Shown here: piece by piece, positions 1 through 64,000 of the stretch
How the letters are laid out: each line of letters starts with the position of its first letter
Position numbering within the stretch: the stretch's first letter is position 1
Origin: Nitrospira tepida
Lineage (GTDB): Bacteria; Nitrospirota; Nitrospiria; Nitrospirales; Nitrospiraceae
Reading direction: 5' to 3'
Assembly: GCF_947241125.1 (NCBI RefSeq)
Contig: NZ_OX365700.1
Coordinates: forward strand, 1,612,001-1,676,000
Length of the DNA stretch: 64,000 bases
Translations under genes and position numbers: made by a program
Notes under the pieces: generated by a model
Told to the model about the DNA's origin: nothing
The model's database searches: none
Seen by the model: only the letters and a program-made list of their open reading frames with translations

Positions 1-360
1 ATCAAGAAGCTGCTTCACAGCGTGGTCAACCTCAGCACGGGCTTTGTCGGGTTCAACTCCAATCCATCCCCACTGGCCTAGATCAATTGCGTCCCCGGAC
101 AAAGGATGGCGCAATACTGGCTTATTGCTCCACCGAAGGTCCGGAGCGCCTCCCAGGAACTTTTCCCGGTCGGCGGCAGAAGCCAGATGATCGGCTTCCT
201 TAATTGCATCTTCGGCTCCTTGCGGAGCCGGGCCTACAAGCCGCTCAGCCAGTTCTCGTCCGCGCGCTGCGTGCCCACCTTCAAACAAAATCAGTGCCTT
301 CTCAGGCGGATCGTGCAGAAACGCGTGGACTTTCAGACGCCACACTGCCTCGTCGGTCAT
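1..360 (-). CDS. cmr2: Cas10/Cmr2, type III-B CRISPR effector large subunit (N-terminal 120 residues only)
   Basis: Partial gene running off the left edge. Translation from the ATG at 360 gives MTDEAVWRLKVHAFLHDPPE followed by KALIL, then ADHLASAADREKF and RWSNKPVLRHPLSG. This is the typical start of Cmr2: a short HD-like segment with the HDPPEKAL signature, then the lead-in to the first palm domain. Cas10 is the large subunit of the Cmr complex and, in active systems, makes cyclic oligoadenylates through a GGDD palm motif that would lie outside the window. A strong ribosome site (GAGAGGGAG) lies just upstream, and cmr1 ends 20 bases before, so the two are co-transcribed. The family call is firm; the polymerase and HD status cannot be judged. 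Confidence 0.88.
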   Translation of the reverse strand, partial: MTDEAVWRLKVHAFLHDPPEKALILFEGGHAARGRELAERLVGPAPQGAEDAIKEADHLASAADREKFLGGAPDLRWSNKPVLRHPLSGDAIDLGQWGWIGVEPDKARAEVDHAVKQLLD

Positions 361-379
361 GAATTTCTCCCTCTCATGT

Positions 380-1381
380 TCATCGTCTTGGACCTCGACT
401 AAAGCTTGGTTGTGGCGCGCTGGCTGTCTCAAAACCTTGTGCGAAGTTGCCCACCACTTCAGCCTGACGAACTTCCCCTTCGCCGGATTTGATCCAATCG
501 ACAAACGGTCGTTTAATCACGACGAGAAGCCAACGAAACTTTTGGCCGTCCGGAATCACTTTCAGCATCGCTGGAGAAGCCAATCGTTCACTGTCATGAC
601 CATCCACAATAATCTTGTCCCCATTGGCGCCCCGGTATTTCATGATGGGCCATCCGAGACCTGGCAAAGCCATGCGGCCTTTGTTCTCCTTCACCTTGGT
701 GCGTTGCCCTCTGTAATGGTTGCCAGCAGCTTTGACTGCGTCTTGCCACTTTGCGAAAGACTCTGAGCCGACAACAAGCTCAATTGGAAGCGACTTCCGA
801 GCATCACCAAGGGTCCTTTCAATATTCGTCTTGCCAGCAGGCATGCTGCTGCCTGAGGGCAATTGCGACGAAAACCACAGTGATCCCGCACATCGCCGAC
901 TCCTCATACCAATTGAGCCAAACAGGACCCATTGGGCGACCAGATCGTCCAGTTGCCTTAGAACTTGTTCCCCATTCTGGATAGATGGGGGAACGATCGC
1001 CTCCAGTTTGAAACTGGTTCCTGCCGCGAGTGCCGGCCGTGTGATCGGTTGGCTTGAGTTTCTCTCCGGCCTCAATGGGAACCAGAGATACTGATGGTCA
1101 AACGGGAGGTCGCGATAGCTCGGGGTTTCTGCCTTCAAAGGACCATCCGGGCGAATCCTCAAGATCAAACGTTGTCCTTTATCTGTCGAACCAAACAAAT
1201 CTGATTCCTTCTTCCGAATCTGTTCCAATGAGGTGCCTGCTCCATGTTCCGCAAGACGAAACCACCAACGGAGACAACCTCGGATGCTAGGCACGCGCAA
1301 CTCAGGCTGTTGTTGATCTGCGCCGGCCAGGAATGCCGGGGTCACGAGCTTGATCTCATACGACCGCCGATTCAGGTTCAT
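380..1381 (-). CDS. cmr1: Cmr1 (Cas7-group RAMP subunit of the type III-B complex)
   Basis: 333 residues. The N-terminus has the Cmr1 signature: TPAFLAGADQ near residues 14-23, then ELRVPSIRGCLRWWFR at about 27-43, and ESDLFGS near 59. Near residue 155 is FGSIGMRSRRCAGSLWF, the glycine- and arginine-rich loop typical of Cmr1 RAMP folds. Cmr1 caps the 3' end of the crRNA and target duplex in the Cmr complex. It sits between the CARF-domain gene and cmr2 on the same strand, consistent with a cmr operon. Length is at the shorter end for the family. No defect is visible. Confidence 0.88.
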   Translation of the reverse strand: MNLNRRSYEIKLVTPAFLAGADQQQPELRVPSIRGCLRWWFRLAEHGAGTSLEQIRKKESDLFGSTDKGQRLILRIRPDGPLKAETPSYRDLPFDHQYLWFPLRPERNSSQPITRPALAAGTSFKLEAIVPPSIQNGEQVLRQLDDLVAQWVLFGSIGMRSRRCAGSLWFSSQLPSGSSMPAGKTNIERTLGDARKSLPIELVVGSESFAKWQDAVKAAGNHYRGQRTKVKENKGRMALPGLGWPIMKYRGANGDKIIVDGHDSERLASPAMLKVIPDGQKFRWLLVVIKRPFVDWIKSGEGEVRQAEVVGNFAQGFETASAPQPSFSRGPRR

Positions 1382-1461
1382 CAGCTCTCTCCTTTCACGG
1401 CCAAACTATCATCGAAGGAAGGGCGAAGAAAGCTTGGCAACCTTGCCGGCAACATTGTTAT

Positions 1462-2613
1462 CTACCGTATGCTCAGAAGCCGTGGATCAAGCCGGATGCC
1501 GTAGCGAACTCGGTCTGCGTCAGGCGGCCGGAGCGAAGCTATGGTGTAAAGCGCCGGCCATGTTTCCCCACTTAAGCCTCGCTGGATCTTCCGGTTCAGA
1601 CGACTCCTGACCTCGCGGAACCGTTTCTCCGGATCGGTGGGCTCTCTGGCTCCCCAGCCTCGCAGTTCCTCGAGTCGAGCATCCTTGGCCTTTAGGCTTC
1701 GCAGGGCTTGGCGCACCCGCGTGACTCCTTCTTCCCCGAGAAAGTCTGAGGCCGCAAACGTGCACTTGGTGCATCCAGGACATCCGGTCTTGCCACAAGA
1801 GCTGCGCCGGGCTTCGGCAAAGAGCACATACACGGCGGTTTCGAGAGGAGACAGGCGAATACGGCGGCCATTAACCAGCAGACTGAGTGCTCGTGTATCC
1901 ACCACGGCTTGCGGCGGTGTGTTCAAGAGGGCATAGTCTTGCTGAGCACGCCTGACTAGGTCGCTGTAGGGCACTTCGCCCGTGTCGAGAGCGGGAAGCT
2001 TGCCGCGAAGCTTGAGAATAGGGATCTCAGCGAGTTCGACCCTAATCTGGCTGGTGTGAAGCTTCCGTCCCTTCACCGTGATCCTCTTGGATTGATTTGG
2101 TGGGTAATAGAAGGCAGGATCGCTTTCGAGTTCGGGAGGACTGACGAGCACATGAGACAGAGTATCGTGAGGGCGACCGTAAAGCTGAAGGGCTAAGCCC
2201 AGGTACAGGCCCATCGTTTTGCGGCCACCGGCGACTGAACAGTGCAAAGCGATATCCGGGTTCAAGGCCTTCTTCCGAACAAATGTGGTGACGAAGTCAG
2301 CCAGCGCGGCATTGTCTTCAGGTGTGCGGACATCACCCAGCGGTTGGCCGTCCTTATTTCGGACGACCACAATCTGCTCATGGCCAAAGAGAATCTTCTT
2401 CGCGTCAATGTCGTACTCGCGGCAGAACTGGAAAAAGTGGCCGTGGCGTGGGTGAAGCAGTTCCCGCTCAGCTTTTTGTTTGCCGGCAGTCGTCGTGATC
2501 ACCCAGACCTCGGAAATCGTTGCAGGTGGCTTACGAACTTGAGTCAAGTGATACAAGGTCTCGGTGATGATCTGCGGCGTTAACCCCGCCACTGAAATTA
2601 AGATCTCTCGCAT
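1462..2613 (-). CDS. CARF-domain CRISPR accessory protein of the NE0113/Csm6-like family
   Basis: 383 residues. It starts MREILISVAGLTPQIITETL and has CSVAGGRKTMG at 125-135 and RHGHF at 56-60, the hallmarks of the NE0113 family of CARF proteins that bind and often cleave cyclic oligoadenylate made by Cas10. The second half is less usual: a run of four cysteines (273, 278, 281, 284; CGKTGCPGCTKC) and a basic, helical C-terminus with no visible HEPN R-x4-6-H motif. So the effector activity cannot be read from sequence; it may act as a ring nuclease or a nucleic-acid-binding regulator. Its first codons overlap the 3' end of the truncated cas6. Confidence 0.82.
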   Translation of the reverse strand: MREILISVAGLTPQIITETLYHLTQVRKPPATISEVWVITTTAGKQKAERELLHPRHGHFFQFCREYDIDAKKILFGHEQIVVVRNKDGQPLGDVRTPEDNAALADFVTTFVRKKALNPDIALHCSVAGGRKTMGLYLGLALQLYGRPHDTLSHVLVSPPELESDPAFYYPPNQSKRITVKGRKLHTSQIRVELAEIPILKLRGKLPALDTGEVPYSDLVRRAQQDYALLNTPPQAVVDTRALSLLVNGRRIRLSPLETAVYVLFAEARRSSCGKTGCPGCTKCTFAASDFLGEEGVTRVRQALRSLKAKDARLEELRGWGAREPTDPEKRFREVRSRLNRKIQRGLSGETWPALYTIASLRPPDADRVRYGIRLDPRLLSIR

Positions 2614-2903
2614 GTGTGAGTCCGGAGTGATGCATGAGACAAAGGGATGAAGGACAGGCGCAATTTAGGCTGAAACCGTTCGCCCCCCGGCGGAGGGCTC
2701 GGCTCAAAGATCTGCCCGTACGGGCAAGTGGCTTTCATCGCGCAGGTCTGGCGACAGTCGGCCGGCGTCGGGCAGACCAGCCGCTTGAAGGTGGCGCCAA
2801 AGGCACCGCGGAGCGTGTTGCCGGGATTGCGGGGATGCAGGGCCAGGCGATCTACCGGTTCGAGGGTGAACCTGAAATGCGCCATGGCAAACGCGCGCAG
2901 CAT
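2598..2903 (-). pseudogene. Truncated cas6 (CRISPR endoribonuclease) remnant
   Basis: 101 residues. Residues 9-68 read as the N-terminus of Cas6: RFTLEPVDRLAL, then GNTLRGAFGATFKRLVC and CPYGQIFEPSPPPG with spaced cysteines between. Full Cas6 proteins of this kind run to about 250-300 residues with a C-terminal RAMP domain and a G-rich loop. Here the similarity stops just after FEPSPPPG and the frame closes 30 residues later, inside the start of the CARF gene. No continuation is evident in the other two minus frames. I read this as a deletion remnant, so crRNA processing would need another Cas6 in the genome. Confidence 0.66.
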
Positions 2904-3135
2904 GTAGTTTCCCTAGAATCCTTTCTCCCTAGGGGCGGCCACCTTTTCTCATCAGCACGGCCACTGCTGCGGAAAGGCATACGCGATTCTGTCTTTGAAA
3001 GCAACCCGGCTTGTAGGGGGACGGTGAAAATGGACGTATTTACACGAGAACGTTGGACGGGACCGACTGAGAATCGAGAAACGCGATCAGGGGCAAAAGA
3101 GCGACCACGCCGGGCACGCTTTGAGCCGAAGGGAA

Positions 3136-3468
3136 CTATGATACGTAGGTGATGTGGATGCGGTCGAGGTAATCGGCCAGCTTGGCGAGTTGCCGATGGA
3201 TGCTCTCGCAGTCGCGTCTGGCGGCGGCCAGCTCCAAGGCGGCGCCGATCTCGCCGATGCCGTCGAACCCGTACCCGCCGCCGTCTCCCTTCATGCGGTG
3301 CCCCAGGGTCTGAATCACCGAAAAATCGGCCTGCTCCAGCGCCAGGCGAATCTTCTCCACATCTTTCTTCCGGTTCTCCAGGAATCCCGGAATCAGATCC
3401 TTGAGCGATTCGTCGATCTGCACCGAAATGGCGGGCTGCGGGTCGCGCCGCGTCTGCTGGTTCAGCAT
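3136..3468 (-). CDS. Hpt-domain histidine phosphotransfer protein
   Basis: 110 residues from the ATG at 3468. Helical throughout, with [21 protein letters not shown] near residues 57-77; the His in LGHRMKG is the phosphoacceptor of Hpt domains. Hpt proteins carry phosphate from the receiver domain of a hybrid kinase to a separate response regulator. The start codon lies 7 bases inside the 3' end of the hybrid kinase gene, so the two are translationally coupled and this is very probably its partner. A longer upstream frame exists but lies entirely within the kinase gene and shows no family similarity. Confidence 0.82.
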
Positions 3469-6400
3469 GGCTCCTTCTTTCGATAGGGTTCCAGGGCTGC
3501 GAGAAGCGTCGGTTTTCTGATCGGCTTGGTGAGCCGGCCGGTACAGCCGGCTTCCTGGACTTTGGCCAGCTCTTCGTTGAGCACGAGCGCGGTCAGGGCG
3601 ATGATCGGCATGGGCGGACGCCGGTGGGACCGTTCCCATTCCCGAATCTTCCTCGTGGCCGTGAGTCCGTCCATGACTGGCATCTGCATGTCCATGAGCA
3701 CGACGTCAAACGGGTGGGTCCGGCACAGGTCGACGGCGACCTGTCCGTTCTCGGCTTGTGTGATCTGGTCGCGAGTCGCCTTCAGGTAGCTCTGAACCAA
3801 GAGTTGGTTGTCCTGGGAATCATCCACCACCAGCAGGCGCAGCGGATGAAACGCCGGCATGGCGCTGGATTTGGGGGCGGGCGCCGGCTCCTGAGCCTGA
3901 GCCTGGGTCTGTTTGGCGCGCCCGAGGGCGATATTGATGGTTTGGAATAGTTCCGAGCGGCGGATCGGCTTCACGATATAGCCGCCGAGGCCCAGCTCAT
4001 AAATCTTGGCGATTTCATCGGCCCAGTTCTGGGACACCAGCATGACCATGGTGGGAGTGCCGTATTCCTCCGAGGCCGTCCGGATCCGTTCGACGATCTC
4101 AAATCCACCCAGGCCGGGCATGATCGAATCCAGCAGCACCAGGTCGAAGGGGCGCCCCTGATGCGCTGCCGTCTTGATTTCGATCAACGCCCGCGCTCCG
4201 TCCTCGGCCGACACCACCGACGTGCCGTAGGGAGTCAAGGCCTCGCGGACGATCGCTTGATTCACCGGGTAGTCGTCGACCACCAGCACGTGCAGCCCTC
4301 GGAGCCCCGACACGGGGAGGGGATCTGACCCTGGAGCGGTGTCTTGAGGGATCAGGCGAACCGTGCAGAAGAACGTGCTGCCCTGCCCCAACCGGCTTTC
4401 GGCCCAAAGCCGGCCTTGCATCATTGCCGTCAACCGGCGGCAAATGGAGAGGCCCAAGCCTGTTCCCCCATACTGGCGGTGAATGGCGCTGTGGGCTTGG
4501 GTAAAATTGTGGAAAATGGCGTCCAGTTTCTCGGCCGGAATCCCGATGCCCGAATCGGCCACGCTGAACCGCAGCGCGCCCGGCGCGGGATCATCCGGGT
4601 CATTCTCCACCCGCAACAACACGTGTCCGTTCTCCGTAAACTTGACGGCGTTGCTGAGGAGGTTGGTGAGGATCTGCTTGAGCCGGTTGGGATCGCCGCG
4701 GAGCGCCATCGGCACGTCGGGCGCGGTGTGGTAGGCCAGTTCAATGCCTTTCTCATTCGCGCGGAGGCCCAGCATCTCCACCGTCTTTTCCAGCAGCTCG
4801 CCCAGGTCGAAGTCGATGCATTCCAACTCCAGCCGCCCGGCCTCGATCTTGGACAGGTCGAGAATGTCGTTCAGCAGCGACAGCAGTGTGTTGCCGGCGC
4901 GCCGAAAGATCCGCACGTAGGTCCGTTGCTCCTGATTCAGGTCGGTCTCCCAGAGGAGATCGGCCATGCCGATGATGGAGTTCATCGGCGTCCGTATTTC
5001 GTGGCTCACGGTTGCGAGGAATTCGCTCTTGGCCCGATTGGCGACTTCCGCCGTGTCTTTGGCTTCGCGCAGCGCCTGCTCGGTGCGTTGCCGGTCCCAT
5101 TCCTGGAGCGCCATGGTGGCGATCGAGGCGAGCGAGTTGGCGAAGGAAATTTCCTCGGGCGACCAGTTCCGTGGGCCGCCGACATGCTCGTGGCACAGGA
5201 CCCCGACGACTCGCCCGTTGACGCGGATCGGCGCGTCGAGCATGGCGCCGATGCCGAGCTGGGTCAGGTAGGAGTCCGCAAACTCCCTCGTGCGCGGGTC
5301 CTGCTTCGCGTCCGTGGCGTCGAGCGCCAACTCTTCCACCTCGAGCGCCCGAAAATAGGCGGGATAGTCCGCGACCTTGAGGACCAAGCCGGAGGTGTGC
5401 AGGCCCCGCTGGCGCTCATACAGATCATGGAGGCGGATCGACTGTCGCTCGTCGTCATACAGCCAGATGCTCGCGCGCCGCACCCGCATGAACCAACTGG
5501 CGGTTTCCGTGATGGCCCGGAAGGCCGTCTCCAGGTGGCCGTCGTGCAGAGTCGGGTCGCTGATCAACTTGACGATGGCCTGCTGGTAGGATTCCAGCGT
5601 TTCCCGGCGCAGGATTTCGCGGGTCTCCGCCTGCCGGAGGTCCGTGATGTTTCGGGCGAAGATGGAATTGTATTCCTTCCCGCCGAACTCCAGGAAGTTC
5701 ATGTTGACCTCGACCGGGAACGCGAGCCCGTTTTTCCGCCGATGGTCCGATTCAAAGGAGAACGAGCCCCGGGTTCTCAATTGCTCCCAATGATCCGCCC
5801 AGACATCCGGAGCAAAATGGGGATCGATCTGGTCATAGGTCATGGCCAGCAATTCCGCCGCGGTATAACCCAGAGTCCGCGCCGCCGCCTCGTTGGCATA
5901 GAGGATGCGGGCGTGGACATCGACCCAGAAGATCGCGTCCGTCGCATGCTCGACTGTGAGGGCGCGCAAATGGGTGGTCACGTCCGAGAGGTCTGTGGAA
6001 GCCGGAGACAACAGGACCGTGTACATTCCGTCAAAAGCCGGACCGCAGGGAAAGACGGCGGCCTGAAGGCCGGCTGCGCCGCCGACTTTCACCGGGAGCG
6101 TCAGGGGGGAGGGATCTGCGGCTTCCTGGCCGGCCTGGCGCGAGAGGAGGCGCTCTTTCAGGGGCTGAAGGATGTGGTCGATCTCGGCAGGGAGCGAGAG
6201 GCGCCGGCTCTGTTGCGCCGAGTGAGCGGCGGATGCGGGACGGACATCCGACGGAATTCCCAGGAGACGCCTCGCTCTGGCGGTGATTCCGGTCAAACGG
6301 GCCTGACGGTCGAACAGGAGGGCGCCGGCGCCGCCGGCTTCAAGGAGCGCCAGCAACATCCTATGGGACTCGGCATGAGCGGGGTGGTCCCGTTCTTCGG

Positions 6401-6476
6401 AGGAAGGCGCATCCTTGGGACCAGGACTTCCACTCGGATTGGGGTGGGAAACCGGACGAATCCGTGCTTTCGGCAT
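3462..6476 (-). CDS. Hybrid sensor histidine kinase (PAS-PAS-GAF-HisKA-HATPase-REC-REC)
   Basis: 1004 residues with no obvious membrane segment, so a cytoplasmic sensor. In order: a degenerate PAS (about 38-100), a clear PAS with the AIFWVD and [14 protein letters not shown] motifs (170-285), a GAF domain (295-465), then the H box SHEIRTPMN with His492. The ATPase N box lies near 601-612 (NLLSNAVKF), DSGIGIP at 641 and GGTGLGLSI at 670. Receiver 1 spans about 728-850 (phosphoacceptor Asp783) and receiver 2 about 879-995 (Asp929). It is followed by a coupled Hpt gene, making a His-Asp-His-Asp phosphorelay whose outputs are probably the two receiver proteins encoded just upstream on the same strand. 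The signal is unknown. Confidence 0.92.
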
Positions 6477-6579
6477 CGGTCGTTAGACTGTGAACAAGGG
6501 GTGCGCGTGAAATCGTTGAAGAATCAGAAACCGGTCGATACGGCAGCGATGGGGCATGGCTCAGAAGGGGCCGCTTCGG

Positions 6580-7551
6580 CTATGAGCCTCGGCGGACGAG
6601 GTTGCGCCCTTCTTCTTTGGCTTGATACAGCGCCTGATCCGCAGCCCGGATCAGGTCGGTGTGGTGCTTGTCCCGCGAAGGGACCATGCAGGCAATGCCG
6701 AGGCTGATCGTGACCCGGTGTCCCTTGGCGTCGGTAATGTCGAGGGCTTCGACTCGCCGGCGCAGCGATTCGGCGACCTGCGCGGCGCCCTCGGCGGGCG
6801 TGCCAGGAAGGACGATCGTGAATTCGTCCCCGCCGTACCTCGCGACGAGGTCGCCGGGACGGTTGACCGCTCCCATCAGCGCGTCGGCCACCTGTTTCAA
6901 ACACTCGTCCCCGGCTTGGTGCCCATGCGAGTCGTTGTATTCCTTGAACCGATCGATATCGACCATGATCAACGACAGCGGCGTGCTTTCACGGGCGCCC
7001 CGGCGCCACTCCTGGTCGAGGAACTCGTCGAACTGGCGTCGGTTGGTGATGCCCGTGAGACCGTCCAGGCTCGACAGCCTCAGGAGCATTTGATTGGCTT
7101 CCTGCAGTTGCCGCATGACCTCAAGCAGCTCCTGCTCCCGGGATCGGCGGCGTTCGATCTCGTGGATCAGCCGGAGCACCGACCGCACACGGGTCAGGAG
7201 TTCCATCTTGTTGATGGGCTTGCCCACATAGTCCATGGCGCCGGCGGCAAAGGCCAATTGGAGATCGACCGGGTCGGTCTTGACCGTGACCATGATGATC
7301 GGGATGTCGCGCAGCCGCTCCACCGCCTTGAGTTGGCGGCAGGCCTCGATCCCGTTCATCTCCGGCATGATGATGTCCATCAGCACCAGATCGACATGGT
7401 GAACGGAGGGGGGCTGGCCGTCCAAGCCGAGATAGCGAAAGGCGGCCGCGGCGGACTCGGCGAGGAGGACGTCGGTATAGCCGGCCGAGGTCAGGATCGA
7501 TTTCAACAGCAATCGATCGTCGGGGGAATCGTCAACAACCAGGATGGCCAT
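6580..7551 (-). CDS. Response regulator diguanylate cyclase (REC-GGDEF)
   Basis: 323 residues. Receiver domain at 1-125 with DD at 7-8, phosphoacceptor Asp59 ([10 protein letters not shown]) and KPIN near 111. A short coiled linker (128-158) leads to a GGDEF domain with the intact active motif GGDEF at 240-244. An RxxD inhibitory site (RPGD, 231-234) sits the usual distance upstream, so product feedback by c-di-GMP is expected. It makes c-di-GMP from two GTP when phosphorylated. It lies about 100 bases upstream of the hybrid kinase on the same strand and is its likely target. Two PilZ proteins at 36-37 kb are possible readers of the signal. Confidence 0.92.
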
Positions 7552-7610
7552 CGGAGATGCTCGCGGACTGTGTGGCGCGTCAGGTTCGTGACCCGCCGGA
7601 ATGCTAGCAG

Positions 7611-8252
7611 TTACTCCGGATAAACGCCAGGATAAAGCCGTTTGGCGCAGGGAAGACAGAGTCCGTGACTGAAGGCCGCTTCGGAATGGTCCTGAATGTA
7701 TTCCTCGATCTGCTGCCAGTAACCATGGTCGTTGCGGATCTTCTTGCAGCCGGCGCAGATGGGAATGAGCCCCCGGAGCACCTTCACCTCGGCGAGCGCG
7801 CGCTCCAGTTCCTGGTTCCGTTCCTTTAATTCAGTCTCGCGGGCTTTCCGGCGGTCCATCTCCCGCTTCAGCGTCAGGGCCGAGGCCACGCGTGCCGTGA
7901 GCTCGACGTTGTTGACGGGCTTGGTCAGAAAGTCGATGGCGCCGGCGGCGAACGCGTCCTGCAAATAGGAAGTGTCGGTCTTGGCGGTGACCATGATGAC
8001 CGGGATGTCGCTGACGGAGGGGCAGGCCTTGATCGTTCGACAAGCCTCGACCCCGTTGATGCCGGGCATCATGATATCGAGAAGCATCAAGTCCGGTGCC
8101 GGTCCGGGCCGGCCGCCATGATCCATGCCCAATTCCTGGTAGGCCTCCAGGGCCGACCCCGCCAGACGCACGTGCCCGTGCCCAGCCTGTCGGAGGATGG
8201 TTTCGAGCAGGACGCGCTGGTCCGGCGAATCATCGACGATCAGGATGCTCAT
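7611..8252 (-). CDS. Receiver-domain protein with C-terminal cysteine-rich output segment
   Basis: 213 residues from the ATG at 8252, chosen because [10 protein letters not shown] aligns with the start of the neighbouring receiver protein; an in-frame start 17 codons upstream (8303) is also possible, and neither has a strong ribosome site. The receiver has phosphoacceptor motif [10 protein letters not shown] and KPVNN. A coiled coil follows ([20 protein letters not shown]), then a short tail with [17 protein letters not shown] and [12 protein letters not shown]. This paired-cysteine tail is common on receiver proteins but has no settled function. It begins the four-gene phosphorelay cluster. 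Confidence 0.8.
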
Positions 8253-8391
8253 TGGGGCTTCTGCGGCCGGTCGCTGCGACAGGGAGGCATGATGTGGGTT
8301 CATGACAGGATTACCGGCAAGAGTCAGGGACGACGCACATCGATCGCCTGTACCGGAGCAAGTATAGCAGGAGCGGTTCGTCCGCGAGCGT

Positions 8392-8579
8392 CAGGAGCCT
8401 GTCCGACATTGCCGTTCGTGACGAGGTGAAGGAGGTGCTGGCAGATGCAAGGCCACAGGCCGCGAAAAACCGGAAGCGTATTCACTGGAATACGTTGAGG
8501 ATTTTTCGTGGCCGAGAACGAAGCAGATGCCGGTACATCATTCGCCGCAGTAGAACGGTCAGTGACGGACAGGCTCCTA
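8392..8579 (+). mobile_element. 187-bp class MITE-like repeat, copy 1
   Basis: 188 bp with terminal inverted repeats (left AGGAGCCTGTCCGACATTG, right ending GACGGACAGGCTCCTA). About 85-90 percent identical to the element at 32306-32492. It contains a small internal hairpin (GTATTC / GAATAC) and no coding frame that looks like a protein. The outer CTA forms, on the minus strand, the TAG stop codon of the yqeY-type gene. The right end here carries more mismatches than copy 2, so this copy looks older. Confidence 0.8.
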
Positions 8580-9023
8580 GACGAGCTTGGAACGGACGAG
8601 ATCGCTCACCACCTTCCCGTCCGCCGGCCGGCCGCCCAGTTGCGCCATGACGGCCTTCATGACGGCCCCCATGTCCTTCATGGTGGGCGATCCGAACTCC
8701 CGGATGACCGTCTCGACCAGTTGCGTGAGTTGGTCGGATGAGAGGGCTTGGGGCAGATAGCCCTCGATGATCGAGATTTCCTGACGCTCCTTGGCCGCCA
8801 GGTCCTCCCGCCGCGCCTTTTCGAATTGTTCCACCGATTCACGGCGTTGCTTGATCAGGTTGGTCATCACGCGGCTCATTTCGGCGTCGTCAAGGTCGCG
8901 CTTGAGTTCGATTTCGCGGCGTTGGATCGCGGCCTTGATCATCCGGATGACGTCCATACGTAGTTGGTCTTTGGCTTTCATGGCTTGTTGGAGATCGTGC
9001 GTCAGGCGGTCGGACAATGACAT
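8577..9023 (-). CDS. GatB/YqeY domain protein
   Basis: 148 residues, the standard length for the family. MSLSDRLTHDLQQAMKAKD at the start, EISIIEGYLPQALS in the middle and GRPADGKVVSDLV at the end match the YqeY fold, related to the tail domain of GatB, the subunit of tRNA amidotransferase. The standalone protein is thought to touch tRNA but its role is not established. It is usually beside rpsU and dnaG; here it is not. Its stop codon is supplied by the inverted end of the adjacent mobile element. Ribosome site GGAGG lies just upstream. Confidence 0.88.
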   Translation of the reverse strand: MSLSDRLTHDLQQAMKAKDQLRMDVIRMIKAAIQRREIELKRDLDDAEMSRVMTNLIKQRRESVEQFEKARREDLAAKERQEISIIEGYLPQALSSDQLTQLVETVIREFGSPTMKDMGAVMKAVMAQLGGRPADGKVVSDLVRSKLV

Positions 9024-9220
9024 GGGCGGCCTCCTTGCAGGACAACGACAAGAACCTAGTCACCTTAGCCAATCCCGGAGAGGCCGTCAATCGGAGCCGC
9101 GGTCCCAAATCGATGTGTCCGTGGCGTTCATATCGATCATAGAGTAAGATTTGGCCGCATGTGGTACACGAGCGACCGGCACACTTGCACAAGGAAGATC
9201 GGTGAATCACTGGAGGAGTC

Positions 9221-9280
9221 ATCTCCGGCCGCCAAGAATAATTGGAGGGGCGTCCGGTTCAACCGTAGGTTGGTATGGAG
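9221..9280 (-). repeat. Stem-loop repeat, leader copy
   Basis: CTCCGGCCGCC, a 15-20 base loop, then GGCGTCCGGTTCAACC and GGTTGGTATGGAG. Same family as the copies at 13227, 25682 and elsewhere. Its final GGAGG is the ribosome site of the lipoprotein gene starting at 9286. Confidence 0.8.
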
Positions 9281-9285
9281 GCGCC

Positions 9286-9519
9286 ATGAAAATGGGGATT
9301 GGACGAGGGAATGGGATGAGAACAGGGTCGGGTAGCATCGTGACGGGAGGCTTGCTTGCCATCTGGATACTGGCCACGGTCGGCTGTAGCTCGCCGCAAC
9401 CGGTCAAGGGGCCGCCTTCCCCCTCCAATCAGGAAGTCAGAGGCCATGCCGACAGAACATTCGACAAACTGAAAGAAGAAGAGCGGCAGGGGAGGGATGT
9501 CACTCAGCCGATGCGGTAG
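9286..9519 (+). CDS. Small lipoprotein, function unknown
   Basis: 77 residues. A basic start (MKMGIGRGNGMRTGSG), a hydrophobic stretch and a lipobox-like ATVGC predict a lipoprotein of about 45 mature residues that is mostly charged and polar. The start at 9286 is preferred to an upstream GTG because it places the signal peptide at the N-terminus and has GGAGG at the right distance; that GGAGG belongs to the stem-loop repeat. It is convergent with the MFS gene 15 bases away. No family recognised. Confidence 0.62.
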   Translation: MKMGIGRGNGMRTGSGSIVTGGLLAIWILATVGCSSPQPVKGPPSPSNQEVRGHADRTFDKLKEEERQGRDVTQPMR

Positions 9520-9534
9520 CGGCCGTCCGGCGGT

Positions 9535-11046
9535 TTATTCGGACGATTGGCGCACAGGCGCGCGAGGCTTGCCCCGGCTTCGGCGGACGACCCGGTGGAG
9601 GGGCTGAAGGACCGGCAGATGAGCCAGGAGGCGACGGATCGAGCAAAGTCCCTCCGTTCGCAGCTCCCGCAGCCCGGGTAGAAACAGGGCCGACACGGCC
9701 AGCCGCAGACAGCCGGAGACGAGAAATAGTAGAGGGAGATTCGAGACGAGGGACCACTCGATCCCGAAACCCAATAGGCGAGTTGGAAGCCATCCGGCCA
9801 ACCATCCGCCCACCAGGGCCCCCGCAAACCAGCCCATCGCGTTGATCGTGTTCGCCAGCGCCACCGCTCGGCCCTTGTCCCCCGCCGGGACTGCGTCAAA
9901 AATATAATTCTGGAGCCCAAGCGAGAAGCCGGACCAGACCATTCCGGCGACGAAATTGACGCAGATCAGAAAGGTCACGTGGTTGCTGAACAGGTACAAC
10001 ATGGGCAGCACCGGCACGAGGTAGCCGGTGACGGTCAGCACCGCGGCATGTCCGCAACGATCGCCCAGCCGTCCCCAGGCCTTAAGCGAGACGAATTGGC
10101 CCACCATTTGAGCCGCGAGCCAGACGCCATATTCCACATAGCTCAGATGGAGGTCCTGTAGCAGATAGACGACGAAATAGGGGCCGGCCAGCAGGGTCGC
10201 TGCATGCATCAGTCCGGAAAAGCAGAGAAACCGCCTAAAGTCGGGGCTGCTTCGGCGGACCAGGAGGTCGATAAACCCGGCCGATTGGATGGCCGAGTGG
10301 GCAACCGGCACGTCCGCTAGCCGTCCAAGAAAAAAGGAGGACAGTGCCCTGGCTGTTGCCGCGAGCAGAAAGAGCAGGGCAAAGCCGCCCCAGGTTGAAG
10401 ACCAACGCTCGCTGACGTGGAGCAGGAATCCGCCGGCGGCCAGGGCGGCGAAGTTGGCCACTGCCATAAGCTGAGCCCTGCGGCCGAAATATCGGCCGCG
10501 CAGGTTGGGACCGACGATGTCGGTGATGAGGCTGTTCCAGGCCGGGACTGTCACGTGGCCCAGCGCGGCGTAGACCACCACCCCGATGATGAACAGCGCG
10601 GCGGCCTGGTCCGCGATGAGCAAGGGCAACAGAAATAAGGGAAACCAGGCGACTGCCTGTCCGAACGATCCGAAAAGGATGAGCTTCTTGCGAGAAAGGT
10701 GCGAGAGTGCCCGGCTGGTGGCATAGATCTGCGCCCATGCGCCGACCAATTGTGGAAGCGCCGAAAGCCATCCGATTTGAAGCGGCGTCGCTTTGAGCAT
10801 CAGCGCAAAGGCCGAGAAATAATGTTCGCCGATTCCCTGCGCAACGGCCTGGCAAAGGCCGTCGCGGATTCCGCTGGTCCGGCTCTCTTGTTGATCCTTC
10901 TTGGGGAGGCTGGCTAGGGGATGCCGGTGGTCCCGGTCAGGGGCATCGGCTTCTCCCAAAGCTTCAGGCCGGGAGGCTATTGCATTGCGAACAGCGGCGT
11001 GGGGAGAATCCTGAGACGCCTGAACTGTCGCAGAGGCTTGGTTCAC
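9535..11046 (-). CDS. MFS-family transporter
   Basis: 503 residues. After a 60-residue polar N-terminal extension there are about 12 hydrophobic segments. The loop after the second segment pair carries RGRYFGRRAQLM and the protein has repeated glycine- and alanine-rich helices (ALAAGGFLL, GWFAGALVGGWLAG) typical of major facilitator permeases. The substrate cannot be told. The C-terminus is basic and proline-rich. It is divergent from the secreted protein at 11250, with a shared region of about 200 bases between. The long N-terminal extension might mean a start further in, for example near residue 63. Confidence 0.8.
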   Translation of the reverse strand: MNQASATVQASQDSPHAAVRNAIASRPEALGEADAPDRDHRHPLASLPKKDQQESRTSGIRDGLCQAVAQGIGEHYFSAFALMLKATPLQIGWLSALPQLVGAWAQIYATSRALSHLSRKKLILFGSFGQAVAWFPLFLLPLLIADQAAALFIIGVVVYAALGHVTVPAWNSLITDIVGPNLRGRYFGRRAQLMAVANFAALAAGGFLLHVSERWSSTWGGFALLFLLAATARALSSFFLGRLADVPVAHSAIQSAGFIDLLVRRSSPDFRRFLCFSGLMHAATLLAGPYFVVYLLQDLHLSYVEYGVWLAAQMVGQFVSLKAWGRLGDRCGHAAVLTVTGYLVPVLPMLYLFSNHVTFLICVNFVAGMVWSGFSLGLQNYIFDAVPAGDKGRAVALANTINAMGWFAGALVGGWLAGWLPTRLLGFGIEWSLVSNLPLLFLVSGCLRLAVSALFLPGLRELRTEGLCSIRRLLAHLPVLQPLHRVVRRSRGKPRAPVRQSSE

Positions 11047-11249
11047 GGTTCAGACGAGGAAGCCGGCAGTGAATCCATTTGAGGAAGCGTGATCGGTGCT
11101 GAATTATAGCAAATCCCGGCCAAGCCGCCCGGCGCTTGTCGAGAGGGGCCCTATCGTCCGCTTGGCCGCCATGGCACAATAGAGGAATAGAGGGAAGAAG
11201 GGAGCGACCGATTCCAAGAGGGAAGGGGCCAATTGTTGAGAGGGATGTC

Positions 11250-11903
11250 ATGAAGAGCTGGACATTAAAGAATCGATCGGTTGAGGCCGGCGATCTCCTG
11301 CGACTCTGTCTTCTCGGGACCCTGTCTCTGTTCGCCTGGCCGGGAACTGCGGCAGCGGTTGACCTGATGGCGCCGAAGGAGCAGCAGAATACGGAAGTGG
11401 ATCATACGCAGTTGCAGGAGTTCGACCAGCAGCGGAGAGGCGCGCCACAGGCGATTTTCGTCTGGATCAAATTGGCGGAAGGGTTCGAGGAGGAATGGGA
11501 CAGCTTCGGCCGGAAGGGGTGGTACACGCAGGACCCGAGACTGAAGCCGATCGGGGGCGGCAGCTCGGTGTTCAAGCCTGAGACCCCGGTCATCTATATT
11601 GTCTTTGAAGCGGCTCCGTTGGAGGATCCTGCGCTGTTCAGCGCTCAATGGTACTTGGAAGGAGAAGGCGGGAAGCTCTCCGAGAATCCGATCGGCAAGG
11701 ATGCCCTGGAGGTGCCGGGACACTCGCGATACGGGTACCTGGAATTGAAGAAACCTGACGGCGCCTGGCCCAAAGGCAACTACGTGGTAAAAATCTACAT
11801 TACCCCGCTTGGCCAGCAAGCCTTCCATGCCGCAAACCAGGTGGGGACGATGAAGTTCACCATTACCGATCAGCCTCAGCAGACCGGCCAGGCCAAGCCA
11901 TAG
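11250..11903 (+). CDS. Secreted protein of unknown function
   Basis: 217 residues. The start at 11250 gives a Sec signal peptide (LLRLCLLGTLSLFAWPG, cleavage after AAA near residue 35). The mature part is soluble, with AIFVWIKLAEGFEEEWDS, then VYIIFE-like beta strands and WPKGNYVVKIYI, suggesting an Ig-like or beta-sandwich domain. No cysteines are visible in the mature part and no catalytic motif. An upstream frame extension is rejected because it would bury the signal peptide. Not recognised as a named family. Confidence 0.65.
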   Translation: MKSWTLKNRSVEAGDLLRLCLLGTLSLFAWPGTAAAVDLMAPKEQQNTEVDHTQLQEFDQQRRGAPQAIFVWIKLAEGFEEEWDSFGRKGWYTQDPRLKPIGGGSSVFKPETPVIYIVFEAAPLEDPALFSAQWYLEGEGGKLSENPIGKDALEVPGHSRYGYLELKKPDGAWPKGNYVVKIYITPLGQQAFHAANQVGTMKFTITDQPQQTGQAKP

Positions 11904-11967
11904 CGAGATTCACGGTCTTGCGTTCGTTCGGCCCTCCTTTGTAGAGTCACGTCCATCGAGGTCCGCG

Positions 11968-12261
11968 GTGCCGATCTATGAATATCTGGCGCAGCGCTGC
12001 CTGCGCCCACAGCCCTGCTCCAAGCGATTGGAGTATCTGCAATCCATGAGCGAGGCTCCCCTGAGCCGCTGCCGCGAATGCGGGGCGGCCATCCAGCGGG
12101 TGTTCTCCACCTTTGCGGCCCGAACGGGCGCCGTCGGTGTGTCAACGCCGGATCCGACCCCGCTGAATATCACCGGGATTCAGGCTCCGGCTTCGATGCC
12201 GAGCGCAGAAGGGGGAGGAGCCTGCGGGGGCCATGGCCATGATCACGGAGGCGGGGCGTGA
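11968..12261 (+). CDS. FmdB-like zinc-ribbon protein with His-rich tail
   Basis: 97 residues from a GTG. MPIYEYLAQRC at the start and CRECGAAIQRVFS match the FmdB putative regulatory family, in which two CxxC-type pairs bind zinc. Here the first pair is altered (RCLRPQPCSK), so metal binding may be changed. The C-terminus is GACGGHGHDHGGG, which could bind metal. The next small gene follows 18 bases on and is probably in the same transcript. The role of the family is poorly established. Confidence 0.7.
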   Translation: MPIYEYLAQRCLRPQPCSKRLEYLQSMSEAPLSRCRECGAAIQRVFSTFAARTGAVGVSTPDPTPLNITGIQAPASMPSAEGGGACGGHGHDHGGGA

Positions 12262-12279
12262 CGAGGAAGGGGAGGACCG

Positions 12280-12570
12280 GTGGAGATGGCCGAGCGCGTG
12301 AAGGAGACCGACCCGGAGAAATTGACCTTGCTCTACGAGCGGTTTCGTGATGTCTGCCTGGTGGAGAAGGAAGTCTGGACTGAAATCTACATGCCGCGGG
12401 ACGTCAAACAGGGGCCGGTCCTGACGAATGTGCAGGTTCGGTATGACGTCGAAATCAACAAGCCCCACGTCACAGACGTGCTCGAAGCCAATATTCCGAT
12501 GGGCAAAGCTGCGCTCGGGGCGGCGATCGAGCAATACCGCGACCACATCAGTTTTTATCGGAAAGCGTAA
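12280..12570 (+). CDS. Conserved-looking small protein, function unknown
   Basis: 96 residues from GTG, or 94 from the ATG six bases later; the ribosome site GAAGGGGAGG suits either. Predominantly soluble, with KLTLLYERFRDVCLVEKEVWTEIYMP and a C-terminal amphipathic helix. No motif recognised. It lies 18 bases after the FmdB-like gene, so an operon is likely, and it converges with glutathione peroxidase across 30 bases. Confidence 0.6.
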   Translation: MEMAERVKETDPEKLTLLYERFRDVCLVEKEVWTEIYMPRDVKQGPVLTNVQVRYDVEINKPHVTDVLEANIPMGKAALGAAIEQYRDHISFYRKA

Positions 12571-12600
12571 GCGCGTGGGTGGGAATGGAGAAGGCCCCGG

Positions 12601-13218
12601 TCAGTTGGCCAAGGCCTTCTCGACATCCTGAACGATCTGGGCGGACAGGGGTTTGGTCCGGTGATGGTACTTGGCCACGACCCTGCCGGATCGATCCACC
12701 AGATACTTCTGGAAGTTCCATTCGACCTCGCCGGGGAACGGGCTTTCTTCCGTCAGATATCGGTAGAGCGGGTGCTTGTCCGGTCCCTTGACACTGATCT
12801 TGCCGAACAGCGGAAAGGTCAGGCTGTACTTCGTGTAACAGAAGCTCTTGATCTCCTGATTCGTCCCCGGCTCCTGCTGGCCGAAATTGTTGGCTGGAAA
12901 AGCCAGAATTTCAAAGCCCTGCTCCTTGTATGTGTCGTACATCGTTTGCAAGTCGGAGTATTGCGGGGTATTGCCGCAGAAACTGGCCGTGTTCACGAGC
13001 AACAGGACCTTACCTTTGAACTGTCCGAGGGACAGGGGACGGCCGTCGATATCGTCCAGGGTAAAATCATAGAGGCCGGTCGTCTTAGCCGCCATCGCCA
13101 GCATGCCTTCCTGGGCCGCCTGGGCGCCGCCCGGTTCAAAGAGATAGCCGGAGTTGCAGCCTGCGACGAGTCCTGCCCCGAGACCGATGCTCATCACCCA
13201 CCGACGGACCGTAGACAT
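12601..13218 (-). CDS. Glutathione peroxidase family lipoprotein
   Basis: 205 residues. Residues 1-21 are a lipoprotein signal ending LVAGC (Cys21). The enzyme follows: LVNTASFCGNTPQY with peroxidatic Cys81 (cysteine form, not selenocysteine), then LAFPANNFGQQEPG with the family Gln, and VEWNFQKYLVD with Trp and Asn. It should reduce peroxides in the periplasm, probably with thioredoxin-like donors. The start at 13218 has GGAGGGG six bases upstream; this ribosome site is the end of a stem-loop repeat. A start six codons upstream would lie inside that repeat and is less likely. Confidence 0.9.
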   Translation of the reverse strand: MSTVRRWVMSIGLGAGLVAGCNSGYLFEPGGAQAAQEGMLAMAAKTTGLYDFTLDDIDGRPLSLGQFKGKVLLLVNTASFCGNTPQYSDLQTMYDTYKEQGFEILAFPANNFGQQEPGTNQEIKSFCYTKYSLTFPLFGKISVKGPDKHPLYRYLTEESPFPGEVEWNFQKYLVDRSGRVVAKYHHRTKPLSAQIVQDVEKALAN

Positions 13219-13226
13219 GGCACCCC

Positions 13227-13298
13227 TCCATACCAAGCTTGCTTGATCCGGCGCCTCGTTATCGCTTTATCGAATATGATGGCGCCGGAGAAACGCCT
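13227..13298 (+). repeat. Stem-loop repeat, leader of glutathione peroxidase
   Basis: CTCCATACCAAGCTTGCTTG then CCGGCGCC, a 25-base AT-rich loop, GGCGCCGG and AGAAACGCC. The arms pair perfectly over eight bases. Read on the minus strand it ends GGTATGGAGG, forming the ribosome site at 13218. Confidence 0.85.
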
Positions 13299-13320
13299 CA
13301 CGTGATTCTCCGCGTGATTC

Positions 13321-13416
13321 CCATACCAAGCTTTGGTTAAACCGGGCGCCATACCAAAGCTTGCTTGATCCGGCGCCTCTTTCTCGTCTTATCGACTCTG
13401 ACGGCGGCAGGGAGAC
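13321..13416 (+). repeat. Stem-loop repeat, duplicated or partial copy
   Basis: CCATACCAAGCTTTGGTT and ACCGGGCGCC are followed at once by a second CATACCAAAGCTTGCTTG, CCGGCGCC and a diverged right arm (GGCGGCAGGGAGA). So one truncated head and one nearly full copy lie in tandem, 20 bases from the previous copy. Confidence 0.75.
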
Positions 13417-13458
13417 TCCACGGTAGAGTCTCCCGCCTTTCCGTTCGGTCACGCTTGG

Positions 13459-14352
13459 TCAGGCCCGCAGCCGCTGCAGCGCCGCAATCCGGTCCTCGAT
13501 GGGCGGATGCGTGGCAAACAGGCTCATGACGCCTCCCGTGCGTCCTGAAATCTTCATCGTCGCCAGCGCGTCCTGCGGAGCCGGCTCGAACTGGGTCTGC
13601 GTCACCCACCGGTCGATCGCGCGGAGCGCCGAGATCATCGAATCCTTGCCGTAGACCTTCGCCGAGAAGGCGTCGGCGCCGTATTCGCGGTGGCGCGAGA
13701 ACCAACTGATCAGGATCGAGGCCAGGATGCTGACCACGATTTGCAGCACGAGCGAGAGCCCGAACCCCAACGCAGCCTGGTCGCGCTCCGCAAAGAAACG
13801 CCGCACCCACATGGCGATGAAGTACACGAAGGTGTTCATCAAGCCGGCCAGCACCGTGGTGGCGAACATGTCGCCGTTGAACACGTGGCCCATTTCGTGG
13901 GCGAGGACCGCTTTGACCTCCTGCTCATTCAGGTTGCGCAAGAGGCCGGTCGAAACCGCCACCATCGAGTTGTTCTTGCTGGGGCCGGTCGCGAACGCAT
14001 TGGGATCGGGCGATTCATACACCCAGACCTCCGGCATGTCGATATTGAGGCGGGCGGCAATCTCTCTGACCGATCCATAGACGAGCTGTTCCGCCTGCGT
14101 CCGTGGATTGGTGATTTGATAGCAGTCGAGCATGGCGCGGGCCATCTGCTTCGAGAACGCCAAGCTGATAAAGGCGCCGCCGAACCCGAAGACCATCGCC
14201 CAAACCAAGGACGTGAGGTCGACCGACCCGCGCACGTCGATGCCGAACATCGGCAAGATCACGTTGATCACGATCGGAACCGTGATCGAGAGCGTCACCA
14301 TGATCAGGATGTTGGCGGCGAGCAACAGCACGATTCCCTTCAACGACTTCAT
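13459..14352 (-). CDS. htpX: Membrane zinc metalloprotease HtpX
   Basis: 297 residues from the ATG at 14352. Two N-terminal membrane segments (8-35, 47-66), then the zinc site HEMGH at 152-156, two further hydrophobic segments around 165-215, and REYGADAFSAK with the third zinc ligand Glu. SLFATHPPIEDRIAALQRL is the typical C-terminus. HtpX degrades misfolded membrane proteins from the cytoplasmic side. Length is normal. The coding frame is open for a further 87 codons upstream, but that part has no family similarity, and AGGAGGAG lies just before the chosen start. Confidence 0.94.
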   Translation of the reverse strand: MKSLKGIVLLLAANILIMVTLSITVPIVINVILPMFGIDVRGSVDLTSLVWAMVFGFGGAFISLAFSKQMARAMLDCYQITNPRTQAEQLVYGSVREIAARLNIDMPEVWVYESPDPNAFATGPSKNNSMVAVSTGLLRNLNEQEVKAVLAHEMGHVFNGDMFATTVLAGLMNTFVYFIAMWVRRFFAERDQAALGFGLSLVLQIVVSILASILISWFSRHREYGADAFSAKVYGKDSMISALRAIDRWVTQTQFEPAPQDALATMKISGRTGGVMSLFATHPPIEDRIAALQRLRA

Positions 14353-14628
14353 CTGTCTTCTCCTCCTTCGCCGGATCGCCGGAACTGGATGCCGGGAACC
14401 GACCCGATCGTAAACTTGCCAGATTATACTACAAGGACTCGGTATGTTCCTGGATATTGATCCAGGCTCCTCTCTGGGGCCTGCGAGACCCTGAAGTAGA
14501 TAAGCCGGATGCCGCCGGAGGTCAAGGGCGAGAAGCGGTTGGAGGAGAGGCGTCCAAGGGGCCGACGGGAGAACGGGTGCGATCGTCGCCGAGTTGACCC
14601 CCGGCGATTCCATTTGCTAGAAGGGCTC

Positions 14629-15084
14629 ATGGGGACGACCAAGGCGCGTAAACCGAGAAAAGCTCCGCTCGTCCTCTCCTGCGCGGCGCTTGCGATGCTG
14701 GCGTCTTCCGGCTGGTCCCATGCCGAGGAAGCAGGCCAGGGCTCCCCAGAATCATCCGTTGATGCCGAATTAGGGCCGGACGGGATACAGCGGCTCACGG
14801 TCACGCTGGACAGTTATTCCTATGCTCCAAACCGAATCGCGGTCCGAGCGGGCAAACCGGTCGAGCTCCTGTTGAAGAGCGTGACGGTGCTCACCCCCCA
14901 CAATTTTGTCTTGAAGGAAGGCGGGGTCTCCATCGAGCAGGATGTCAGCGCCGGCGAAACCAAGACCGTCCGATTCGTCCCTGTGAAAGAGGGACAATTC
15001 ACGTTCTACTGCGACAAGCAATTGCTGTTCTTCAAAAGCCATCGAGAAAAGGGTATGGAAGGCCGTCTGGACGTGAGGCCGTGA
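14629..15084 (+). CDS. Periplasmic cupredoxin-like protein
   Basis: 151 residues. Signal peptide (KAPLVLSCAALAMLASSGWSHA) and a beta-rich domain with the four type 1 copper ligand positions His91 (PHNFVL), Cys128 (FTFYCDK), His138 (FKSHREKGMEG) and Met143. The spacing from Cys to His is longer than in plastocyanin and resembles that of cupredoxins found with bacterial respiratory systems. Probable electron carrier. Its stop codon overlaps the GTG start of the squalene/phytoene synthase, so the two are coupled. The start is set by the signal peptide; the upstream frame is arginine-rich and unlikely. Confidence 0.82.
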   Translation: MGTTKARKPRKAPLVLSCAALAMLASSGWSHAEEAGQGSPESSVDAELGPDGIQRLTVTLDSYSYAPNRIAVRAGKPVELLLKSVTVLTPHNFVLKEGGVSIEQDVSAGETKTVRFVPVKEGQFTFYCDKQLLFFKSHREKGMEGRLDVRP

Positions 15085-16130
15085 CCATTCCACCTGCGCA
15101 GCCCGACAAAGATCTCGTCCTCCGCGACCTTCTCAAGCAAGTCTCCCGCCTGTTTTATACGACTCTGGCCGTTGTGCCGCGGACCGTGCGGGATCAGGTG
15201 AGTCTGGCCTACCTCTTTGCCAGGGCGGCCGATACGATTGCGGACACCGATTTGATCGACCGGTCCAAGCGACTGGCCTACCTAAAACAATATCAGAAGC
15301 AGTTCGAGCACGACAACCTGGACCGTGAGTCAATCCGCTCGATCCAGCGCGAGATGGCCCCGCTTCAACAGGATTCAGCGGAACGGGTGCTGCTCCAGCG
15401 GCTGGACGAGTGTTTCCGCCTGTTCGGCGAGTTCCGGCCGGACGATCGGCAACGGGTGCAACGGCTGCTGACCACGTTGACCAAGGGGATGGAGTTGGAT
15501 CTGATTTGTTTCCCCGGCGACTCGGCAAAGCAGGCGGCGGCGCTCAAGAGCCTCGACGATCTGGATCGGTATACCTATTACGTGGCAGGCTGCGTCGGGG
15601 AATTCTGGACGGACCTCATGTGTGCGCACCGTCCGGCGCTGGCAGGGTGGAACCTGCGCGAGATGGCACAGGTCGGCATCCGATTCGGCAAGGGATTGCA
15701 GCTCACTAACATCGTGAAGGACGTGGCGCAGGATCTGCAGCGCGGCCGTTGTTATGTGCCGGAACCCTTGCTCCATGAGGCGGGTCTCGCGCCGACCGAC
15801 CTGCTCGATCCCGCACGGTTGCCGCAATTCAGGCCGGCGCTGCGCACGCTCGTCAAACTGGCCGTGTCACATCTCGACCAGGGCTGGCTCTACACGATGG
15901 CGATCCCGCGCCGGGAGATCCGGCTCCGGCTTGCCTGCATGTGGCCGATTCTCTCGGCCGGCGAATCGCTCAAGCTGGTCCAGAACTCACCCAACCTGTT
16001 GAATCCCGCGGTCAAGGTGAAAATTCCCCGCAGCAGGGTCTATCAGATCATGGCGTTGACCGCCGGGACCGCCGGCTGCGGCTACGTCGGCACGGCCTAC
16101 TGGAACCGGCTGAGAAAGCAACTCGAATAG
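15081..16130 (+). CDS. Squalene/phytoene synthase family protein
   Basis: 349 residues. The two aspartate-rich motifs that bind magnesium and the prenyl diphosphate are visible: DTIAD at 51-55 in YLFARAADTIAD, and DVAQD at 214-218 in LTNIVKDVAQDLQRGRCYVP. A C-terminal hydrophobic stretch (IMALTAGTAGCGYVGTAYW) may anchor it to the membrane. It joins two C15 or C20 prenyl diphosphates head to head, giving squalene for hopanoids or phytoene for carotenoids; sequence alone does not decide, although the C-terminal anchor favours squalene synthase. It starts with GTG in a four-base overlap with the cupredoxin gene. Confidence 0.88.
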   Translation: MTIPPAQPDKDLVLRDLLKQVSRLFYTTLAVVPRTVRDQVSLAYLFARAADTIADTDLIDRSKRLAYLKQYQKQFEHDNLDRESIRSIQREMAPLQQDSAERVLLQRLDECFRLFGEFRPDDRQRVQRLLTTLTKGMELDLICFPGDSAKQAAALKSLDDLDRYTYYVAGCVGEFWTDLMCAHRPALAGWNLREMAQVGIRFGKGLQLTNIVKDVAQDLQRGRCYVPEPLLHEAGLAPTDLLDPARLPQFRPALRTLVKLAVSHLDQGWLYTMAIPRREIRLRLACMWPILSAGESLKLVQNSPNLLNPAVKVKIPRSRVYQIMALTAGTAGCGYVGTAYWNRLRKQLE

Positions 16131-16136
16131 TTCCGA

Positions 16137-16334
16137 CTAACAGGGGCATTGGATGCCGTTCAGCCAATAGAAAAACCAGATGCTCAGCGCCACCGTGATG
16201 TAAAAAATGGTCTTCCCCAATTTCGTCTCCCACTCCGGGACCTCACGGTCGCCCGAGCTGAAATCCGGCTCGTCTTCCTGATACGTCGGCGCCTCCCAAC
16301 GTGGGAACGGCTGAAATTTTCTGGCTGGTTCCAT
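16137..16334 (-). CDS. Small single-pass membrane protein, function unknown
   Basis: 65 residues, with a polar N-terminal half (MEPARKFQPFPRWEAPTYQ) and one transmembrane helix near the C-terminus (TIFYITVALSIWFFYWL) followed by CPC. A strong ribosome site AGGAGG lies upstream at proper spacing, which supports expression. It converges with the synthase gene 6 bases away. No family recognised. Confidence 0.68.
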   Translation of the reverse strand: MEPARKFQPFPRWEAPTYQEDEPDFSSGDREVPEWETKLGKTIFYITVALSIWFFYWLNGIQCPC

Positions 16335-16444
16335 GGTTCAACCTCCTGGGTGCCCTTGTTTCAACCAGGTCGGGACCTTCCACCTCCTGCCCTTCTCTGA
16401 CCGCACGACGGCGAAGCTGACGCGCGCGGGGCCTCTGCTTTGGC

Positions 16445-16713
16445 TAGCCCGCATTATTCATGAACGCTTCTGCTGCAATCGCGGATTCGCCGCTGCGACA
16501 GAGCCAACATGAGGAGTCGAAGGCAAAGTACCTCTCCGCCGCGATGTGATCGAACGCGGCGGCTCAAGCGAAGCTTGGTATGGCGGGCGTGCTCGCCGCT
16601 CAGTCCCTCGACGTACTGTTTCAAGTACGCCTTGGTTCTTCGCGGCTGTGCTTGCCCGTCTCGCCTGGCGACTGCGCGATTTCGCCACGAATCGTCATGA
16701 ATAATGCGGGCTA
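16445..16713 (+). mobile_element. 269-bp MITE-like element with 19-bp perfect inverted ends
   Basis: Left end TAGCCCGCATTATTCATGA and right end its exact reverse complement. GGC flanks both sides and could be a three-base target duplication. No transposase is encoded. Inside, 16532-16583 is a full copy of the dispersed stem-loop repeat, and there is a GTACT-TTTCA-AGTAC hairpin. It is probably mobilised in trans by a related insertion sequence elsewhere in the genome. Confidence 0.82.
16532..16583 (-). repeat. Stem-loop repeat nested in the 269-bp element
   Basis: CTCTCCGCCGCG, loop, CGCGGCGGCTCAAGCGAAGC and TTGGTATGG. Same architecture and terminal motif as the free copies, so one mobile element has landed in another or carries it as cargo. 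Confidence 0.7.
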
Positions 16714-17003
16714 GGCGGCTTACCTGTTGCGGGAACAAGGAGTCCTTGCTGCGGGGATCAAACGGGGAGTCACGACCGCGCGCAAAGAATTCCGTTCGCG
16801 CAAGGCATGTCCCAGGCGAGGGCTATGTGTCTTGTATGCTAACTCCCCCTTCTCCCTTGGGGCAAGGTCGGGAAAGGCCGGTTCGCCCGCCACAGCTTCT
16901 CTCCCTCGTCTGTGGCATTGGACCATGACTGTTATCCTCGCGTGACACCGATAGTGGTTTCGGTTAGGCTACCTGCCTGTAGGCCGGTTCTGGGGAGGAA
17001 ACT

Positions 17004-17447
17004 ATGGGGCAGCCATCGGTTCGCGACGCCATCGTCAGCTCGATTCAGGGGTTGGGCGCCCTTGCCGAGCGCTTTGGTATTCGCCTGGTGATTCAGTTCG
17101 GGTCAACAGTCAGCGGGACGAGCCATAAAAAAAGCGACCTGGATGTTGCGGTCAAGCTGATCGATCCTGATGTGTCCTTGTAGACTATGCTCGATATCCA
17201 GGCGGCTTTTCAGGTGTTGTTTCCCGGATCTGACATAGATCTGGCGATCCTGAATCGCGCGGACCCTTTGTTTCTAAAGAAGATTCTCGAATCCGGTCGG
17301 TTGCTCTACGGCAATGAAAAGGAATTTGCGCGTCTTCGTCTTTCCGCCTTCAAGCAATACCAGGACTTTCGGCCCTATCTGGAATTGGAGCGGCGGTATG
17401 TTGCTCGTCGCCTGGCGGCCTTGTGTTCGGAGACGTCCCGCCCATGA
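17004..17447 (+). pseudogene. MNT-type nucleotidyltransferase antitoxin, split by an in-frame stop
   Basis: The ATG at 17004 (ribosome site GGGGAGGAA) opens a 59-residue frame with QFGSTVSGTSHKKSDLDVAV, a perfect GS-x10-DxD nucleotidyltransferase motif (G33, S34, D45, D47). It stops at a TAG at 17181-17183. The same frame continues at once as TMLDIQAAFQVLFPGSDIDL to ETSRP at 17447, which is the rest of the MNT domain including its third acidic residue. One C-to-T change (CAG to TAG) would explain this. MNT antitoxins inactivate HepT by adenylylation. The last codons overlap the start of the HepT gene. The 290 bases upstream hold no gene I can support. Confidence 0.82.
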
Positions 17448-17874
17448 TCGATTGTGCCCTGATCACCAGAAAAATGTCCTTGATCTTGCAGGACCTGCCG
17501 AAGCTGACCGATCTCGCGCGATTGCCGCGAGAGCAGTATGTCGGTGATCCCATACATGAGGTTGTGGCCGAGCGGTACTTGGAGCGGACTATTGGACGGA
17601 TGATCGACATTAACTTCCACCTTGTCACCGAGTCGGGCCAGGCACCGCCCAAGGACTATTACAATTCCTTTTTGGCGCTCGGCACGCTCGGCGTTATGAC
17701 GGCTGATCTTGCCAAGCAAATACGATGGCCGCCGGACTCCGCAACCGCATCGTGCACGAATACGATGAGATCGATCCTGAGCGAGTGTACGAGGCGCTCC
17801 CTATCGCGGTTCGTCAGATTCCTCTGTATTTAGACCGCATTCAGCGATTCATGGAACAATTGTCGAAGGAATAA
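17444..17874 (+). pseudogene. HepT-type HEPN toxin, frameshifted
   Basis: The frame from the ATG at 17444 (ATGA overlap with the antitoxin) reads MIDCALITRKMSLILQDLPK and continues to SFLALGTLGVMTADLAKQ, the N-terminal two thirds of HepT. Near 17716-17725 the similarity moves to another frame: AAGLRNRIVHEYDEIDPERV and on to EQLSKE, ending at 17874. RNRIVHEY is the HEPN R-x4-H-x-Y active site. So the catalytic motif is cut off from the N-terminus by a one-base change. With the antitoxin also broken the module looks dead, unless both are assembly errors. Confidence 0.82.
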
Positions 17875-17993
17875 CGTGTTGATCAGTTTCAGGAGTCAGT
17901 CAGAAGGAGGGCAGAAATTAAACGAGCCCGTGAGTGAATTTCAGAAGGTTTCCGACATCTCGCCCAGCTTCTGGCCGGGAATCCGGACCTCCC

Positions 17994-18299
17994 TCAGCTT
18001 TTTGGCTGCGGCACCAGCAGCTTCTCCCCCTTCCTGAACACGCCGTAGATGGCGTGGGAGGGGCAGGCATCCAGGCAGAGGCGGCAGCTTTCGAGGCAGC
18101 GTGACGCGTCGAACTTGAACGGCGGCGTGGACAGCCAGGCGCCGGTCGGGCAGATCGGCACGCAGATCGCTTGATGCGTGCAGCGGTCGGGGTGGCGGAC
18201 CAGATGATCACGAACAACCATCATCGGTTTGACTCCTTCAAAAAGTCCCTGCGAGAAGATCTCGAACATGTTCTTGGCGCGGGACTCGTTCACTTCCAT
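17994..18299 (-). CDS. Ferredoxin-like 4Fe-4S protein
   Basis: 101 residues. Two cysteine-rich motifs, CTHQAICVPICPTGAW and CLESCRLCLDACPSHAIYG, each end in the CP that closes a 4Fe-4S site. The first has C-x6-C-x3-CP spacing, off the canonical CxxCxxCxxxCP, so its cluster may be unusual or lack one cysteine ligand; the second has CxxxCxxCxxxCP. Soluble electron carrier. Its start overlaps the end of the upstream gene by 10 bases, so the four minus-strand genes 17994-19487 form an operon. Confidence 0.8.
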   Translation of the reverse strand: MEVNESRAKNMFEIFSQGLFEGVKPMMVVRDHLVRHPDRCTHQAICVPICPTGAWLSTPPFKFDASRCLESCRLCLDACPSHAIYGVFRKGEKLLVPQPKS

Positions 18300-18703
18300 T
18301 CCTTCACCAGCTCTTTCAACCGGTCTTTCAATTCGGGGATCTGTTCCAGATTGTTGTGGATGGCTCCCAGAATCTTTTCCAACCTGGCCGCGCGGAGTGC
18401 CTCGCGGTCTTGCTGAACAAGCCGATCATACTCAGCATACGCCTGTGCATGCGTGCCTGCCAGGTGCGGACGGGCGTTTTTCAATGCCTCGCCGATCTCC
18501 CAGGGTTCCGGCGCAAGCGGCGGAGCCACGGCGAATGACCCGTCGGTGAAGACCAGCACCACGGCGCCCGGCTTGCCGGCCAGCGGCTCGACGGCCTCGA
18601 CCGTCTTGCCGATGAGTTGGGTCCAGTCCGTCACCAGACCGGGGAACCGCTTCATAAACGCGACCTTTTCTGCGTTGGCTTTCCATTTGTCTTCGGTGGC
18701 CAT
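18290..18703 (-). CDS. Hypothetical protein, charged and helical at C-terminus
   Basis: 137 residues from the ATG at 18703. MATEDKWKANAEKVAFMKRF opens a region with VEAVEPLAGKPGAVVLVFTD and GSFAVAPPLAPEPWEIGEAL, then a long charged helix (YDRLVQQDREALRAARLEKI) to the end. No metal or catalytic motif. It lies between two ferredoxin-like genes and overlaps the 4Fe-4S gene by 10 bases, so it probably acts with them. A longer in-frame extension upstream overlaps the neighbouring gene and is not supported. Confidence 0.62.
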   Translation of the reverse strand: MATEDKWKANAEKVAFMKRFPGLVTDWTQLIGKTVEAVEPLAGKPGAVVLVFTDGSFAVAPPLAPEPWEIGEALKNARPHLAGTHAQAYAEYDRLVQQDREALRAARLEKILGAIHNNLEQIPELKDRLKELVKEWK

Positions 18704-18732
18704 GGTGTCGGCGCGGGCGAGCCGCGGACGGC

Positions 18733-19089
18733 TTACAGGTGCAGATGAGGGAGTCCGGGCGGGGTGCCTGGTTGATGATTGGGCATCAACAGCCGTTCGA
18801 CAATCTCGCCCTTGACGATATGGCGTTCCATGATTTCCGTGACATCGGCCTCCGAGCCTACCCAATACCAGACCCCTTCGGGATAGATCACGACACTGGG
18901 GCCGTATTCGCAATGGTCGAGACAGCCGGCCTTGTTGGCCCGAACCATCCCCTTGAGCCCGAGCCGCTCCACTTCCTTCTTGAAAAAGGCATGCAGCCGC
19001 TCCGATCCCTGATTGGCGCAGCAGCCGCGCGGATCGTCTTTGGGGCGCTGGTTGATGCAGACGAAGATGTGATGCTTGAAGCCTGACAT
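18733..19089 (-). CDS. Thioredoxin-fold [2Fe-2S] ferredoxin
   Basis: 118 residues. HHIFVCINQRPKDDPRGCC at the start and KAGCLDHCEYGPSVVIYPEG give the four cysteines (one near 11, one of the CC pair, and Cys in GCLDHC) of the thioredoxin-like 2Fe-2S ferredoxins related to the NuoE C-terminal domain. The VWYWVGSEADVTEIMERHI segment that follows is also typical. It is encoded with a 4Fe-4S ferredoxin and two unknown genes, suggesting a small redox chain. The proline-rich tail PGTPPGLPHLHL is not conserved in the family as I know it. Confidence 0.86.
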   Translation of the reverse strand: MSGFKHHIFVCINQRPKDDPRGCCANQGSERLHAFFKKEVERLGLKGMVRANKAGCLDHCEYGPSVVIYPEGVWYWVGSEADVTEIMERHIVKGEIVERLLMPNHQPGTPPGLPHLHL

Positions 19090-19106
19090 GGTGTCTCACA
19101 ATGCGG

Positions 19107-19487
19107 TCAGGCCGGCTGAGCCTGCGAGCGGGCTTGAATGTCTCCGAGAAGTTGCGTCACTTCTCCCGGAGCGAGCAGGGCCTGGGGCGTTGCGGAGGCG
19201 CTCAGGAGTGTAACGATCTCGCGCAGGCGCAACTGGGCGCGCTGCAACTCCTCTGGGCGATCGAGCAGGGAGCCGTCACGCTGCTTGAGTTTCTCGAACT
19301 CGCCGCGGATGTCGCGATAGTCGCGCTGCAGGTTTTTCTGCATGGAACAGGGTTCGCAATACCATTTCGGGCTTTGGTCGGCGGACGGGGAGAGCCGGTC
19401 ATAGGGACGGCCGAAGAAGTCCTTCCCGAGCGAAAGCTTCATCAGAGGCCCCTTTTCTGTTCCACATCCGTCACACGTCGTCATCAT
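19107..19487 (-). CDS. Zinc-ribbon-like protein of unknown function
   Basis: 126 residues (ATG at 19487, or one codon in). CDGCGTEKG near residue 5 and WYCEPCSMQ near 43 could make a four-cysteine zinc site. The rest is a coiled coil (KNLQRDYRDIRGEFEKLKQR) and a helical tail. First gene of the minus-strand redox cluster. No family recognised. Confidence 0.6.
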   Translation of the reverse strand: MMTTCDGCGTEKGPLMKLSLGKDFFGRPYDRLSPSADQSPKWYCEPCSMQKNLQRDYRDIRGEFEKLKQRDGSLLDRPEELQRAQLRLREIVTLLSASATPQALLAPGEVTQLLGDIQARSQAQPA

Positions 19488-19627
19488 CGCGGTCCTTGAT
19501 CCTGTGACGTTCGCCTGAACGTCGCTCCGGTCTCGCTGTCGCAGGAGTGTACAACAGGGCTTTCCTGACTGTCCACCGCGCCGGATGCGACCGGCATGGC
19601 TGTCGGTGCACGTGGAGGGCGCAGCGC

Positions 19628-19656
19628 TTCTGAGCCTGGCATGAACGGCGTATAAT
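19628..19656 (+). promoter_or_regulatory. Sigma-70-type promoter for alanine dehydrogenase
   Basis: A perfect -10 box TATAAT at 19651-19656, with a weak -35 TTCTGA 17 bases before. It ends 37 bases before the start codon at 19694. Confidence 0.55.
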
Positions 19657-19693
19657 ATGACTCGTGGCAGTACGCAATACCCGGGAGGTATCG

Positions 19694-20797
19694 ATGATCA
19701 TCGGGATACCCAAAGAGATCAAGGACCATGAGTACCGGGTCAGCCTTACGCCGGACGGAGCCAGGACGCTGGTCGGGTTGGGCCATCGAGTGCTGGTGGA
19801 ACCCTCGGCTGGGGACGGGTCCGGGTTTCCGGACGAAGAGTACCGAAAGGCCGGCGCGCAGATCGCCCGCGACAAGGCGCACCTGTTCGCCGAGGCCGAG
19901 TTGATCGTCAAGGTGAAGGAGCCGCTGCTGGAAGAATGTCCCTTGTTCCGTCCGCAACAGACGCTCTTCACCTATCTTCATCTGGCCTCGCTGCCGCAAC
20001 TGACCAAAGCCTTGCTTGACGCGCGCGTGCTGGCGATCGCCTACGAAACGACGGCCCTGGCCGACGGCAGCCTGCCGATGCTGAAACCGATGAGCGAAAT
20101 CGCCGGCCGCATGGCCGTGCAGATCGGCGCGCATTACCTGGAGGGGCTCCACGGAGGCCGGGGCCTGTTGCTCGGAGGAGTGGCCGGGGTGGCACCGGCC
20201 CATGTCGTGATTTTGGGGGCCGGCGTCGTGGGCAGCGCCGCCACGCAGATTGCCGTGGGAATGGGAGCGAGGGTAACGGTGATTAATCTGGATCTGGAGC
20301 GGCTGCGCGCGTTGGATGCCCTCTATCGGGGACGGATTGTCACCTTGGCGCCCAATCAATGGGCGATCGATCAGACCGTGCTGGACGCCGACTTGGTGAT
20401 CGGAGCCGTCTTGGTGCCGGGAGCCAAGGCGCCCAAGCTGGTCAGCCGCGCCGTGGTCAGCGGGATGAAACCCGGGTCGGTCATCGTCGATGTAGCGGTC
20501 GATCAAGGCGGGTGCGTGGAAACGATCCGGCCCACCACCCATTCGGATCCGGTCTACAAGGTTGACGGCGTCCTCCATTATGGCGTCCCGAACATGCCGG
20601 GCATTGTGCCGCGAACCTCCACTTTAGCCTTGACCAACGCCACCCTGCCCTTTATAGTCCGCCTTTCCTCGGAGGGAGCGGAACGGGCCATCCGTTCTGA
20701 TCCAGCCTTGGCCAAGGGTGTGAATCTGGCCTACGGGACGGTCACGCACAGAGGCGTGGCGGAAGCCCACGGTCTCCGATTCGAGCCCTTGACCTAG
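19694..20797 (+). CDS. ald: Alanine dehydrogenase
   Basis: 367 residues from the ATG at 19694, which follows [26 protein letters not shown] is the standard Ald N-terminus; substrate residues lie in RVSLTP and in VKVKEP. The NAD-binding motif is [20 protein letters not shown], and [12 protein letters not shown] carries the active-site region. It converts alanine and NAD to pyruvate, ammonia and NADH, or the reverse to assimilate ammonia. A -10 box TATAAT lies 37 bases upstream. Monocistronic, followed by tRNA-Pro. Confidence 0.95.
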
Positions 20798-20828
20798 CCG
20801 CACTCCCTCCGATAGATACATGCCTTGT

Positions 20829-21248
<420 letters not shown>

Positions 21249-21503
21249 CGGATTGCTGTTAAATCCCGCCGCATTTCCTCCTCATGGTCGCTCTTTCGAC
21301 TTTTCTCAGTCGATGCGATACGCACAAACCAGCAGCCTGAACCGCCTGTGCTCGCCTGTGCAGAGGGAGGTTGAGCATGGTAGCGTTTTGTGAAGAATCT
21401 TGCGGGCGCGGACAACGCACGAGGGGACAGGTGTGTGGCCGCACGATTCGCCCATTTACTTGTGTCACGAGGATGTTGTGCTAATCTGCCAGGAGCATTG
21501 ACC

Positions 21504-21785
21504 ATGAGCGAGTTGGTTCGTGCGCGTGTGCTGGTCAGCGGGATCGTCCAGGGGGTGGCGTTCCGGGCGTTTACGCAGCGTCAGGCCCTTCGCCTGAACC
21601 TTCTCGGCGGCGTTCGGAATCTGGACGACGGCCGCGTGGAGGCCATCATCGAAGGCGTGCGGAAGGACGTGGACGCGCTGATCGAGTTGCTGCGGCAGGG
21701 GCCGCCCATGGCCAGGGTCGAGAGAGTGGAAATCGAGTGGGGAGCGCCGTCCGGCACTGAGCAGACCTTCCAGATCTGGTACTAA
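21504..21785 (+). CDS. acyP: Acylphosphatase
   Basis: 93 residues from the ATG at 21504 (AGGAGC ribosome site). [17 protein letters not shown] gives the phosphate cradle GxVQGVxFR with catalytic Arg21, and [17 protein letters not shown] gives catalytic Asn39. It hydrolyses carboxyl-phosphate bonds such as acetyl phosphate. Normal family length. The sigma factor follows after four bases. Confidence 0.93.
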
Positions 21786-21789
21786 TCCC

Positions 21790-22770
21790 GTGCAAAAGCG
21801 AGCACAGACCTCCATGGCCTATGGAAACCGGAAGCGCGCTCGGGCCGTCGACGCCGACGAGGATGCGGGGGTGGGTGAAGAAGAAAGTCTCGACGGATCG
21901 GAGCCCTCCAAGGGACGCGGCCGAGGCGCCGGCCGCTCGGAGGGGTTGGATACCGTCAAGACCTACCTCCGAGAGATCCGCAGCTCCACGTTGCTCGACT
22001 TCAAACAGGAACAGGAACTCGGCAAGCGGGTGATGGCCGGCGATGAACAGGCCCGGACCCAGATGATCGAGTCCAATCTGCGCCTGGTGATCAGCATCGG
22101 CAAGCGCTACATGAACCGCGGATTTCCCTTCGCCGACATCGTCGAAGAGGGCAATCTCGGGCTGATCAAGGCCGTCGAGAAGTTCAACTACAAGCGCGGG
22201 TTCCGCTTCAGCACCTACGCCTCTTGGTGGATTCGCCAGTTCATCGAGCGGGCGATCATCAACCAATCGAAGCTCGTGCGGCTGCCCGTCCATGTCGTCG
22301 AACGGCTGAACCGGTACCTCGGAGACGTCGAAAAGATGGTTCGGGAACTCGGACGCGAACCGACGGTCGAGGAGATCTCCCTGCGCACCAAGCTGCCCAA
22401 AGAAGACGTGGAGGATCTCAAGCAGTTGATCCGGACCACCTGTTCGCTCGACAGCCCCATCAACGACCGCAGCGATACGTTCCTCCGGGACGTGATCGAA
22501 GACCCCGGGGTGGTGTCGCCGGCGGACAGCGCGGAGGGGATTCAGCGACGGGAAGAACTCATGAACTGGGTCCGCCAACTGCCGGACAAGGAACGGATGG
22601 TCGTCATCTCGCGTTTTGGACTTGATGGAGGGGAGGCAAAAACGTTAGAAGAGATCGGCCGCGAACTGGGGTTGACCCGCGAGCGGGTCCGCCAGATTGA
22701 AATGGCGGCGCTGGGGAAGATCCGGGCGGCGATGGAGCGGCAGACCATCAGGCAGGATGACCTCCTGTAG
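21790..22770 (+). CDS. RpoS/RpoD-family sigma-70 factor
   Basis: 326 residues from GTG at 21790, or 318 from ATG at 21814; neither has a clear ribosome site. A charged N-terminus of about 55 residues lacks region 1.1. Region 1.2 is [10 protein letters not shown]; region 2 has [38 protein letters not shown] and [15 protein letters not shown]; region 3 follows; region 4 has [20 protein letters not shown]. Group 2 (RpoS-like) is favoured by the size and the missing N-terminal domain. It follows acylphosphatase by four bases and precedes apt by 14, so all three are probably one transcript. Confidence 0.9.
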
Positions 22771-22784
22771 AACTCGATCTCGAC

Positions 22785-23300
22785 GTGAACTATAAAGCGC
22801 TGATCCGGGAAGTCCCGGATTTCCCCAAGCCCGGCATCCTGTTCTACGACATCACGACCCTCCTGAAAGACGCGGAGGCCTTTCGGGCCATCCTGGCCGA
22901 TATCCAGCGCCGATTCGATCGCGATCACGTCACCAAAGTCGTCGGCATCGAGTCCCGGGGGTTTATCATGGGCGGCGCTCTGGCGACACAACTCAAGGCG
23001 GGGTTTGTGCCGGTCCGGCGACCGGGCAAGCTGCCGGCCGATACCTTCGAAGTGAAGTACGATCTCGAATATGGGTCGAACTCGCTGGCCATCCATCGGG
23101 ACGCGATCGTGCCGGGCGAACGTGTGTTGATTGTGGATGATCTGCTGGCGACGGGCGGCACCGCTGAGGCGACGGTGCATCTGGTGGAGCAACTTGGGGG
23201 CCGGGTCGCCGGATTGGGATTTCTGGTTGAGCTTGAGTTTCTCAAGGGGCGGGAGCGGTTGCAGGGGTACAACCTGTTCGCCGCGGTGACCTATCCATAA
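22785..23300 (+). CDS. apt: Adenine phosphoribosyltransferase
   Basis: 171 residues, GTG start. IREVPDFPKPGILFYDITTL is the Apt N-terminus, VVGIESRGFIMGGALA binds adenine, and VLIVDDLLATGGTAEA is the PRPP loop. It salvages adenine to AMP. It follows the sigma factor by 14 bases. Confidence 0.95.
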   Translation: MNYKALIREVPDFPKPGILFYDITTLLKDAEAFRAILADIQRRFDRDHVTKVVGIESRGFIMGGALATQLKAGFVPVRRPGKLPADTFEVKYDLEYGSNSLAIHRDAIVPGERVLIVDDLLATGGTAEATVHLVEQLGGRVAGLGFLVELEFLKGRERLQGYNLFAAVTYP

Positions 23301-23446
23301 CCGCCGAATCCGGTAGGACGCAGGCCTTCTCGATCGACAGGCGGCCGAGAGACCGCCGGCTCGCGCCCTTGTAAAAGCCATGACGGCGTGTTATAGATTC
23401 CGAACTTTTTTCGGCCCCCACGCGTCACGCCTCACGTGAGGACCCC

Positions 23447-24028
23447 ATGGCGGCGAAAGCGCAACCCAAAAAGCAGGTCGCTGAGAAGGCCAAGCAGCCG
23501 GTCAAGACCATGAGCAAAACCAAACCCATATCCCCGATGAAAGATTCGAACAGCAGCAAAGAGCCGGCAGGGGCCGCGGCGCTTCCGGTCGAACCGGAGC
23601 CCGAAGCCAAGCCGAAGCGGCCGGCGATGCTGACGCCGGACCAGCAGGAACGGTACGACTCGCTGCACCGCATGTTGATGGCCAAGCGGCAGGAGATTCT
23701 CAAGGAAATCGGCGGCAGCTTCGGACAGTCGGTGACGGAAGATCAGCAGCAGCGGTTGGAATCGGCCAAGGATGTCGGCGATCAGGCCCTCATGGATCTC
23801 GAGCGGGAAGTCGGGATTTCCCTGATGGAGATGCGCAATCGCAAGCGCCAATTGATCGACGAAGCCTTAGGGCGGTTGCGCGACGGATTATACGGCATCT
23901 GCGCCGAGTGCGGTGTGGAAATCAGCGAGCGGCGATTGGCGGTGATGCCGTTTGCGAAGCTCTGCGTGGAATGTCAGGCGCGGCAAGAGTTGTTGGAGCG
24001 AATTGAAAAGGAAGAGGAGCGGGACTAG
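23447..24028 (+). CDS. TraR/DksA-type zinc-finger protein
   Basis: 193 residues. A lysine- and proline-rich, poorly ordered first 60 residues, a coiled coil (QERYDSLHRMLMAKRQEILK and the helix through about 150), and a C-terminal zinc finger CAECGVEISERRL with CVECQ. DksA proteins enter the RNA polymerase secondary channel and, with ppGpp, adjust promoter use. The acidic residues at the coiled-coil tip (AKDVGDQA) are where DksA has its DxxDxA motif, here slightly different, so ppGpp-linked activity is not certain. The long basic tail is an addition to the usual length. Confidence 0.85.
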   Translation: MAAKAQPKKQVAEKAKQPVKTMSKTKPISPMKDSNSSKEPAGAAALPVEPEPEAKPKRPAMLTPDQQERYDSLHRMLMAKRQEILKEIGGSFGQSVTEDQQQRLESAKDVGDQALMDLEREVGISLMEMRNRKRQLIDEALGRLRDGLYGICAECGVEISERRLAVMPFAKLCVECQARQELLERIEKEEERD

Positions 24029-24223
24029 CCGCGTAGGCCGTGCCTCCGCCGCGCCGGACAATGTCCCGTCCTTCGACTCAAACGTGGTTGTCGGTGCCGC
24101 TTGACCCGCCTGCTTCAGGTGTGTTCCTCTCGGTTCGAACGGTTGATTTCCCTCTGAACGGTATGTGAGTCTTTGTTTGGTCCATGACGGACCGACTCTC
24201 GTACCCGCGACCGAGACCCAGAC

Positions 24224-24919
24224 ATGAAAGCCGTGGTGCTTGCGAGCGGCGGACTGGATTCCACGGTTGCCGCGGCCCTTGCCAAGCGCGAGGGGCACGA
24301 ACTGTTTTTTCTCACGGTGCAATACGGACAGCGCCACGAGGTCGAAGTCGAGCGGGCCTTGGCCATCGGGCGGGCGCTGGGGGTGTCCGATCACCGGATT
24401 GTCCAGGTCGATCTCCGCTCGATCGGCGGCTCCGCCCTGACCGGCGACGTGCCGGTGCCGAAAGGACGGTCCGCGGCGGATCGAGCGGCGGCTATTCCGG
24501 TCACCTACGTGCCGGCGCGCAACAGCCTGTTCCTGTCTCTGGCCGTGGGCTATGCCGAAACAATCGGCGCCCGGCGTGTCTACATCGGCGCCAACGTGGT
24601 GGACTATTCCGGCTATCCGGATTGCCGGCCTGAATTCTTGCGCGCGTTTGAGACGACGGCCCGCCTGGGCACCAGGGCCGGCGTGGAAGGGCAAGGGATC
24701 GAGATTTGCGCCCCGTTGCTCCACAAGTCCAAAGCCGAGATCGTCCGGCTCGGCATGGCCCACCAGGCTCCTTTGCACCTGACGCACAGTTGCTACGATC
24801 CCGCTCCCGACGGGACGGCCTGTGGCCGATGCGACAGTTGCCAGATTCGCCTGGCAGGATTCGAGGCGGCGGGGTTCACCGATCCCATTACCTACGCCGG
24901 ACGCGAGGAGTCAGTATGA
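24224..24919 (+). CDS. queC: 7-cyano-7-deazaguanine synthase (queuosine pathway)
   Basis: 231 residues. VVLASGGLDSTVAAALAKR carries the ATP-binding PP-loop SGGLDST. Further on, VPARNSLFLSLAVGYAE and VYIGANVVDYSGYPDCRPEF match QueC. The zinc site is C-x(10)-CGRCDSC near the C-terminus (SCYDPAPDGTACGRCDSCQ). It makes preQ0 from 7-carboxy-7-deazaguanine. The 195 bases upstream show no riboswitch I can recognise. Its stop overlaps the start of a small membrane protein gene (ATGA). Confidence 0.95.
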   Translation: MKAVVLASGGLDSTVAAALAKREGHELFFLTVQYGQRHEVEVERALAIGRALGVSDHRIVQVDLRSIGGSALTGDVPVPKGRSAADRAAAIPVTYVPARNSLFLSLAVGYAETIGARRVYIGANVVDYSGYPDCRPEFLRAFETTARLGTRAGVEGQGIEICAPLLHKSKAEIVRLGMAHQAPLHLTHSCYDPAPDGTACGRCDSCQIRLAGFEAAGFTDPITYAGREESV

Positions 24920-25101
24920 GCGTCTCACCCGAAGAATTTTTCATGTACCTGACGATCGGGCTGATCGTCGTGATCCCCGTGTCGGTGCGGATCTATCGCC
25001 GCCTCACCATGAACCGCACGGCGCAGATGTTGAAGGAAGAGTTCGGGGTTGATCCGGACGCGCCTGCTTCCGATCCATCGACAGGCTCGAAGAGGCCGTA
25101 G
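24916..25101 (+). CDS. Small membrane protein, function unknown
   Basis: 61 residues. One transmembrane helix (FFMYLTIGLIVVIPVSVRIY) then a basic, polar tail with TMNRTAQMLKEEFGVDPD. Start in an ATGA overlap with queC, so co-translated. Not recognised; the coupling to queC may be accidental packing. Confidence 0.65.
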   Translation: MSVSPEEFFMYLTIGLIVVIPVSVRIYRRLTMNRTAQMLKEEFGVDPDAPASDPSTGSKRP

Positions 25102-25178
25102 ATGTCGGGAGGCTCCTCCCGCTGCTGAAGAAGAGAAGATCGGACCAGAGGCGAGGAGATCAGGAGAGGAAAAGGCGG

Positions 25179-25592
25179 GTGATCCAACCGACATCAAGAG
25201 CGATCCGGCGGCGCTTGCGGCAATGCGGCGTCCTCGGATTTGGGATTGTGGCGGGACTGGTCGGCCTGCTGGCGAGCGGGTCCTGTGCCAATCAGGAGGC
25301 CGGGACAACTCCGGCCGATGTGCTCAAGGGCGAAGGGCTCTTCAAAGCGAACTGTCTCCGCTGTCACGGAGAGCGGGGCACCGGCACAACCCAGGGGCCG
25401 CCGCTGGTCCATAAGATCTACGAGCCGAACCATCACGCCGACGTGGCCTTTCAACGCGCGGCCGCCAACGGGGTCCGGGCGCATCATTGGCAGTTCGGGG
25501 ATATGCCCAAGATTGACGGGGTGACGCCTCAGGATGTGGCGGAGATCATCCGATACGTCCGATGGCTGCAACGGCAGGCGGGGATTTATTGA
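25179..25592 (+). CDS. Class I c-type cytochrome lipoprotein
   Basis: 137 residues from GTG. Signal with a possible lipobox ending Cys36 (LASGSC). Heme attachment site CLRCH at 59-63, and likely axial ligand Met109 in GDMPKIDG. ILEVIRY-type C-terminal helix (DVAEIIRYVRWLQRQAG). Single-heme periplasmic electron carrier. It lies 77 bases after the small membrane gene. Confidence 0.88.
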   Translation: MIQPTSRAIRRRLRQCGVLGFGIVAGLVGLLASGSCANQEAGTTPADVLKGEGLFKANCLRCHGERGTGTTQGPPLVHKIYEPNHHADVAFQRAAANGVRAHHWQFGDMPKIDGVTPQDVAEIIRYVRWLQRQAGIY

Positions 25593-25681
25593 GCCCCATC
25601 CATGAGGAGCTTCACACACGACCCCGTTTGACAGCCTGATTTTCCGGTGCGTAAGCTACGTTAGGTGTTGTCGGCGGCAAG

Positions 25682-25742
25682 GTGTTTTCTCCGGCCGCCA
25701 AGAGCCATCGAAGAGCGGCCGGTTCAACCGAAGGTTGGTATT
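25682..25742 (-). repeat. Stem-loop repeat, first of three before the SPFH gene
   Basis: TTTTCTCCGGCCGCC, loop, GGCGGCC-type arm (GAGCGGCCGGTTCAACC), then GAAGGTTGGTAT. Nearly identical to the copy at 25871-25935, so one was copied from the other recently. Confidence 0.85.
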
Positions 25743-25768
25743 AGAACAATCGAGGTGAATCCCGTGCG

Positions 25769-25841
25769 GTGGTTTCTCCGGCGCCGGTAAATTTGTGAAA
25801 ACGTAAGAGAGGCGCCGGTTCAACCGAAGGTCGGTATGGAG
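25769..25841 (-). repeat. Stem-loop repeat, second of three
   Basis: GGTTTCTCCGGCGCC, an AT-rich loop, GGCGCCGGTTCAACCGAAGG and TCGGTATGGAG. Arms pair perfectly over eight bases. Different stem sequence from its neighbours but the same flanking motifs. Confidence 0.85.
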
Positions 25842-25870
25842 AAAGGCCAGAGGCCGAGGAATCTCTTGAG

Positions 25871-25935
25871 GTGTTTTCTCCGGCCGCCAAGAGCCATCGA
25901 AGGGCGGCCGGTTCAACCGAAGGTTGGTATGGAGG
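25871..25935 (-). repeat. Stem-loop repeat, third copy, supplies ribosome site
   Basis: GTGTTTTCTCCGGCCGCC, loop, GGGCGGCCGGTTCAACC, GAAGGTTGGTATGGAGG. The final GGAGG lies six bases before the ATG at 25941. Confidence 0.85.
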
Positions 25936-25940
25936 TCCTT

Positions 25941-26783
25941 ATGCGGAACGGTATTCAGGCCGGTGTCTTCACGGCCGCCATGCTGGGCGTGATGACCCTC
26001 ACCGCGGGTTGTGCCCTGGTGGCGATCGACGCGGGGCACGAAGGGGTCATGGTCGAAAAGCCATTCTTCTTCGGACATGGGGGAGTCGATCCCGACCCAG
26101 TCAAGACGGGCCGCCAGGCGGTGGCGCTCACGACGCAGGTGATCGATGTGGATGTGCGCCCGATCCAATACTCCGAGCACTTCGACATCATCTCGTCGGA
26201 AAACGCGCCCGTCTCGTTTGACGCCTTCATGATCGCCAACGTGATCGAAGGACGGTCGCCTGATTTGATCAGCCGCTTCGGGCCGAACTGGTATGTCAAC
26301 AACGTGAAGGAGGCCTTCCGGACGATGGTTCGGGAGGAGGTCCAAAAGTATCCGTTGTTTCAGTTGACCACCGATCCCACGACCCGCACGAAATTGCAGG
26401 AAGCCATCGCGCAGCAGTTGCGCGTGAACCTGCTGGAGAAGCAGAACATCCCGGTTCGCCTCAACCGAGTCGTCGTCGGCAGCATCCTGCCGCCCAAGGG
26501 CGTACTGGAACAGACCGCCCAAACAATCATTCAGGAACAGCGCCGGATCACGATGATCGAATTTCAGAAGGCCGAAGAGGCCCGGGAGAAGGCGGAAAAA
26601 CAGCGGGGAATTGCGGACCGCGCCTATCGGGAAGCGCTGGGGCTCACTGCCCCGGAATTTGTGGATCTGCGCCGCATCGAGGTCCAGAAGGAGATCGTGC
26701 AACATTCGCCGTCGGCTCTGACCGTCATCATGGGGTTGGAGCGGATGGGGATCAACTTGCCTCCCTTGGGAGCGGAGAAATAA
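25941..26783 (+). CDS. SPFH/Band 7 domain lipoprotein
   Basis: 280 residues from the ATG at 25941. Lipobox ending LTAGC (Cys24). Then an SPFH domain: GHEGVMVEKPFFFGHGGVDP, ALTTQVIDVDVRPIQYSEHF, a central helix with NVKEAFRTMVREEVQKY, and an alanine- and glutamate-rich coiled coil (EEAREKAEKQRGIADRAYRE) at about 205-235. SPFH proteins form membrane-edge rings and control proteases or membrane domains. A lipid anchor in place of a transmembrane helix is unusual. The upstream frame through the repeats (to 25836) is not a credible start. Confidence 0.85.
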   Translation: MRNGIQAGVFTAAMLGVMTLTAGCALVAIDAGHEGVMVEKPFFFGHGGVDPDPVKTGRQAVALTTQVIDVDVRPIQYSEHFDIISSENAPVSFDAFMIANVIEGRSPDLISRFGPNWYVNNVKEAFRTMVREEVQKYPLFQLTTDPTTRTKLQEAIAQQLRVNLLEKQNIPVRLNRVVVGSILPPKGVLEQTAQTIIQEQRRITMIEFQKAEEAREKAEKQRGIADRAYREALGLTAPEFVDLRRIEVQKEIVQHSPSALTVIMGLERMGINLPPLGAEK

Positions 26784-26814
26784 CACCCGACTGTCGGGAC
26801 ACGGTGGTGGGATG

Positions 26815-26852
26815 AAAAAACCGGGTGAGAGGCGCCTCTCACCCGGTTTTTT
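26815..26852. terminator. Perfect bidirectional Rho-independent terminator
   Basis: A 26-base perfect palindrome at 26821-26846 (CCGGGTGAGAGGC / GCCTCTCACCCGG), with six A before and six T after. It lies between the convergent SPFH gene and the secreted-protein gene at 26877 and serves both strands. Confidence 0.95.
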
Positions 26853-26876
26853 GTTCGTAACTGATCGATTGCTGAC

Positions 26877-27611
26877 TTAAGGGGCAACCCAGACTCGGTG
26901 GGAGGCGGTATTGAGGGGTTTGGCAATCTTGTGCACGCCGACCTGGCCGGCATTCATGACATCGTCGCCTCCCTGGGTCTTTCTGGCCGGAATGCGTGCG
27001 GTCGCGAGCAGGAGTCCCTGGGCGTCGAAAAACTCCACCATCACGTCGGCTTGATCGCGCAATGTCCCTTGATAGGCCGTATTCTGCCAGTCCAGCCGGC
27101 GGAGGGCTTGGAAGGTCACCAGGAGGTGGCCTTCCCGATCGTCCTGCACATTGAGAATCTTAATGGCGCGGTTCTGATCCGTTCCGAGCGCGGCGGGATC
27201 GCTGCTTCCTCTGGCGCCGGCCAGCACGATGCGGGAGACATCCTCCGACTCCAGCGAGCCGGAGATTTTGCAGGAGACCGTCGTCCCCTTCTCGGTCTGC
27301 TCGAGCACACGGGTCTCCTTCAGCGCGTCCTTCACGACCTGGTCGAGGATCTGTCGGTTCAAGGCCGAGTCCACCAGAGAAGCCGTCGCGTCCCGATAGA
27401 CCGATGAGGCGCTGACCGCCATCCGTGCGGCCTCACGGCAGGCCAATGCCTTGGCGTCGGCTGCGGATTCGGGCGCATGGAAGGTATAGCGGTAATCTCC
27501 GGTAACCTCGATCTTGGAGGCCTCCGCGGTCTGAGCCAGCCCGGAGAGGAAGACCATCGTGAGCGGACCGATGAGCGAAGCGATGCCGGGTGATCGTCGA
27601 GGCTTGTTCAT
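26877..27611 (-). CDS. Secreted protein of unknown function
   Basis: 244 residues from the ATG at 27611, preceded by CCGGAGG. Signal peptide MNKPRRSPGIASLIGPLTMV to about residue 33. The mature part opens with IEVTGDYRYTFHAPESAADA and KALACREAARMAVSASSVYR, a layout like LPP20 or FlgT-type envelope proteins in which a helix with a conserved Cys follows a beta strand. The second half is beta-rich (VMVEFFDAQGLLLATARIPA). No enzyme motif. Family not firmly named. Confidence 0.66.
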   Translation of the reverse strand: MNKPRRSPGIASLIGPLTMVFLSGLAQTAEASKIEVTGDYRYTFHAPESAADAKALACREAARMAVSASSVYRDATASLVDSALNRQILDQVVKDALKETRVLEQTEKGTTVSCKISGSLESEDVSRIVLAGARGSSDPAALGTDQNRAIKILNVQDDREGHLLVTFQALRRLDWQNTAYQGTLRDQADVMVEFFDAQGLLLATARIPARKTQGGDDVMNAGQVGVHKIAKPLNTASHRVWVAP

Positions 27612-27724
27612 GGAAACCTCCGGGGCGGGAGCTGTCATAAACCAGAACCAGATTCCCGCCGAACTCGTATGTCATCTTACCAACCACGTCGATGCCGAGC
27701 AATCGCCGGCGGAGGCGGGCCAGG

Positions 27725-28699
27725 TCAGGACTTGAGCAGCGTGACAAGTTGCCGGATCGTCATGGGAGCGTTGCCCTCCGCGCGATTGTTGACTAGCACA
27801 TAGGCCGTCCGATGTTCGGACCGGGCCTGCCGGATCAGGGCCACCGTGTCCTGCCTCATCCGCGGCTGAGGCAGAACCAGCCGATTGTAGGGGGCGAATC
27901 GCTCGACCGCCTCCGCGTGGGCCAGGCCCAAGGGGGTCATGAGTCTGGCAACGATGAACGGGGCGGAGAACCGGCCGCCGAGAGACCGATGCTGTGACGC
28001 CAGGTCCGGCATGAGGGACCAGTGGTTGTAGACATGGGCGACGCCGTAGGCCGCGAGCAGATCCCGGTAGCGAGGGCCAAGGACGGCCGGATTGCGGATC
28101 TCGATCGCGTACCGGGGGCCAGGCGGAAGGCGATTCAGAAACGGCTCTAGTCGGCGGAGCAACTCCTCGACGGTCAGGCCGGTCCGCTGGAATTCAAAGA
28201 GAAAGACCCCTAGGGTTTCACCGAGGCCCTGTCGCGCCGGCTCATAGACTACATCTCGAAAGAGATCCGCATCGAGGAATCGAGGGTTTCGGCTTCCCGC
28301 CTTGCTTCCGTAACGGGGAAGCCGCGCAAAGGCAGGGATCGTCAGCTCTTCCCAGACCTTGAGGCAGAAGTGGAAGGTCGGCGGGACCTGGGCGGCATAA
28401 GATGCTAATTGGGAAGACGTTGCCGGACGATAAAAGGTATGATCGATCCCGACCGTGTCGAACAGGGGGCGGTCCTCATGCTGAAAGGCGGCGTATTCGG
28501 AGAGGCACTCCCGGCTGAAGCGGCTCTTGGCATAGGGGCGATGGTAGATCAGGCCTTGCCAGCCTTCATAGGCCCATGAGCTGGTTCCGAAGCGAACCAG
28601 GGCGTCGCCAATAGGGGGACGGCCGGGACCATCGGAAGGATCGGCTCTGTCCTGCTTGTTGAAATCGGCGCTCACGGGCAGGCGTATCGTTGATCGCAT
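27725..28699 (-). CDS. DUF72 domain protein
   Basis: 324 residues. VRFGTSSWAYEGWQGLIYHR, FDTVGIDHTFYRPATSSQLA and YAIEIRNPAVLGPRYRDLLA match DUF72, a TIM-barrel family often placed beside DNA repair or sugar genes; no activity is established. The first 30 residues are variable and the start may be internal. It is divergent from the glucanotransferase gene across about 150 bases. Confidence 0.86.
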   Translation of the reverse strand: MRSTIRLPVSADFNKQDRADPSDGPGRPPIGDALVRFGTSSWAYEGWQGLIYHRPYAKSRFSRECLSEYAAFQHEDRPLFDTVGIDHTFYRPATSSQLASYAAQVPPTFHFCLKVWEELTIPAFARLPRYGSKAGSRNPRFLDADLFRDVVYEPARQGLGETLGVFLFEFQRTGLTVEELLRRLEPFLNRLPPGPRYAIEIRNPAVLGPRYRDLLAAYGVAHVYNHWSLMPDLASQHRSLGGRFSAPFIVARLMTPLGLAHAEAVERFAPYNRLVLPQPRMRQDTVALIRQARSEHRTAYVLVNNRAEGNAPMTIRQLVTLLKS

Positions 28700-28847
28700 G
28701 ACGAATATCGGCCGGAAAGCTTGTCCATGACCATGCAGGACCTCCGTCGCTCCATCGTGCCGGCGTCCGATTGTACTGTTGTTCGGCTGTCGCCGTCATC
28801 GTGACTTGACAGGTCTCGGCGCATCTCGCAGACTTCTACCCGATTCC

Positions 28848-31160
28848 ATGACCGACCATCACGAACCCGATTGCCTCACCGAACTGCTCGGCCATTATGG
28901 CATCGCCGATCACTATTACGATGTCTGGGGGCAACACCATGTCGTTTCGGAGGAGACCAAGCGGGCGGTGCTGGAGGCCATGGGCGTGCCGGCCGGCTCT
29001 CCCGAGCACCTGACCCGGTCTTGGGAGGCGGTGAGGTTCCGGCCGTGGCGGCGGATCTGTGATCCTGTCGTCATCGTCCAGGCCGGGCAACCCTCCGTCA
29101 CCTGTGCGGTGCGGGTTCCTTCCGAAGAGGGCCTGGATGGCGAATGGACTCTCGCCTGGTCCCTCCGCGACGAAGCAGGCCGGACAGTTGCCGACGACCG
29201 CGCCGGTCCCGGATTGGCCCCTGTCGATACGCAATCCATCGAGGGGACCCGCCATATTCAGTTTCAACTCGACATCCCGTTGGCCGTGCCCCTTGGATAC
29301 CATGACCTGTCGGTGGTGGCGACCGTTGGGTCCCGGAGCATCCAAGGCCATACGCTCCTGATCGTGACGCCGTCCGGCTGCTACACGTCCGGCGCCTTTC
29401 AAGACGGCGGACGTGTCTGGGGCCTGTGGACCCAACTCTATGCGCTCAGGTCGCAGCGCAATTGGGGATTCGGCGATTTCACCGACTTTGAGGCCTTGGT
29501 CCGCTGGGCCGCGGCCGATCTCGGTGCCGAGGCGATCGGAGTCAACCCTCTTCATGCGCTCAAGAATCGGCGTCCCCACCATATCAGTCCCTACTCGCCG
29601 AACAGCCGGGTGTACCTGAACGAACTCTATGTCGATGTGGAGCGGGTGCCCGAATTCGCCTCGAGCCCGGGGGCCCAGCGTCTGGTGGCGAGCGATGAAT
29701 TGCGGTCCCGCATCGAGGCCTGTCGAAAATCGGACTGGGTGGACTACGAAGGGGTGCAGGCCGCGAAATGGGCGGTGTTTGAGCAGCTTTTTCACACGTT
29801 CGACGCGACGCATTTCCTCGAAACAGAGGGAGCGCGGAGGGCCTGTACCGGTCGCGGCGAAGCCTTCGAGCGCTATTGCCGGGAACAGGGAGAATCGCTT
29901 GAGCGATACGCCACCTACGCCGCCCTGTCCGAGCACTTTCAACGGTTGTCGCCTCCCATCTGGGTCTGGCGCAAATGGCCCGCCGAGTATCAGCATCCCG
30001 ACAATGACGCGGTCCGGGCCTTCGCCGAGCGTCACCGGGATCGAATCCGGCTCCACCAATACATGCAATGGGTGGCCGAGGAACAGTTGGCCGAGGTCTC
30101 CCGTGTGGCGGCGGATCTTGGGATGCCGGTCGGCCTATACCATGACCTGGCGCTGGGCAACGATCCGAGCGGGGCGGAAGGTTGGCTGCTCCAGGATGTC
30201 CTGGCCATGGAGGCCGACTGCGGCTGTCCTCCCGACGCCTTTGCCATGCAGGGACAAAATTGGGGCTTTCCTCCGTTCAACCCGGTGGCCTTGCGCGAGC
30301 AGGCCTATCGACCCTTTATCCGGTTGGTGCGGCAGAACCTCTCCCGCGGTGGGGCCTTGCGGATCGACCATGTGATGGGGTTGTTTCGGCTCTTCTGGAT
30401 TCCACGGGGGCGGCCGGCGTCGGCCGGCACCTATGTGCACTATCCGTTCGACGATCTGCTCGGCATCCTGGCTTTGGAAAGCGTGCGGGCGAAGACCGTG
30501 GTGGTCGGGGAGGATCTCGGGACCGTGCCGGACTGGGTACGCGAGAAGCTTGAGGCGGTCAACATCCTCTCGTACCGGGTCTTCTATTTTGAGCGGGAAG
30601 CGGACGGATCATGGAAACAGCCGAGCGACTATCCGGTCCGATCCCTGGCGGTGACGACGACCCACGATCTGCCGACGTGGCTGGGGTTTTGGACCGGAGA
30701 AGATCTCGAGACGCGGGCGAAGCTCGGGTTGTTTCCGACGGAGGAGGCACGGCGACAGGCGTGGGAAGAACGGGAGCGGGACAAGACGAAAATCCTGGAG
30801 GCCCTGGCCCGCGCCTCCACGCTTTCCGAATCGCCGGACCGCGTCGAAGCCTCCCGCGCGGTTCAGGCCGAGCGACTCTTGGAGCCGGTCCATCGGTTCC
30901 TGGCCCGTTCTTCGTCCTGTCTGGCGCTGGCCAGCCTGGACGACTGGCTCAGGGAAGTCTCCCAGGTGAACCTGCCGGGGACGGTCGATCAGTACCCCAA
31001 CTGGTCGCGCAAGCTCTCGGTTCCCCTTGAAGCCATGAAGGGCGAACGCCTGGTGCGCAGGCTCGCGCAGGTCATGCGCGAGGAGCGGCCGCCTCGCCGT
31101 CCCGATGATGCGGAGCCAGGGATCGGCACTGACCCTCCATCACGGCCCACGACACCATGA
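28848..31160 (+). CDS. malQ: 4-alpha-glucanotransferase (amylomaltase, GH77)
   Basis: 770 residues from the ATG at 28848. After an N-terminal beta domain (to about 200) comes the GH77 barrel: WGLWTQLYALRSQRNWGFGD, then ALRIDHVMGLFRLFWIP (nucleophile Asp), KTVVVGEDLGTVPDWVREKL (acid/base Glu) and TTHDLPTWLGFW (third Asp). It transfers alpha-1,4-glucan segments in glycogen and maltodextrin turnover, and fits with the glycogen phosphorylase at 54.8-56.9 kb. The stop overlaps the start of a histidine kinase gene by four bases. Confidence 0.94.
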   Translation: MTDHHEPDCLTELLGHYGIADHYYDVWGQHHVVSEETKRAVLEAMGVPAGSPEHLTRSWEAVRFRPWRRICDPVVIVQAGQPSVTCAVRVPSEEGLDGEWTLAWSLRDEAGRTVADDRAGPGLAPVDTQSIEGTRHIQFQLDIPLAVPLGYHDLSVVATVGSRSIQGHTLLIVTPSGCYTSGAFQDGGRVWGLWTQLYALRSQRNWGFGDFTDFEALVRWAAADLGAEAIGVNPLHALKNRRPHHISPYSPNSRVYLNELYVDVERVPEFASSPGAQRLVASDELRSRIEACRKSDWVDYEGVQAAKWAVFEQLFHTFDATHFLETEGARRACTGRGEAFERYCREQGESLERYATYAALSEHFQRLSPPIWVWRKWPAEYQHPDNDAVRAFAERHRDRIRLHQYMQWVAEEQLAEVSRVAADLGMPVGLYHDLALGNDPSGAEGWLLQDVLAMEADCGCPPDAFAMQGQNWGFPPFNPVALREQAYRPFIRLVRQNLSRGGALRIDHVMGLFRLFWIPRGRPASAGTYVHYPFDDLLGILALESVRAKTVVVGEDLGTVPDWVREKLEAVNILSYRVFYFEREADGSWKQPSDYPVRSLAVTTTHDLPTWLGFWTGEDLETRAKLGLFPTEEARRQAWEERERDKTKILEALARASTLSESPDRVEASRAVQAERLLEPVHRFLARSSSCLALASLDDWLREVSQVNLPGTVDQYPNWSRKLSVPLEAMKGERLVRRLAQVMREERPPRRPDDAEPGIGTDPPSRPTTP

Positions 31161-32308
31161 CCAACCGCAACCGGATCGTCCTGGTCATCGCCGCCTTGCT
31201 GTTTGTCACTGTGGTGGTGGTCGAGACGCTCGTGCCGGCCAATGTCGTCGGGGCCTATGCTTTTGTGCTGCCGATCCTGCTGGTCGCCTCCACCCGCAAC
31301 CGCAAATTGCTCTACCTCACCTTGGTCTTCTGCATCATCGCGACCTATATCGGGCTGATGCGGCCGACAAAGCCGGGCCGCTTCGTATCCGCCGTCATCA
31401 ACCGAACCCTGGTGGTCTGTGTGCTTGGAGGGGTCGCCTATCTGGGGCTGACATGGGAGGAACGGAAGGCCAGGGAGGAAGCGGCCAGGGCGGCCCTGGC
31501 CCTGCAAACGGAAAATCTCCTCAAGGCCCATGCGCAGTTGGCCGAGGTGAAGGATGCCTTGAACCGGGCGGAGCGGTTGGCGGCCGTCGGGCAACTCGTG
31601 GCCTCCGTGGCCCATGAAGTCGGTACGCCGCTTCATTCCATCGCCTGGCATGTGCGCGCGCTCCGCGAGGAGGCTGCCTTGACGCCGGACATGGCCAAGC
31701 GCCTCGACACGGTCGAATCCCAAATCAATCGGGTCGTGCTGATCATTCAGGACCTGCTCAGCACCACCAGGCAGCGCAAGCCCAATCCGGCCTGGACGCC
31801 AGCGCTCCAATTGCTCCACTCCGTGGCGGCTCTGATGGAGCCGACCTATGTGACCAAAGGCGTGAAGCTGTCCGTGACCTGCCGGCCCGAGAGCCTGGTT
31901 CTTTGGGCCGATCCGGAGCAGATGCAACAGGTGCTGGTCAATCTGTTGTCCAACGCCCTGGCGGCCACGCCGTCGGGCGGCGAAGTGCTGTTGTCCGCGG
32001 AACAGCAGGCCGTGGATCCGATCGAAGCGGAAGAGTGGCAACGGATTCGAGAAGAGGTGCCGGGGAACGTGGCCGTCCTGTCGGTGGACGACAACGGGTG
32101 CGGGATGCCGCCCGAGCATGTCAGGCAAACGGTCGAGCCGTTCTTCACGACCAAAGAGATCGGAAAGGGCAGCGGGCTCGGCCTGTTTCTCAGCCGGGAA
32201 ATCGTCAAGGCGCATGGGGGGAGGCTCTCAATCCACAGCGAAGTCGGCAAGGGCACGAAGGTGCTCATTGCGCTGCCGATGGAGGATCGAGCGGATCGAG
32301 CCGCGTAG
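31157..32308 (+). CDS. Membrane sensor histidine kinase
   Basis: 383 residues. Four hydrophobic segments in the first 97 residues and almost no periplasmic domain, so the signal is probably sensed in the membrane or cytoplasm. A coiled coil at 100-135, H box LVASVAHEVGTPLHS (His153), N box NLLSNALAATP, GCGMPPE and GSGLGLFLS. It pairs with the sigma-54 activator that follows. ATGA overlap with malQ. Its TAG stop is the first three bases of a mobile element, so the original end of the protein may have differed. Confidence 0.9.
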   Translation: MTNRNRIVLVIAALLFVTVVVVETLVPANVVGAYAFVLPILLVASTRNRKLLYLTLVFCIIATYIGLMRPTKPGRFVSAVINRTLVVCVLGGVAYLGLTWEERKAREEAARAALALQTENLLKAHAQLAEVKDALNRAERLAAVGQLVASVAHEVGTPLHSIAWHVRALREEAALTPDMAKRLDTVESQINRVVLIIQDLLSTTRQRKPNPAWTPALQLLHSVAALMEPTYVTKGVKLSVTCRPESLVLWADPEQMQQVLVNLLSNALAATPSGGEVLLSAEQQAVDPIEAEEWQRIREEVPGNVAVLSVDDNGCGMPPEHVRQTVEPFFTTKEIGKGSGLGLFLSREIVKAHGGRLSIHSEVGKGTKVLIALPMEDRADRAA

Positions 32309-32492
32309 GAGCCTGTCCGACATTGCCGTTCGTGACGAGGTGAAGGAGGTGCTGGCAGATGCCAGGCCGCAGGCCGCGAAGACGGGAAGCGTATTCGCTG
32401 GAATACGTTGAGGATGTTTCGGGGCCGAGAACGAAGCAGATGCCGGTACATCGTTTGCCGCAGTAGAAAGGTCAATGTCGGACAGGCTCCTA
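32306..32492 (+). mobile_element. 187-bp class MITE-like repeat, copy 2
   Basis: 187 bp with 20-bp perfect inverted ends: TAGGAGCCTGTCCGACATTG and its exact reverse complement. Inserted between a histidine kinase and its response regulator. The left TAG is the kinase stop codon; the right end leaves AGG eight bases before the ATG at 32500, so it may also shape that ribosome site. Internal GTATTC-GCTG-GAATAC hairpin. No transposase. Confidence 0.85.
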
Positions 32493-32499
32493 GGAACCG

Positions 32500-33936
32500 A
32501 TGATGCAGCCGAAGGCAAAAATCCTGGTGGTGGACGACGACCAAGTCGCGCGCGAGCTGCTCGTGGAGGCGCTGCAGAAGGAAGGTTATGACGTCGAGAG
32601 CTTCGGGAGCGGCCAGGAGGCGATCGAGCGGGGCCAGCAGCTCCCGGTCGATTTGGTGCTGACGGACATCCGAATGGGAGCCGTGGATGGATTTCATGTG
32701 CTCCGCGAGTTCAAACGCATCAGGCCGGGAACCCCGATCGTGCTGCTGACGGCGTTCGGCTCGTTGGAAGGGGCGATCGAGGCGATCAAGCAGGGCGCCT
32801 ACGACTATCTGGCCAAACCCTTCCGCAAGGAGGAGGTCTGTTTGGTGGTCCAGCGGAGTCTCGATCACGCGAGGCTGCTCCGGGAGAACAGCCGTTTCCG
32901 GGAGGAGCTGCGTGAACGGGCGGTCCTGACCGGCCTCGTGGGGAGCAGCCCGGCCATGTTGGAGGTGTACAAGCTCGTGGCGCGGGTGGCGCAGGGCAAG
33001 AGCACCGTGCTGCTGGAAGGCGAGAGCGGCACCGGCAAGGAACTCGTGGCCCGGGCCATCCACGGGAACAGCCCCCGCCACGAGATGCCGTTTGTGCCGG
33101 TCAACTGCGGCGCCTTGCCCGACGCGCTGCTGGAATCCGAAATGTTCGGTCATGAAAAGGGCGCGTTCACCGGCGCCGTCGGCGTCAAGCACGGCCTGTT
33201 CGAAACCGCGAACGGCGGCACGTTATTTCTGGACGAGATCGGGGAATTGGGGCAGGCGTTGCAGGTGAAACTGCTCCGCGTGATGCAGGATCAGGAAATC
33301 CGCCGCGTCGGCGGCACCAGTTCAGTCAAGGTGGACGTGCGGTTGATCGCGGCGACCAATCGCGACCTGCCAACCCTGGTCAAGGAGGGCCGATTTCGGG
33401 AGGATCTCTTTTATCGGCTCAACGTCGTGCGGATCAAGTTGCCGCCGCTTCGCGAACGGCGCGAGGACCTGGCGATGTTGGCCCATCATTTCTTGCAGAA
33501 GTACACGGGGACGGCCGACCATCCAGTGCGGGGCTTCGCCAGAGAAACCTTGGCGCTGCTCGACCAGTACTCCTGGCCTGGCAATGTGCGGGAATTGGAA
33601 AATGCGATCGAGCGGGCCGTGTCATTAAGCCATGGGCCGGTGGTCTTGCCGGAGGACCTGCCGGAATCCCTCCGCCGCACGGCTCTGGCGCCGCCCTCGG
33701 TTCACCAGGCGGCGCCCGTCCTCGAGAAGGACGACCGGTCCGAATTTCTCCTGACGCTCGAAGAAGTGGAGCGGCGTCACCTGCTCCGTGTGCTGAAGGA
33801 AATGAAAGGCAACAAGGTCAAGACGGCGAAGATTCTCGGGATCGACCGGCGGACGCTCTACCGGATGGCCGAGCGGTTCGGCATCGATCTGGGAGAGGAC
33901 ACGGAAGGGACCGGAGAGAACCCTACAAAAGCTTAA
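32500..33936 (+). CDS. Sigma-54-dependent response regulator (NtrC family)
   Basis: 478 residues. Receiver at 1-120 with Asp56 in [10 protein letters not shown] and KPFRKEE. AAA+ domain with Walker A GESGTGKE (174-181), the sigma-54 contact loop GAFTGA (221-226) and Walker [11 protein letters not shown] (240-249), and the arginine-finger region [14 protein letters not shown] Fis-type helix-turn-helix ends it ([20 protein letters not shown]). Output of the kinase encoded just upstream, activating sigma-54 promoters that I cannot place. Its 3' end overlaps the convergent lipoprotein gene by 14 bases. Confidence 0.94.
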
Positions 33937-34396
33937 GCTCGTTCTTGATCAGACGGAGATAATGTTCGGCGCTCTGCCGCAACGGCGGATCGGAGGGAGT
34001 CCAGCTTCCCGCCAGCGATCCCTTGCTCTCGTGGAGCACCGTCAGCAGGAGTTTGGTGGAACGCTCCCCCTCTTCGTTCAGATTGGCCTCGGCCTGCGTG
34101 CGGCCGACTCCGAAACGAACGCGCAACATCCAGTCCCACGGCGCGCGAATTTCCTCCCGATAGCCGGTTTGAATCGATTCCGTCCGGTTTTCGGCGCGGC
34201 CTTGAGCGGATTCGACGGTATAGCCCTCCGAGGCGAACACCTCGAGCACCGCGGCCCGGACCTGATCCATCGGCGCGTCCAGCAGGGCCTCCACCGAATC
34301 GGCTTGCTGGGGCACGGAGGGCGAGGCACAGCCGCCCGCCAACAGCGCGACGATGAATAAGGCCCGTCGGAGCCGAGGGTGGGAGACGGTCGTCAT
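33923..34396 (-). CDS. Lipoprotein of unknown function
   Basis: 157 residues. Signal and lipobox (FIVALLAGGC, Cys23). The mature domain starts with a helix (ALLDAPMDQVRAAVLEVFAS) then EGYTVESAQG and beta strands with VRFGVGRTQAEANLNEEGER, an arrangement found in small envelope lipoproteins. No name. The next gene upstream on this strand (34404) ends eight bases before its start. Confidence 0.68.
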   Translation of the reverse strand: MTTVSHPRLRRALFIVALLAGGCASPSVPQQADSVEALLDAPMDQVRAAVLEVFASEGYTVESAQGRAENRTESIQTGYREEIRAPWDWMLRVRFGVGRTQAEANLNEEGERSTKLLLTVLHESKGSLAGSWTPSDPPLRQSAEHYLRLIKNELKLL

Positions 34397-34403
34397 GATG
34401 GAA

Positions 34404-34646
34404 CTAGCTTGCCAAACGGTGGACCAGATGCGTTTGGGTCTGGGTCACGCCTTCGATCGCGTGAATTTTCTGCAATACCAGCGAGGTCAGCGCGTCCTGA
34501 TCGGGCACCTCCACCAGCGCGATGATGTCGGGTTTGCCCCAACAGGTGTCGATGGTCTTCATCTCCTTGATCTGGGAGAGGAATTTCACCACATCCCGGG
34601 TCTGTCCTGGAGCCACGTTGATCAGAATGTAGGCGCGGTCTGCCAT
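34404..34646 (-). CDS. Stand-alone Lrp/AsnC ligand-binding (RAM) domain protein
   Basis: 80 residues. AYILINVAPGQTRDVVKFLS, CWGKPDIIALVEVPDQDAL and IEGVTQTQTHLVH give the beta-alpha-beta RAM fold. There is no DNA-binding helix-turn-helix. Such proteins form ligand-binding oligomers or modulate full-length Lrp proteins. Precedes the lipoprotein gene in one probable transcript. Confidence 0.88.
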   Translation of the reverse strand: MADRAYILINVAPGQTRDVVKFLSQIKEMKTIDTCWGKPDIIALVEVPDQDALTSLVLQKIHAIEGVTQTQTHLVHRLAS

Positions 34647-34767
34647 ATTGCTACTCCGAAGATAGGATGAGCACCATGCAGCGCGAGGACACTAACGGAT
34701 CGTGATCGACGAAGTCAACGTGGCGGCCGATGAAAGGGACGAAGAGGTTGCAGCCGGTCCGGGGCGG

Positions 34768-36255
34768 TCATTTGGGGGCGATGAACACCTCGACGATCTG
34801 CGCATCGCTGACCCGGGTCAGTTCCGCTTCAAGCCCGCGGGGATTGCCGATCCGGCCTTCCGGATCGTAAATGAAACAGAACAGGGTTTGGTGCCCGGCG
34901 GCGGGAAAGGATGCGGCCTCGGCCGTCAACTGTTCGGCGATTTCGCGGGGTCCCAGCCCGCTCCTGGTCATCTTCGCCAGGACGGCGAGACGGTGGCGCG
35001 GCAGGAGAGACACGGCGCGCGGCGCCGTCGCCGGCCGGCTGGCCGGCCATTCCGTTTGAGCCACCTCGTCGAACTCGTATCGCAACAGCGTGTACAGGAG
35101 GTCGTGAACATCCTGCTCGTCCTGCACGTCGAGGGTGGTTCGATCGTCCCCGCGGAGCCGGAGTTGCCGGACCACGGCGTGGAACCTCGTACAGACCTTT
35201 CTGACGAGATCGAGGGGGTCCTCCGGTTCGCCTTCGCTCCGATCTGATGGGCCGGAGATCTGTCCGACAGCGCCTGCTGTGGTGGCCGGCGGCGGAGAGA
35301 CTTCCGCTCGGATTTCGGTCGGTTGCACGGAGATGGCGGAGGGGAAGGGCGGCTCGGGCTGGACGTGGTCGGGTAGGCGGTCAGGGACGTGCTCTTGAGT
35401 CGGATGCCGGGCCGTGGCGATGGGATCCGGCAGGCGCGTAGGAGGATCGGAGAGGGGCCCCGGGGCCGCAGCAGGCGCGTCTCCCTGATTCGCAGAATCC
35501 CGAACCTGCTCACGGGGCTCGGGCATGCTTGGGACGCCCGGACCCTGACTGGTCCCGGGCGGTGGGGGAGAAGGGGCTGTCTGGGGCGCCGGGGCCTGGT
35601 CCACAGGCGAAAGTCCGTGACGGGCATCGCCCTGCTCTGGAAGCGGCCGCGGCAAGTCGTGGGACAAGTCGTCGGAATGAACGGGTGTGTTCGCCTGTCG
35701 GCTCAAAGGGACGGAGTGATCATCGACCCTGCCGGTGTGGTCCGCCATGAGGGTGGCTGTGACTGGTATCGCAGCGGGTGCAGCGGGCGATAGAGTCGTC
35801 ATCCGGGCCGGCGTTGCGGAAGCCACCGGTCCAGCCGTGGCTGTTGTCGAGACGGGCGGCAGCGCAGCCGGCGCCGATCGGATGGTCGAGGCGTGGCCGG
35901 AAGCGGGCGGGGCGAGCCCCTGCAATTCCAGTTTCTTCCGTTCCAACTGGGCGATCAAGGTTTGGAGCAACGAGATTGTCTCGGCCACTTCCGACGGGGA
36001 ACTGGTGCGGAGGTGATAGGTCTTCCACTGTTGAAATTCAGGTGAGCGCTCCCCAAAGATATACTTGATGCATTCGCGAACCTGGAGTTCCGCCCGCGCC
36101 CTCATTGCATCCCGGTACGGGAACCCTTCCTGTCTGAGATCTTCGACCTGGGTGAGTTGATCTTGCAGCTTGCGGATATTGTCGTTCACCGCTTCGATCG
36201 CGGCGGCGTGCTTGGCTCTGGTGCGGGCCGGGTCCTTGGCGGCGGTTCTAGGCAT
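34768..36255 (-). CDS. Coiled-coil protein with DpnII/MboI-like domain lacking its acidic catalytic residues
   Basis: 495 residues from the ATG at 36255 (one 12 codons upstream is possible). A helical N-terminus with coiled coil (ARTRAKHAAAIEAVNDNIRK), a 200-residue proline-, alanine- and serine-rich linker, then a C-terminal domain from about 350. That domain has LRGDDRTTLDVQDEQDVHDL, LRYEFDEVAQTEWP and FCFIYDPEGRIGNPRGLEAE, the frame of the DpnII-MboI-type PD-(D/E)xK family. Where that family has DFLL and then ExK, this protein has VSLL and LAK, so the acidic residues are missing. Probably a nucleic-acid-binding relic of a nuclease fold. Confidence 0.66.
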   Translation of the reverse strand: MPRTAAKDPARTRAKHAAAIEAVNDNIRKLQDQLTQVEDLRQEGFPYRDAMRARAELQVRECIKYIFGERSPEFQQWKTYHLRTSSPSEVAETISLLQTLIAQLERKKLELQGLAPPASGHASTIRSAPAALPPVSTTATAGPVASATPARMTTLSPAAPAAIPVTATLMADHTGRVDDHSVPLSRQANTPVHSDDLSHDLPRPLPEQGDARHGLSPVDQAPAPQTAPSPPPPGTSQGPGVPSMPEPREQVRDSANQGDAPAAAPGPLSDPPTRLPDPIATARHPTQEHVPDRLPDHVQPEPPFPSAISVQPTEIRAEVSPPPATTAGAVGQISGPSDRSEGEPEDPLDLVRKVCTRFHAVVRQLRLRGDDRTTLDVQDEQDVHDLLYTLLRYEFDEVAQTEWPASRPATAPRAVSLLPRHRLAVLAKMTRSGLGPREIAEQLTAEAASFPAAGHQTLFCFIYDPEGRIGNPRGLEAELTRVSDAQIVEVFIAPK

Positions 36256-36385
36256 CGGACGATGGATGCGGCGTTGGTCGGTTGGGACCATTACATGGGT
36301 CGAAGTCTAGCCGAGGGTATCCGTGCCGGCAAGAAACATGGCAATTTGTGCAGGCGCGAACGGAGTCGATCGAACCGGACCCGGG

Positions 36386-36730
36386 CTACCCGCTCCAGGC
36401 GATGTCATGTCCGGAGGACCCTGCGTGGTTGCGAAGGCGTCGGATTCCGGAGAGCCGTTCTTTGGCGCTTCGAGCATACTTGAGAAACTCCACGCCGAAC
36501 GTGCGCGCTTTGACCCAACGGACGCGGGCCAGGGCAATCGCGATGGGGTCTTCCCCTCCCGGACATTCGATTTGGAGAGAGAGGTAGGTGCCGACTGCCG
36601 GGGTGACTTCGCTCCGAACCGCGCAGCCCGGTCCGGACAGATCGACCAGCCTGCCCTTTCCGGCAACGTCGTCCCCGCAAAACCGTACAGGGTAGCGCAG
36701 CGACACTCGGTGATGTGACCTGGGGCGCAT
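36386..36730 (-). CDS. PilZ-domain protein 1
   Basis: 114 residues. Starts RPRSHHRVSLRYPVRFCGDD, with the arginine cluster of PilZ, then VDLSGPGCAVRSE in place of the D/N-x-S-x-x-G motif, and VRWVKARTFGVEFLKY. Likely c-di-GMP binding, although the RxxxR motif is loose (HHRVSLR). Full domain length. Possibly reads c-di-GMP made by the cyclase at 6.6-7.6 kb. Confidence 0.76.
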   Translation of the reverse strand: MRPRSHHRVSLRYPVRFCGDDVAGKGRLVDLSGPGCAVRSEVTPAVGTYLSLQIECPGGEDPIAIALARVRWVKARTFGVEFLKYARSAKERLSGIRRLRNHAGSSGHDIAWSG

Positions 36731-36985
36731 GGACCTTCCTTCCAGAGGCCTGCCGACAGACGGGCTTGCAACCTATGAGCCCGACGCCGTTTTCACCAAA
36801 TGTAGTCGATAATCCGGGTTTCAGCCAGCAAACCGGCGGATCTGGTCGTCGTGCGGAGTATTGTGAGAATGAATCAGGGAGGGGGAAAAGAGGAGTGGCT
36901 ATCAGCCTGAGACCTTGATGTGAGGGGCGATGCTCAGAAAGCGGTCCGTTCCTTGAGTGAAGAAGGGGATTGGCGGCTGCCAGGC

Positions 36986-37282
36986 TTACATGTTCTGGAG
37001 GCGATCCAATTGCTCTCTCGCGCCGCTGTCGTAACGGAGAAACTCAAGGCCGAGCCGGCCATGACGGACCCAACGGACCTTGGCCAGGGGGATGGAAACC
37101 GGAGCGGAGGCTTCCTGAAGGATTTCGAGGGCTACATAGGCTCCCTGTTGTAACGAGGTGTGGCTTTCGATGGCGCACCCTGGAGTGGACAGGTTGATGA
37201 GCTGACCCAGGCCGGCCCCCCAATCACCCAGGAAGTGGATCGGAAGTCGAAGCACCGTTCGTGGGCTGGAGCGGAGATTCAT
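36986..37282 (-). CDS. PilZ-domain protein 2
   Basis: 98 residues, about 40 percent similar to PilZ protein 1: RSSPRTVLRLPIHFLGDWGA, INLSTPGCAIES, VRWVRHGRLGLEFLRYDS. Both share a C-terminal helix with a basic patch. Likely a local duplication. Separated from protein 1 by 255 bases with no gene. Confidence 0.76.
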   Translation of the reverse strand: MNLRSSPRTVLRLPIHFLGDWGAGLGQLINLSTPGCAIESHTSLQQGAYVALEILQEASAPVSIPLAKVRWVRHGRLGLEFLRYDSGAREQLDRLQNM

Positions 37283-37482
37283 GTATCTTCTCGGACCAAA
37301 GGCTCGGACGGGGCGAAGCAGTTCCGTTGTGTGCGACGTGAGAGCATCCTACGGCAACCGGGAAGAATCGGGAAGCGAACGAAAGTAGGGGGCCATAAGC
37401 GACATATACGAAACAACGATGAAGAGCTTGCGGTTCAACGAAGTGAGGATTCAGAACGAAGAGAACTGAAAGGCCTGGAGGT

Positions 37483-37551
37483 TCTCTCCGGCGGCGTCAA
37501 TGAAGAGGGGCTACGCCCGATGAGCCGCCGGTTCACACAAAGTGCGGTATG
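37483..37551 (-). repeat. Stem-loop repeat abutting attL
   Basis: CTCTCCGGCGGCGTC, a loop with GGGCTACGCCC, GAGCCGCCGGTTC and TGCGGTATGG. Its last bases overlap the first base of the att repeat at 37550. Confidence 0.72.
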
Positions 37552-37594
37552 GTGCCCCCGACACGAATTGAACGTGCGACACGCGGTTTAGGAA
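37550..37594 (-). repeat. attL (copied 3' end of tRNA-Arg)
   Basis: 45 bp identical to 44294-44338. Includes the CCA end and T arm of the tRNA up to the anticodon loop, and no 5' half, so it is not a working tRNA. Confidence 0.9.
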
Positions 37595-37637
37595 CACGAA
37601 TTAGGTATAAACACCAAACCATAGCAAGACACACCAT

Positions 37638-37684
37638 ACAACGGCAGGCACAGGCCTATCAACGGGTTTGTGACCTGCCGTTGT
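37638..37684 (+). terminator. Strong hairpin, possible terminator
   Basis: ACAACGGCAGGCACA pairs with TGTG-A-CCTGCCGTTGT, 15 pairs with one bulge. The tract that follows (TCTTTGTG) is only partly T-rich, so termination is likely but not certain. It is just inside the left end of the element. Confidence 0.45.
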
Positions 37685-37712
37685 TCTTTGTGTCCTCCTG
37701 TGGTATCCCCTC

Positions 37713-37755
37713 ACCGTGACTGTTTTCGGACTCGAACCGCGACTGGAACCGTGAC
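37713..37755 (+). promoter_or_regulatory. Left candidate integrase arm sites
   Basis: ACCGTGAC at 37713 and 37748 with ACCGCGAC at 37736 between. The same octamer recurs at the right end of the element (44202, 44214). Confidence 0.4.
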
Positions 37756-37971
37756 GCGGAAGACAGGGGGTGGGGGTCTTATTTTCTGCTCGGCCTGGCT
37801 AAGGACGAGGCCGGGGGTAGGTTTCCCGGTGGGCCGGGTGGCCGATGGGAGGCCCTCGTAGACATGGCCAGAGGCATATGGCGACCCCTTCCCCCGGCCG
37901 TTCGAGTTTCCATGTTTCCCAAAAAGGAAACCGCCGACGCATTTCCTGGAGTTTCGTATCCTAGGTGAAAT

Positions 37972-38670
37972 GTGGTGAGTTGGGACGACACCAGCAAGCT
38001 GTTCTTCTTTCTCTACGCCCCAGAACAGAAGCTGTTTCGGTATACGAGGCCTGGTATGGCCTTTGGTGAAGAAACGGGACAGTCTGTACATTTCGACAAT
38101 GGGCATTTCACAAAAGTCCAAATTCCCAAGGGGATAGGAGAAATCTTACTTCACAGAGAGATGCCGAATGGAAAGACGGGTGAGGAATTTGCCACTAGCT
38201 GGAAAACGCTCAATGTTGCCGAAGAAGGATACAACGGACTTGCCTTTACCATCGTCAATCGCACGCCGGATACCGATGTGAAAATGCTCGCATGGAACAA
38301 AGAACACCCTGACGACCTCTATACAGATTGTGTGGCCATCGAGCACGGGGCGGAAGTACGGGTATGGCTCTACTTAGCACCTGACAAGTTTCATGATTTG
38401 CTCAATCTCAACTGGCGAGCGAAATTTCTTGAAGTATCGCTTGAAACGAGCCCGTCAATTCATAACCTCAAGTTCCCATTAGAGGAGAATGACAAGACAA
38501 AAATGCGGGAAGGAACATTCATCAGTGATTCGTCCTTGTCACACCGTAAGCTCGTAATTCACACGTATGAGATCACTGTAAAAGACTTGCCTGTGGTGCG
38601 TTTACAAGACTCTAAGCCCTCACTGCTCAATCACCTGTATGAGCTGCTGAGATTTCGCTTCGGTAGATAA
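37972..38670 (+). CDS. Unrecognised cargo protein A of the integrative element
   Basis: 232 residues, GTG start at 37972. Mixed beta-rich protein with LFFFLYAPEQKLFRYTRPGM, NGLAFTIVNRTPDTDVKMLA, WLYLAPDKFHDLLNLNWRAK and a helical C-terminus rich in Leu and Arg. No cysteine motif, transmembrane segment or known catalytic site visible. AT content is clearly higher than that of the flanking host genes. It is followed 62 bases later by the second unrecognised gene. In such islands these positions often hold defence genes, but nothing in the sequence proves it. Confidence 0.72.
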   Translation: MVSWDDTSKLFFFLYAPEQKLFRYTRPGMAFGEETGQSVHFDNGHFTKVQIPKGIGEILLHREMPNGKTGEEFATSWKTLNVAEEGYNGLAFTIVNRTPDTDVKMLAWNKEHPDDLYTDCVAIEHGAEVRVWLYLAPDKFHDLLNLNWRAKFLEVSLETSPSIHNLKFPLEENDKTKMREGTFISDSSLSHRKLVIHTYEITVKDLPVVRLQDSKPSLLNHLYELLRFRFGR

Positions 38671-38732
38671 GACCTGCCCGTAACGGACCCTTACTCGGAT
38701 TCGACCTGCATGGTAAGGCTGTAGGAGGGGAC

Positions 38733-39683
38733 GTGCCCAAGGGAAAATCGAAGGAGGAAGAGTTTGATCCGACCTTAGAGCTGAAGACTCTTGCCTTACG
38801 GGATGAACCTCTTGTTCATCAATATAGAGACCTTCACTACCAACTCGTCCTTGACCAACTTCAAGCGACGGGTCAACGCATTGCAAGTAGAGAACACACA
38901 ACCCCACTCTCTGCCGCTCAGCGGAGATCATTGTTGAAGCGGCATGCCCGTCTTGACAAACAAATCTGTGAAAAGTACCGCATTAGTGGTTTTCATGGTG
39001 GCGATCCGTATATCGTAAAACGTGACAATTGGCTTGAGACCCTCCGCGTACCATTAAGCCAACCTCTTACGATAGAGACTAATTGGCAATCCTCTTTCTA
39101 TTCTCCGCGCGTCCAGTTCTATGTTCTCCCGAAGGATGCTGCGGTCTTTCACTCCCACAGCAGAATAGTATGCCAATTGCCTTCCCTGCCCAAAAAAGTT
39201 CCGGCGGATTCTCTGCCTATTCTGACAATTCATCTGGATCTATCGAAGGTCAAAGGGAATCACCTTGCTGGTTTGGCCACAAAGTTCAAAGAGGCGGTGA
39301 AGCGATGTCTGGAAGAACTTCCGAGAAGCCGGAGGAAACCGGCGTCCACCTGGCAACAGAACGTGAAACGTGACTACCATCGCTTCTATCTACATTTTTA
39401 TCGGGCGGTGCCCTACCGTTGGATCGCGGCATATGAAAAGACGGGGGCACTGCCAAAAGGCCCCTTCGATATGGCAGTGCCTAAAGAATCCTCTATCCGT
39501 GAGTCCGTTGAGCGAGTCCACTACATTGTCTTCAGCCGCCCCTTCAAGGCCCGCAAAACTCTATCCCATCGGGCTAATACCCGCTTAGACGCTGAAATAC
39601 AGAGCTTTAACTGCCCGGATCATGGCAAAGACTGCTCAGATACTTGCGGATATGCAAAAGACTTCATCAAGAAATTAGGCTAG
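38733..39683 (+). CDS. Unrecognised cargo protein B of the integrative element
   Basis: 316 residues, GTG start. Charged N-terminus (KGKSKEEEFDPTLELKTLAL), a helical, arginine-rich stretch (SAAQRRSLLKRHARLDKQIC), a beta-rich middle (FYSPRVQFYVLPKDAAVFHS), and a C-terminal cysteine motif CPDHGKDCSDTCGYAKDF that could bind metal. No named family seen. Lower GC than the host. Probably co-transcribed with cargo gene A. Confidence 0.72.
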   Translation: MPKGKSKEEEFDPTLELKTLALRDEPLVHQYRDLHYQLVLDQLQATGQRIASREHTTPLSAAQRRSLLKRHARLDKQICEKYRISGFHGGDPYIVKRDNWLETLRVPLSQPLTIETNWQSSFYSPRVQFYVLPKDAAVFHSHSRIVCQLPSLPKKVPADSLPILTIHLDLSKVKGNHLAGLATKFKEAVKRCLEELPRSRRKPASTWQQNVKRDYHRFYLHFYRAVPYRWIAAYEKTGALPKGPFDMAVPKESSIRESVERVHYIVFSRPFKARKTLSHRANTRLDAEIQSFNCPDHGKDCSDTCGYAKDFIKKLG

Positions 39684-39798
39684 TTCGCATCTCTTCCCCC
39701 TAGGAACAAACTCCCCGACTTTGTCCGCGATTCTCCTCTTGTAGAGGCCGCGCATCGGCACGGCACGGGAGGCTCTCACATAGCAGGGGAGAAAAAGG

Positions 39799-40011
39799 AT
39801 GAATAGCGATGATCGACTTGTGACGGCGCAGGAACTAGAAGCGCTGGGGGTGATGCGGAAGGGCACGGCCTATCGAATGGCCGCGAACAATCAGTTGCCC
39901 CACTATGTTGTGGGATGCTCTGGGAGGGGAGTTCGCTTTCGGGTGGGTGAGGTTCTAGAAGCGCTCCGACGACCAGCTTTAACACAGCGGGGGGGCTATG
40001 ACGACCGATGA
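39799..40011 (+). CDS. Small helix-turn-helix protein (excisionase/AlpA-like)
   Basis: 70 residues. RLVTAQELEALGVMRKGTAYRMA is a MerR-like or AlpA-like winged helix-turn-helix, and HYVVGCSGRGVRFRVGEVLEALRR closes the fold. Proteins of this size in integrative elements control excision or integrase expression. It overlaps the start of the primase-like gene by 14 bases. Confidence 0.78.
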   Translation: MNSDDRLVTAQELEALGVMRKGTAYRMAANNQLPHYVVGCSGRGVRFRVGEVLEALRRPALTQRGGYDDR

Positions 40012-40462
40012 TCTCTTGAGCCGAGTGGACCGCGTACGCTCTCGCGGTCCTGGTCGATGGACGGCAAGGTGCCCGGCGCATGCGGATCGCTCGCCCTCGT
40101 TATCGGTGACTGAAGGCGAGCGAGGCATTTTGCTTCGATGTTGGGCCGGCTGCGACCTGGCGGCTATTTGTGCGGCGCTTGGCATTCGACCAGCCGATCT
40201 GTTCTATGACCAGCGGCCTGATCCGGCTGCTTTGGCGGAGTCTCGGCGGCGACGGACGGAACGCGAGCGAGCGGACATAGCTGACGGCTGTCATGCGGAT
40301 ACCTTACGCGATGCGGAGCAAGCAATTCTCGCGGCGCGCCTTCTCAATATCTCGCAATGCTGTGATGGACAGCTAGATCGGGCACTGGACACGATCGCCT
40401 CTGCGCATGCGGTCCTGAGCGAACAAGGAGCGGATTACTATGAATGGCTCGCAACGCTTTGA
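39998..40462 (+). CDS. CHC2-type zinc-finger primase-like protein
   Basis: 154 residues. RWTARCPAHADRSPSLSVTE and RGILLRCWAGCDLAAICAAL carry the C-x2-H...C-x3-C zinc finger of phage and plasmid primases. A helical tail replaces the catalytic TOPRIM domain, so this protein recognises template rather than polymerising. Overlaps the next gene by 23 bases, so the two work together in element replication. Confidence 0.84.
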   Translation: MTTDDLLSRVDRVRSRGPGRWTARCPAHADRSPSLSVTEGERGILLRCWAGCDLAAICAALGIRPADLFYDQRPDPAALAESRRRRTERERADIADGCHADTLRDAEQAILAARLLNISQCCDGQLDRALDTIASAHAVLSEQGADYYEWLATL

Positions 40463-41825
40463 AGCGGCCTGCCGGCAGTTCGAAGATAGTCAACGGAAGG
40501 AGCAGGCCGCGATGGGCCTAATGGACCATGATCCCGAACAGGACGCCAGTTCGACTAATACTCCTGTGCCGGATGAGTGGCCGGTACTCGATCAAGCCGC
40601 GCTGTATGGTCTGGCTGGTGAAATGGTCAAATTGATCGAACCGCATACAGAGGCTGACCCTATCGCGTTGCTGGTGTCTTGCTTGGCCGAAGTAGGCACT
40701 ATGCTGAATCGGGCACCTCACCTGATTCTCGACGGAAGTTATCATCCCCTCATCTTCTGGCCGGTATTGGTCGGACAAACCAGCAAAAGCCGGAAAGGAA
40801 CGGCTGGGAAACGGATCAACACGGTGTTGAGCCTGGCAGATGATTCGTGGACCCGTGGTGAGTATCGGGGCACCCTTTCCAGCGGTGAAGGTCTCGCCTT
40901 TGCTGTGCGCGATGCACAGTACAAGGAGGAGCCGATCAAGGAAAAAGGCCGACTGATCGGTGAGACAGTGACGATCTGTCTTGATCCTGGCGTTGAAGAT
41001 AAGCGGCTGTTCCTTGTTCAAACCGAATTCGGCGCGGTTCTTCGTGTCATGGCGCGAGAAGGGAACTCGCTATCAGGGGTCTTGCGCGATGCCTGGGACG
41101 GACTGAGCCTTGCTCCCATGACGAAGGCAAACCGGATTCGCGCGACAGATCCACATATCGGCATTGTGGGGCATGTGACGAGGGACGAATTGCTCCGCAA
41201 CTTGACCGACACGGAATGCTCGAATGGATTCGGCAATCGATTTGTGTGGTTTGTCGTGCGACGGTCTAAGGAATTGCCATTCCCCTCCGTGCCGGACGAA
41301 ACCGTCCTTCGGACCTTGGCGGAAGAACTCGGGCGTGTGATTCGACGCGGTCGGACCATCGGGGCGTTAGGTCTATCGCCTTCTGCTCGCGATGGCTGGA
41401 AGGCGATCTATCACGATCTCTCTGCGGATCGGCCTGGCCTGGCGGGTGCCCTCCTGGCGCGGGGTGAGGCGCACGTCATGCGCCTCTCGGCGCTCTACGC
41501 GGTGCTGGACGGGCAGACGGACATTAACCTCGTGCACCTGGAAGCCGCGTCGGCCTTGTGGCAATACGCCGAAGCTTCTAGCCGTCTGATCTTTGGCGAT
41601 TCGACTGGAGATCCTGTCGCAGATGCAATTTTGAGAGCCGTCAGAACGAGCGGCGAAGTTTCCGATTCACAGGTGTCAGACCTGTTCTCACGAAATGTGT
41701 CCGGGCACAGACTGGAACGAGCGAAGACGATCCTTGCGACGGCAGGGTTGATTCACTGGGACACGATCAAGACAGATGGACGGTCCCGGAAAGTCTGGCG
41801 ACCAGGTACGAAAAAAACGAATTAA
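40440..41825 (+). CDS. DUF3987-like replication ATPase
   Basis: 461 residues. A P-loop-like GQTSKSRKGTAGKRINTVLS near residue 119, then beta-rich ATPase-like segments and NGFGNRFVWFVVRRSKELPF. The C-terminus is winged-helix-like (DAILRAVRTSGEVSDSQVSD). DUF3987 proteins follow a primase zinc finger in many mobile elements and are thought to act in replication. Its last 18 bases form the left arm of a long hairpin. Confidence 0.76.
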   Translation: MNGSQRFEAACRQFEDSQRKEQAAMGLMDHDPEQDASSTNTPVPDEWPVLDQAALYGLAGEMVKLIEPHTEADPIALLVSCLAEVGTMLNRAPHLILDGSYHPLIFWPVLVGQTSKSRKGTAGKRINTVLSLADDSWTRGEYRGTLSSGEGLAFAVRDAQYKEEPIKEKGRLIGETVTICLDPGVEDKRLFLVQTEFGAVLRVMAREGNSLSGVLRDAWDGLSLAPMTKANRIRATDPHIGIVGHVTRDELLRNLTDTECSNGFGNRFVWFVVRRSKELPFPSVPDETVLRTLAEELGRVIRRGRTIGALGLSPSARDGWKAIYHDLSADRPGLAGALLARGEAHVMRLSALYAVLDGQTDINLVHLEAASALWQYAEASSRLIFGDSTGDPVADAILRAVRTSGEVSDSQVSDLFSRNVSGHRLERAKTILATAGLIHWDTIKTDGRSRKVWRPGTKKTN

Positions 41826-41879
41826 ACGAAAAAAGGGAATGCGCTAAGAGGCTTATTTCGTTTCTTTCGTTTATTTCGT
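41808..41879. repeat. Long inverted repeat of ACGAAA iterons
   Basis: Left arm 41808-41831 has three ACGAAA-type units at nine-base spacing (the middle one is ACGAAT); right arm 41856-41879 has three TTTCGT units. The arms pair at 21 of 24 positions around a 24-base loop. It begins inside the 3' end of the DUF3987-like gene. Could be a terminator, a recombination or replication site, or a protein-binding array. Confidence 0.8.
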
Positions 41880-41899
41880 AACCCATGAGAGGAAACACC

Positions 41900-42187
41900 A
41901 TGAGCTACCTGGACATTCTCCGCCGTGTGGAACAGGGAAATAGTCCTATGCCTGATTCCGAAGGACCTCAGAATGTGGACCCGGCTTCGCTTAGTACGAA
42001 AAAAGAAAAAAGCTGTCCCCTCTACTGGCAGTCCATGGACGGGGTAATCAACGGGCCGGCGGTCCTGGATCACCTACACCTGGCGACGGATGTCGCGGGT
42101 GTTGAGCGGTGCTGGTTCTGCCTTTCCTATCGGGGCCGACTGGTTTGGGTTCGGGAGGACCTCCTCCGAAAAGTAGAAGGGGAGTAG
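41900..42187 (+). CDS. Small protein of the integrative element, unknown
   Basis: 95 residues from the ATG at 41900 (GAGAGG upstream); a start five codons earlier is possible. SYLDILRRVEQGNSPMPDSE then CPLYWQSMDGVINGPAVLDH, CWFCLSYRGRLVWVREDLL. The CxxC near residue 76 might bind metal. Not recognised. Confidence 0.62.
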   Translation: MSYLDILRRVEQGNSPMPDSEGPQNVDPASLSTKKEKSCPLYWQSMDGVINGPAVLDHLHLATDVAGVERCWFCLSYRGRLVWVREDLLRKVEGE

Positions 42188-42191
42188 AGAA

Positions 42192-42512
42192 GTGCGATTC
42201 GAGAAGGGCCGGCGCAAGACAGGCGGGCGGAAACGAGGCACGCCGAACAAAGGCACCATTGAAATGAAGTCGTTCGCACTGGGACTGCTCGAAGATCCCG
42301 AATACCAGACAAGGCTCAGGGCTCGGATTCTCAGCGGCAAGGCTCCGCACATGGAAGTCCTGTTGCACCACTACACGTATGGGAAACCGAAAACCACCCT
42401 CGAAGCAAGGCAGGTCACGATCATTGTGGATCGCTCCTGCAAGGACATCGTGGAGGCGCAGGCAACCGCCTTGGAAGACCATTCAACGCGAGATGGCTCA
42501 GGCCAGCTCTAG
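42192..42512 (+). CDS. Small basic protein, terminase-small-subunit-like N-terminus
   Basis: 106 residues, GTG start. RFEKGRRKTGGRKRGTPNKG is the basic start common in phage terminase small-subunit and DUF5681-type proteins. The remainder has LLEDPEYQTRLRARILSG and HHYTYGKPKTTLEA. No large terminase subunit or capsid gene is near, so a packaging role would need a helper phage. The family is uncertain. Confidence 0.6.
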   Translation: MRFEKGRRKTGGRKRGTPNKGTIEMKSFALGLLEDPEYQTRLRARILSGKAPHMEVLLHHYTYGKPKTTLEARQVTIIVDRSCKDIVEAQATALEDHSTRDGSGQL

Positions 42513-42595
42513 CCGATCTGCCGGACCCCGGCAACGGACAATTCTCCGCCCGCTTGTAGTCAACGGCTTCCGCCTCCTCCTATTCCACTCGCTTC

Positions 42596-42781
42596 CTATT
42601 TCCCCTTCGGTAAAATTCCCTTCCGCTCTAGCTCTTGGATCTTCGCTTCGGCCAATTCAATCAAAAAGTCCTTCACCGTCTTGCCTTCGTGAGCAGCGGC
42701 CATTTTCACGCGGCGCATGAGGTCGCGGGGGATGTCCCGGAAGTTCCAGGCTCCGGTGCCTTCTGGCGGGGTCCGTGCCAT
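42596..42781 (-). CDS. Ribbon-helix-helix protein (Arc/CopG-like)
   Basis: 61 residues. GAWNFRDIPRDLMRRVKMAA, HEGKTVKDFLIELAEAKIQE show a strand followed by two helices as in Arc/CopG repressors. Divergent from the second ribbon-helix-helix gene across 106 bases with a 24-base palindrome. Probable autoregulator. Confidence 0.75.
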   Translation of the reverse strand: MARTPPEGTGAWNFRDIPRDLMRRVKMAAAHEGKTVKDFLIELAEAKIQELERKGILPKGK

Positions 42782-42827
42782 TAGAAGCCAAGGCTAGCAC
42801 CAGACTCCCCTATGCGTCAAATATAAC

Positions 42828-42859
42828 TTGACATAGTTAAATATCATATGATAGTTAAC
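42828..42859 (+). promoter_or_regulatory. Operator and promoter between two divergent repressor genes
   Basis: A 24-base palindrome at 42836-42859 with 22 of 24 positions symmetric, centred on CATATG, in the AT-rich gap between two ribbon-helix-helix genes. TTGACA at 42828-42833 overlaps its left edge, so a bound repressor would block that promoter. Confidence 0.72.
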
Positions 42860-42887
42860 TTATCATCGCGGAAAGGGGGTGAGGGAA

Positions 42888-43043
42888 ATGAAAATGGTCC
42901 GGTTGTTGATTCAGGTGCCTGAGCCGATCAAGGCGCAATTGGATACCTTGCGGCAAGGGGGCACGACAGCGAGCGGGTTTATTCGGCATCTGTTGGAGGA
43001 ACATTTCAAACACGCTCCAGTGACGGGGCAGAAAGGAAGGTGA
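42888..43043 (+). CDS. Second ribbon-helix-helix protein
   Basis: 51 residues, with GGGGGTGAGGG upstream. Reads MKMVRLLIQVPEPIKAQLD, then LRQGGTTASGFIRHLLEEH: a beta strand, helix, turn and helix of the CopG fold. It ends four bases before the integrase start, so it probably regulates integrase expression. Confidence 0.78.
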   Translation: MKMVRLLIQVPEPIKAQLDTLRQGGTTASGFIRHLLEEHFKHAPVTGQKGR

Positions 43044-43046
43044 GCG

Positions 43047-44315
43047 ATGGCGCGAGTGGGACGAAAGGATCGAGGCTTGCTGGCTAAGAAGGATTCGGCT
43101 GGCAAGTTGGTGTGGTTTGTGCGGCTGTATCACGAAGGCCGGGAGCGCCGGTTCGGCAGCTTTCCCAACAAGACGAAGGCCCGGGAATTCTATGAGAAGG
43201 CCAAGCTTGAGCAGAAAGAGGGCAGATTTTTCCCAGAGCGGTATCAGCACGGTGGCTATGAACCGGTCGATGCGGTGATAGACCGTTACCTGTTGACCAT
43301 AGGAGCAAAGAAACAGATGACTCAGGTCGCAGAGCGCTATTTTGCTGAGTGGTGGAAAAACTACTTTGCTGGGAAACGGCTGAATGCAATCACTGTTACG
43401 GCATTGGAAGAGGCGCGGCAATCGCTGCTGGCGACCGTAGTTGTCGAGGCCAAGGACGAAAAGGGAACGGATCGGCTCATGACCCCTCAGCGGGTAAACC
43501 GTTACATGGAATGGTTGCGACATGTGCTTAATGGAGCGGCGCGGCAAGGGAAGCTGGCAAATAATCCGGTCCTCAAGCTGTCGATGTACAAGGAGCCGAA
43601 GGGAAAGACGCGATTTCTCTCGCTGGAGGAAGAGAAGGCGCTGTTGAAGCAGTTGGGGTCGGTTCACGGTTCTTGGGCACGGTTGGCGATCCTCACCGGA
43701 TTGCGCCAGGCCGAACAGTTCCGGCTTCAGTGGAAGGATGTGGACCTGGAGCGAGGCATCCTGACGTTGCTGACCACCAAGGCGGGTGGGGTGCAGTATG
43801 TCCACCTGAACGAAGAGGCGAAGGCGATTCTGCGGGGGTTCGATTCGTGGCAGCGGTCGAAGTGGGTCTTCCCATCCGAAAATCCGGCTACCCCTCTGGA
43901 TGCTCGGAACTTCTATGGCCGTGTGTGGATGCCCGCGGTCAAGGATGCGGGGATAGAGTGGGCTACATGGCATGACCTCCGCCATACCTTCGCCTCTCGG
44001 CTTGCGATGACAGGCCACAACGAGGGCACTATTGCGGCCCTGCTGCGACATTCGACCACGGCCCTGGTCAAACGCTACGCTCACCTGAGTCCGTCGCACC
44101 TGAAGGCGGCTGTTGAAGGTGTAGCAGGGTTTGGGAAGACCTCGGAACGGAGTCAGGAGCGAGGAGTCCGAGTCGAGGAGTCTACCTCGATTTCGGATGG
44201 AACCGTGACCGAAACCGTGATGCCGGGTTCGGTTGGAGAGAAGAGCGGTAATCTTGAAGCTGCGGAAGTCGGCGTGACTGTTGGGGAAAAGATTGGTGCC
44301 CCCGACACGAATTGA
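43047..44315 (+). CDS. int: Tyrosine site-specific integrase
   Basis: 422 residues. An AP2-like arm-binding start (KDSAGKLVWFVRLYHEGRER), a SAM-like core-binding domain, then the catalytic domain with Arg in TGLRQAEQFRLQW, HDLRHTFASRLAMTG (His and Arg), LLRHSTTALVKRYAH (His and Tyr). Full set R-H-R-H-Y. The gene runs into the att site, so the last seven codons are read from the tRNA sequence, ending PDTN. The right candidate arm sites lie inside its 3' end. Confidence 0.93.
   Translation: MARVGRKDRGLLAKKDSAGKLVWFVRLYHEGRERRFGSFPNKTKAREFYEKAKLEQKEGRFFPERYQHGGYEPVDAVIDRYLLTIGAKKQMTQVAERYFAEWWKNYFAGKRLNAITVTALEEARQSLLATVVVEAKDEKGTDRLMTPQRVNRYMEWLRHVLNGAARQGKLANNPVLKLSMYKEPKGKTRFLSLEEEKALLKQLGSVHGSWARLAILTGLRQAEQFRLQWKDVDLERGILTLLTTKAGGVQYVHLNEEAKAILRGFDSWQRSKWVFPSENPATPLDARNFYGRVWMPAVKDAGIEWATWHDLRHTFASRLAMTGHNEGTIAALLRHSTTALVKRYAHLSPSHLKAAVEGVAGFGKTSERSQERGVRVEESTSISDGTVTETVMPGSVGEKSGNLEAAEVGVTVGEKIGAPDTN
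44202..44221 (+). promoter_or_regulatory. Right candidate integrase arm sites
   Basis: ACCGTGAC at 44202 and ACCGTGAT at 44214, about 80 bases from attR, matching the three sites near attL. They lie in the integrase coding sequence. Confidence 0.4.
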
Positions 44316-44338
44316 ACGTGCGACACGCGGTTTAGGAA
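44294..44338 (-). repeat. attR (in the 3' half of tRNA-Arg)
   Basis: 45 bp identical to 37550-37594. Insertion restored the tRNA exactly, including its CCA end. Confidence 0.9.
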
Positions 44339-44370
44339 ACCGCTGCTCTATCCAACTGAGCTACGGGGGC
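44294..44370 (-). tRNA. tRNA-Arg (anticodon CCT)
   Basis: 77 bases with acceptor GCCCCCG / CGGGGGC, anticodon arm GCGGT-TTCCTAA-ACCGC and encoded CCA. Target of the integrative element, whose integrase gene overlaps its 3' end by 22 bases. Confidence 0.94.
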
Positions 44371-44495
44371 GTGAAATGGAGTCTCGCACAGTCCTGTCTG
44401 AGGAGGCAAGAGAAGGGAAACCGGTCAGGATCGACAGGCTCCGAGGGCGTCGAGCACCCTCGGAGCAGAACCTTGATTCTCAGGAGGCAACAGCC

Positions 44496-44912
44496 CTATT
44501 GACGGTTGGCTTGATCCCGCTTGCAGCTCTCTTCCGCCAGCATGCGCTGTCCGGCTGAGGCGTCCTTGGGGATGCGCGCCATGCAGGCATCCAACGTGTC
44601 GCCCTGGGTTCCTGACGAGGCCCGATCTCCGCTCTTCGTCGAGGCCGTGCCGACAATGCTTTGGCGAACGGCTTCATCGCGCCGGCAGCTTTCTTCGGCC
44701 ACCATGCGGGCGCCGGCTGTGGAATCCTTCGGGATTCTGGCCAGACAGGCATTCAGCTCTCCGGTGGCATCGGCTCCGCCTCGCACAGCGGTCCCGGTTG
44801 ATGGGGTCGCCCCGGAGCCGCCCGTCATACTGCCCTGTTCGGTGGCGCACGCAGCCAGTCCAAGAAGGAAGACGCTACTGAGCACAGTTGATCGGACGGA
44901 GATCCTGTTCAT
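44496..44912 (-). CDS. Lipoprotein with a duplicated cysteine repeat
   Basis: 138 residues from the ATG at 44912 (GAGGAGGG upstream). Lipobox LGLAAC. Two near-identical 30-residue units: ACLARIPKDSTAGARMVAEE-SC and ACMARIPKDASAGQRMLAEE-SC, joined by a flexible linker, each followed by RRDEAVRQ or KRDQANRQ. Two cysteines per unit could form disulphides. Unknown function; the repeat suggests a helical hairpin or multimer. Confidence 0.7.
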   Translation of the reverse strand: MNRISVRSTVLSSVFLLGLAACATEQGSMTGGSGATPSTGTAVRGGADATGELNACLARIPKDSTAGARMVAEESCRRDEAVRQSIVGTASTKSGDRASSGTQGDTLDACMARIPKDASAGQRMLAEESCKRDQANRQ

Positions 44913-45023
44913 ACGGTGAACCCTCCTCAATAGGATAACCATGATCGGCGATAGGTAGAGGCCTGTCGGCTGAGGGATGGGTTATAACGAACTGGCCCGC
45001 CGAAGGCAAGCTTCATAAGAAGG

Positions 45024-46400
45024 CTAGGACTTCTTTCCCTCCGGCTCCGCCGGCTTGATCAGTGACGATTTCTCAGGAATTTGAGCCAGGATATCGGCCC
45101 GAGCCTGGAAGACGCCCGGCATGGCTTGGCCGATGGCATAGACCAGGCCGCTCGACTGGTTGCCGAGCACCAAGCGGCCGCTCTGCTTGCCGTCTCTTCC
45201 GGTGGCCGTGAACTCGGCGGTCGGAGAGACCAGCCCGTAGGGCGCGAGGGACCCGGTCTGTTTGACCACACGGCTCTCGGCCGGCAGGTTCACCACGCGA
45301 CTTACGAAAAGATCCACCGTTTCTTGGCTTAGTTTCTCTTCCGGCCGATCCTCCAATACCCACTGGCCGCTTTGATTGATAAGGGTGTACTGCTCGGTGC
45401 GGGTCTTGACGGCCAGCATGGCGATTTCTTCAAAGTCGAGCCCCAGCAATCGCTTGTCCTGGAGGGTAAAGAGATCCTTGGTCAGGTCTTTGATCGCGGC
45501 CGGACTGATGCGGTAGAGCGGTCCGGCCGCGGAGGTTTCGGCGAAGGCCTCGCCGCTGTTGGCCTCGCTTTGATACAGCTTGACCGTGTGGTCCGCGCCG
45601 GCCGCATGGACGGTGATCTGGGCCTGCGGCTTTTTCAGGGTCTTGGCGATCGCCTCCCGTTCCGGGCCCGGGTCGATAATGCCCACCGCCTTCAGATCTT
45701 CCAGCCGAAACAGGAAGGAGCGGACCTCGCTCTGGTCGGCATTGGCTTCGATGGGGGCGCGGATCTTCCATTTCTTGGCTGGCTTCGCATCCATCAGGTA
45801 CAGGACGATTTCCGTCGGCGGATAGGTCAAGCGGAGGCGATCGGCCTGGGCGTGTTCAAACGGGAGAATCTCCTTGCGGCGGAACGTCATCACCGTCTTG
45901 TTCAGAAAATCTTTCACGGCCAAGTCGGTGAGGAGCACCTGTTTGTCGGATCCGCGCAGGACATAGAGCGTGGAGGAGAGGGGGCCGACGTCTCCGATCG
46001 CAAAGGTCTCCTGCTGATCCGGCGTGCTGACCGTCACCGTGACCGGAGGGTTCTCCAATCCGAAAGGGCGCAGGGAGTCTTCTGAGGTCTCGATGATGCG
46101 CGAGACCTTCCCGAGGACCAAGGCGCGAATCATCGATTGCACCTCGCGGGTGTCCGCCTCGGCCTGCACCGGCGCGGTCATCTGCCAGTTGCGGGCCTCG
46201 CCCGCCTTCAGCTCGATGACACCGTGATCGGATGTGACTGTCAGGCCGGTGATCGCCTTTTCGTCGAACGAGAGCAGTTTGGATTTCTGCGCTTCGGTCT
46301 CTTCCTCTCGTTGTTGGCTCGGCAATTCGACCAGATAGAGGTAGGCGCCCAGGCCAGCCAAGAGTAACGCCAGTCCGATGGTGGCACGATAGCGGGACAT
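45024..46400 (-). CDS. DUF4340 domain protein
   Basis: 458 residues. One N-terminal transmembrane helix (ATIGLALLLAGLGAYLYLVE), then repeated beta units with the DUF4340 pattern: ALVLGKVSRIIETSEDSLRP, FGLENPPVTVTVST and a later FGLVSPTAEFTATG-type copy (PYGLVSPTAEF). Periplasmic. It ends the ABC export operon (ATPase, permease, Gld-like, DUF4340) seen in several bacteria; role unknown. Confidence 0.86.
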   Translation of the reverse strand: MSRYRATIGLALLLAGLGAYLYLVELPSQQREEETEAQKSKLLSFDEKAITGLTVTSDHGVIELKAGEARNWQMTAPVQAEADTREVQSMIRALVLGKVSRIIETSEDSLRPFGLENPPVTVTVSTPDQQETFAIGDVGPLSSTLYVLRGSDKQVLLTDLAVKDFLNKTVMTFRRKEILPFEHAQADRLRLTYPPTEIVLYLMDAKPAKKWKIRAPIEANADQSEVRSFLFRLEDLKAVGIIDPGPEREAIAKTLKKPQAQITVHAAGADHTVKLYQSEANSGEAFAETSAAGPLYRISPAAIKDLTKDLFTLQDKRLLGLDFEEIAMLAVKTRTEQYTLINQSGQWVLEDRPEEKLSQETVDLFVSRVVNLPAESRVVKQTGSLAPYGLVSPTAEFTATGRDGKQSGRLVLGNQSSGLVYAIGQAMPGVFQARADILAQIPEKSSLIKPAEPEGKKS

Positions 46401-46403
46401 GGT

Positions 46404-47933
46404 TTACAAACGACGGCGGCGGCGCCAGACGGACAGCCCGTAGAAAAACGTGGCGGCGGGGAGCAGCAACACCTGTACGTAGAGCAGAATCCGCTCCTGG
46501 TTGGGATTGGGGACGAACGGACGGAAGGCCGGTTCCTTCGGGGTGATCGAGACCAGGTCGCGCTCCTGGGCCAGCCAGCCGACGACGTGCAGGAAGAAAT
46601 CCGTGTTGCCGGGAAAATTGACGTAGGCGTTGCTGGCAAAGGTGGAGTTGCCGACGACGACGACCGCGGGCCGCGGCTGGCCTTCGGCCGGGGGCTTCTT
46701 GGGCGTGAGGGCGCCGGCCAGCGGCAGGGGACCCTGCACGTCTTTGCCGGTATTGAAGCTGATTACCTTGCCGTCGAGTTCCGTTTCGGCCCAACTGCGT
46801 GGGGAAGTGCGGGCCAGCGGCACAAATTCCCACTCCTTGGCGGCTTCTTCGGAGAATGACAGGTGGCGGGTGCTCGGCATCAAGACCGCGGAGTTCAGGT
46901 CCTGGGTGATCTCATGTTCGGTGAAGGTGCGGACGAGCAGGGCGGTCAGGTCCCCTAGAGCCAACCGGTCCTGCATGTCCACCAGCACGCCCGGCCCAAG
47001 GGTGACTCCCCACTGTGCTAACAACTCGTCCAGCCCGGTCTTGATTTCCGGATCGACCATGATCAGCAGACGCCCGCCCTTCGCGACGAATTGTTTCAGC
47101 CGTTCCCGCTCGTCGGAGGTGACTCCCCGTTGGGGACCGCCGATCACCAGCACGGACGTGTTGTCCGGCACGGCCGATTCCTGGAGCAGGGAGAGGGACG
47201 CCACTTCATAGCCCTGCTTGGTCAGGGCCTCTTTCACCGTTTCATATCCGGTCCGCTCCCGGTCGTTGAGACTATGTTCGCCGTGACCCTCCAGGAACAG
47301 AATCCGTTTCTTGCTGTCGCGGGTCACCCGGATCAGGGCGCTGGTCAGTTCGGCTTCCGAGGGCGTCGTGATGCGCACCGTTTCCGTTCCGCTTTCGAGC
47401 ACAGCCGTATTCAGCCTGGTGATCCCGTGTTTGCGGGCTTCGTCCGGTCTGCGCTCGGGATCGACGAACGTTACCGTCACCCGGTTGGTGACGCCTCGGT
47501 AACTGTCTAGCAGGTCCCGATACGCATTGGACCCCGGACTCCGGTCCTGCGCAAAGACCGTGACATGCACGTCCTGTTTGAGGCTGCGGAGGACCTTGTG
47601 GGTCTGCGGCGCCAGGGTAAAGCTCTGGGTTTCGGACAGGTCCCAGTTCTTGGCGTGCCGTGCAGCGAGAAAATTGATGATGCCCAGGATCGCCACGAAC
47701 ATCGCGACCATGAGGAAGCTGTTCGCGCCGAGCCTCGTGGTTCGCCGGGCCGAAAACTCCTTGAGCCGGTGAAGGTGAGAAACCAGAAAGAGGGCCAGCC
47801 CGCAGACCCCCAGCCCGAATGTGAGCCAGACCAGCCATATCTGGCCCGGCGCCAGGCTATAGATGATGACGCTCGTCAACGCGAGGATGCCGCCGGCGAG
47901 TCCTGCCACCGGGCCGAAGCGCGTCACTTCCAT
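46404..47933 (-). CDS. GldG-like ABC-associated periplasmic protein
   Basis: 509 residues from the ATG at 47933, which overlaps the permease gene by 10 bases. Three hydrophobic segments at the start (GLAGGILALTSVIIYSLA and two more), then a large soluble part with LNTAVLESGTETVRITTPSE, RILFLEGHGEHSLND and VLVIGGPQRGVTSDERERLK, and a C-terminal membrane helix. Matches the DUF4350/GldG class that works with a GldF permease. The longer upstream frame overlaps the permease and is not real. Confidence 0.84.
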   Translation of the reverse strand: MEVTRFGPVAGLAGGILALTSVIIYSLAPGQIWLVWLTFGLGVCGLALFLVSHLHRLKEFSARRTTRLGANSFLMVAMFVAILGIINFLAARHAKNWDLSETQSFTLAPQTHKVLRSLKQDVHVTVFAQDRSPGSNAYRDLLDSYRGVTNRVTVTFVDPERRPDEARKHGITRLNTAVLESGTETVRITTPSEAELTSALIRVTRDSKKRILFLEGHGEHSLNDRERTGYETVKEALTKQGYEVASLSLLQESAVPDNTSVLVIGGPQRGVTSDERERLKQFVAKGGRLLIMVDPEIKTGLDELLAQWGVTLGPGVLVDMQDRLALGDLTALLVRTFTEHEITQDLNSAVLMPSTRHLSFSEEAAKEWEFVPLARTSPRSWAETELDGKVISFNTGKDVQGPLPLAGALTPKKPPAEGQPRPAVVVVGNSTFASNAYVNFPGNTDFFLHVVGWLAQERDLVSITPKEPAFRPFVPNPNQERILLYVQVLLLPAATFFYGLSVWRRRRRL

Positions 47934-48694
47934 CGCTGTGACTCCACGACGCGATGGGCCAGGAAGAGCATCAAGGCGATCCCTGAGACGAAATACACCA
48001 GATCCTTGGTGCTCACGAGCCCCCGCACGAGCCGATCGAAGTGTTCGATGACGGAAAGGTATGAAATGGCTTGGCCGAGCGGGTTGTCCCCGAGGAGCGA
48101 ACCCACGGCATACAAAAACCAAATCAGCACGGACAGGCCGAAGCTCAGGAACGCGGCGATGATCTGGTTTTCCGTCAGGGTCGAGGCGAACAGGCCGGTG
48201 GCCAACAGAAACCCGCCCAGCAGGACGAGCCCCAGATAGCCGGTCAACACCGGATACCAATCGAAGCTGCTGAACAGCGAGAGCACGAGCGGCACCAGTC
48301 CGGTCAGTCCAAGCATGCCGAGGAAGATCAAGAAGGCGCTCAAGAATTTCCCCAGCACCATGTCGTTGACGCTGATCGGCGCGGTCATCAGGAATTCGAA
48401 CGTCCGCAGTTTACGTTCTTCCGCGAACAGCCGCATGGTCAGCAGCGGCAGAATTAACAGCAAAATGGTCGAGGTCGTGCCGAAAATCGGACGGAAGACC
48501 AGGTCGTTCAAATTGACCTGGGCCATCCCGCCCTGCATCTGCATCATGCGGATGGCCTGGTTGCCGGCGCTGACCACTGCAATCTGGGCGAGGACGCCGA
48601 AAATCAGGAGGAAGACCGCCGCGACCACGTAAATGATCGGCGACACGAAGGCGGACCGCAGTTCCTTGGCGATGATGGCTTTAATCGGCGTCAT
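47924..48694 (-). CDS. ABC transporter permease (GldF-like)
   Basis: 256 residues from the ATG at 48694. Six hydrophobic segments and EERKLRTFEFLMTAPISVND, the conserved loop of ABC-2 type exporters. One base separates it from the ATPase gene. Probably exports or assembles a surface or envelope component. Confidence 0.88.
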   Translation of the reverse strand: MTPIKAIIAKELRSAFVSPIIYVVAAVFLLIFGVLAQIAVVSAGNQAIRMMQMQGGMAQVNLNDLVFRPIFGTTSTILLLILPLLTMRLFAEERKLRTFEFLMTAPISVNDMVLGKFLSAFLIFLGMLGLTGLVPLVLSLFSSFDWYPVLTGYLGLVLLGGFLLATGLFASTLTENQIIAAFLSFGLSVLIWFLYAVGSLLGDNPLGQAISYLSVIEHFDRLVRGLVSTKDLVYFVSGIALMLFLAHRVVESQRWK

Positions 48695-48695
48695 G

Positions 48696-49697
48696 TCACG
48701 CTGGCGGAGCAGTGTCGCTGGCGGATCCGTTCTTGCCTTGGGATGGGGATGCCGCCGGTCCGGCCGGAACACCCTCTTCATGTTGAGTCAGGCGCAGGAA
48801 GACGTCTTCCAACGTCATCGACACGGTGCGCAGCTCCAAGAGCCCCCAATCGCGGGCGACCACGAAGCGGGCGATCTCATCCCGCATATCGCGTCCGAGT
48901 TCGGATTCGATCAAGGCCGACTGGGCGTGCTCGGCGGGGAAGACCGACAGGATGCCGGGCATCGTCCGCAATTGCTCCACCCAATCTGCGGGCGGGCTCT
49001 TGAGCGTCACGCTGATTTTCTCCGACCGGCGGAGGCGCGCGGAGAGCTGTTCGGGGCTGTCCTCCGCCACGATGCGCCCGCCGTTGATGATCACCACGCG
49101 CCGGCACAGGGCGGTCGCCTCCGGGAGGATGTGCGTGCTCAGGATAATCGTATGGGATTGGGCCAAATCTTTGATCAGTTGCCGAATCTCGATGATTTGC
49201 TTCGGGTCCAACCCGACTGTGGGCTCGTCCAGGATCAAGACCGGCGGATCGTGAATCAGCGCCTGGGCGAGCCCGACCCGCTGCCGGTATCCGCGCGAGA
49301 GGTTCGCGATCAGCCGGCCGCGCACCGTGCCCAGCGAGAGGCGGTCCACCACCGCGTCCATCCGCTGCCGCAAGGTCGTGCCGGTCAGCCCGCGCAATCG
49401 TGCGACGAAGGTCAGGTATTCCTCGACGGTCAGTTCCTGATAGACCGGAGGGGTTTCAGGCAGATAGCCGATATGGCGCTTGACTTCGGTCGGTTGCTCG
49501 AAACAATCAAATCCCGCGACGGTGGCCCGGCCCTCGGTCGCCGGCATGAAGCAGGTGAGGATGCGCATCGTGGTGGTCTTGCCGGCGCCGTTCGGGCCCA
49601 GGAAGGCCAGCACTTCACCCTTTTCCACCGAGAAGGAGACGTCCTGAATGGCCGTCAGTTGGCCATACCGCTTTGTGACGTGGTGAACGTGGATCAT
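48696..49697 (-). CDS. ABC transporter ATPase
   Basis: 333 residues from the ATG at 49697. Walker A GPNGAGKTT, signature LSRGYRQRVGLAQAL (one residue from LSGGQ), Walker B ILDEPTVGLDP and a His switch (STHILPE). Typical ABC-2 exporter ATPase with a C-terminal regulatory tail (to GSASDTAPPA). First gene of the four-gene operon. Confidence 0.93.
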   Translation of the reverse strand: MIHVHHVTKRYGQLTAIQDVSFSVEKGEVLAFLGPNGAGKTTTMRILTCFMPATEGRATVAGFDCFEQPTEVKRHIGYLPETPPVYQELTVEEYLTFVARLRGLTGTTLRQRMDAVVDRLSLGTVRGRLIANLSRGYRQRVGLAQALIHDPPVLILDEPTVGLDPKQIIEIRQLIKDLAQSHTIILSTHILPEATALCRRVVIINGGRIVAEDSPEQLSARLRRSEKISVTLKSPPADWVEQLRTMPGILSVFPAEHAQSALIESELGRDMRDEIARFVVARDWGLLELRTVSMTLEDVFLRLTQHEEGVPAGPAASPSQGKNGSASDTAPPA

Positions 49698-50133
49698 GGA
49701 GCCGAAGTCATGAACGTCGGTATACGGGGGTGTGAGGCGGTCTCTGCGAAGCAAACGTCTAACGGCATCGCGCGCAGCGGCACCGGCGTTCGCGGATACT
49801 ACTAAGTCGCTGCCGCAGCGTCAAGGTATCCGCGCCTGGCATGGTCAGCCTGTTGATAATAAGCACGGCCCGGCCCGAGTCAAGAAGGAGAAGCGTCTTT
49901 ACAGAACGGGCCGGACTCGTTATAGTTCGCAGCCGTTCCCGAGGAGCCGTTCGTTCTTGCCAAAGCTACCTCAGACACAGGCGGGTACTCGGAGGCCGGT
50001 CTCTTCCACGCGCTAGGGCCGGCGTCAATCAGGTTTGCATGCAACGGCGTCGGGCTGATCCGTGGGATCAACAAAGAGTTCTTGGATGGTGAAGGCAGAT
50101 ACACCAGAGTATCCTTAGGTAAGGGAGGGGATT
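49698..50133. other. Intergenic region without a gene
   Basis: 436 bases, divergent between the ABC operon and the lipoprotein at 50134. I see an inverted repeat of CGGCCCG / CGGGCCG around 49865-49915 but no open frame, tRNA or repeat-family copy. Likely promoters, none convincing. Confidence 0.5.
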
Positions 50134-50757
50134 GTGAAGAGACTAATTGCTGGACTTGGAATCGGCCTCGGGGTCGTGATGATGCTCGGCTGCTCGGGGC
50201 AAAGTGAAATGATCAGCTTGTCGATTCCCAGTTTGCGCGACCCTGCGGCGGCCAAGCAGGCCAAGGGGGCCGGCCCGACAGTGGGAGTCGTTCGTTTCGA
50301 GGACAAGCGGGCGAACCGGTCGCACCTCGGGACGAAGACCGGCCGACTGGGCGGCATCGAGCATTTCGGGGTTCGTGGCAACGATCCGGGCCAAGCGGCG
50401 GCTACGGCCCTTGCCGATTATCTGCGAAGCAAAGGCTGGAATGCATCGGTCATGTCCGAAAGCGCGGCCAGTTCGGCCGATGTGATGGTGTCCGGCGAGA
50501 TCCAGGAAATGGAGGTGGATGCCAAGAACGGGTTCTTTTCGACCGATCTCTCGTCCAAAGTGAAGGTGCTGGTCCAGGGCAACAACAAGAACGATGGGAG
50601 CAAGGTGCGAATGACCTTGACCGGCAGCGGCACGGACAGCGTGTTTTGGTTCAGTCCGGATGATGCGCAAGGTTTGGTCAACGATGTGATGGCGGAAAGT
50701 TTCTCGAAGTTGGTTTCCTCGACGAAGTTTGAAAACGGCGCGCTACGCCTCAACTGA
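50134..50757 (+). CDS. Lipoprotein of unknown function
   Basis: 207 residues, GTG start after GGGAGGGG. Lipobox VVMMLGC (Cys20). The mature domain reads GPTVGVVRFEDKRANRSHLG, TALADYLRSKGWNASVMSES, ADVMVSGEIQEMEVDAKNGF, resembling the YajG-like fold of outer-membrane lipoproteins, with a C-terminal helix. Not firmly assigned. Confidence 0.68.
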   Translation: MKRLIAGLGIGLGVVMMLGCSGQSEMISLSIPSLRDPAAAKQAKGAGPTVGVVRFEDKRANRSHLGTKTGRLGGIEHFGVRGNDPGQAAATALADYLRSKGWNASVMSESAASSADVMVSGEIQEMEVDAKNGFFSTDLSSKVKVLVQGNNKNDGSKVRMTLTGSGTDSVFWFSPDDAQGLVNDVMAESFSKLVSSTKFENGALRLN

Positions 50758-50985
50758 CCTCATGATCTCGGCAGGGCACGGGCCCGCTCCGTCCCTGCCT
50801 CCTCATTTTCTTGCACCACCGGGGTGAGGTCGATCGGGCACAGGCCCGACGGCGACGTCTTTGTTCAGGATGAAGCAGGTCCGTGCGGCTTGCGGTCCGA
50901 CGAATTTTGGCCTCCCGCGGATGGGAGGAAAGGACTACCTCAAGGGGGTTGGCGCTCACCGGCGGCTGGCTTACGGTAGGTCGTC

Positions 50986-51669
50986 ATGAAGATGATCGTC
51001 GCGAAAGACAAGAACCACAAACGGGGCGAGCGCAGGATGTACGCCATCACTCACGACCGCCGTCTGGCTGCCGCGTTGGCCGGCGTCTTGCTGGTTGGCC
51101 TGAGCGGCTGCAGCGTGCTTCCAAAGGGCTCTGTCACCTTGGATGTGGGCGCGCAGGACCGCGGCGTGGCCTCGTGGTATGGCGAACCCTTTCACGGCAG
51201 GCTGGCCGCGGACGGCAAGGTCTTTGATATGTACGCCCTGACCGGCGCCCACCGCACCTTGCCGCTGGGCACGGCGGTCCGAGTCGTGAACGCCGTGAAC
51301 GGCAGGTCTGTGCTGATCAGGATTACCGACCGGGGGCCCTATATCGAAGGCCGCATGCTCGACCTGTCCTATGCTGCGGCTGAGCGTTTGGGCATGGTGG
51401 AGCAGGGCCTCTCTCCGGTTCTGGTTCAGGTGGTCGGAAGTCACGACCTGCTGGTTCACAATGTCCGCGCCGCGCTCGCCTCCCTCGAAACAGCGGTCAT
51501 CCCGAACAGAGACCGGAAATGGCCCGCGGCGGCCGTTTCGATTCCCTCGGTCGAACGCCTGACCCTTTTCCGGCCTGGTGATGTGTGGGGATTGCGGCGG
51601 GAGCGTCGTATTGGTCCGGCCTTTGCTGCCCACCTCTCGGTCGGTCGAAGCGTCACCTCATTCTCTTAG
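50986..51669 (+). CDS. rlpA: RlpA-like septal ring lytic transglycosylase
   Basis: 227 residues; a start at 51037 (MYAITHDRRL) is equally possible. Lipobox LVGLSGC. The double-psi beta-barrel has GVASWYGEPFHGRLAADGKV, YALTGAHRTLPLGTAVRVVN and ITDRGPYIEGRMLDLS, the catalytic core of RlpA, which cleaves peptidoglycan strands lacking stem peptides. The SPOR domain usual in RlpA is missing. Confidence 0.86.
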   Translation: MKMIVAKDKNHKRGERRMYAITHDRRLAAALAGVLLVGLSGCSVLPKGSVTLDVGAQDRGVASWYGEPFHGRLAADGKVFDMYALTGAHRTLPLGTAVRVVNAVNGRSVLIRITDRGPYIEGRMLDLSYAAAERLGMVEQGLSPVLVQVVGSHDLLVHNVRAALASLETAVIPNRDRKWPAAAVSIPSVERLTLFRPGDVWGLRRERRIGPAFAAHLSVGRSVTSFS

Positions 51670-51767
51670 CGATCCGGCCCGTTGACAGGGCTCAAAACAA
51701 CACACTACACTTCGACAAATCCGGATTTGATTGCAGTCTCATCTGCGTGAAGGAGCGGCGTATTGCT

Positions 51768-51971
51768 ATGCCCAAGAAGAATCAAGAAGACAAAGATGAA
51801 TCACGGTTGAAAACCAAACTGCGCGAACGGTTGGCGGGTCACGCTAATCCGGAAGGGGATGCGGCGATGCGGGCGCTGCACAAGCGCTTGAAGCGGGCCC
51901 AACGCAAGCGGCGCGCGTTGGCGGCACGGAAAGCCCGGGCGGCCGGGGCCGCAAGTTCCGAGCAAAAATAA
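51768..51971 (+). CDS. Small basic protein, unknown
   Basis: 67 residues. KNQEDKDESRLKTKLRERLA and then a run rich in Arg, Lys and Ala (KRLKRAQRKRRALAARKARA) to the C-terminus. AAGGAG upstream. Highly basic tail suggests nucleic-acid contact. Not recognised. Confidence 0.6.
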   Translation: MPKKNQEDKDESRLKTKLRERLAGHANPEGDAAMRALHKRLKRAQRKRRALAARKARAAGAASSEQK

Positions 51972-52001
51972 GGCTGGAAAACGGATTCGATCGACAGGAG
52001 C

Positions 52002-52856
52002 ATGACAGACATGGATAAACCGACCCACGAACCGACCCCTCCCGAAGGGACCTCCGCTTCCGCGGATCAAGCGGCTCAGGATGAGCTGACCGATCAACTA
52101 TCCGACCGGCTGACCGCCGACGCATCGGCCGCTGGCGTAGGAGAAGGTCCTGCGGATCAAGCGGGCGAGGAAACCGTCGTTCTTGAAGAGGAAGAGGTCA
52201 AGGATGAGATCGATATCCAGATCGATCTCCTCAAAGACCCCGATTGGGTCGTTCGGCGTGAGGCGGTGGTCACCCTGGGGGAAATGGCCGATGAGCGGTG
52301 CGTGGAGCCGTTGTGCAAGGCCCTCCGCGACGGTGACTGGCAGGTGCGTGAGGCGGCGGTGGAAGCCCTGGCGAACGTCGGCTCTCCGGCCGTCGAGCTG
52401 CTCATTAAGCTGTTGCGGGATTGGGATGTGCGGAAGTACGCCATCCAGAGCCTGGGCAAGATCAAAGATGAACGGGTCTTGGAGCCGCTGGTCGCGCAGT
52501 TGCGCAGCGATGAATTTCGGGAAGACGCCACCACCGCGCTCTCCGAGCTGGGCAAGCCAGCGGTGGAGCGGTTGGTCAAGGCCCTCAAAGACAAGGACGA
52601 GGCCGTCCGCAAGCAAGTGGTCATCATCCTGGGCCGGATTAAAGATGGAAGCGCGGTGGATTCGTTGATCGAGATGCTCGGGGATTCAGACTGGTTTGTT
52701 CGCCTCACCGCGGCGGCTGCCTTGGAAGCCATTCACGATGAGCGGGGGCGGGAAGCGATCAAGCCCCTGTTGAAAGATCCGGATCTCGTCGTCCGCATGC
52801 GGGTCGAGCGCATCCTCGCCGCGTGGAAGAAGAGGCAACAGGAGGTCAACGCCTGA
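52002..52856 (+). CDS. HEAT-repeat protein
   Basis: 284 residues. After an acidic N-terminus of about 65 residues come HEAT-type helical repeats of about 31 residues, with unit starts such as LLKDPDWVVRREAVVTLGEM, LRDGDWQVREAAVEALANVG and LLRDWDVRKYAIQSLGKIKD. About seven units. A protein-binding scaffold; PBS-lyase-like repeats. Partner unknown. Confidence 0.88.
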   Translation: MTDMDKPTHEPTPPEGTSASADQAAQDELTDQLSDRLTADASAAGVGEGPADQAGEETVVLEEEEVKDEIDIQIDLLKDPDWVVRREAVVTLGEMADERCVEPLCKALRDGDWQVREAAVEALANVGSPAVELLIKLLRDWDVRKYAIQSLGKIKDERVLEPLVAQLRSDEFREDATTALSELGKPAVERLVKALKDKDEAVRKQVVIILGRIKDGSAVDSLIEMLGDSDWFVRLTAAAALEAIHDERGREAIKPLLKDPDLVVRMRVERILAAWKKRQQEVNA

Positions 52857-52873
52857 GCGCGGTCGGACTGGGT

Positions 52874-53308
52874 TTACTTTTGTAACAGCTCGTCAAGATC
52901 CTTCTGGATGCCGTCCAGTTTCCCCGGACCGAATTTCTTCCCTATGGTCAGTTCCAGCCGCACTTCCTTGACCTGCGCCACCAGCGTCCGCAACCGTGCT
53001 GAGGCGGCCGGCTCCCTGGTGCCGTGGAGCGCCTGCTCCATCGCGTCGATGGTCTCCGCCAGTTCCTTTGTCGCGTTGCCGTAGTTCCGGTCGGCCAGCT
53101 CCAGCTTGGCTTGGACCAACCGGGCCTTGGCGTCGACCAGCCCATGGCGGCGACGGAGGTCACGCTCGATTCCCAGCGTGGTGTCCATGACGTTCTTGGA
53201 CAGTTCCCGCACCTTCTCCGTCAACGGCTTGAGCGGAAGCTGCCCGAACACATACCCGGCGGCGAACGAGAGCGAGATCAGGACAAGCAGGCCGAGAAAT
53301 CTCAACAT
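52874..53308 (-). CDS. Coiled-coil membrane-anchored protein, unknown
   Basis: 144 residues from the ATG at 53308; a TTG start at 53329 would give a four-base overlap with the HEAT gene. N-terminal membrane segment (LGLLVLISLSFAAGYVFG) then a long coiled coil (EKVRELSKNVMDTTLGIERD). Probably works with the HEAT-repeat gene before it. Confidence 0.65.
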   Translation of the reverse strand: MLRFLGLLVLISLSFAAGYVFGQLPLKPLTEKVRELSKNVMDTTLGIERDLRRRHGLVDAKARLVQAKLELADRNYGNATKELAETIDAMEQALHGTREPAASARLRTLVAQVKEVRLELTIGKKFGPGKLDGIQKDLDELLQK

Positions 53309-53325
53309 AGCCGTATCACCCTGCG

Positions 53326-54696
53326 TCAACTCGTTCTGGTGCGCCCGCGGTCGATGACGCGAAGCAACCCGCCGCCGGCGGTGATCCTGACGGCCGGTTC
53401 CGAGTCCTGCAGGGCCTTCTTCAGCGCGGGGATGGCTGCTGGTGCACCGACATGGCCCAGGGCGCGGGCGGCGGCCAATCGAGGTTGCGGCTGGGGATCG
53501 CGCACCAGTTGCTCAAGCAGGGGGATGGCCTGCTTGTAGCCGTTGACGGCGAGCGACTGTGCCACGGCCGCCCGCACTTGCGGGGCCGCATGTTTGGCCA
53601 GGTGGGCGGCGGTCAACAGCACGTCCTGATCTCCGGCCCGCACCAACCCTTCCAAGGCGCTGGCCCGTACGAAATCATCGGCATCCCGCAGGAGCGGCTG
53701 CAGCAATGACCGGATGTGGGGACCGCCCAAGCGGCCGGCGCTCGTCGCCGCGATCGCCCGGACCCGTGCGTCCTCATCCGCCAGCGCATGTGTCAGCGCC
53801 GAAAGCCCTGACTTCTGCCCAAACTCTCCGAGCGCGCCGGCTGCAAAGGCACGGACGGATGGGTCGGGATCATACACCGCCTGGGTGAGCACGGAGAGCG
53901 TGGTGGGCCGTTTCAACCGCCCGAGCACCCCCAGCGCCGCCATGCGGATTTCCGCGTCCGGATACGTCGCCGCGCCCAACACGTCCGCCAGCATGTCTTC
54001 CCGGCCGAGCCGAATCAAGGCGCCGGCGGCAAATACCGACTCCGGACCTTCCTCCCGTCGCGCGATTTCGATGAGCCGCTCACGGACCGAGAGGACGCCC
54101 AGTTCGCCCAGGGAGGTCATGGCGGCAATCCGTACGGAGGGGGCGCGGTCGTCGAGGGCTCTGATCAACGTTCCGGCTCGGGATGTCAATTTTGCCCGTC
54201 CAATGGCCTCGGCCGCTTTCGCGCGGATGACGACCGAAGGATCCAGGAGGCTGTCCTCCAGCAGCGGACCGACATCCTGCATTCGGGACTCGGCCACCAC
54301 GGCGAAGGCGGCGAGCCGGATATGTTCCTGCGGGTCTCGCATCCGGCTGGTGACCGTCGCCCAGGCGATCTCGCGCAGCAGGGGAAGATCGTCGGGGGAG
54401 CCGTCCGGAATCAACTGTTGGTACAAGGGCCAGGCGTCTTCCGGACGCCCCAGCCGGGCATAGCTGCGCAGGGCCAGTCGAGAGAGTTCTGTGGACGGAG
54501 TCTGAGCACCGTCCGCTCGCGCGGTCTGATACAAGCGGATCACCTGATCATATTCTCCTGCGTCGAATGCCTGCGCGGCGGGACTGGCCGCCTGCTTGTG
54601 ACGAGCGGGCTTCGCTTTGGCCGACGCAGGGATAATCTGGTGGGGCGATAAGGCCAGGAGCATGAGAGAGAGGATGACAGGATTCAGGGACGGCAT
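53326..54696 (-). CDS. Secreted HEAT-repeat protein
   Basis: 456 residues. Signal peptide (VILSLMLLALSPHQIIPASA), a TPR-like segment (SRLALRSYARLGRPEDAWPL), then about ten HEAT/PBS-lyase repeats from residue 130 (ASVVIRAKAAEAIGRAKLTS-type units). Periplasmic scaffold. It is the second HEAT protein within 2 kb. Confidence 0.86.
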   Translation of the reverse strand: MPSLNPVILSLMLLALSPHQIIPASAKAKPARHKQAASPAAQAFDAGEYDQVIRLYQTARADGAQTPSTELSRLALRSYARLGRPEDAWPLYQQLIPDGSPDDLPLLREIAWATVTSRMRDPQEHIRLAAFAVVAESRMQDVGPLLEDSLLDPSVVIRAKAAEAIGRAKLTSRAGTLIRALDDRAPSVRIAAMTSLGELGVLSVRERLIEIARREEGPESVFAAGALIRLGREDMLADVLGAATYPDAEIRMAALGVLGRLKRPTTLSVLTQAVYDPDPSVRAFAAGALGEFGQKSGLSALTHALADEDARVRAIAATSAGRLGGPHIRSLLQPLLRDADDFVRASALEGLVRAGDQDVLLTAAHLAKHAAPQVRAAVAQSLAVNGYKQAIPLLEQLVRDPQPQPRLAAARALGHVGAPAAIPALKKALQDSEPAVRITAGGGLLRVIDRGRTRTS

Positions 54697-54788
54697 CGTC
54701 GTCCATTTCTCGAGGAGCTGTCCGGGGCGACCTGGAGATCGAGCGAGCGGAACCGGCTTCCGGCTCCGTCACCCATGCGTCGCCCGTC

Positions 54789-56924
54789 CTACCATGAAGA
54801 GGGAGCTTTCGTCGAGGCAGGGGCGTACACGAGATCCATGTATTCTTTTACCATCCGCCTGGCGCTGAATCGGGGCGCATTGGTTCGGATCGATTGCTTG
54901 ACGACTTGGAGCCACGCACGGGGCACTCCGTCGAGATCCCGCTGGTAATAGAGGGGAATCACTTCCTCCTCCAACAGGCGATACAGTTCCTTGCTGTCGA
55001 GATCATCTTCCGCCGCCGGGTCCTGGAGGTGGCTGGAGGGGGGAATGCCCCATCCGTTGCTGCCGTCGTAGCCTTCCTGCCACCAGCCGTCCAGCACGCT
55101 CAGATGAAGCACGCCGTTGAGCGTGGCCTTCTGCCCGCTGGTCCCGCTGGCTTCCATGGGGGCTCGCGGCGTGTTGAGCCACACGTCCACGCCCTGCACG
55201 AGATATTTGGCCATGTGCATGTCGTAGTTCTCAAGGAAGGCGATATGGCCGGCCAGCTTGTGGTCGTGACAATAGGACAAGACCTGGTGGATGAATTGCC
55301 GGCCCGGCTCGTCCGCCGGATGGGCTTTGCCGGCGAAGACGATCTGGACCGGCCGCCATCGGTCATGGAGCAGGCGGCGCAACCGTTCCAGGTCTCGAAA
55401 CAGCAACGTCGCGCGCTTATAGGTCGCAAACCGGCGGGCGAATCCGATCGTCAGGGCCTCGGGGTCCAACATGGTGCCGCGGGAGAGCACTTGAGAGGCG
55501 AGCAGGCGACCCTCGGCCCATCCCCCTCTGGCGCGCTCGCGGATAAAGGACATCAGTTTCCGCTTCATCAATTGCCGGACGGCCCAGAGATCCGCATCGG
55601 GAATGTCCGGCACCCGTTGCCAGATGGCCGGATCATCCGATCGATCCACCCAATCAGGGCTCAAGTATTTGCTGTACAGTTGATGGAGTTCCGGCGCGAT
55701 CCAGGTCGGGACGTGCACGCCGTTGGTGATGCTGCGGATCGGGATTAGGTCTTCCGATAGTCCGGGCCACAGACTCTGCCACATCTGGCGCGTGACGCGC
55801 CCATGCTCGCGGCTAACACCGTTCACGTGCGCGGACAGGCGCATCGCCAACGCCGTCATGTTGAAACCGGCTCCGGGATGGTCCGGGTGCTCGCCCAGAC
55901 GGAAAAACGCCGATCGGGTCAGTCCAAGCTGATCCCAGTAGCCGTTGAAATATCGCTCCATCAGGTCCAGAGGAAAAACATCGTGGCCGGCGGGAACCGG
56001 CGTGTGGGTGGTGAAAACCGTGCTGTGCCGGACCGCCTCCACGGCTTCACTGTGGGTGAGGCCGGCGCGCACGTGTTCGCGCAACCGCTCCAGGGTCAGA
56101 AAGGCCGAATGGCCTTCGTTCGCATGCCACACGGTTGGATTGAGCCCGAGGGCGCGCAAGGCGCGGACTCCGCCGAGGCCGAGCAGAATCTCCTGGCACA
56201 GCCGCATTTCCTGTCCGCCGCCATAGAGCCGGGCCGACAGCCCGCGATCCTCCGGGGCGTTGTTCGGCACGTCCGTATCCAACAGGTAGATGGGAATCCG
56301 CCCGATCTGGACTTTCCATATCGTCGCCGAGACCTGGCGGCCGCCCATTTCCACGCTGATGTGGCAGGGAGTCCCCTCGGGCGTGAGAGCCGGGTTGATG
56401 GGAGACTCGTCCCGGTTGAACGGGGCATATTCCGCTTCCTGCCAGCCATCGGGGGTGATGGACTGGCGGAAATAGCCTTGCGGATACATGAATCCCAGGC
56501 CGATCAGAGGGAGGCCCAAGTCGCTGGCTTCCTTGCAATGGTCGCCCGCCAGGATGCCGAGCCCGCCGCTGTAAATCGGGATGGAGTTGTGGAATCCGAA
56601 CTCGGCCGACATGTAGGCGACTTGAAAATTGGTCAAGGTCGCATAACGAGTCGCAAACCAGGTCCGTCGATCCGAGCGGTATTCATCGAACGCCTTGATG
56701 ACGGCGGAGTATTGCCGGGCAAATCCGGGATCGGTCGCCAGAGCGGTCAGCCGTTCAGGGTTGACGCTCTGGAGCAGGAGCACCGGGTTGTGGTGGCAAT
56801 GAAACCACAGGACGGGATCGATGGCCTCGAAGAGCCGGCGCGCGTCCAGCCGCCAACTCCACCAGGGGTTTTGGGCGAGATCATGCAGCCGGGCGATCGG
56901 ATGGGGAAGACGGTGAGCGGACAT
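54789..56924 (-). CDS. glgP: Glycogen/alpha-glucan phosphorylase
   Basis: 711 residues. N-terminal QNPWWSWRLDARRLFEAIDP, then FQVAYMSAEFGFHNSIPIYS and the PLP site in EASGTSGQKATLNGVLHLSV with the cofactor lysine. The short form that lacks the long regulatory N-terminus. It releases glucose-1-phosphate from glycogen or maltodextrin. The amylomaltase at 28.8 kb is the natural partner. Confidence 0.93.
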   Translation of the reverse strand: MSAHRLPHPIARLHDLAQNPWWSWRLDARRLFEAIDPVLWFHCHHNPVLLLQSVNPERLTALATDPGFARQYSAVIKAFDEYRSDRRTWFATRYATLTNFQVAYMSAEFGFHNSIPIYSGGLGILAGDHCKEASDLGLPLIGLGFMYPQGYFRQSITPDGWQEAEYAPFNRDESPINPALTPEGTPCHISVEMGGRQVSATIWKVQIGRIPIYLLDTDVPNNAPEDRGLSARLYGGGQEMRLCQEILLGLGGVRALRALGLNPTVWHANEGHSAFLTLERLREHVRAGLTHSEAVEAVRHSTVFTTHTPVPAGHDVFPLDLMERYFNGYWDQLGLTRSAFFRLGEHPDHPGAGFNMTALAMRLSAHVNGVSREHGRVTRQMWQSLWPGLSEDLIPIRSITNGVHVPTWIAPELHQLYSKYLSPDWVDRSDDPAIWQRVPDIPDADLWAVRQLMKRKLMSFIRERARGGWAEGRLLASQVLSRGTMLDPEALTIGFARRFATYKRATLLFRDLERLRRLLHDRWRPVQIVFAGKAHPADEPGRQFIHQVLSYCHDHKLAGHIAFLENYDMHMAKYLVQGVDVWLNTPRAPMEASGTSGQKATLNGVLHLSVLDGWWQEGYDGSNGWGIPPSSHLQDPAAEDDLDSKELYRLLEEEVIPLYYQRDLDGVPRAWLQVVKQSIRTNAPRFSARRMVKEYMDLVYAPASTKAPSSW

Positions 56925-56948
56925 GCGTGTTACGCCGATCCCTCCCTA

Positions 56949-57788
56949 TCAGGCATGTCCCGCCTCGTGCCAGGTCGCCCAATGGTCCGAAAAGGCCACC
57001 GCGGCGTACCGTTCCCCGAGAATCTTGGTGACGCGGTTCATCAGGCGCGTGAGTTCCTGAACTTCCTGGGCGGTGAGATCGCGGCGGAATCGGGGATGCA
57101 AACCCCAGCGGGTCTCCACTTCTTCTCCCGTGATGGCGGCGACAACACTGACCAATTTGATCTCATTGCCGGTGCCCGAGGACTGGGCCGGGCGTTCGGA
57201 CTGACCCTGTGAGGAAGTGGGTTGCGACGCCGGTTGCGGCTCCGGCTGCCTGCCTTCGAACAGCGCGTTCATCGCCGGAATGACCGCGCCGGCGCACAAC
57301 ACCGCCGAGGTGGAAATTTGCCCGTTCGCCGGATCGCCCATCACCTGCGCAATCCGTGTCCCGAACTGCGCCAGCATCTCCTGCTTCTGCTTCGAATCTT
57401 CGGTGACCATGAACTTGAACGGTTCGTACAATCGCCGGCTCTCGGCCACGGTCAGGCCCACGGTCATGACCAGTTCCATGGGATCGCTGGTGTTGCTGAT
57501 GGCTTGGGCGAGCAGACTTTTCAGCCGATGGCTGACCGCGTCCTCCAATTGATTCATGAATTCCGGCTGGTCCGCCAGGGGCACGTGCATGGCGGACAAC
57601 CGATCCGCCAGGTTGAACAGGACCTTGAGAAACTCCAGATAGACTTCCCACTCCTCCTTGCGTTTCAGCTTCAGGGCGCGATCGGGCGCGCTTTTCTTCA
57701 CGAGCGTGACCGATTCGCCGGCGATGGCCAGCATGAGTTCGGCCAACGCCCGAATCTGGTCTTTGTATGGGAGCAACGACGTCGCCAC
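56949..57788 (-). CDS. Hypothetical protein
   Basis: 279 residues. Soluble, largely helical: ALAELMLAIAGESVTLVKKS, LKRKEEWEVYLEFLKVLFNL. A proline- and glutamine-rich linker near 180-205, then NEIKLVSVVAAITGEEVETR. No motif. Probably co-transcribed with glgP, 24 bases away. Confidence 0.64.
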   Translation of the reverse strand: MATSLLPYKDQIRALAELMLAIAGESVTLVKKSAPDRALKLKRKEEWEVYLEFLKVLFNLADRLSAMHVPLADQPEFMNQLEDAVSHRLKSLLAQAISNTSDPMELVMTVGLTVAESRRLYEPFKFMVTEDSKQKQEMLAQFGTRIAQVMGDPANGQISTSAVLCAGAVIPAMNALFEGRQPEPQPASQPTSSQGQSERPAQSSGTGNEIKLVSVVAAITGEEVETRWGLHPRFRRDLTAQEVQELTRLMNRVTKILGERYAAVAFSDHWATWHEAGHA

Positions 57789-58003
57789 CGCGTATCCTCA
57801 AAATCGTCGTATTATAGCCGACTCATGCGCGACCTCCAAGGTATTTAACGCCACAGGGGTCGGTTCGAGCACGATGAGCCGGCGAAGGACCATGCAATGG
57901 CGGGCGCCATGGTGCGTTGCGGTCAAGTCGGCGCTATGTTATACAGCGCGAACCGGGTCGCGCGATTCTCTCGCCGCCCGATTTTACCGGTTCCCCCTGC
58001 GCT

Positions 58004-60025
58004 GTGAACCCTGACGTCAAGCCCTACATCCTTCGGCGGAGCGAAGAGCCGGCCGCTCGCCGGCTGTCGCTTGATTACGAGCGCGCCCTCAATCCCCAAC
58101 AACTGGCGGCGGTGAAGGCGGTCGACGGCCCGGCGCTGGTGATCGCCGGCGCGGGCAGCGGCAAGACCCGCACGCTCATCTACCGGCTCGCCTATCTGAT
58201 CGATGCCGGGGCGGATCCGGCGTCGATTCTCTTGATGACCTTCACCCGCAAGGCGGCTCAGGAAATGGTGGAGCGCGCGAGCGCGCTCATCGGCCCCGGA
58301 GCGGAACGGGTGTGGGGCGGCACCTTCCACTCGATCGCCAATTCGCTGCTCCGGCGGTACGGCGCGGCGATCGGGATCGGTCACGGCTTCACGATTCTCG
58401 ACCGTAGCGATGCCGAAGACCTCGTGAACCTCGTCCGCGGCCAGCTCGGCTTGAGCGACAAGGATAAGCGGTTCCCCCGCAAGGGCACCATTGCCGAGAT
58501 CTTCAGCAAGTGTGAGAACACCCTTCAGCCGATCGAGGATGTCGTCCTGGACGAGTTTGCCCACTTCAGCGAGTTCCTGGAGGACTTGCTCAAACTCAAG
58601 GCGGCCTACGACGCGCAAAAGGGGCAACGCCAGTTGCTCGACTACGACGATCTGTTGGTCAAATTGTCCAGGTTGCTGGCGGAAACCGACGGGGTGGGCG
58701 GCAAGGTGGCGGAGCAGTTCCGCTATATTCTCGTGGACGAATATCAGGATACGAACCGATTGCAGGCGCAGGTGATCCGCCGGCTGGCGCGCGGGCACCA
58801 CAACGTGATGGTGGTGGGGGACGATTCGCAGTCTATCTATGCCTTCCGCGGCGCCACATTTCGCAACATCATGGACTTTCCGCAACTCTTTCCCGGCACG
58901 CGGATCTACAAGCTCGAAGAAAATTATCGGAGCACCCAGCCGGTTCTCCAGTTGGCGAACGCCATCATCCAACGGGCGGCCGAGAAATATGAGAAGACGC
59001 TGTTTACTCGGCAACTGGATGGGCCGCTGCCGGTCCTGGTCGAGGCGGGAAGCGAAAATACGCAATCGCGGTTCGTGGTCCAAAAGATCCTGGAGCTGCG
59101 CGAGGAAGGCGTGCCGCTCAACGAGGTGGCGGTGCTGTTTCGGTCGGGCTTCCACTCCTTTGATTTGGAGCTGGAACTCTCCCGCCGCAATGTGCCGTTC
59201 GTCAAGCGCGGCGGCATCAAATTCATCGAAGCGGCCCATGTCAAAGATCTGTTGGCGCACCTGCGCGTCGTCCAGAATCCGTTCGATGTCGTGAGCTGGA
59301 ACCGCGTGCTGCTCTTGATCGAAGGCGTGGGGCCCAAGAAGGCGCGCGACGTGATTGCCGCCGTGATGAAGACCGACCGGCCCTGGGACATCCTGAGAGC
59401 CGTGGGAGGGCGATCGGGGGGCGGGTTGCGGGATCTGGCCGCGATGTTGGAGGAGCTGTCCGGGAAGCCGCTGGAGCAGGTCGGGAACATCGTCGGACGC
59501 ACCTATGAATACTACCTCCCCCTGTTGAAGCAGCAGCACGACGACTATCCCAAGCGGATGCGGGACCTTGAGCAATTGCACGCCATGGCCGGACGCTATC
59601 AGGAGTTGGAGACGTTTCTCGCGGACCTCGCGCTGGAACCGCCGGAGGGGGCGACCAGGGGCTTGGCCGAGGGCGACGATCAGGAGGAGGCCCTCATCCT
59701 TTCGACGATCCATTCGGCCAAGGGATTGGAATGGCGGAGCGTGTTCGTGATTTGGGTGGCGGACGGACGGTTCCCTTCCATCTACTCCGCGACGAGCGAC
59801 GACGACCTCGAAGAAGAACGGCGCCTGTTTTACGTCGCCGTGACGCGGGCCAAGCGGCATCTCTATCTCACCTATCCGACCAATGTGTACGAGCGCAGCA
59901 GCGGCTTTGTTTTCTCCCGGCCGTCGCGTTTTCTCGACGACCTCCCGTCTCATCTTTGGGAAACGTGGAAACTCCAGGAGGAAGACTCGCCGGAGTGGCG
60001 CACGCGCTCCCACTCATCCTGGTAA
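58004..60025 (+). CDS. UvrD/Rep-family superfamily 1 DNA helicase
   Basis: 673 residues from the GTG at 58004; a TTG at 57917 would add 29 residues with no helicase similarity. LNPQQLAAVKAVDGPALVIA-GAGSGKT is motif I, then ILLMTFTRKAAQEMVERA (Ia), ILVDEYQDTNRLQA (II), VVGDDSQSIYAFRGA (III), YRSTQPVLQLAN (IV), and HSAKGLEWRSVFVIWVADG and RLFYVAVTRAKRHLYL (V and VI). Unwinds DNA 3' to 5'. Role probably repair. Confidence 0.94.
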   Translation: MNPDVKPYILRRSEEPAARRLSLDYERALNPQQLAAVKAVDGPALVIAGAGSGKTRTLIYRLAYLIDAGADPASILLMTFTRKAAQEMVERASALIGPGAERVWGGTFHSIANSLLRRYGAAIGIGHGFTILDRSDAEDLVNLVRGQLGLSDKDKRFPRKGTIAEIFSKCENTLQPIEDVVLDEFAHFSEFLEDLLKLKAAYDAQKGQRQLLDYDDLLVKLSRLLAETDGVGGKVAEQFRYILVDEYQDTNRLQAQVIRRLARGHHNVMVVGDDSQSIYAFRGATFRNIMDFPQLFPGTRIYKLEENYRSTQPVLQLANAIIQRAAEKYEKTLFTRQLDGPLPVLVEAGSENTQSRFVVQKILELREEGVPLNEVAVLFRSGFHSFDLELELSRRNVPFVKRGGIKFIEAAHVKDLLAHLRVVQNPFDVVSWNRVLLLIEGVGPKKARDVIAAVMKTDRPWDILRAVGGRSGGGLRDLAAMLEELSGKPLEQVGNIVGRTYEYYLPLLKQQHDDYPKRMRDLEQLHAMAGRYQELETFLADLALEPPEGATRGLAEGDDQEEALILSTIHSAKGLEWRSVFVIWVADGRFPSIYSATSDDDLEEERRLFYVAVTRAKRHLYLTYPTNVYERSSGFVFSRPSRFLDDLPSHLWETWKLQEEDSPEWRTRSHSSW

Positions 60026-60067
60026 GCCGCCGTTTTCGCCTGGTAGGAGATTGCCCTCGGATCGGTC

Positions 60068-61024
60068 ATGCTGAAGCAATGGGTCGCGCTCACGGTTGGT
60101 GCCGCCCTTTACCTGTCCGGAGGAGGCGTCGGCGCGCCGGATGTGGCCCAGGCCGGGAGCGGAGATTCCGCTCACGCCGCTCAAGCGGTGCCGGACCCCT
60201 GGACGCAATTGATCCGCGAGGCCGCTTCCTTGGGGTTACCCACCGGCTTTCTCCGCGAAATTCCCGCCTCCTTTGTGACCATCGAGTTTGAAGATCTGCA
60301 TACCTATGCCGCCGAATACCATCCGGCGGAGCACCGCATGGTGCTCAATCGCGCGCTCTCGTTCAACCAGGCGGGGCTGGTCTTGCGGCCGTTGCGGCAC
60401 CTCAACCGGCGTGACCTGGGCACGCTCTTTCATGAACTGTTTCATGCCTATCTCGATTATTTGATGGCCGTACCGGCGGCGGATCGAAGCCGACCCGGCC
60501 GGGAGTTGTTCCGCCTTGCGGAGGATCGGCAGGCCTGCCGGTATACCACTGTCCTGATCACGCCGATCGTGCAGAGGAAAGGGGCCACCGAGGAGCGGGA
60601 GTTGAGTGAGCGGGAAGCCTGGGAGGCGTTGAATGAAACCTGGGCTGTCTTTATCGGGTGGGCGGTCTGGACGAGGCTGGAGGCTGCGGCTCCACGGAAC
60701 GGTCAAACGGCTGATGAAGGTACGGTGCGGCGTGAATGGGTCAGGAGGCTACAAGTCGCTGAAAGAAATGGGGAATTTCGTGGATATTACGAACCGGAAG
60801 ATGCGGCCGAGCAGGCGCTCACCAAGAAACGCTACCTCGCGCATGCCTACCGCATCACCGAAGAGGAGCTTCGCGCGCTGTTGGAATTGGTGCTGGAAGT
60901 GCCGCGTGAAGTGGCCAAGCAGGCAGCCAGGACCATTGTCGGCGACAAGCGCCCCCCGTTTCCCGGTCACGGCTGTTCGCCCTACCCCATGCCGTCCGGA
61001 GCCGGTTCGACCGGTGCGCGATAG
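60068..61024 (+). CDS. Secreted HExxH protein (putative metallopeptidase)
   Basis: 318 residues. Signal peptide (QWVALTVGAALYLSGGGVGA). HELFH at 122-126 within LGTLFHELFHAYLDYLMAV is a zinc-binding HExxH. A likely third ligand could be a Glu or His about 30-70 residues on (REAWEALNETWAVFIGWAVW). A helical C-terminus follows. Not matched to a named peptidase family. Confidence 0.7.
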   Translation: MLKQWVALTVGAALYLSGGGVGAPDVAQAGSGDSAHAAQAVPDPWTQLIREAASLGLPTGFLREIPASFVTIEFEDLHTYAAEYHPAEHRMVLNRALSFNQAGLVLRPLRHLNRRDLGTLFHELFHAYLDYLMAVPAADRSRPGRELFRLAEDRQACRYTTVLITPIVQRKGATEERELSEREAWEALNETWAVFIGWAVWTRLEAAAPRNGQTADEGTVRREWVRRLQVAERNGEFRGYYEPEDAAEQALTKKRYLAHAYRITEEELRALLELVLEVPREVAKQAARTIVGDKRPPFPGHGCSPYPMPSGAGSTGAR

Positions 61025-61236
61025 CCGACGGGCCCGCCGTCGCCGTTTGTTCTCCCGACCACTTGACATCGCTGCCTTTCATCAATACAATCGGGCGTTT
61101 CAAAAACCAGGCCTTCCTGCTCAGTGTAATCCAGCCATCCGAAGAGAAACGGCTGCTACCGTGCAGAGAGGGTGTCTTTGTCTTTGTGTGGTGGTCTGCC
61201 TGCATCGTGTGGGCATCATCGTGGTAACGGTTTCAT

Positions 61237-61322
61237 GGTCAGGTACCCAAGTGGCCAACGGGGGCAGACTGTAAATCTGCTGCTTACGAGCTTCCAAGGT
61301 TCGAATCCTTGCCTGACCACCA
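61237..61322 (+). tRNA. tRNA-Tyr (anticodon GTA)
   Basis: 86 bases, class II with a long variable arm (TGCTTACGAGCTTCC). Acceptor GGTCAGG / CCTGACC and encoded CCA. The CCA is the start of a stem-loop repeat. Confidence 0.95.
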
Positions 61323-61379
61323 TACCAAGCTTCGCGTGAGCCGGCGAGCTTGTTCGGGGGCGAGCCGGAGAAACACCTT
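61320..61379 (+). repeat. Stem-loop repeat at tRNA-Tyr CCA end
   Basis: CCATACCAAGCTTCGCGTGA, GCCGGCGAGC, loop, GCGAGCCGG, AGAAACACC. Starts at the tRNA CCA. Confidence 0.78.
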
Positions 61380-61406
61380 CTGTCTGATATGGATGAAACA
61401 ATCAAG

Positions 61407-61481
61407 GCGGGCGTAGCTCAGTGGTAGAGTCCCAGCCTTCCAAGCTGGCTGTCACGGGTTCAAATCCCGTCGCCCGCTCCA
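61407..61481 (+). tRNA. tRNA-Gly (anticodon TCC)
   Basis: 75 bases, acceptor GCGGGCG / CGCCCGC, anticodon loop CTTCCAA, T arm ACGGG-TTCAAAT-CCCGT and encoded CCA. Confidence 0.94.
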
Positions 61482-61589
61482 AAATGAGAATGCGAAGCGT
61501 CAAGCGTCATTCGTGAAGCGAAAAATCTAAAAGTAGACAGCGCGATGGGACGGTTGGCGAATGACGGTTGACGAATGACGAACTGTGAC

Positions 61590-61665
61590 GCCCACGTAGC
61601 TCAGTTGGTAGAGCACGTCCTTGGTAAGGACGAGGTCACGCGTTCGATCCGCGTCGTGGGCTCCA
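61590..61665 (+). tRNA. tRNA-Thr (anticodon GGT)
   Basis: 76 bases, acceptor GCCCACG / CGTGGGC, anticodon loop TTGGTAA and encoded CCA. Followed directly by a stem-loop repeat. The 108 bases before it have repeated CGTCATTCGT-like motifs and no gene. Confidence 0.94.
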
Positions 61666-61724
61666 TACTAAGCTTTGCTTGAACCGGCGCGCTTCGTCGT
61701 CGCGCACGCGGCCGGGTCGGCGCC
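61662..61724 (+). repeat. Stem-loop repeat at tRNA-Thr CCA end, decayed
   Basis: TCCATACTAAGCTTTGCTTG, AACCGGCGC, then a diverged right arm (GGCCGGGTCGGCGCC). It sits between tRNA-Thr and tuf. Confidence 0.66.
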
Positions 61725-61782
61725 TTCAGGTGGATCGGGGTGGGTAACCTAACGGGCACGAATTTTCCAAGGGGAGCAGGCG

Positions 61783-62987
<1,205 letters not shown>

Positions 62988-63072
62988 AGAAACGTTCACC
63001 GTCAACCGTCAATCGACAGGAGAACTGGCCCTACGCTTGACGCATGACGGATGACGAATTACGGAGAAGAAG

Positions 63073-63222
63073 ATGCGCGAAATCATCGATCTGGCCTGTA
63101 CGGAGTGCAAGCGTCGGAATTACTCGACGATGAAAAACAAGAAGAACGATCCGGACCGCCTTGAGCTGAAGAAGTTTTGTCGGTTTTGCCGGAAGCACGT
63201 GCCGCACAAGGAAGTGAAATGA
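63073..63222 (+). CDS. rpmG: 50S ribosomal protein L33
   Basis: 49 residues: [20 protein letters not shown] then [19 protein letters not shown]. Two CxxC pairs give the zinc-ribbon form. GAGAAGAAG lies just upstream. Between tuf and tRNA-Trp, the standard place. Confidence 0.95.
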
Positions 63223-63303
63223 GTGCTGAGTGCTGGGTTCTGAGTGCTGAGCTGTGGGGCGGGGAGCCGATTTACTCAGAACTCAGCACTTGGTACTCAG
63301 CAC
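63223..63303 (+). repeat. Long imperfect inverted repeat
   Basis: 63223-63245 (GTGCTGAGTGCTGGGTTCTG...) pairs with 63274-63303 except for one mismatch and a seven-base bulge. Between rpmG and tRNA-Trp; a terminator without T-tract or a processing structure. Confidence 0.75.
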
Positions 63304-63311
63304 CATAAAAG

Positions 63312-63387
63312 AGGGGCATGGTGTCAATGGCTAGCACATCGGTCTCCAAAACCGAGAGTCTAGGTTCGAATCCTAGTGCCCCTGCCA
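63312..63387 (+). tRNA. tRNA-Trp (anticodon CCA)
   Basis: 76 bases, acceptor AGGGGCA / TGCCCCT, anticodon loop CTCCAAA and encoded CCA. Between rpmG and secE, as in many bacteria. Confidence 0.94.
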
Positions 63388-63477
63388 ATCTGGATCGTCG
63401 GCCATAGAGGATCATTCTCAGCGCCGGGGGGGCGTGCCGGTCGCCACGCCGGACGGCGCGGAGCGGAAAGGGAGACC

Positions 63478-63672
63478 GTGTTCAAGAAACTGTGGGCGTC
63501 GGTGGTCGAATTTATGACGGACGTGCGGGGCGAGATCAAGAAGATCTCTTTTCCGACCAGGGCTGAAACGATCGGATCGACCACGGTGGTGATCGTCTTC
63601 TGCATTATCATGTCGCTCTACCTGTCCGTCTTGGATTCATTTCTCGTCTGGCTCGTGAGCAAGATCATCTAG
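63478..63672 (+). CDS. secE: Protein translocase subunit SecE
   Basis: 64 residues, GTG start after AAAGGGAG. KKLWASVVEFMTDVRGEIKK and ISFPTRAETIGSTTVVIVFC with a single membrane helix. Part of SecYEG. Confidence 0.94.
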   Translation: MFKKLWASVVEFMTDVRGEIKKISFPTRAETIGSTTVVIVFCIIMSLYLSVLDSFLVWLVSKII

Positions 63673-63757
63673 TCCGGTGGGGCCGGTCCCGCGTGGGGGG
63701 GGGACGACGCCCCGAGGGGCCATCGTGCAGTGAGAGGCGCTGTGAGGAAGCCAAGCC

Positions 63758-64000
63758 ATGAGTGAACAAGAAACCGCGACGACGCCCAAGCAATGGTATG
63801 TGATCCATACCTATGCCGGCTTTGAAGGTCGGGTCAAGGCCAGTCTCATCGAGCGGGCCGGCCAGATGGGCATGACCGACAGGATGGGGCAAGTCCTCGT
63901 GCCGACGGAAGACGTCATCGAGATCAAGGACGGGAAGCGGCGCACGTCCAAGCGAAAGTTTTTTCCGGGCTATGTTTTGGTCGAATTGGAAACGCCGCTG
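63758..64000 (+). CDS. nusG: Transcription termination/antitermination protein NusG (N-terminal part)
   Basis: 81 residues to the right edge. KQWYVIHTYAGFEGRVKASL and RKFFPGYVLVELE are the NGN domain, which binds RNA polymerase. The KOW domain lies beyond the window. Confidence 0.95.
   Translation, partial: MSEQETATTPKQWYVIHTYAGFEGRVKASLIERAGQMGMTDRMGQVLVPTEDVIEIKDGKRRTSKRKFFPGYVLVELETPL

Follow-up and report, generated by a model that had tools for sequence, protein, structure and literature searches.

Small islands in which an integrase, alpA and a DUF3987-type primase lie together in ~6.7 kb have been described in Vibrionaceae as PICMI (PMC10803314), whose authors regard insertion at fis as a hallmark and ask how a helper phage activates the alpA regulon. 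In a different type of element, FseA, a DUF2285 regulator of an integrative and conjugative element, activates the excision-factor gene rdfS (PMC10359603), and tmRNA islands of the I55 type, which carry intY and alpA, are moved by a jumbo phage (PMC12595487). How islands carrying integrase, alpA and primase genes are switched on is an open question.

The window, a stretch of 64,000 nucleotides from Nitrospira tepida (contig NZ_OX365700.1, positions 1,612,001 to 1,676,000), contains an element of ~6.8 kb with ten genes between two identical 45-bp direct repeats, which were found by comparison within the window sequence (Table 1). The chance expectation of an exact repeat of this length is near 1e-20 in 9 kb. 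The right copy of the repeat forms the 3' terminus of a gene for tRNA-Arg(CCT), a classic kind of insertion site for tyrosine integrases. A preliminary description of this DNA had placed exact att repeats at both ends of the element, and on re-examination these were confirmed, as were its coordinates and broad gene content; the tRNA target and the AlpA-like helix-turn-helix (HTH) gene are features that it lacked. Searches of the ten island proteins against Pfam, PHROG, NCBIfam and PADLOC gave no match to a family of capsid or conjugation proteins, which bears out the earlier statement that such genes are missing. The gene content includes neither the relaxase nor the conjugation genes of an integrative and conjugative element, and no match to the capsid-size or capsid genes or to the psu/sid genes of P4-like and cfPICI satellites was obtained among the ten genes. 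Judged by the integrase, the CHC2 finger and the DUF3987-type primase, the island is a genuine small satellite-like integrative element with a replicative core, as had been proposed. Outside the island, two adjacent small proteins on its left (window 36386-36730 and 36986-37282, both on the minus strand) appear by eye to have PilZ-type-like domains, and a small lipoprotein-like gene on its right (44496-44942, minus strand) carries, also by eye, a duplicated ARIPKD-SAG-RM-AEESC-RD motif.

Table 1. Features of the island in the window, and copies of the RNA leader found at sibling loci.
Feature	Position	Strand	Match or evidence
Left att repeat, 45 bp	37550..37594		exact copy of 44294-44338
P0001, putative accessory (cargo) gene, 232 aa	37972..38670	+	no significant library match; one relative
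P0002, slot gene upstream of alpA, 316 aa	38733..39683	+	relatives in G105 and G321; slot comparison
AlpA/excisionase-like HTH protein, 70 aa	39799..40011	+	Pfam HTH_17 (PF12728) 4.5e-5; TIGR01764 excise 7e-4
CHC2 zinc-finger primase part	39998..40462	+	PHROG DNA primase 3e-12
DUF3987-type primase/ATPase, 461 aa	40440..41825	+	PHROG DNA primase 8e-8; Thermobifida phage P318 DUF3987 protein 3e-27
100-aa protein	41885..42187	+	ORF; no significant family-library match
106-aa protein with GGR-x-GTPNK motif	42192..42512	+	homologue in sibling island G210
RHH1, divergent Arc/MetJ-like regulator, 61 aa	42596..42781	-	PHROG Arc-like 0.0065; 87-95% identical in 8 sibling islands
RHH2, small protein just before integrase	42879..43043	+	~48-84% identical beside integrase in siblings
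Tyrosine integrase	43047..44315	+	Pfam Phage_integrase PF00589 4.6e-23; siblings 44-80% identical
Right att repeat, tRNA gene 3' end	44294..44338		repeat match and tRNA call
tRNA-Arg(CCT), integration target	44294..44370	-	ARAGORN; Rfam RF00005
Leader copies (ranges given)	L073:719-821; L074:342-442; L092:363-462; L054:5786-5883(-); L061:9972-10076(-)		end at slot-gene start codon
Leader copies (locus only)	L075, L082, L088, L089, L091, L093, L096, L071, L101, L106-L113		as above; all copies together stand before many unrelated genes

The core genes listed in the preliminary description were recovered with unequal clarity. The integrase, the CHC2 finger and the DUF3987-like protein stood; the 461-aa primase did not match Pfam DUF3987 itself, and its label comes from similarity to an annotated phage protein. 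The ribbon-helix-helix pair was weaker, RHH1 having a marginal Arc-like match and RHH2 matching nothing in the family libraries, so that the assignment of RHH2 rests on its conservation across islands. A terminase small subunit was considered for the 106-aa gene, which gave no phage match; a similar-looking protein in the same place in the island of genome G147 matched phrog_15261 (1.2e-10) and, weakly, a terminase small subunit (0.005), and the assignment is kept as a hint through that protein.

The island resembles PICMI in its size of ~6-7 kb, in combining an integrase, AlpA and a DUF3987-type primase, in having no capsid genes, and in carrying accessory genes of unassigned function. The three genes that characterize PICMI are co-located here, with an AlpA match of 24.1 bits that lies below the Pfam cutoff of 27 and a DUF3987 assignment made by similarity. 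Unlike PICMI, the island belongs to Nitrospiraceae, has split CHC2 and DUF3987 proteins, and possesses a ribbon-helix-helix pair beside the integrase and a gene upstream of alpA. Its att site is in tRNA-Arg(CCT) rather than at fis, and the element is therefore not filed as a PICMI. As far as gene content shows, it would work like one, and no helper phage is known for the window island. Like islands of the I55 type, it combines an integrase with AlpA, has direct repeats at an RNA gene, lacks transfer genes of its own and belongs to a group in which defence cargo occurs, but those islands have in common an ~18-kb region that includes homologues of YqaJ and RadC, whereas the window island measures 6.8 kb.

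We then compared the island with its relatives. The window genome (4.73 Mb) has no congener in the genome collection, and its best matches were within its own family, in which 45 of the 175 genomes encode integrase relatives at E <=1e-60; 18 sibling islands were retrieved for comparison from these genomes. Members of the family are inserted at tRNA-Arg(CCT), Gly(CCC), Pro(TGG), Thr(CGT), Thr(TGT) and Met(CAT), several have long att repeats of their own, and a second island of the same type is present in the window genome at tRNA-Gly(CCC). These results indicate that the window island belongs to a sizeable family of Nitrospiraceae islands and looks ordinary among them. The most conserved parts are RHH1, in eight islands, and RHH2 adjoining the integrase, and the pair is found in most islands; even between islands that differ in tRNA target and in host genus, RHH1 is far better conserved than its neighbours. 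The primase module, by comparison, is freely exchanged among siblings. Two siblings were tested for other cargo, and both carry recognisable defence genes, placed between the primase and the ribbon-helix-helix pair and not left of alpA: G135 has an HKD-Snf2 helicase with a methyltransferase before RHH1, and G257 has an FRG-type PDC-S15 protein there. The G135 genes (L051:3009-9581, or 6421-12993 reversed) are DISARM-like.

The preliminary description had singled out the two left-hand genes, P0001 and P0002, as lower-GC, unrecognised cargo and as the best candidate for an undescribed defence or interference module. Their composition (GC 0.47 for P0001 and 0.50 for P0002, versus ~0.58 for the rest of the island) agrees with that account, and neither protein gave a significant match in Pfam, PHROG, NCBIfam or PADLOC. 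PADLOC defence models did not match either one at E up to 1, plasmids and viral contigs contained no match, and a search of solved structures found nothing. The structure prediction that had been suggested was carried out with AlphaFold, and its confidence was too low for use (pLDDT 34 for P0001, mean pLDDT 44 for P0002). The two genes were never found together outside the window in 396 phylum genomes and 175 family genomes; each was found without the other, and the absence of joint conservation is what the preliminary description itself had named as counting against its proposal. That the two genes form an anti-phage or helper-interference module is in our judgement very improbable: they are adjacent, point in the same direction and share a low GC content and the lack of a known family, and defence genes do occur in sibling islands, but each gene occurs alone, neither matches PADLOC, the defence genes of the two tested siblings sit elsewhere, and P0002 occupies a regulatory position next to alpA, as described below. 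Of the cargo position claimed for both genes, the part concerning P0001 as an accessory gene stood, and the part concerning P0002 did not.

Relatives of P0002 were found in G105 (56% identical) and G321 (24% identical), with a remnant in G091. In G105, the sibling island that carries this relative occupies the same tRNA-Arg site, and the gene immediately precedes alpA; we therefore collected the alpA loci of the family. Twenty-five were obtained, one of which was cut by a contig end. In 21 of the 24 informative loci, a same-strand gene of ~130-330 aa was located directly upstream of alpA (binomial p about 1e-4 versus random strand), and the other three had an oxidoreductase-like gene, a membrane protein and nothing, respectively. 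The slot genes, these 21 plus three from protein searches, fell into ~13 families that showed no significant similarity to one another in phmmer comparisons; a phmmer link between P0002 and the G285 protein (E 0.018 in 24 sequences) was not significant after multiple testing. The profile-profile check that had been proposed likewise gave no significant link between P0002 and the other slot families. From these comparisons, P0002 is one version of an exchangeable gene held in a fixed place beside alpA, and it thus behaves as a control gene would, unlike cargo. Two observations speak against the slot: G147 has divergent genes in place of a same-strand gene, and at one locus the place is taken by the oxidoreductase-like gene mentioned above.

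Within the P0002 family, C294, H297, C301 and C305 are invariant even at 24% overall identity, and the C-terminal motif that they form, C-x2-H-G-x2-C-x3-C, is likely a zinc site. Residues 204-262 may form a helix-turn-helix, a reading made by eye and with a predicted structure of low confidence. Together with its place beside alpA, these features make P0002 a probable DNA-binding regulator of the operon of alpA and the primase; it should be noted that the protein has two relatives and a remnant, and that the case for its conserved position comes mainly from the slot comparison. A DUF2285 (FseA/QseM) assignment was dropped, as no Pfam family matched P0002 at E up to 1. FseA nevertheless serves as a working analogy, made without a claim of homology, in that a DNA-binding protein of a mobile element switches on an excision factor. 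The two differ, since P0002 has no Pfam match and hence no membership in DUF2285, and its gene immediately precedes alpA in an island without conjugation genes. We also considered whether P0002 could be a replication initiator or an accessory protein of the primase instead of a transcriptional regulator. It is found beside replication genes in three element lineages (with CHC2/DUF3987, with a large primase-helicase-like protein, and with AAA_25, the G321 relative overlapping a gene for an AAA_25 helicase close to a split integrase); however, in two of the three lineages P0002 adjoins alpA and not the primase, and the place beside alpA is common to the other slot families, so we regard a replicative role as unlikely. 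In the same region of G321 (L009:14797-18560), three genes match PADLOC SEFIR/TIR-type models near the P0002 relative and the split integrase.

With P0002 read as a regulator, P0001 is left to be accounted for. Its sole relative among the 396 phylum and 175 family genomes is a 28% identical protein in G147, the gene for which overlaps the start of a DpnII-like nuclease gene (Pfam DpnII-MboI 8.5e-8; PADLOC helical-REase 2e-12) that is followed by a gene for a 243-aa protein. The three-gene row (L007:8364-10554) is a possible uncharacterised defence cluster, and nothing else that was found connects P0001 with defence. One distant relative beside a DpnII-like nuclease makes a defence role for P0001 alone possible, and P0001 might act as a sensor or accessory factor of a defence module, of which the window copy would be a remnant or a stand-alone version. 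The G147 row lies in an island at tRNA-Leu in which alpA, CHC2 and primase follow the same order as in the window, in keeping with such a role; nevertheless, there is a single distant relative, the window copy has no nuclease gene next to it, and the predicted model provides no usable fold, and we consider this explanation of P0001 rather doubtful.

The regions upstream of the slot genes were conserved across unrelated slot families, and they contain a leader that folds into a three-way junction with three covarying helices and a pseudoknot. In a first alignment, 15 of 22 pairs were changed on both sides, and no shuffle reached the observed values; in a second, model-fitted alignment the count was 17 of 22. 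In 16 of 21 copies, against a mean of 0.26 and a maximum of 3 after shuffling, a segment immediately ahead of the Shine-Dalgarno sequence complements the CCUGG loop of the third hairpin, and in all four copies with a changed loop a matching change was present. A second model of the leader detected further copies in genomes or contigs outside its training. Where the frame was intact, every one of these ended at the start codon of a gene for a protein of 136-284 aa, in most cases followed by a small HTH gene of the AlpA or MerR type. The leader is a new structured RNA: no Rfam 15 family matched it at E up to 1, which also rules out int-alpA of Rfam, and none was found in phages, in plasmids or, by pattern search, in IMG/VR. 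Matches in the phylum sample came from 9 of 148 genomes, all of the same family. A second, different conserved leader (CTTGGAGTGGTATGGT...TGCAGGAGG) lies ~100 nt upstream of slot genes in G321, G275 and G333 (loci L087, L094, L095 and L090).

The window genome has one copy of the leader, located in its second island. In the window element itself, none was found with two models and with filters off, and just the Shine-Dalgarno region (38720-38735) resembles the leader. P0001 ends 62 bp before P0002, within the stretch that the leader would occupy, and P0001 may have replaced the leader in this element. We propose, tentatively and with the doubt outweighing our confidence, that the islands share a control cassette made up of an RNA leader ending at a start codon, an exchangeable regulator drawn from many unrelated families, and alpA with the primase, and that the window variant keeps the Shine-Dalgarno region and P0002 with P0001 in the leader's place. 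Such a cassette is not described in the literature searched.

The explanation of the whole locus that we find probable on balance is a satellite-like island with a control module running from P0002 through alpA to the primase, in which P0002 is the slot regulator and P0001 the only passenger gene. Starting from what the sequence establishes (the att sites, the tRNA target, the gene content, the relatedness of the islands, the fixed slot and the fact that the pair is not conserved), the island would operate as follows. The tyrosine integrase would insert it into the 3' end of tRNA-Arg(CCT). P0002, the AlpA excisionase or regulator and the two-part primase (CHC2 finger and DUF3987 protein) would make up a lifestyle module that reads in one direction and may be co-transcribed, and the right end would hold a control unit of divergent RHH1 and RHH2-integrase. 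By binding DNA, P0002 would set when alpA and the primase are switched on, and hence excision, which AlpA would bring about, and replication; mobilisation would presumably depend on a helper phage.

These results correct a likely misreading of the window, in that not every hypothetical gene of an island is cargo. The gene upstream of alpA is nearly constant in its presence yet changing in its identity, and in many islands it is preceded by a conserved RNA; it is therefore a direct place to look for the way in which such islands are switched on. The parts worth following are this exchangeable gene beside alpA and the RNA leader of the sibling islands. If the proposed cassette is correct, the exchangeable gene would set the signal that triggers the island, be it a helper phage, the state of the host or a rival element, and the RNA would gate translation of the regulator.
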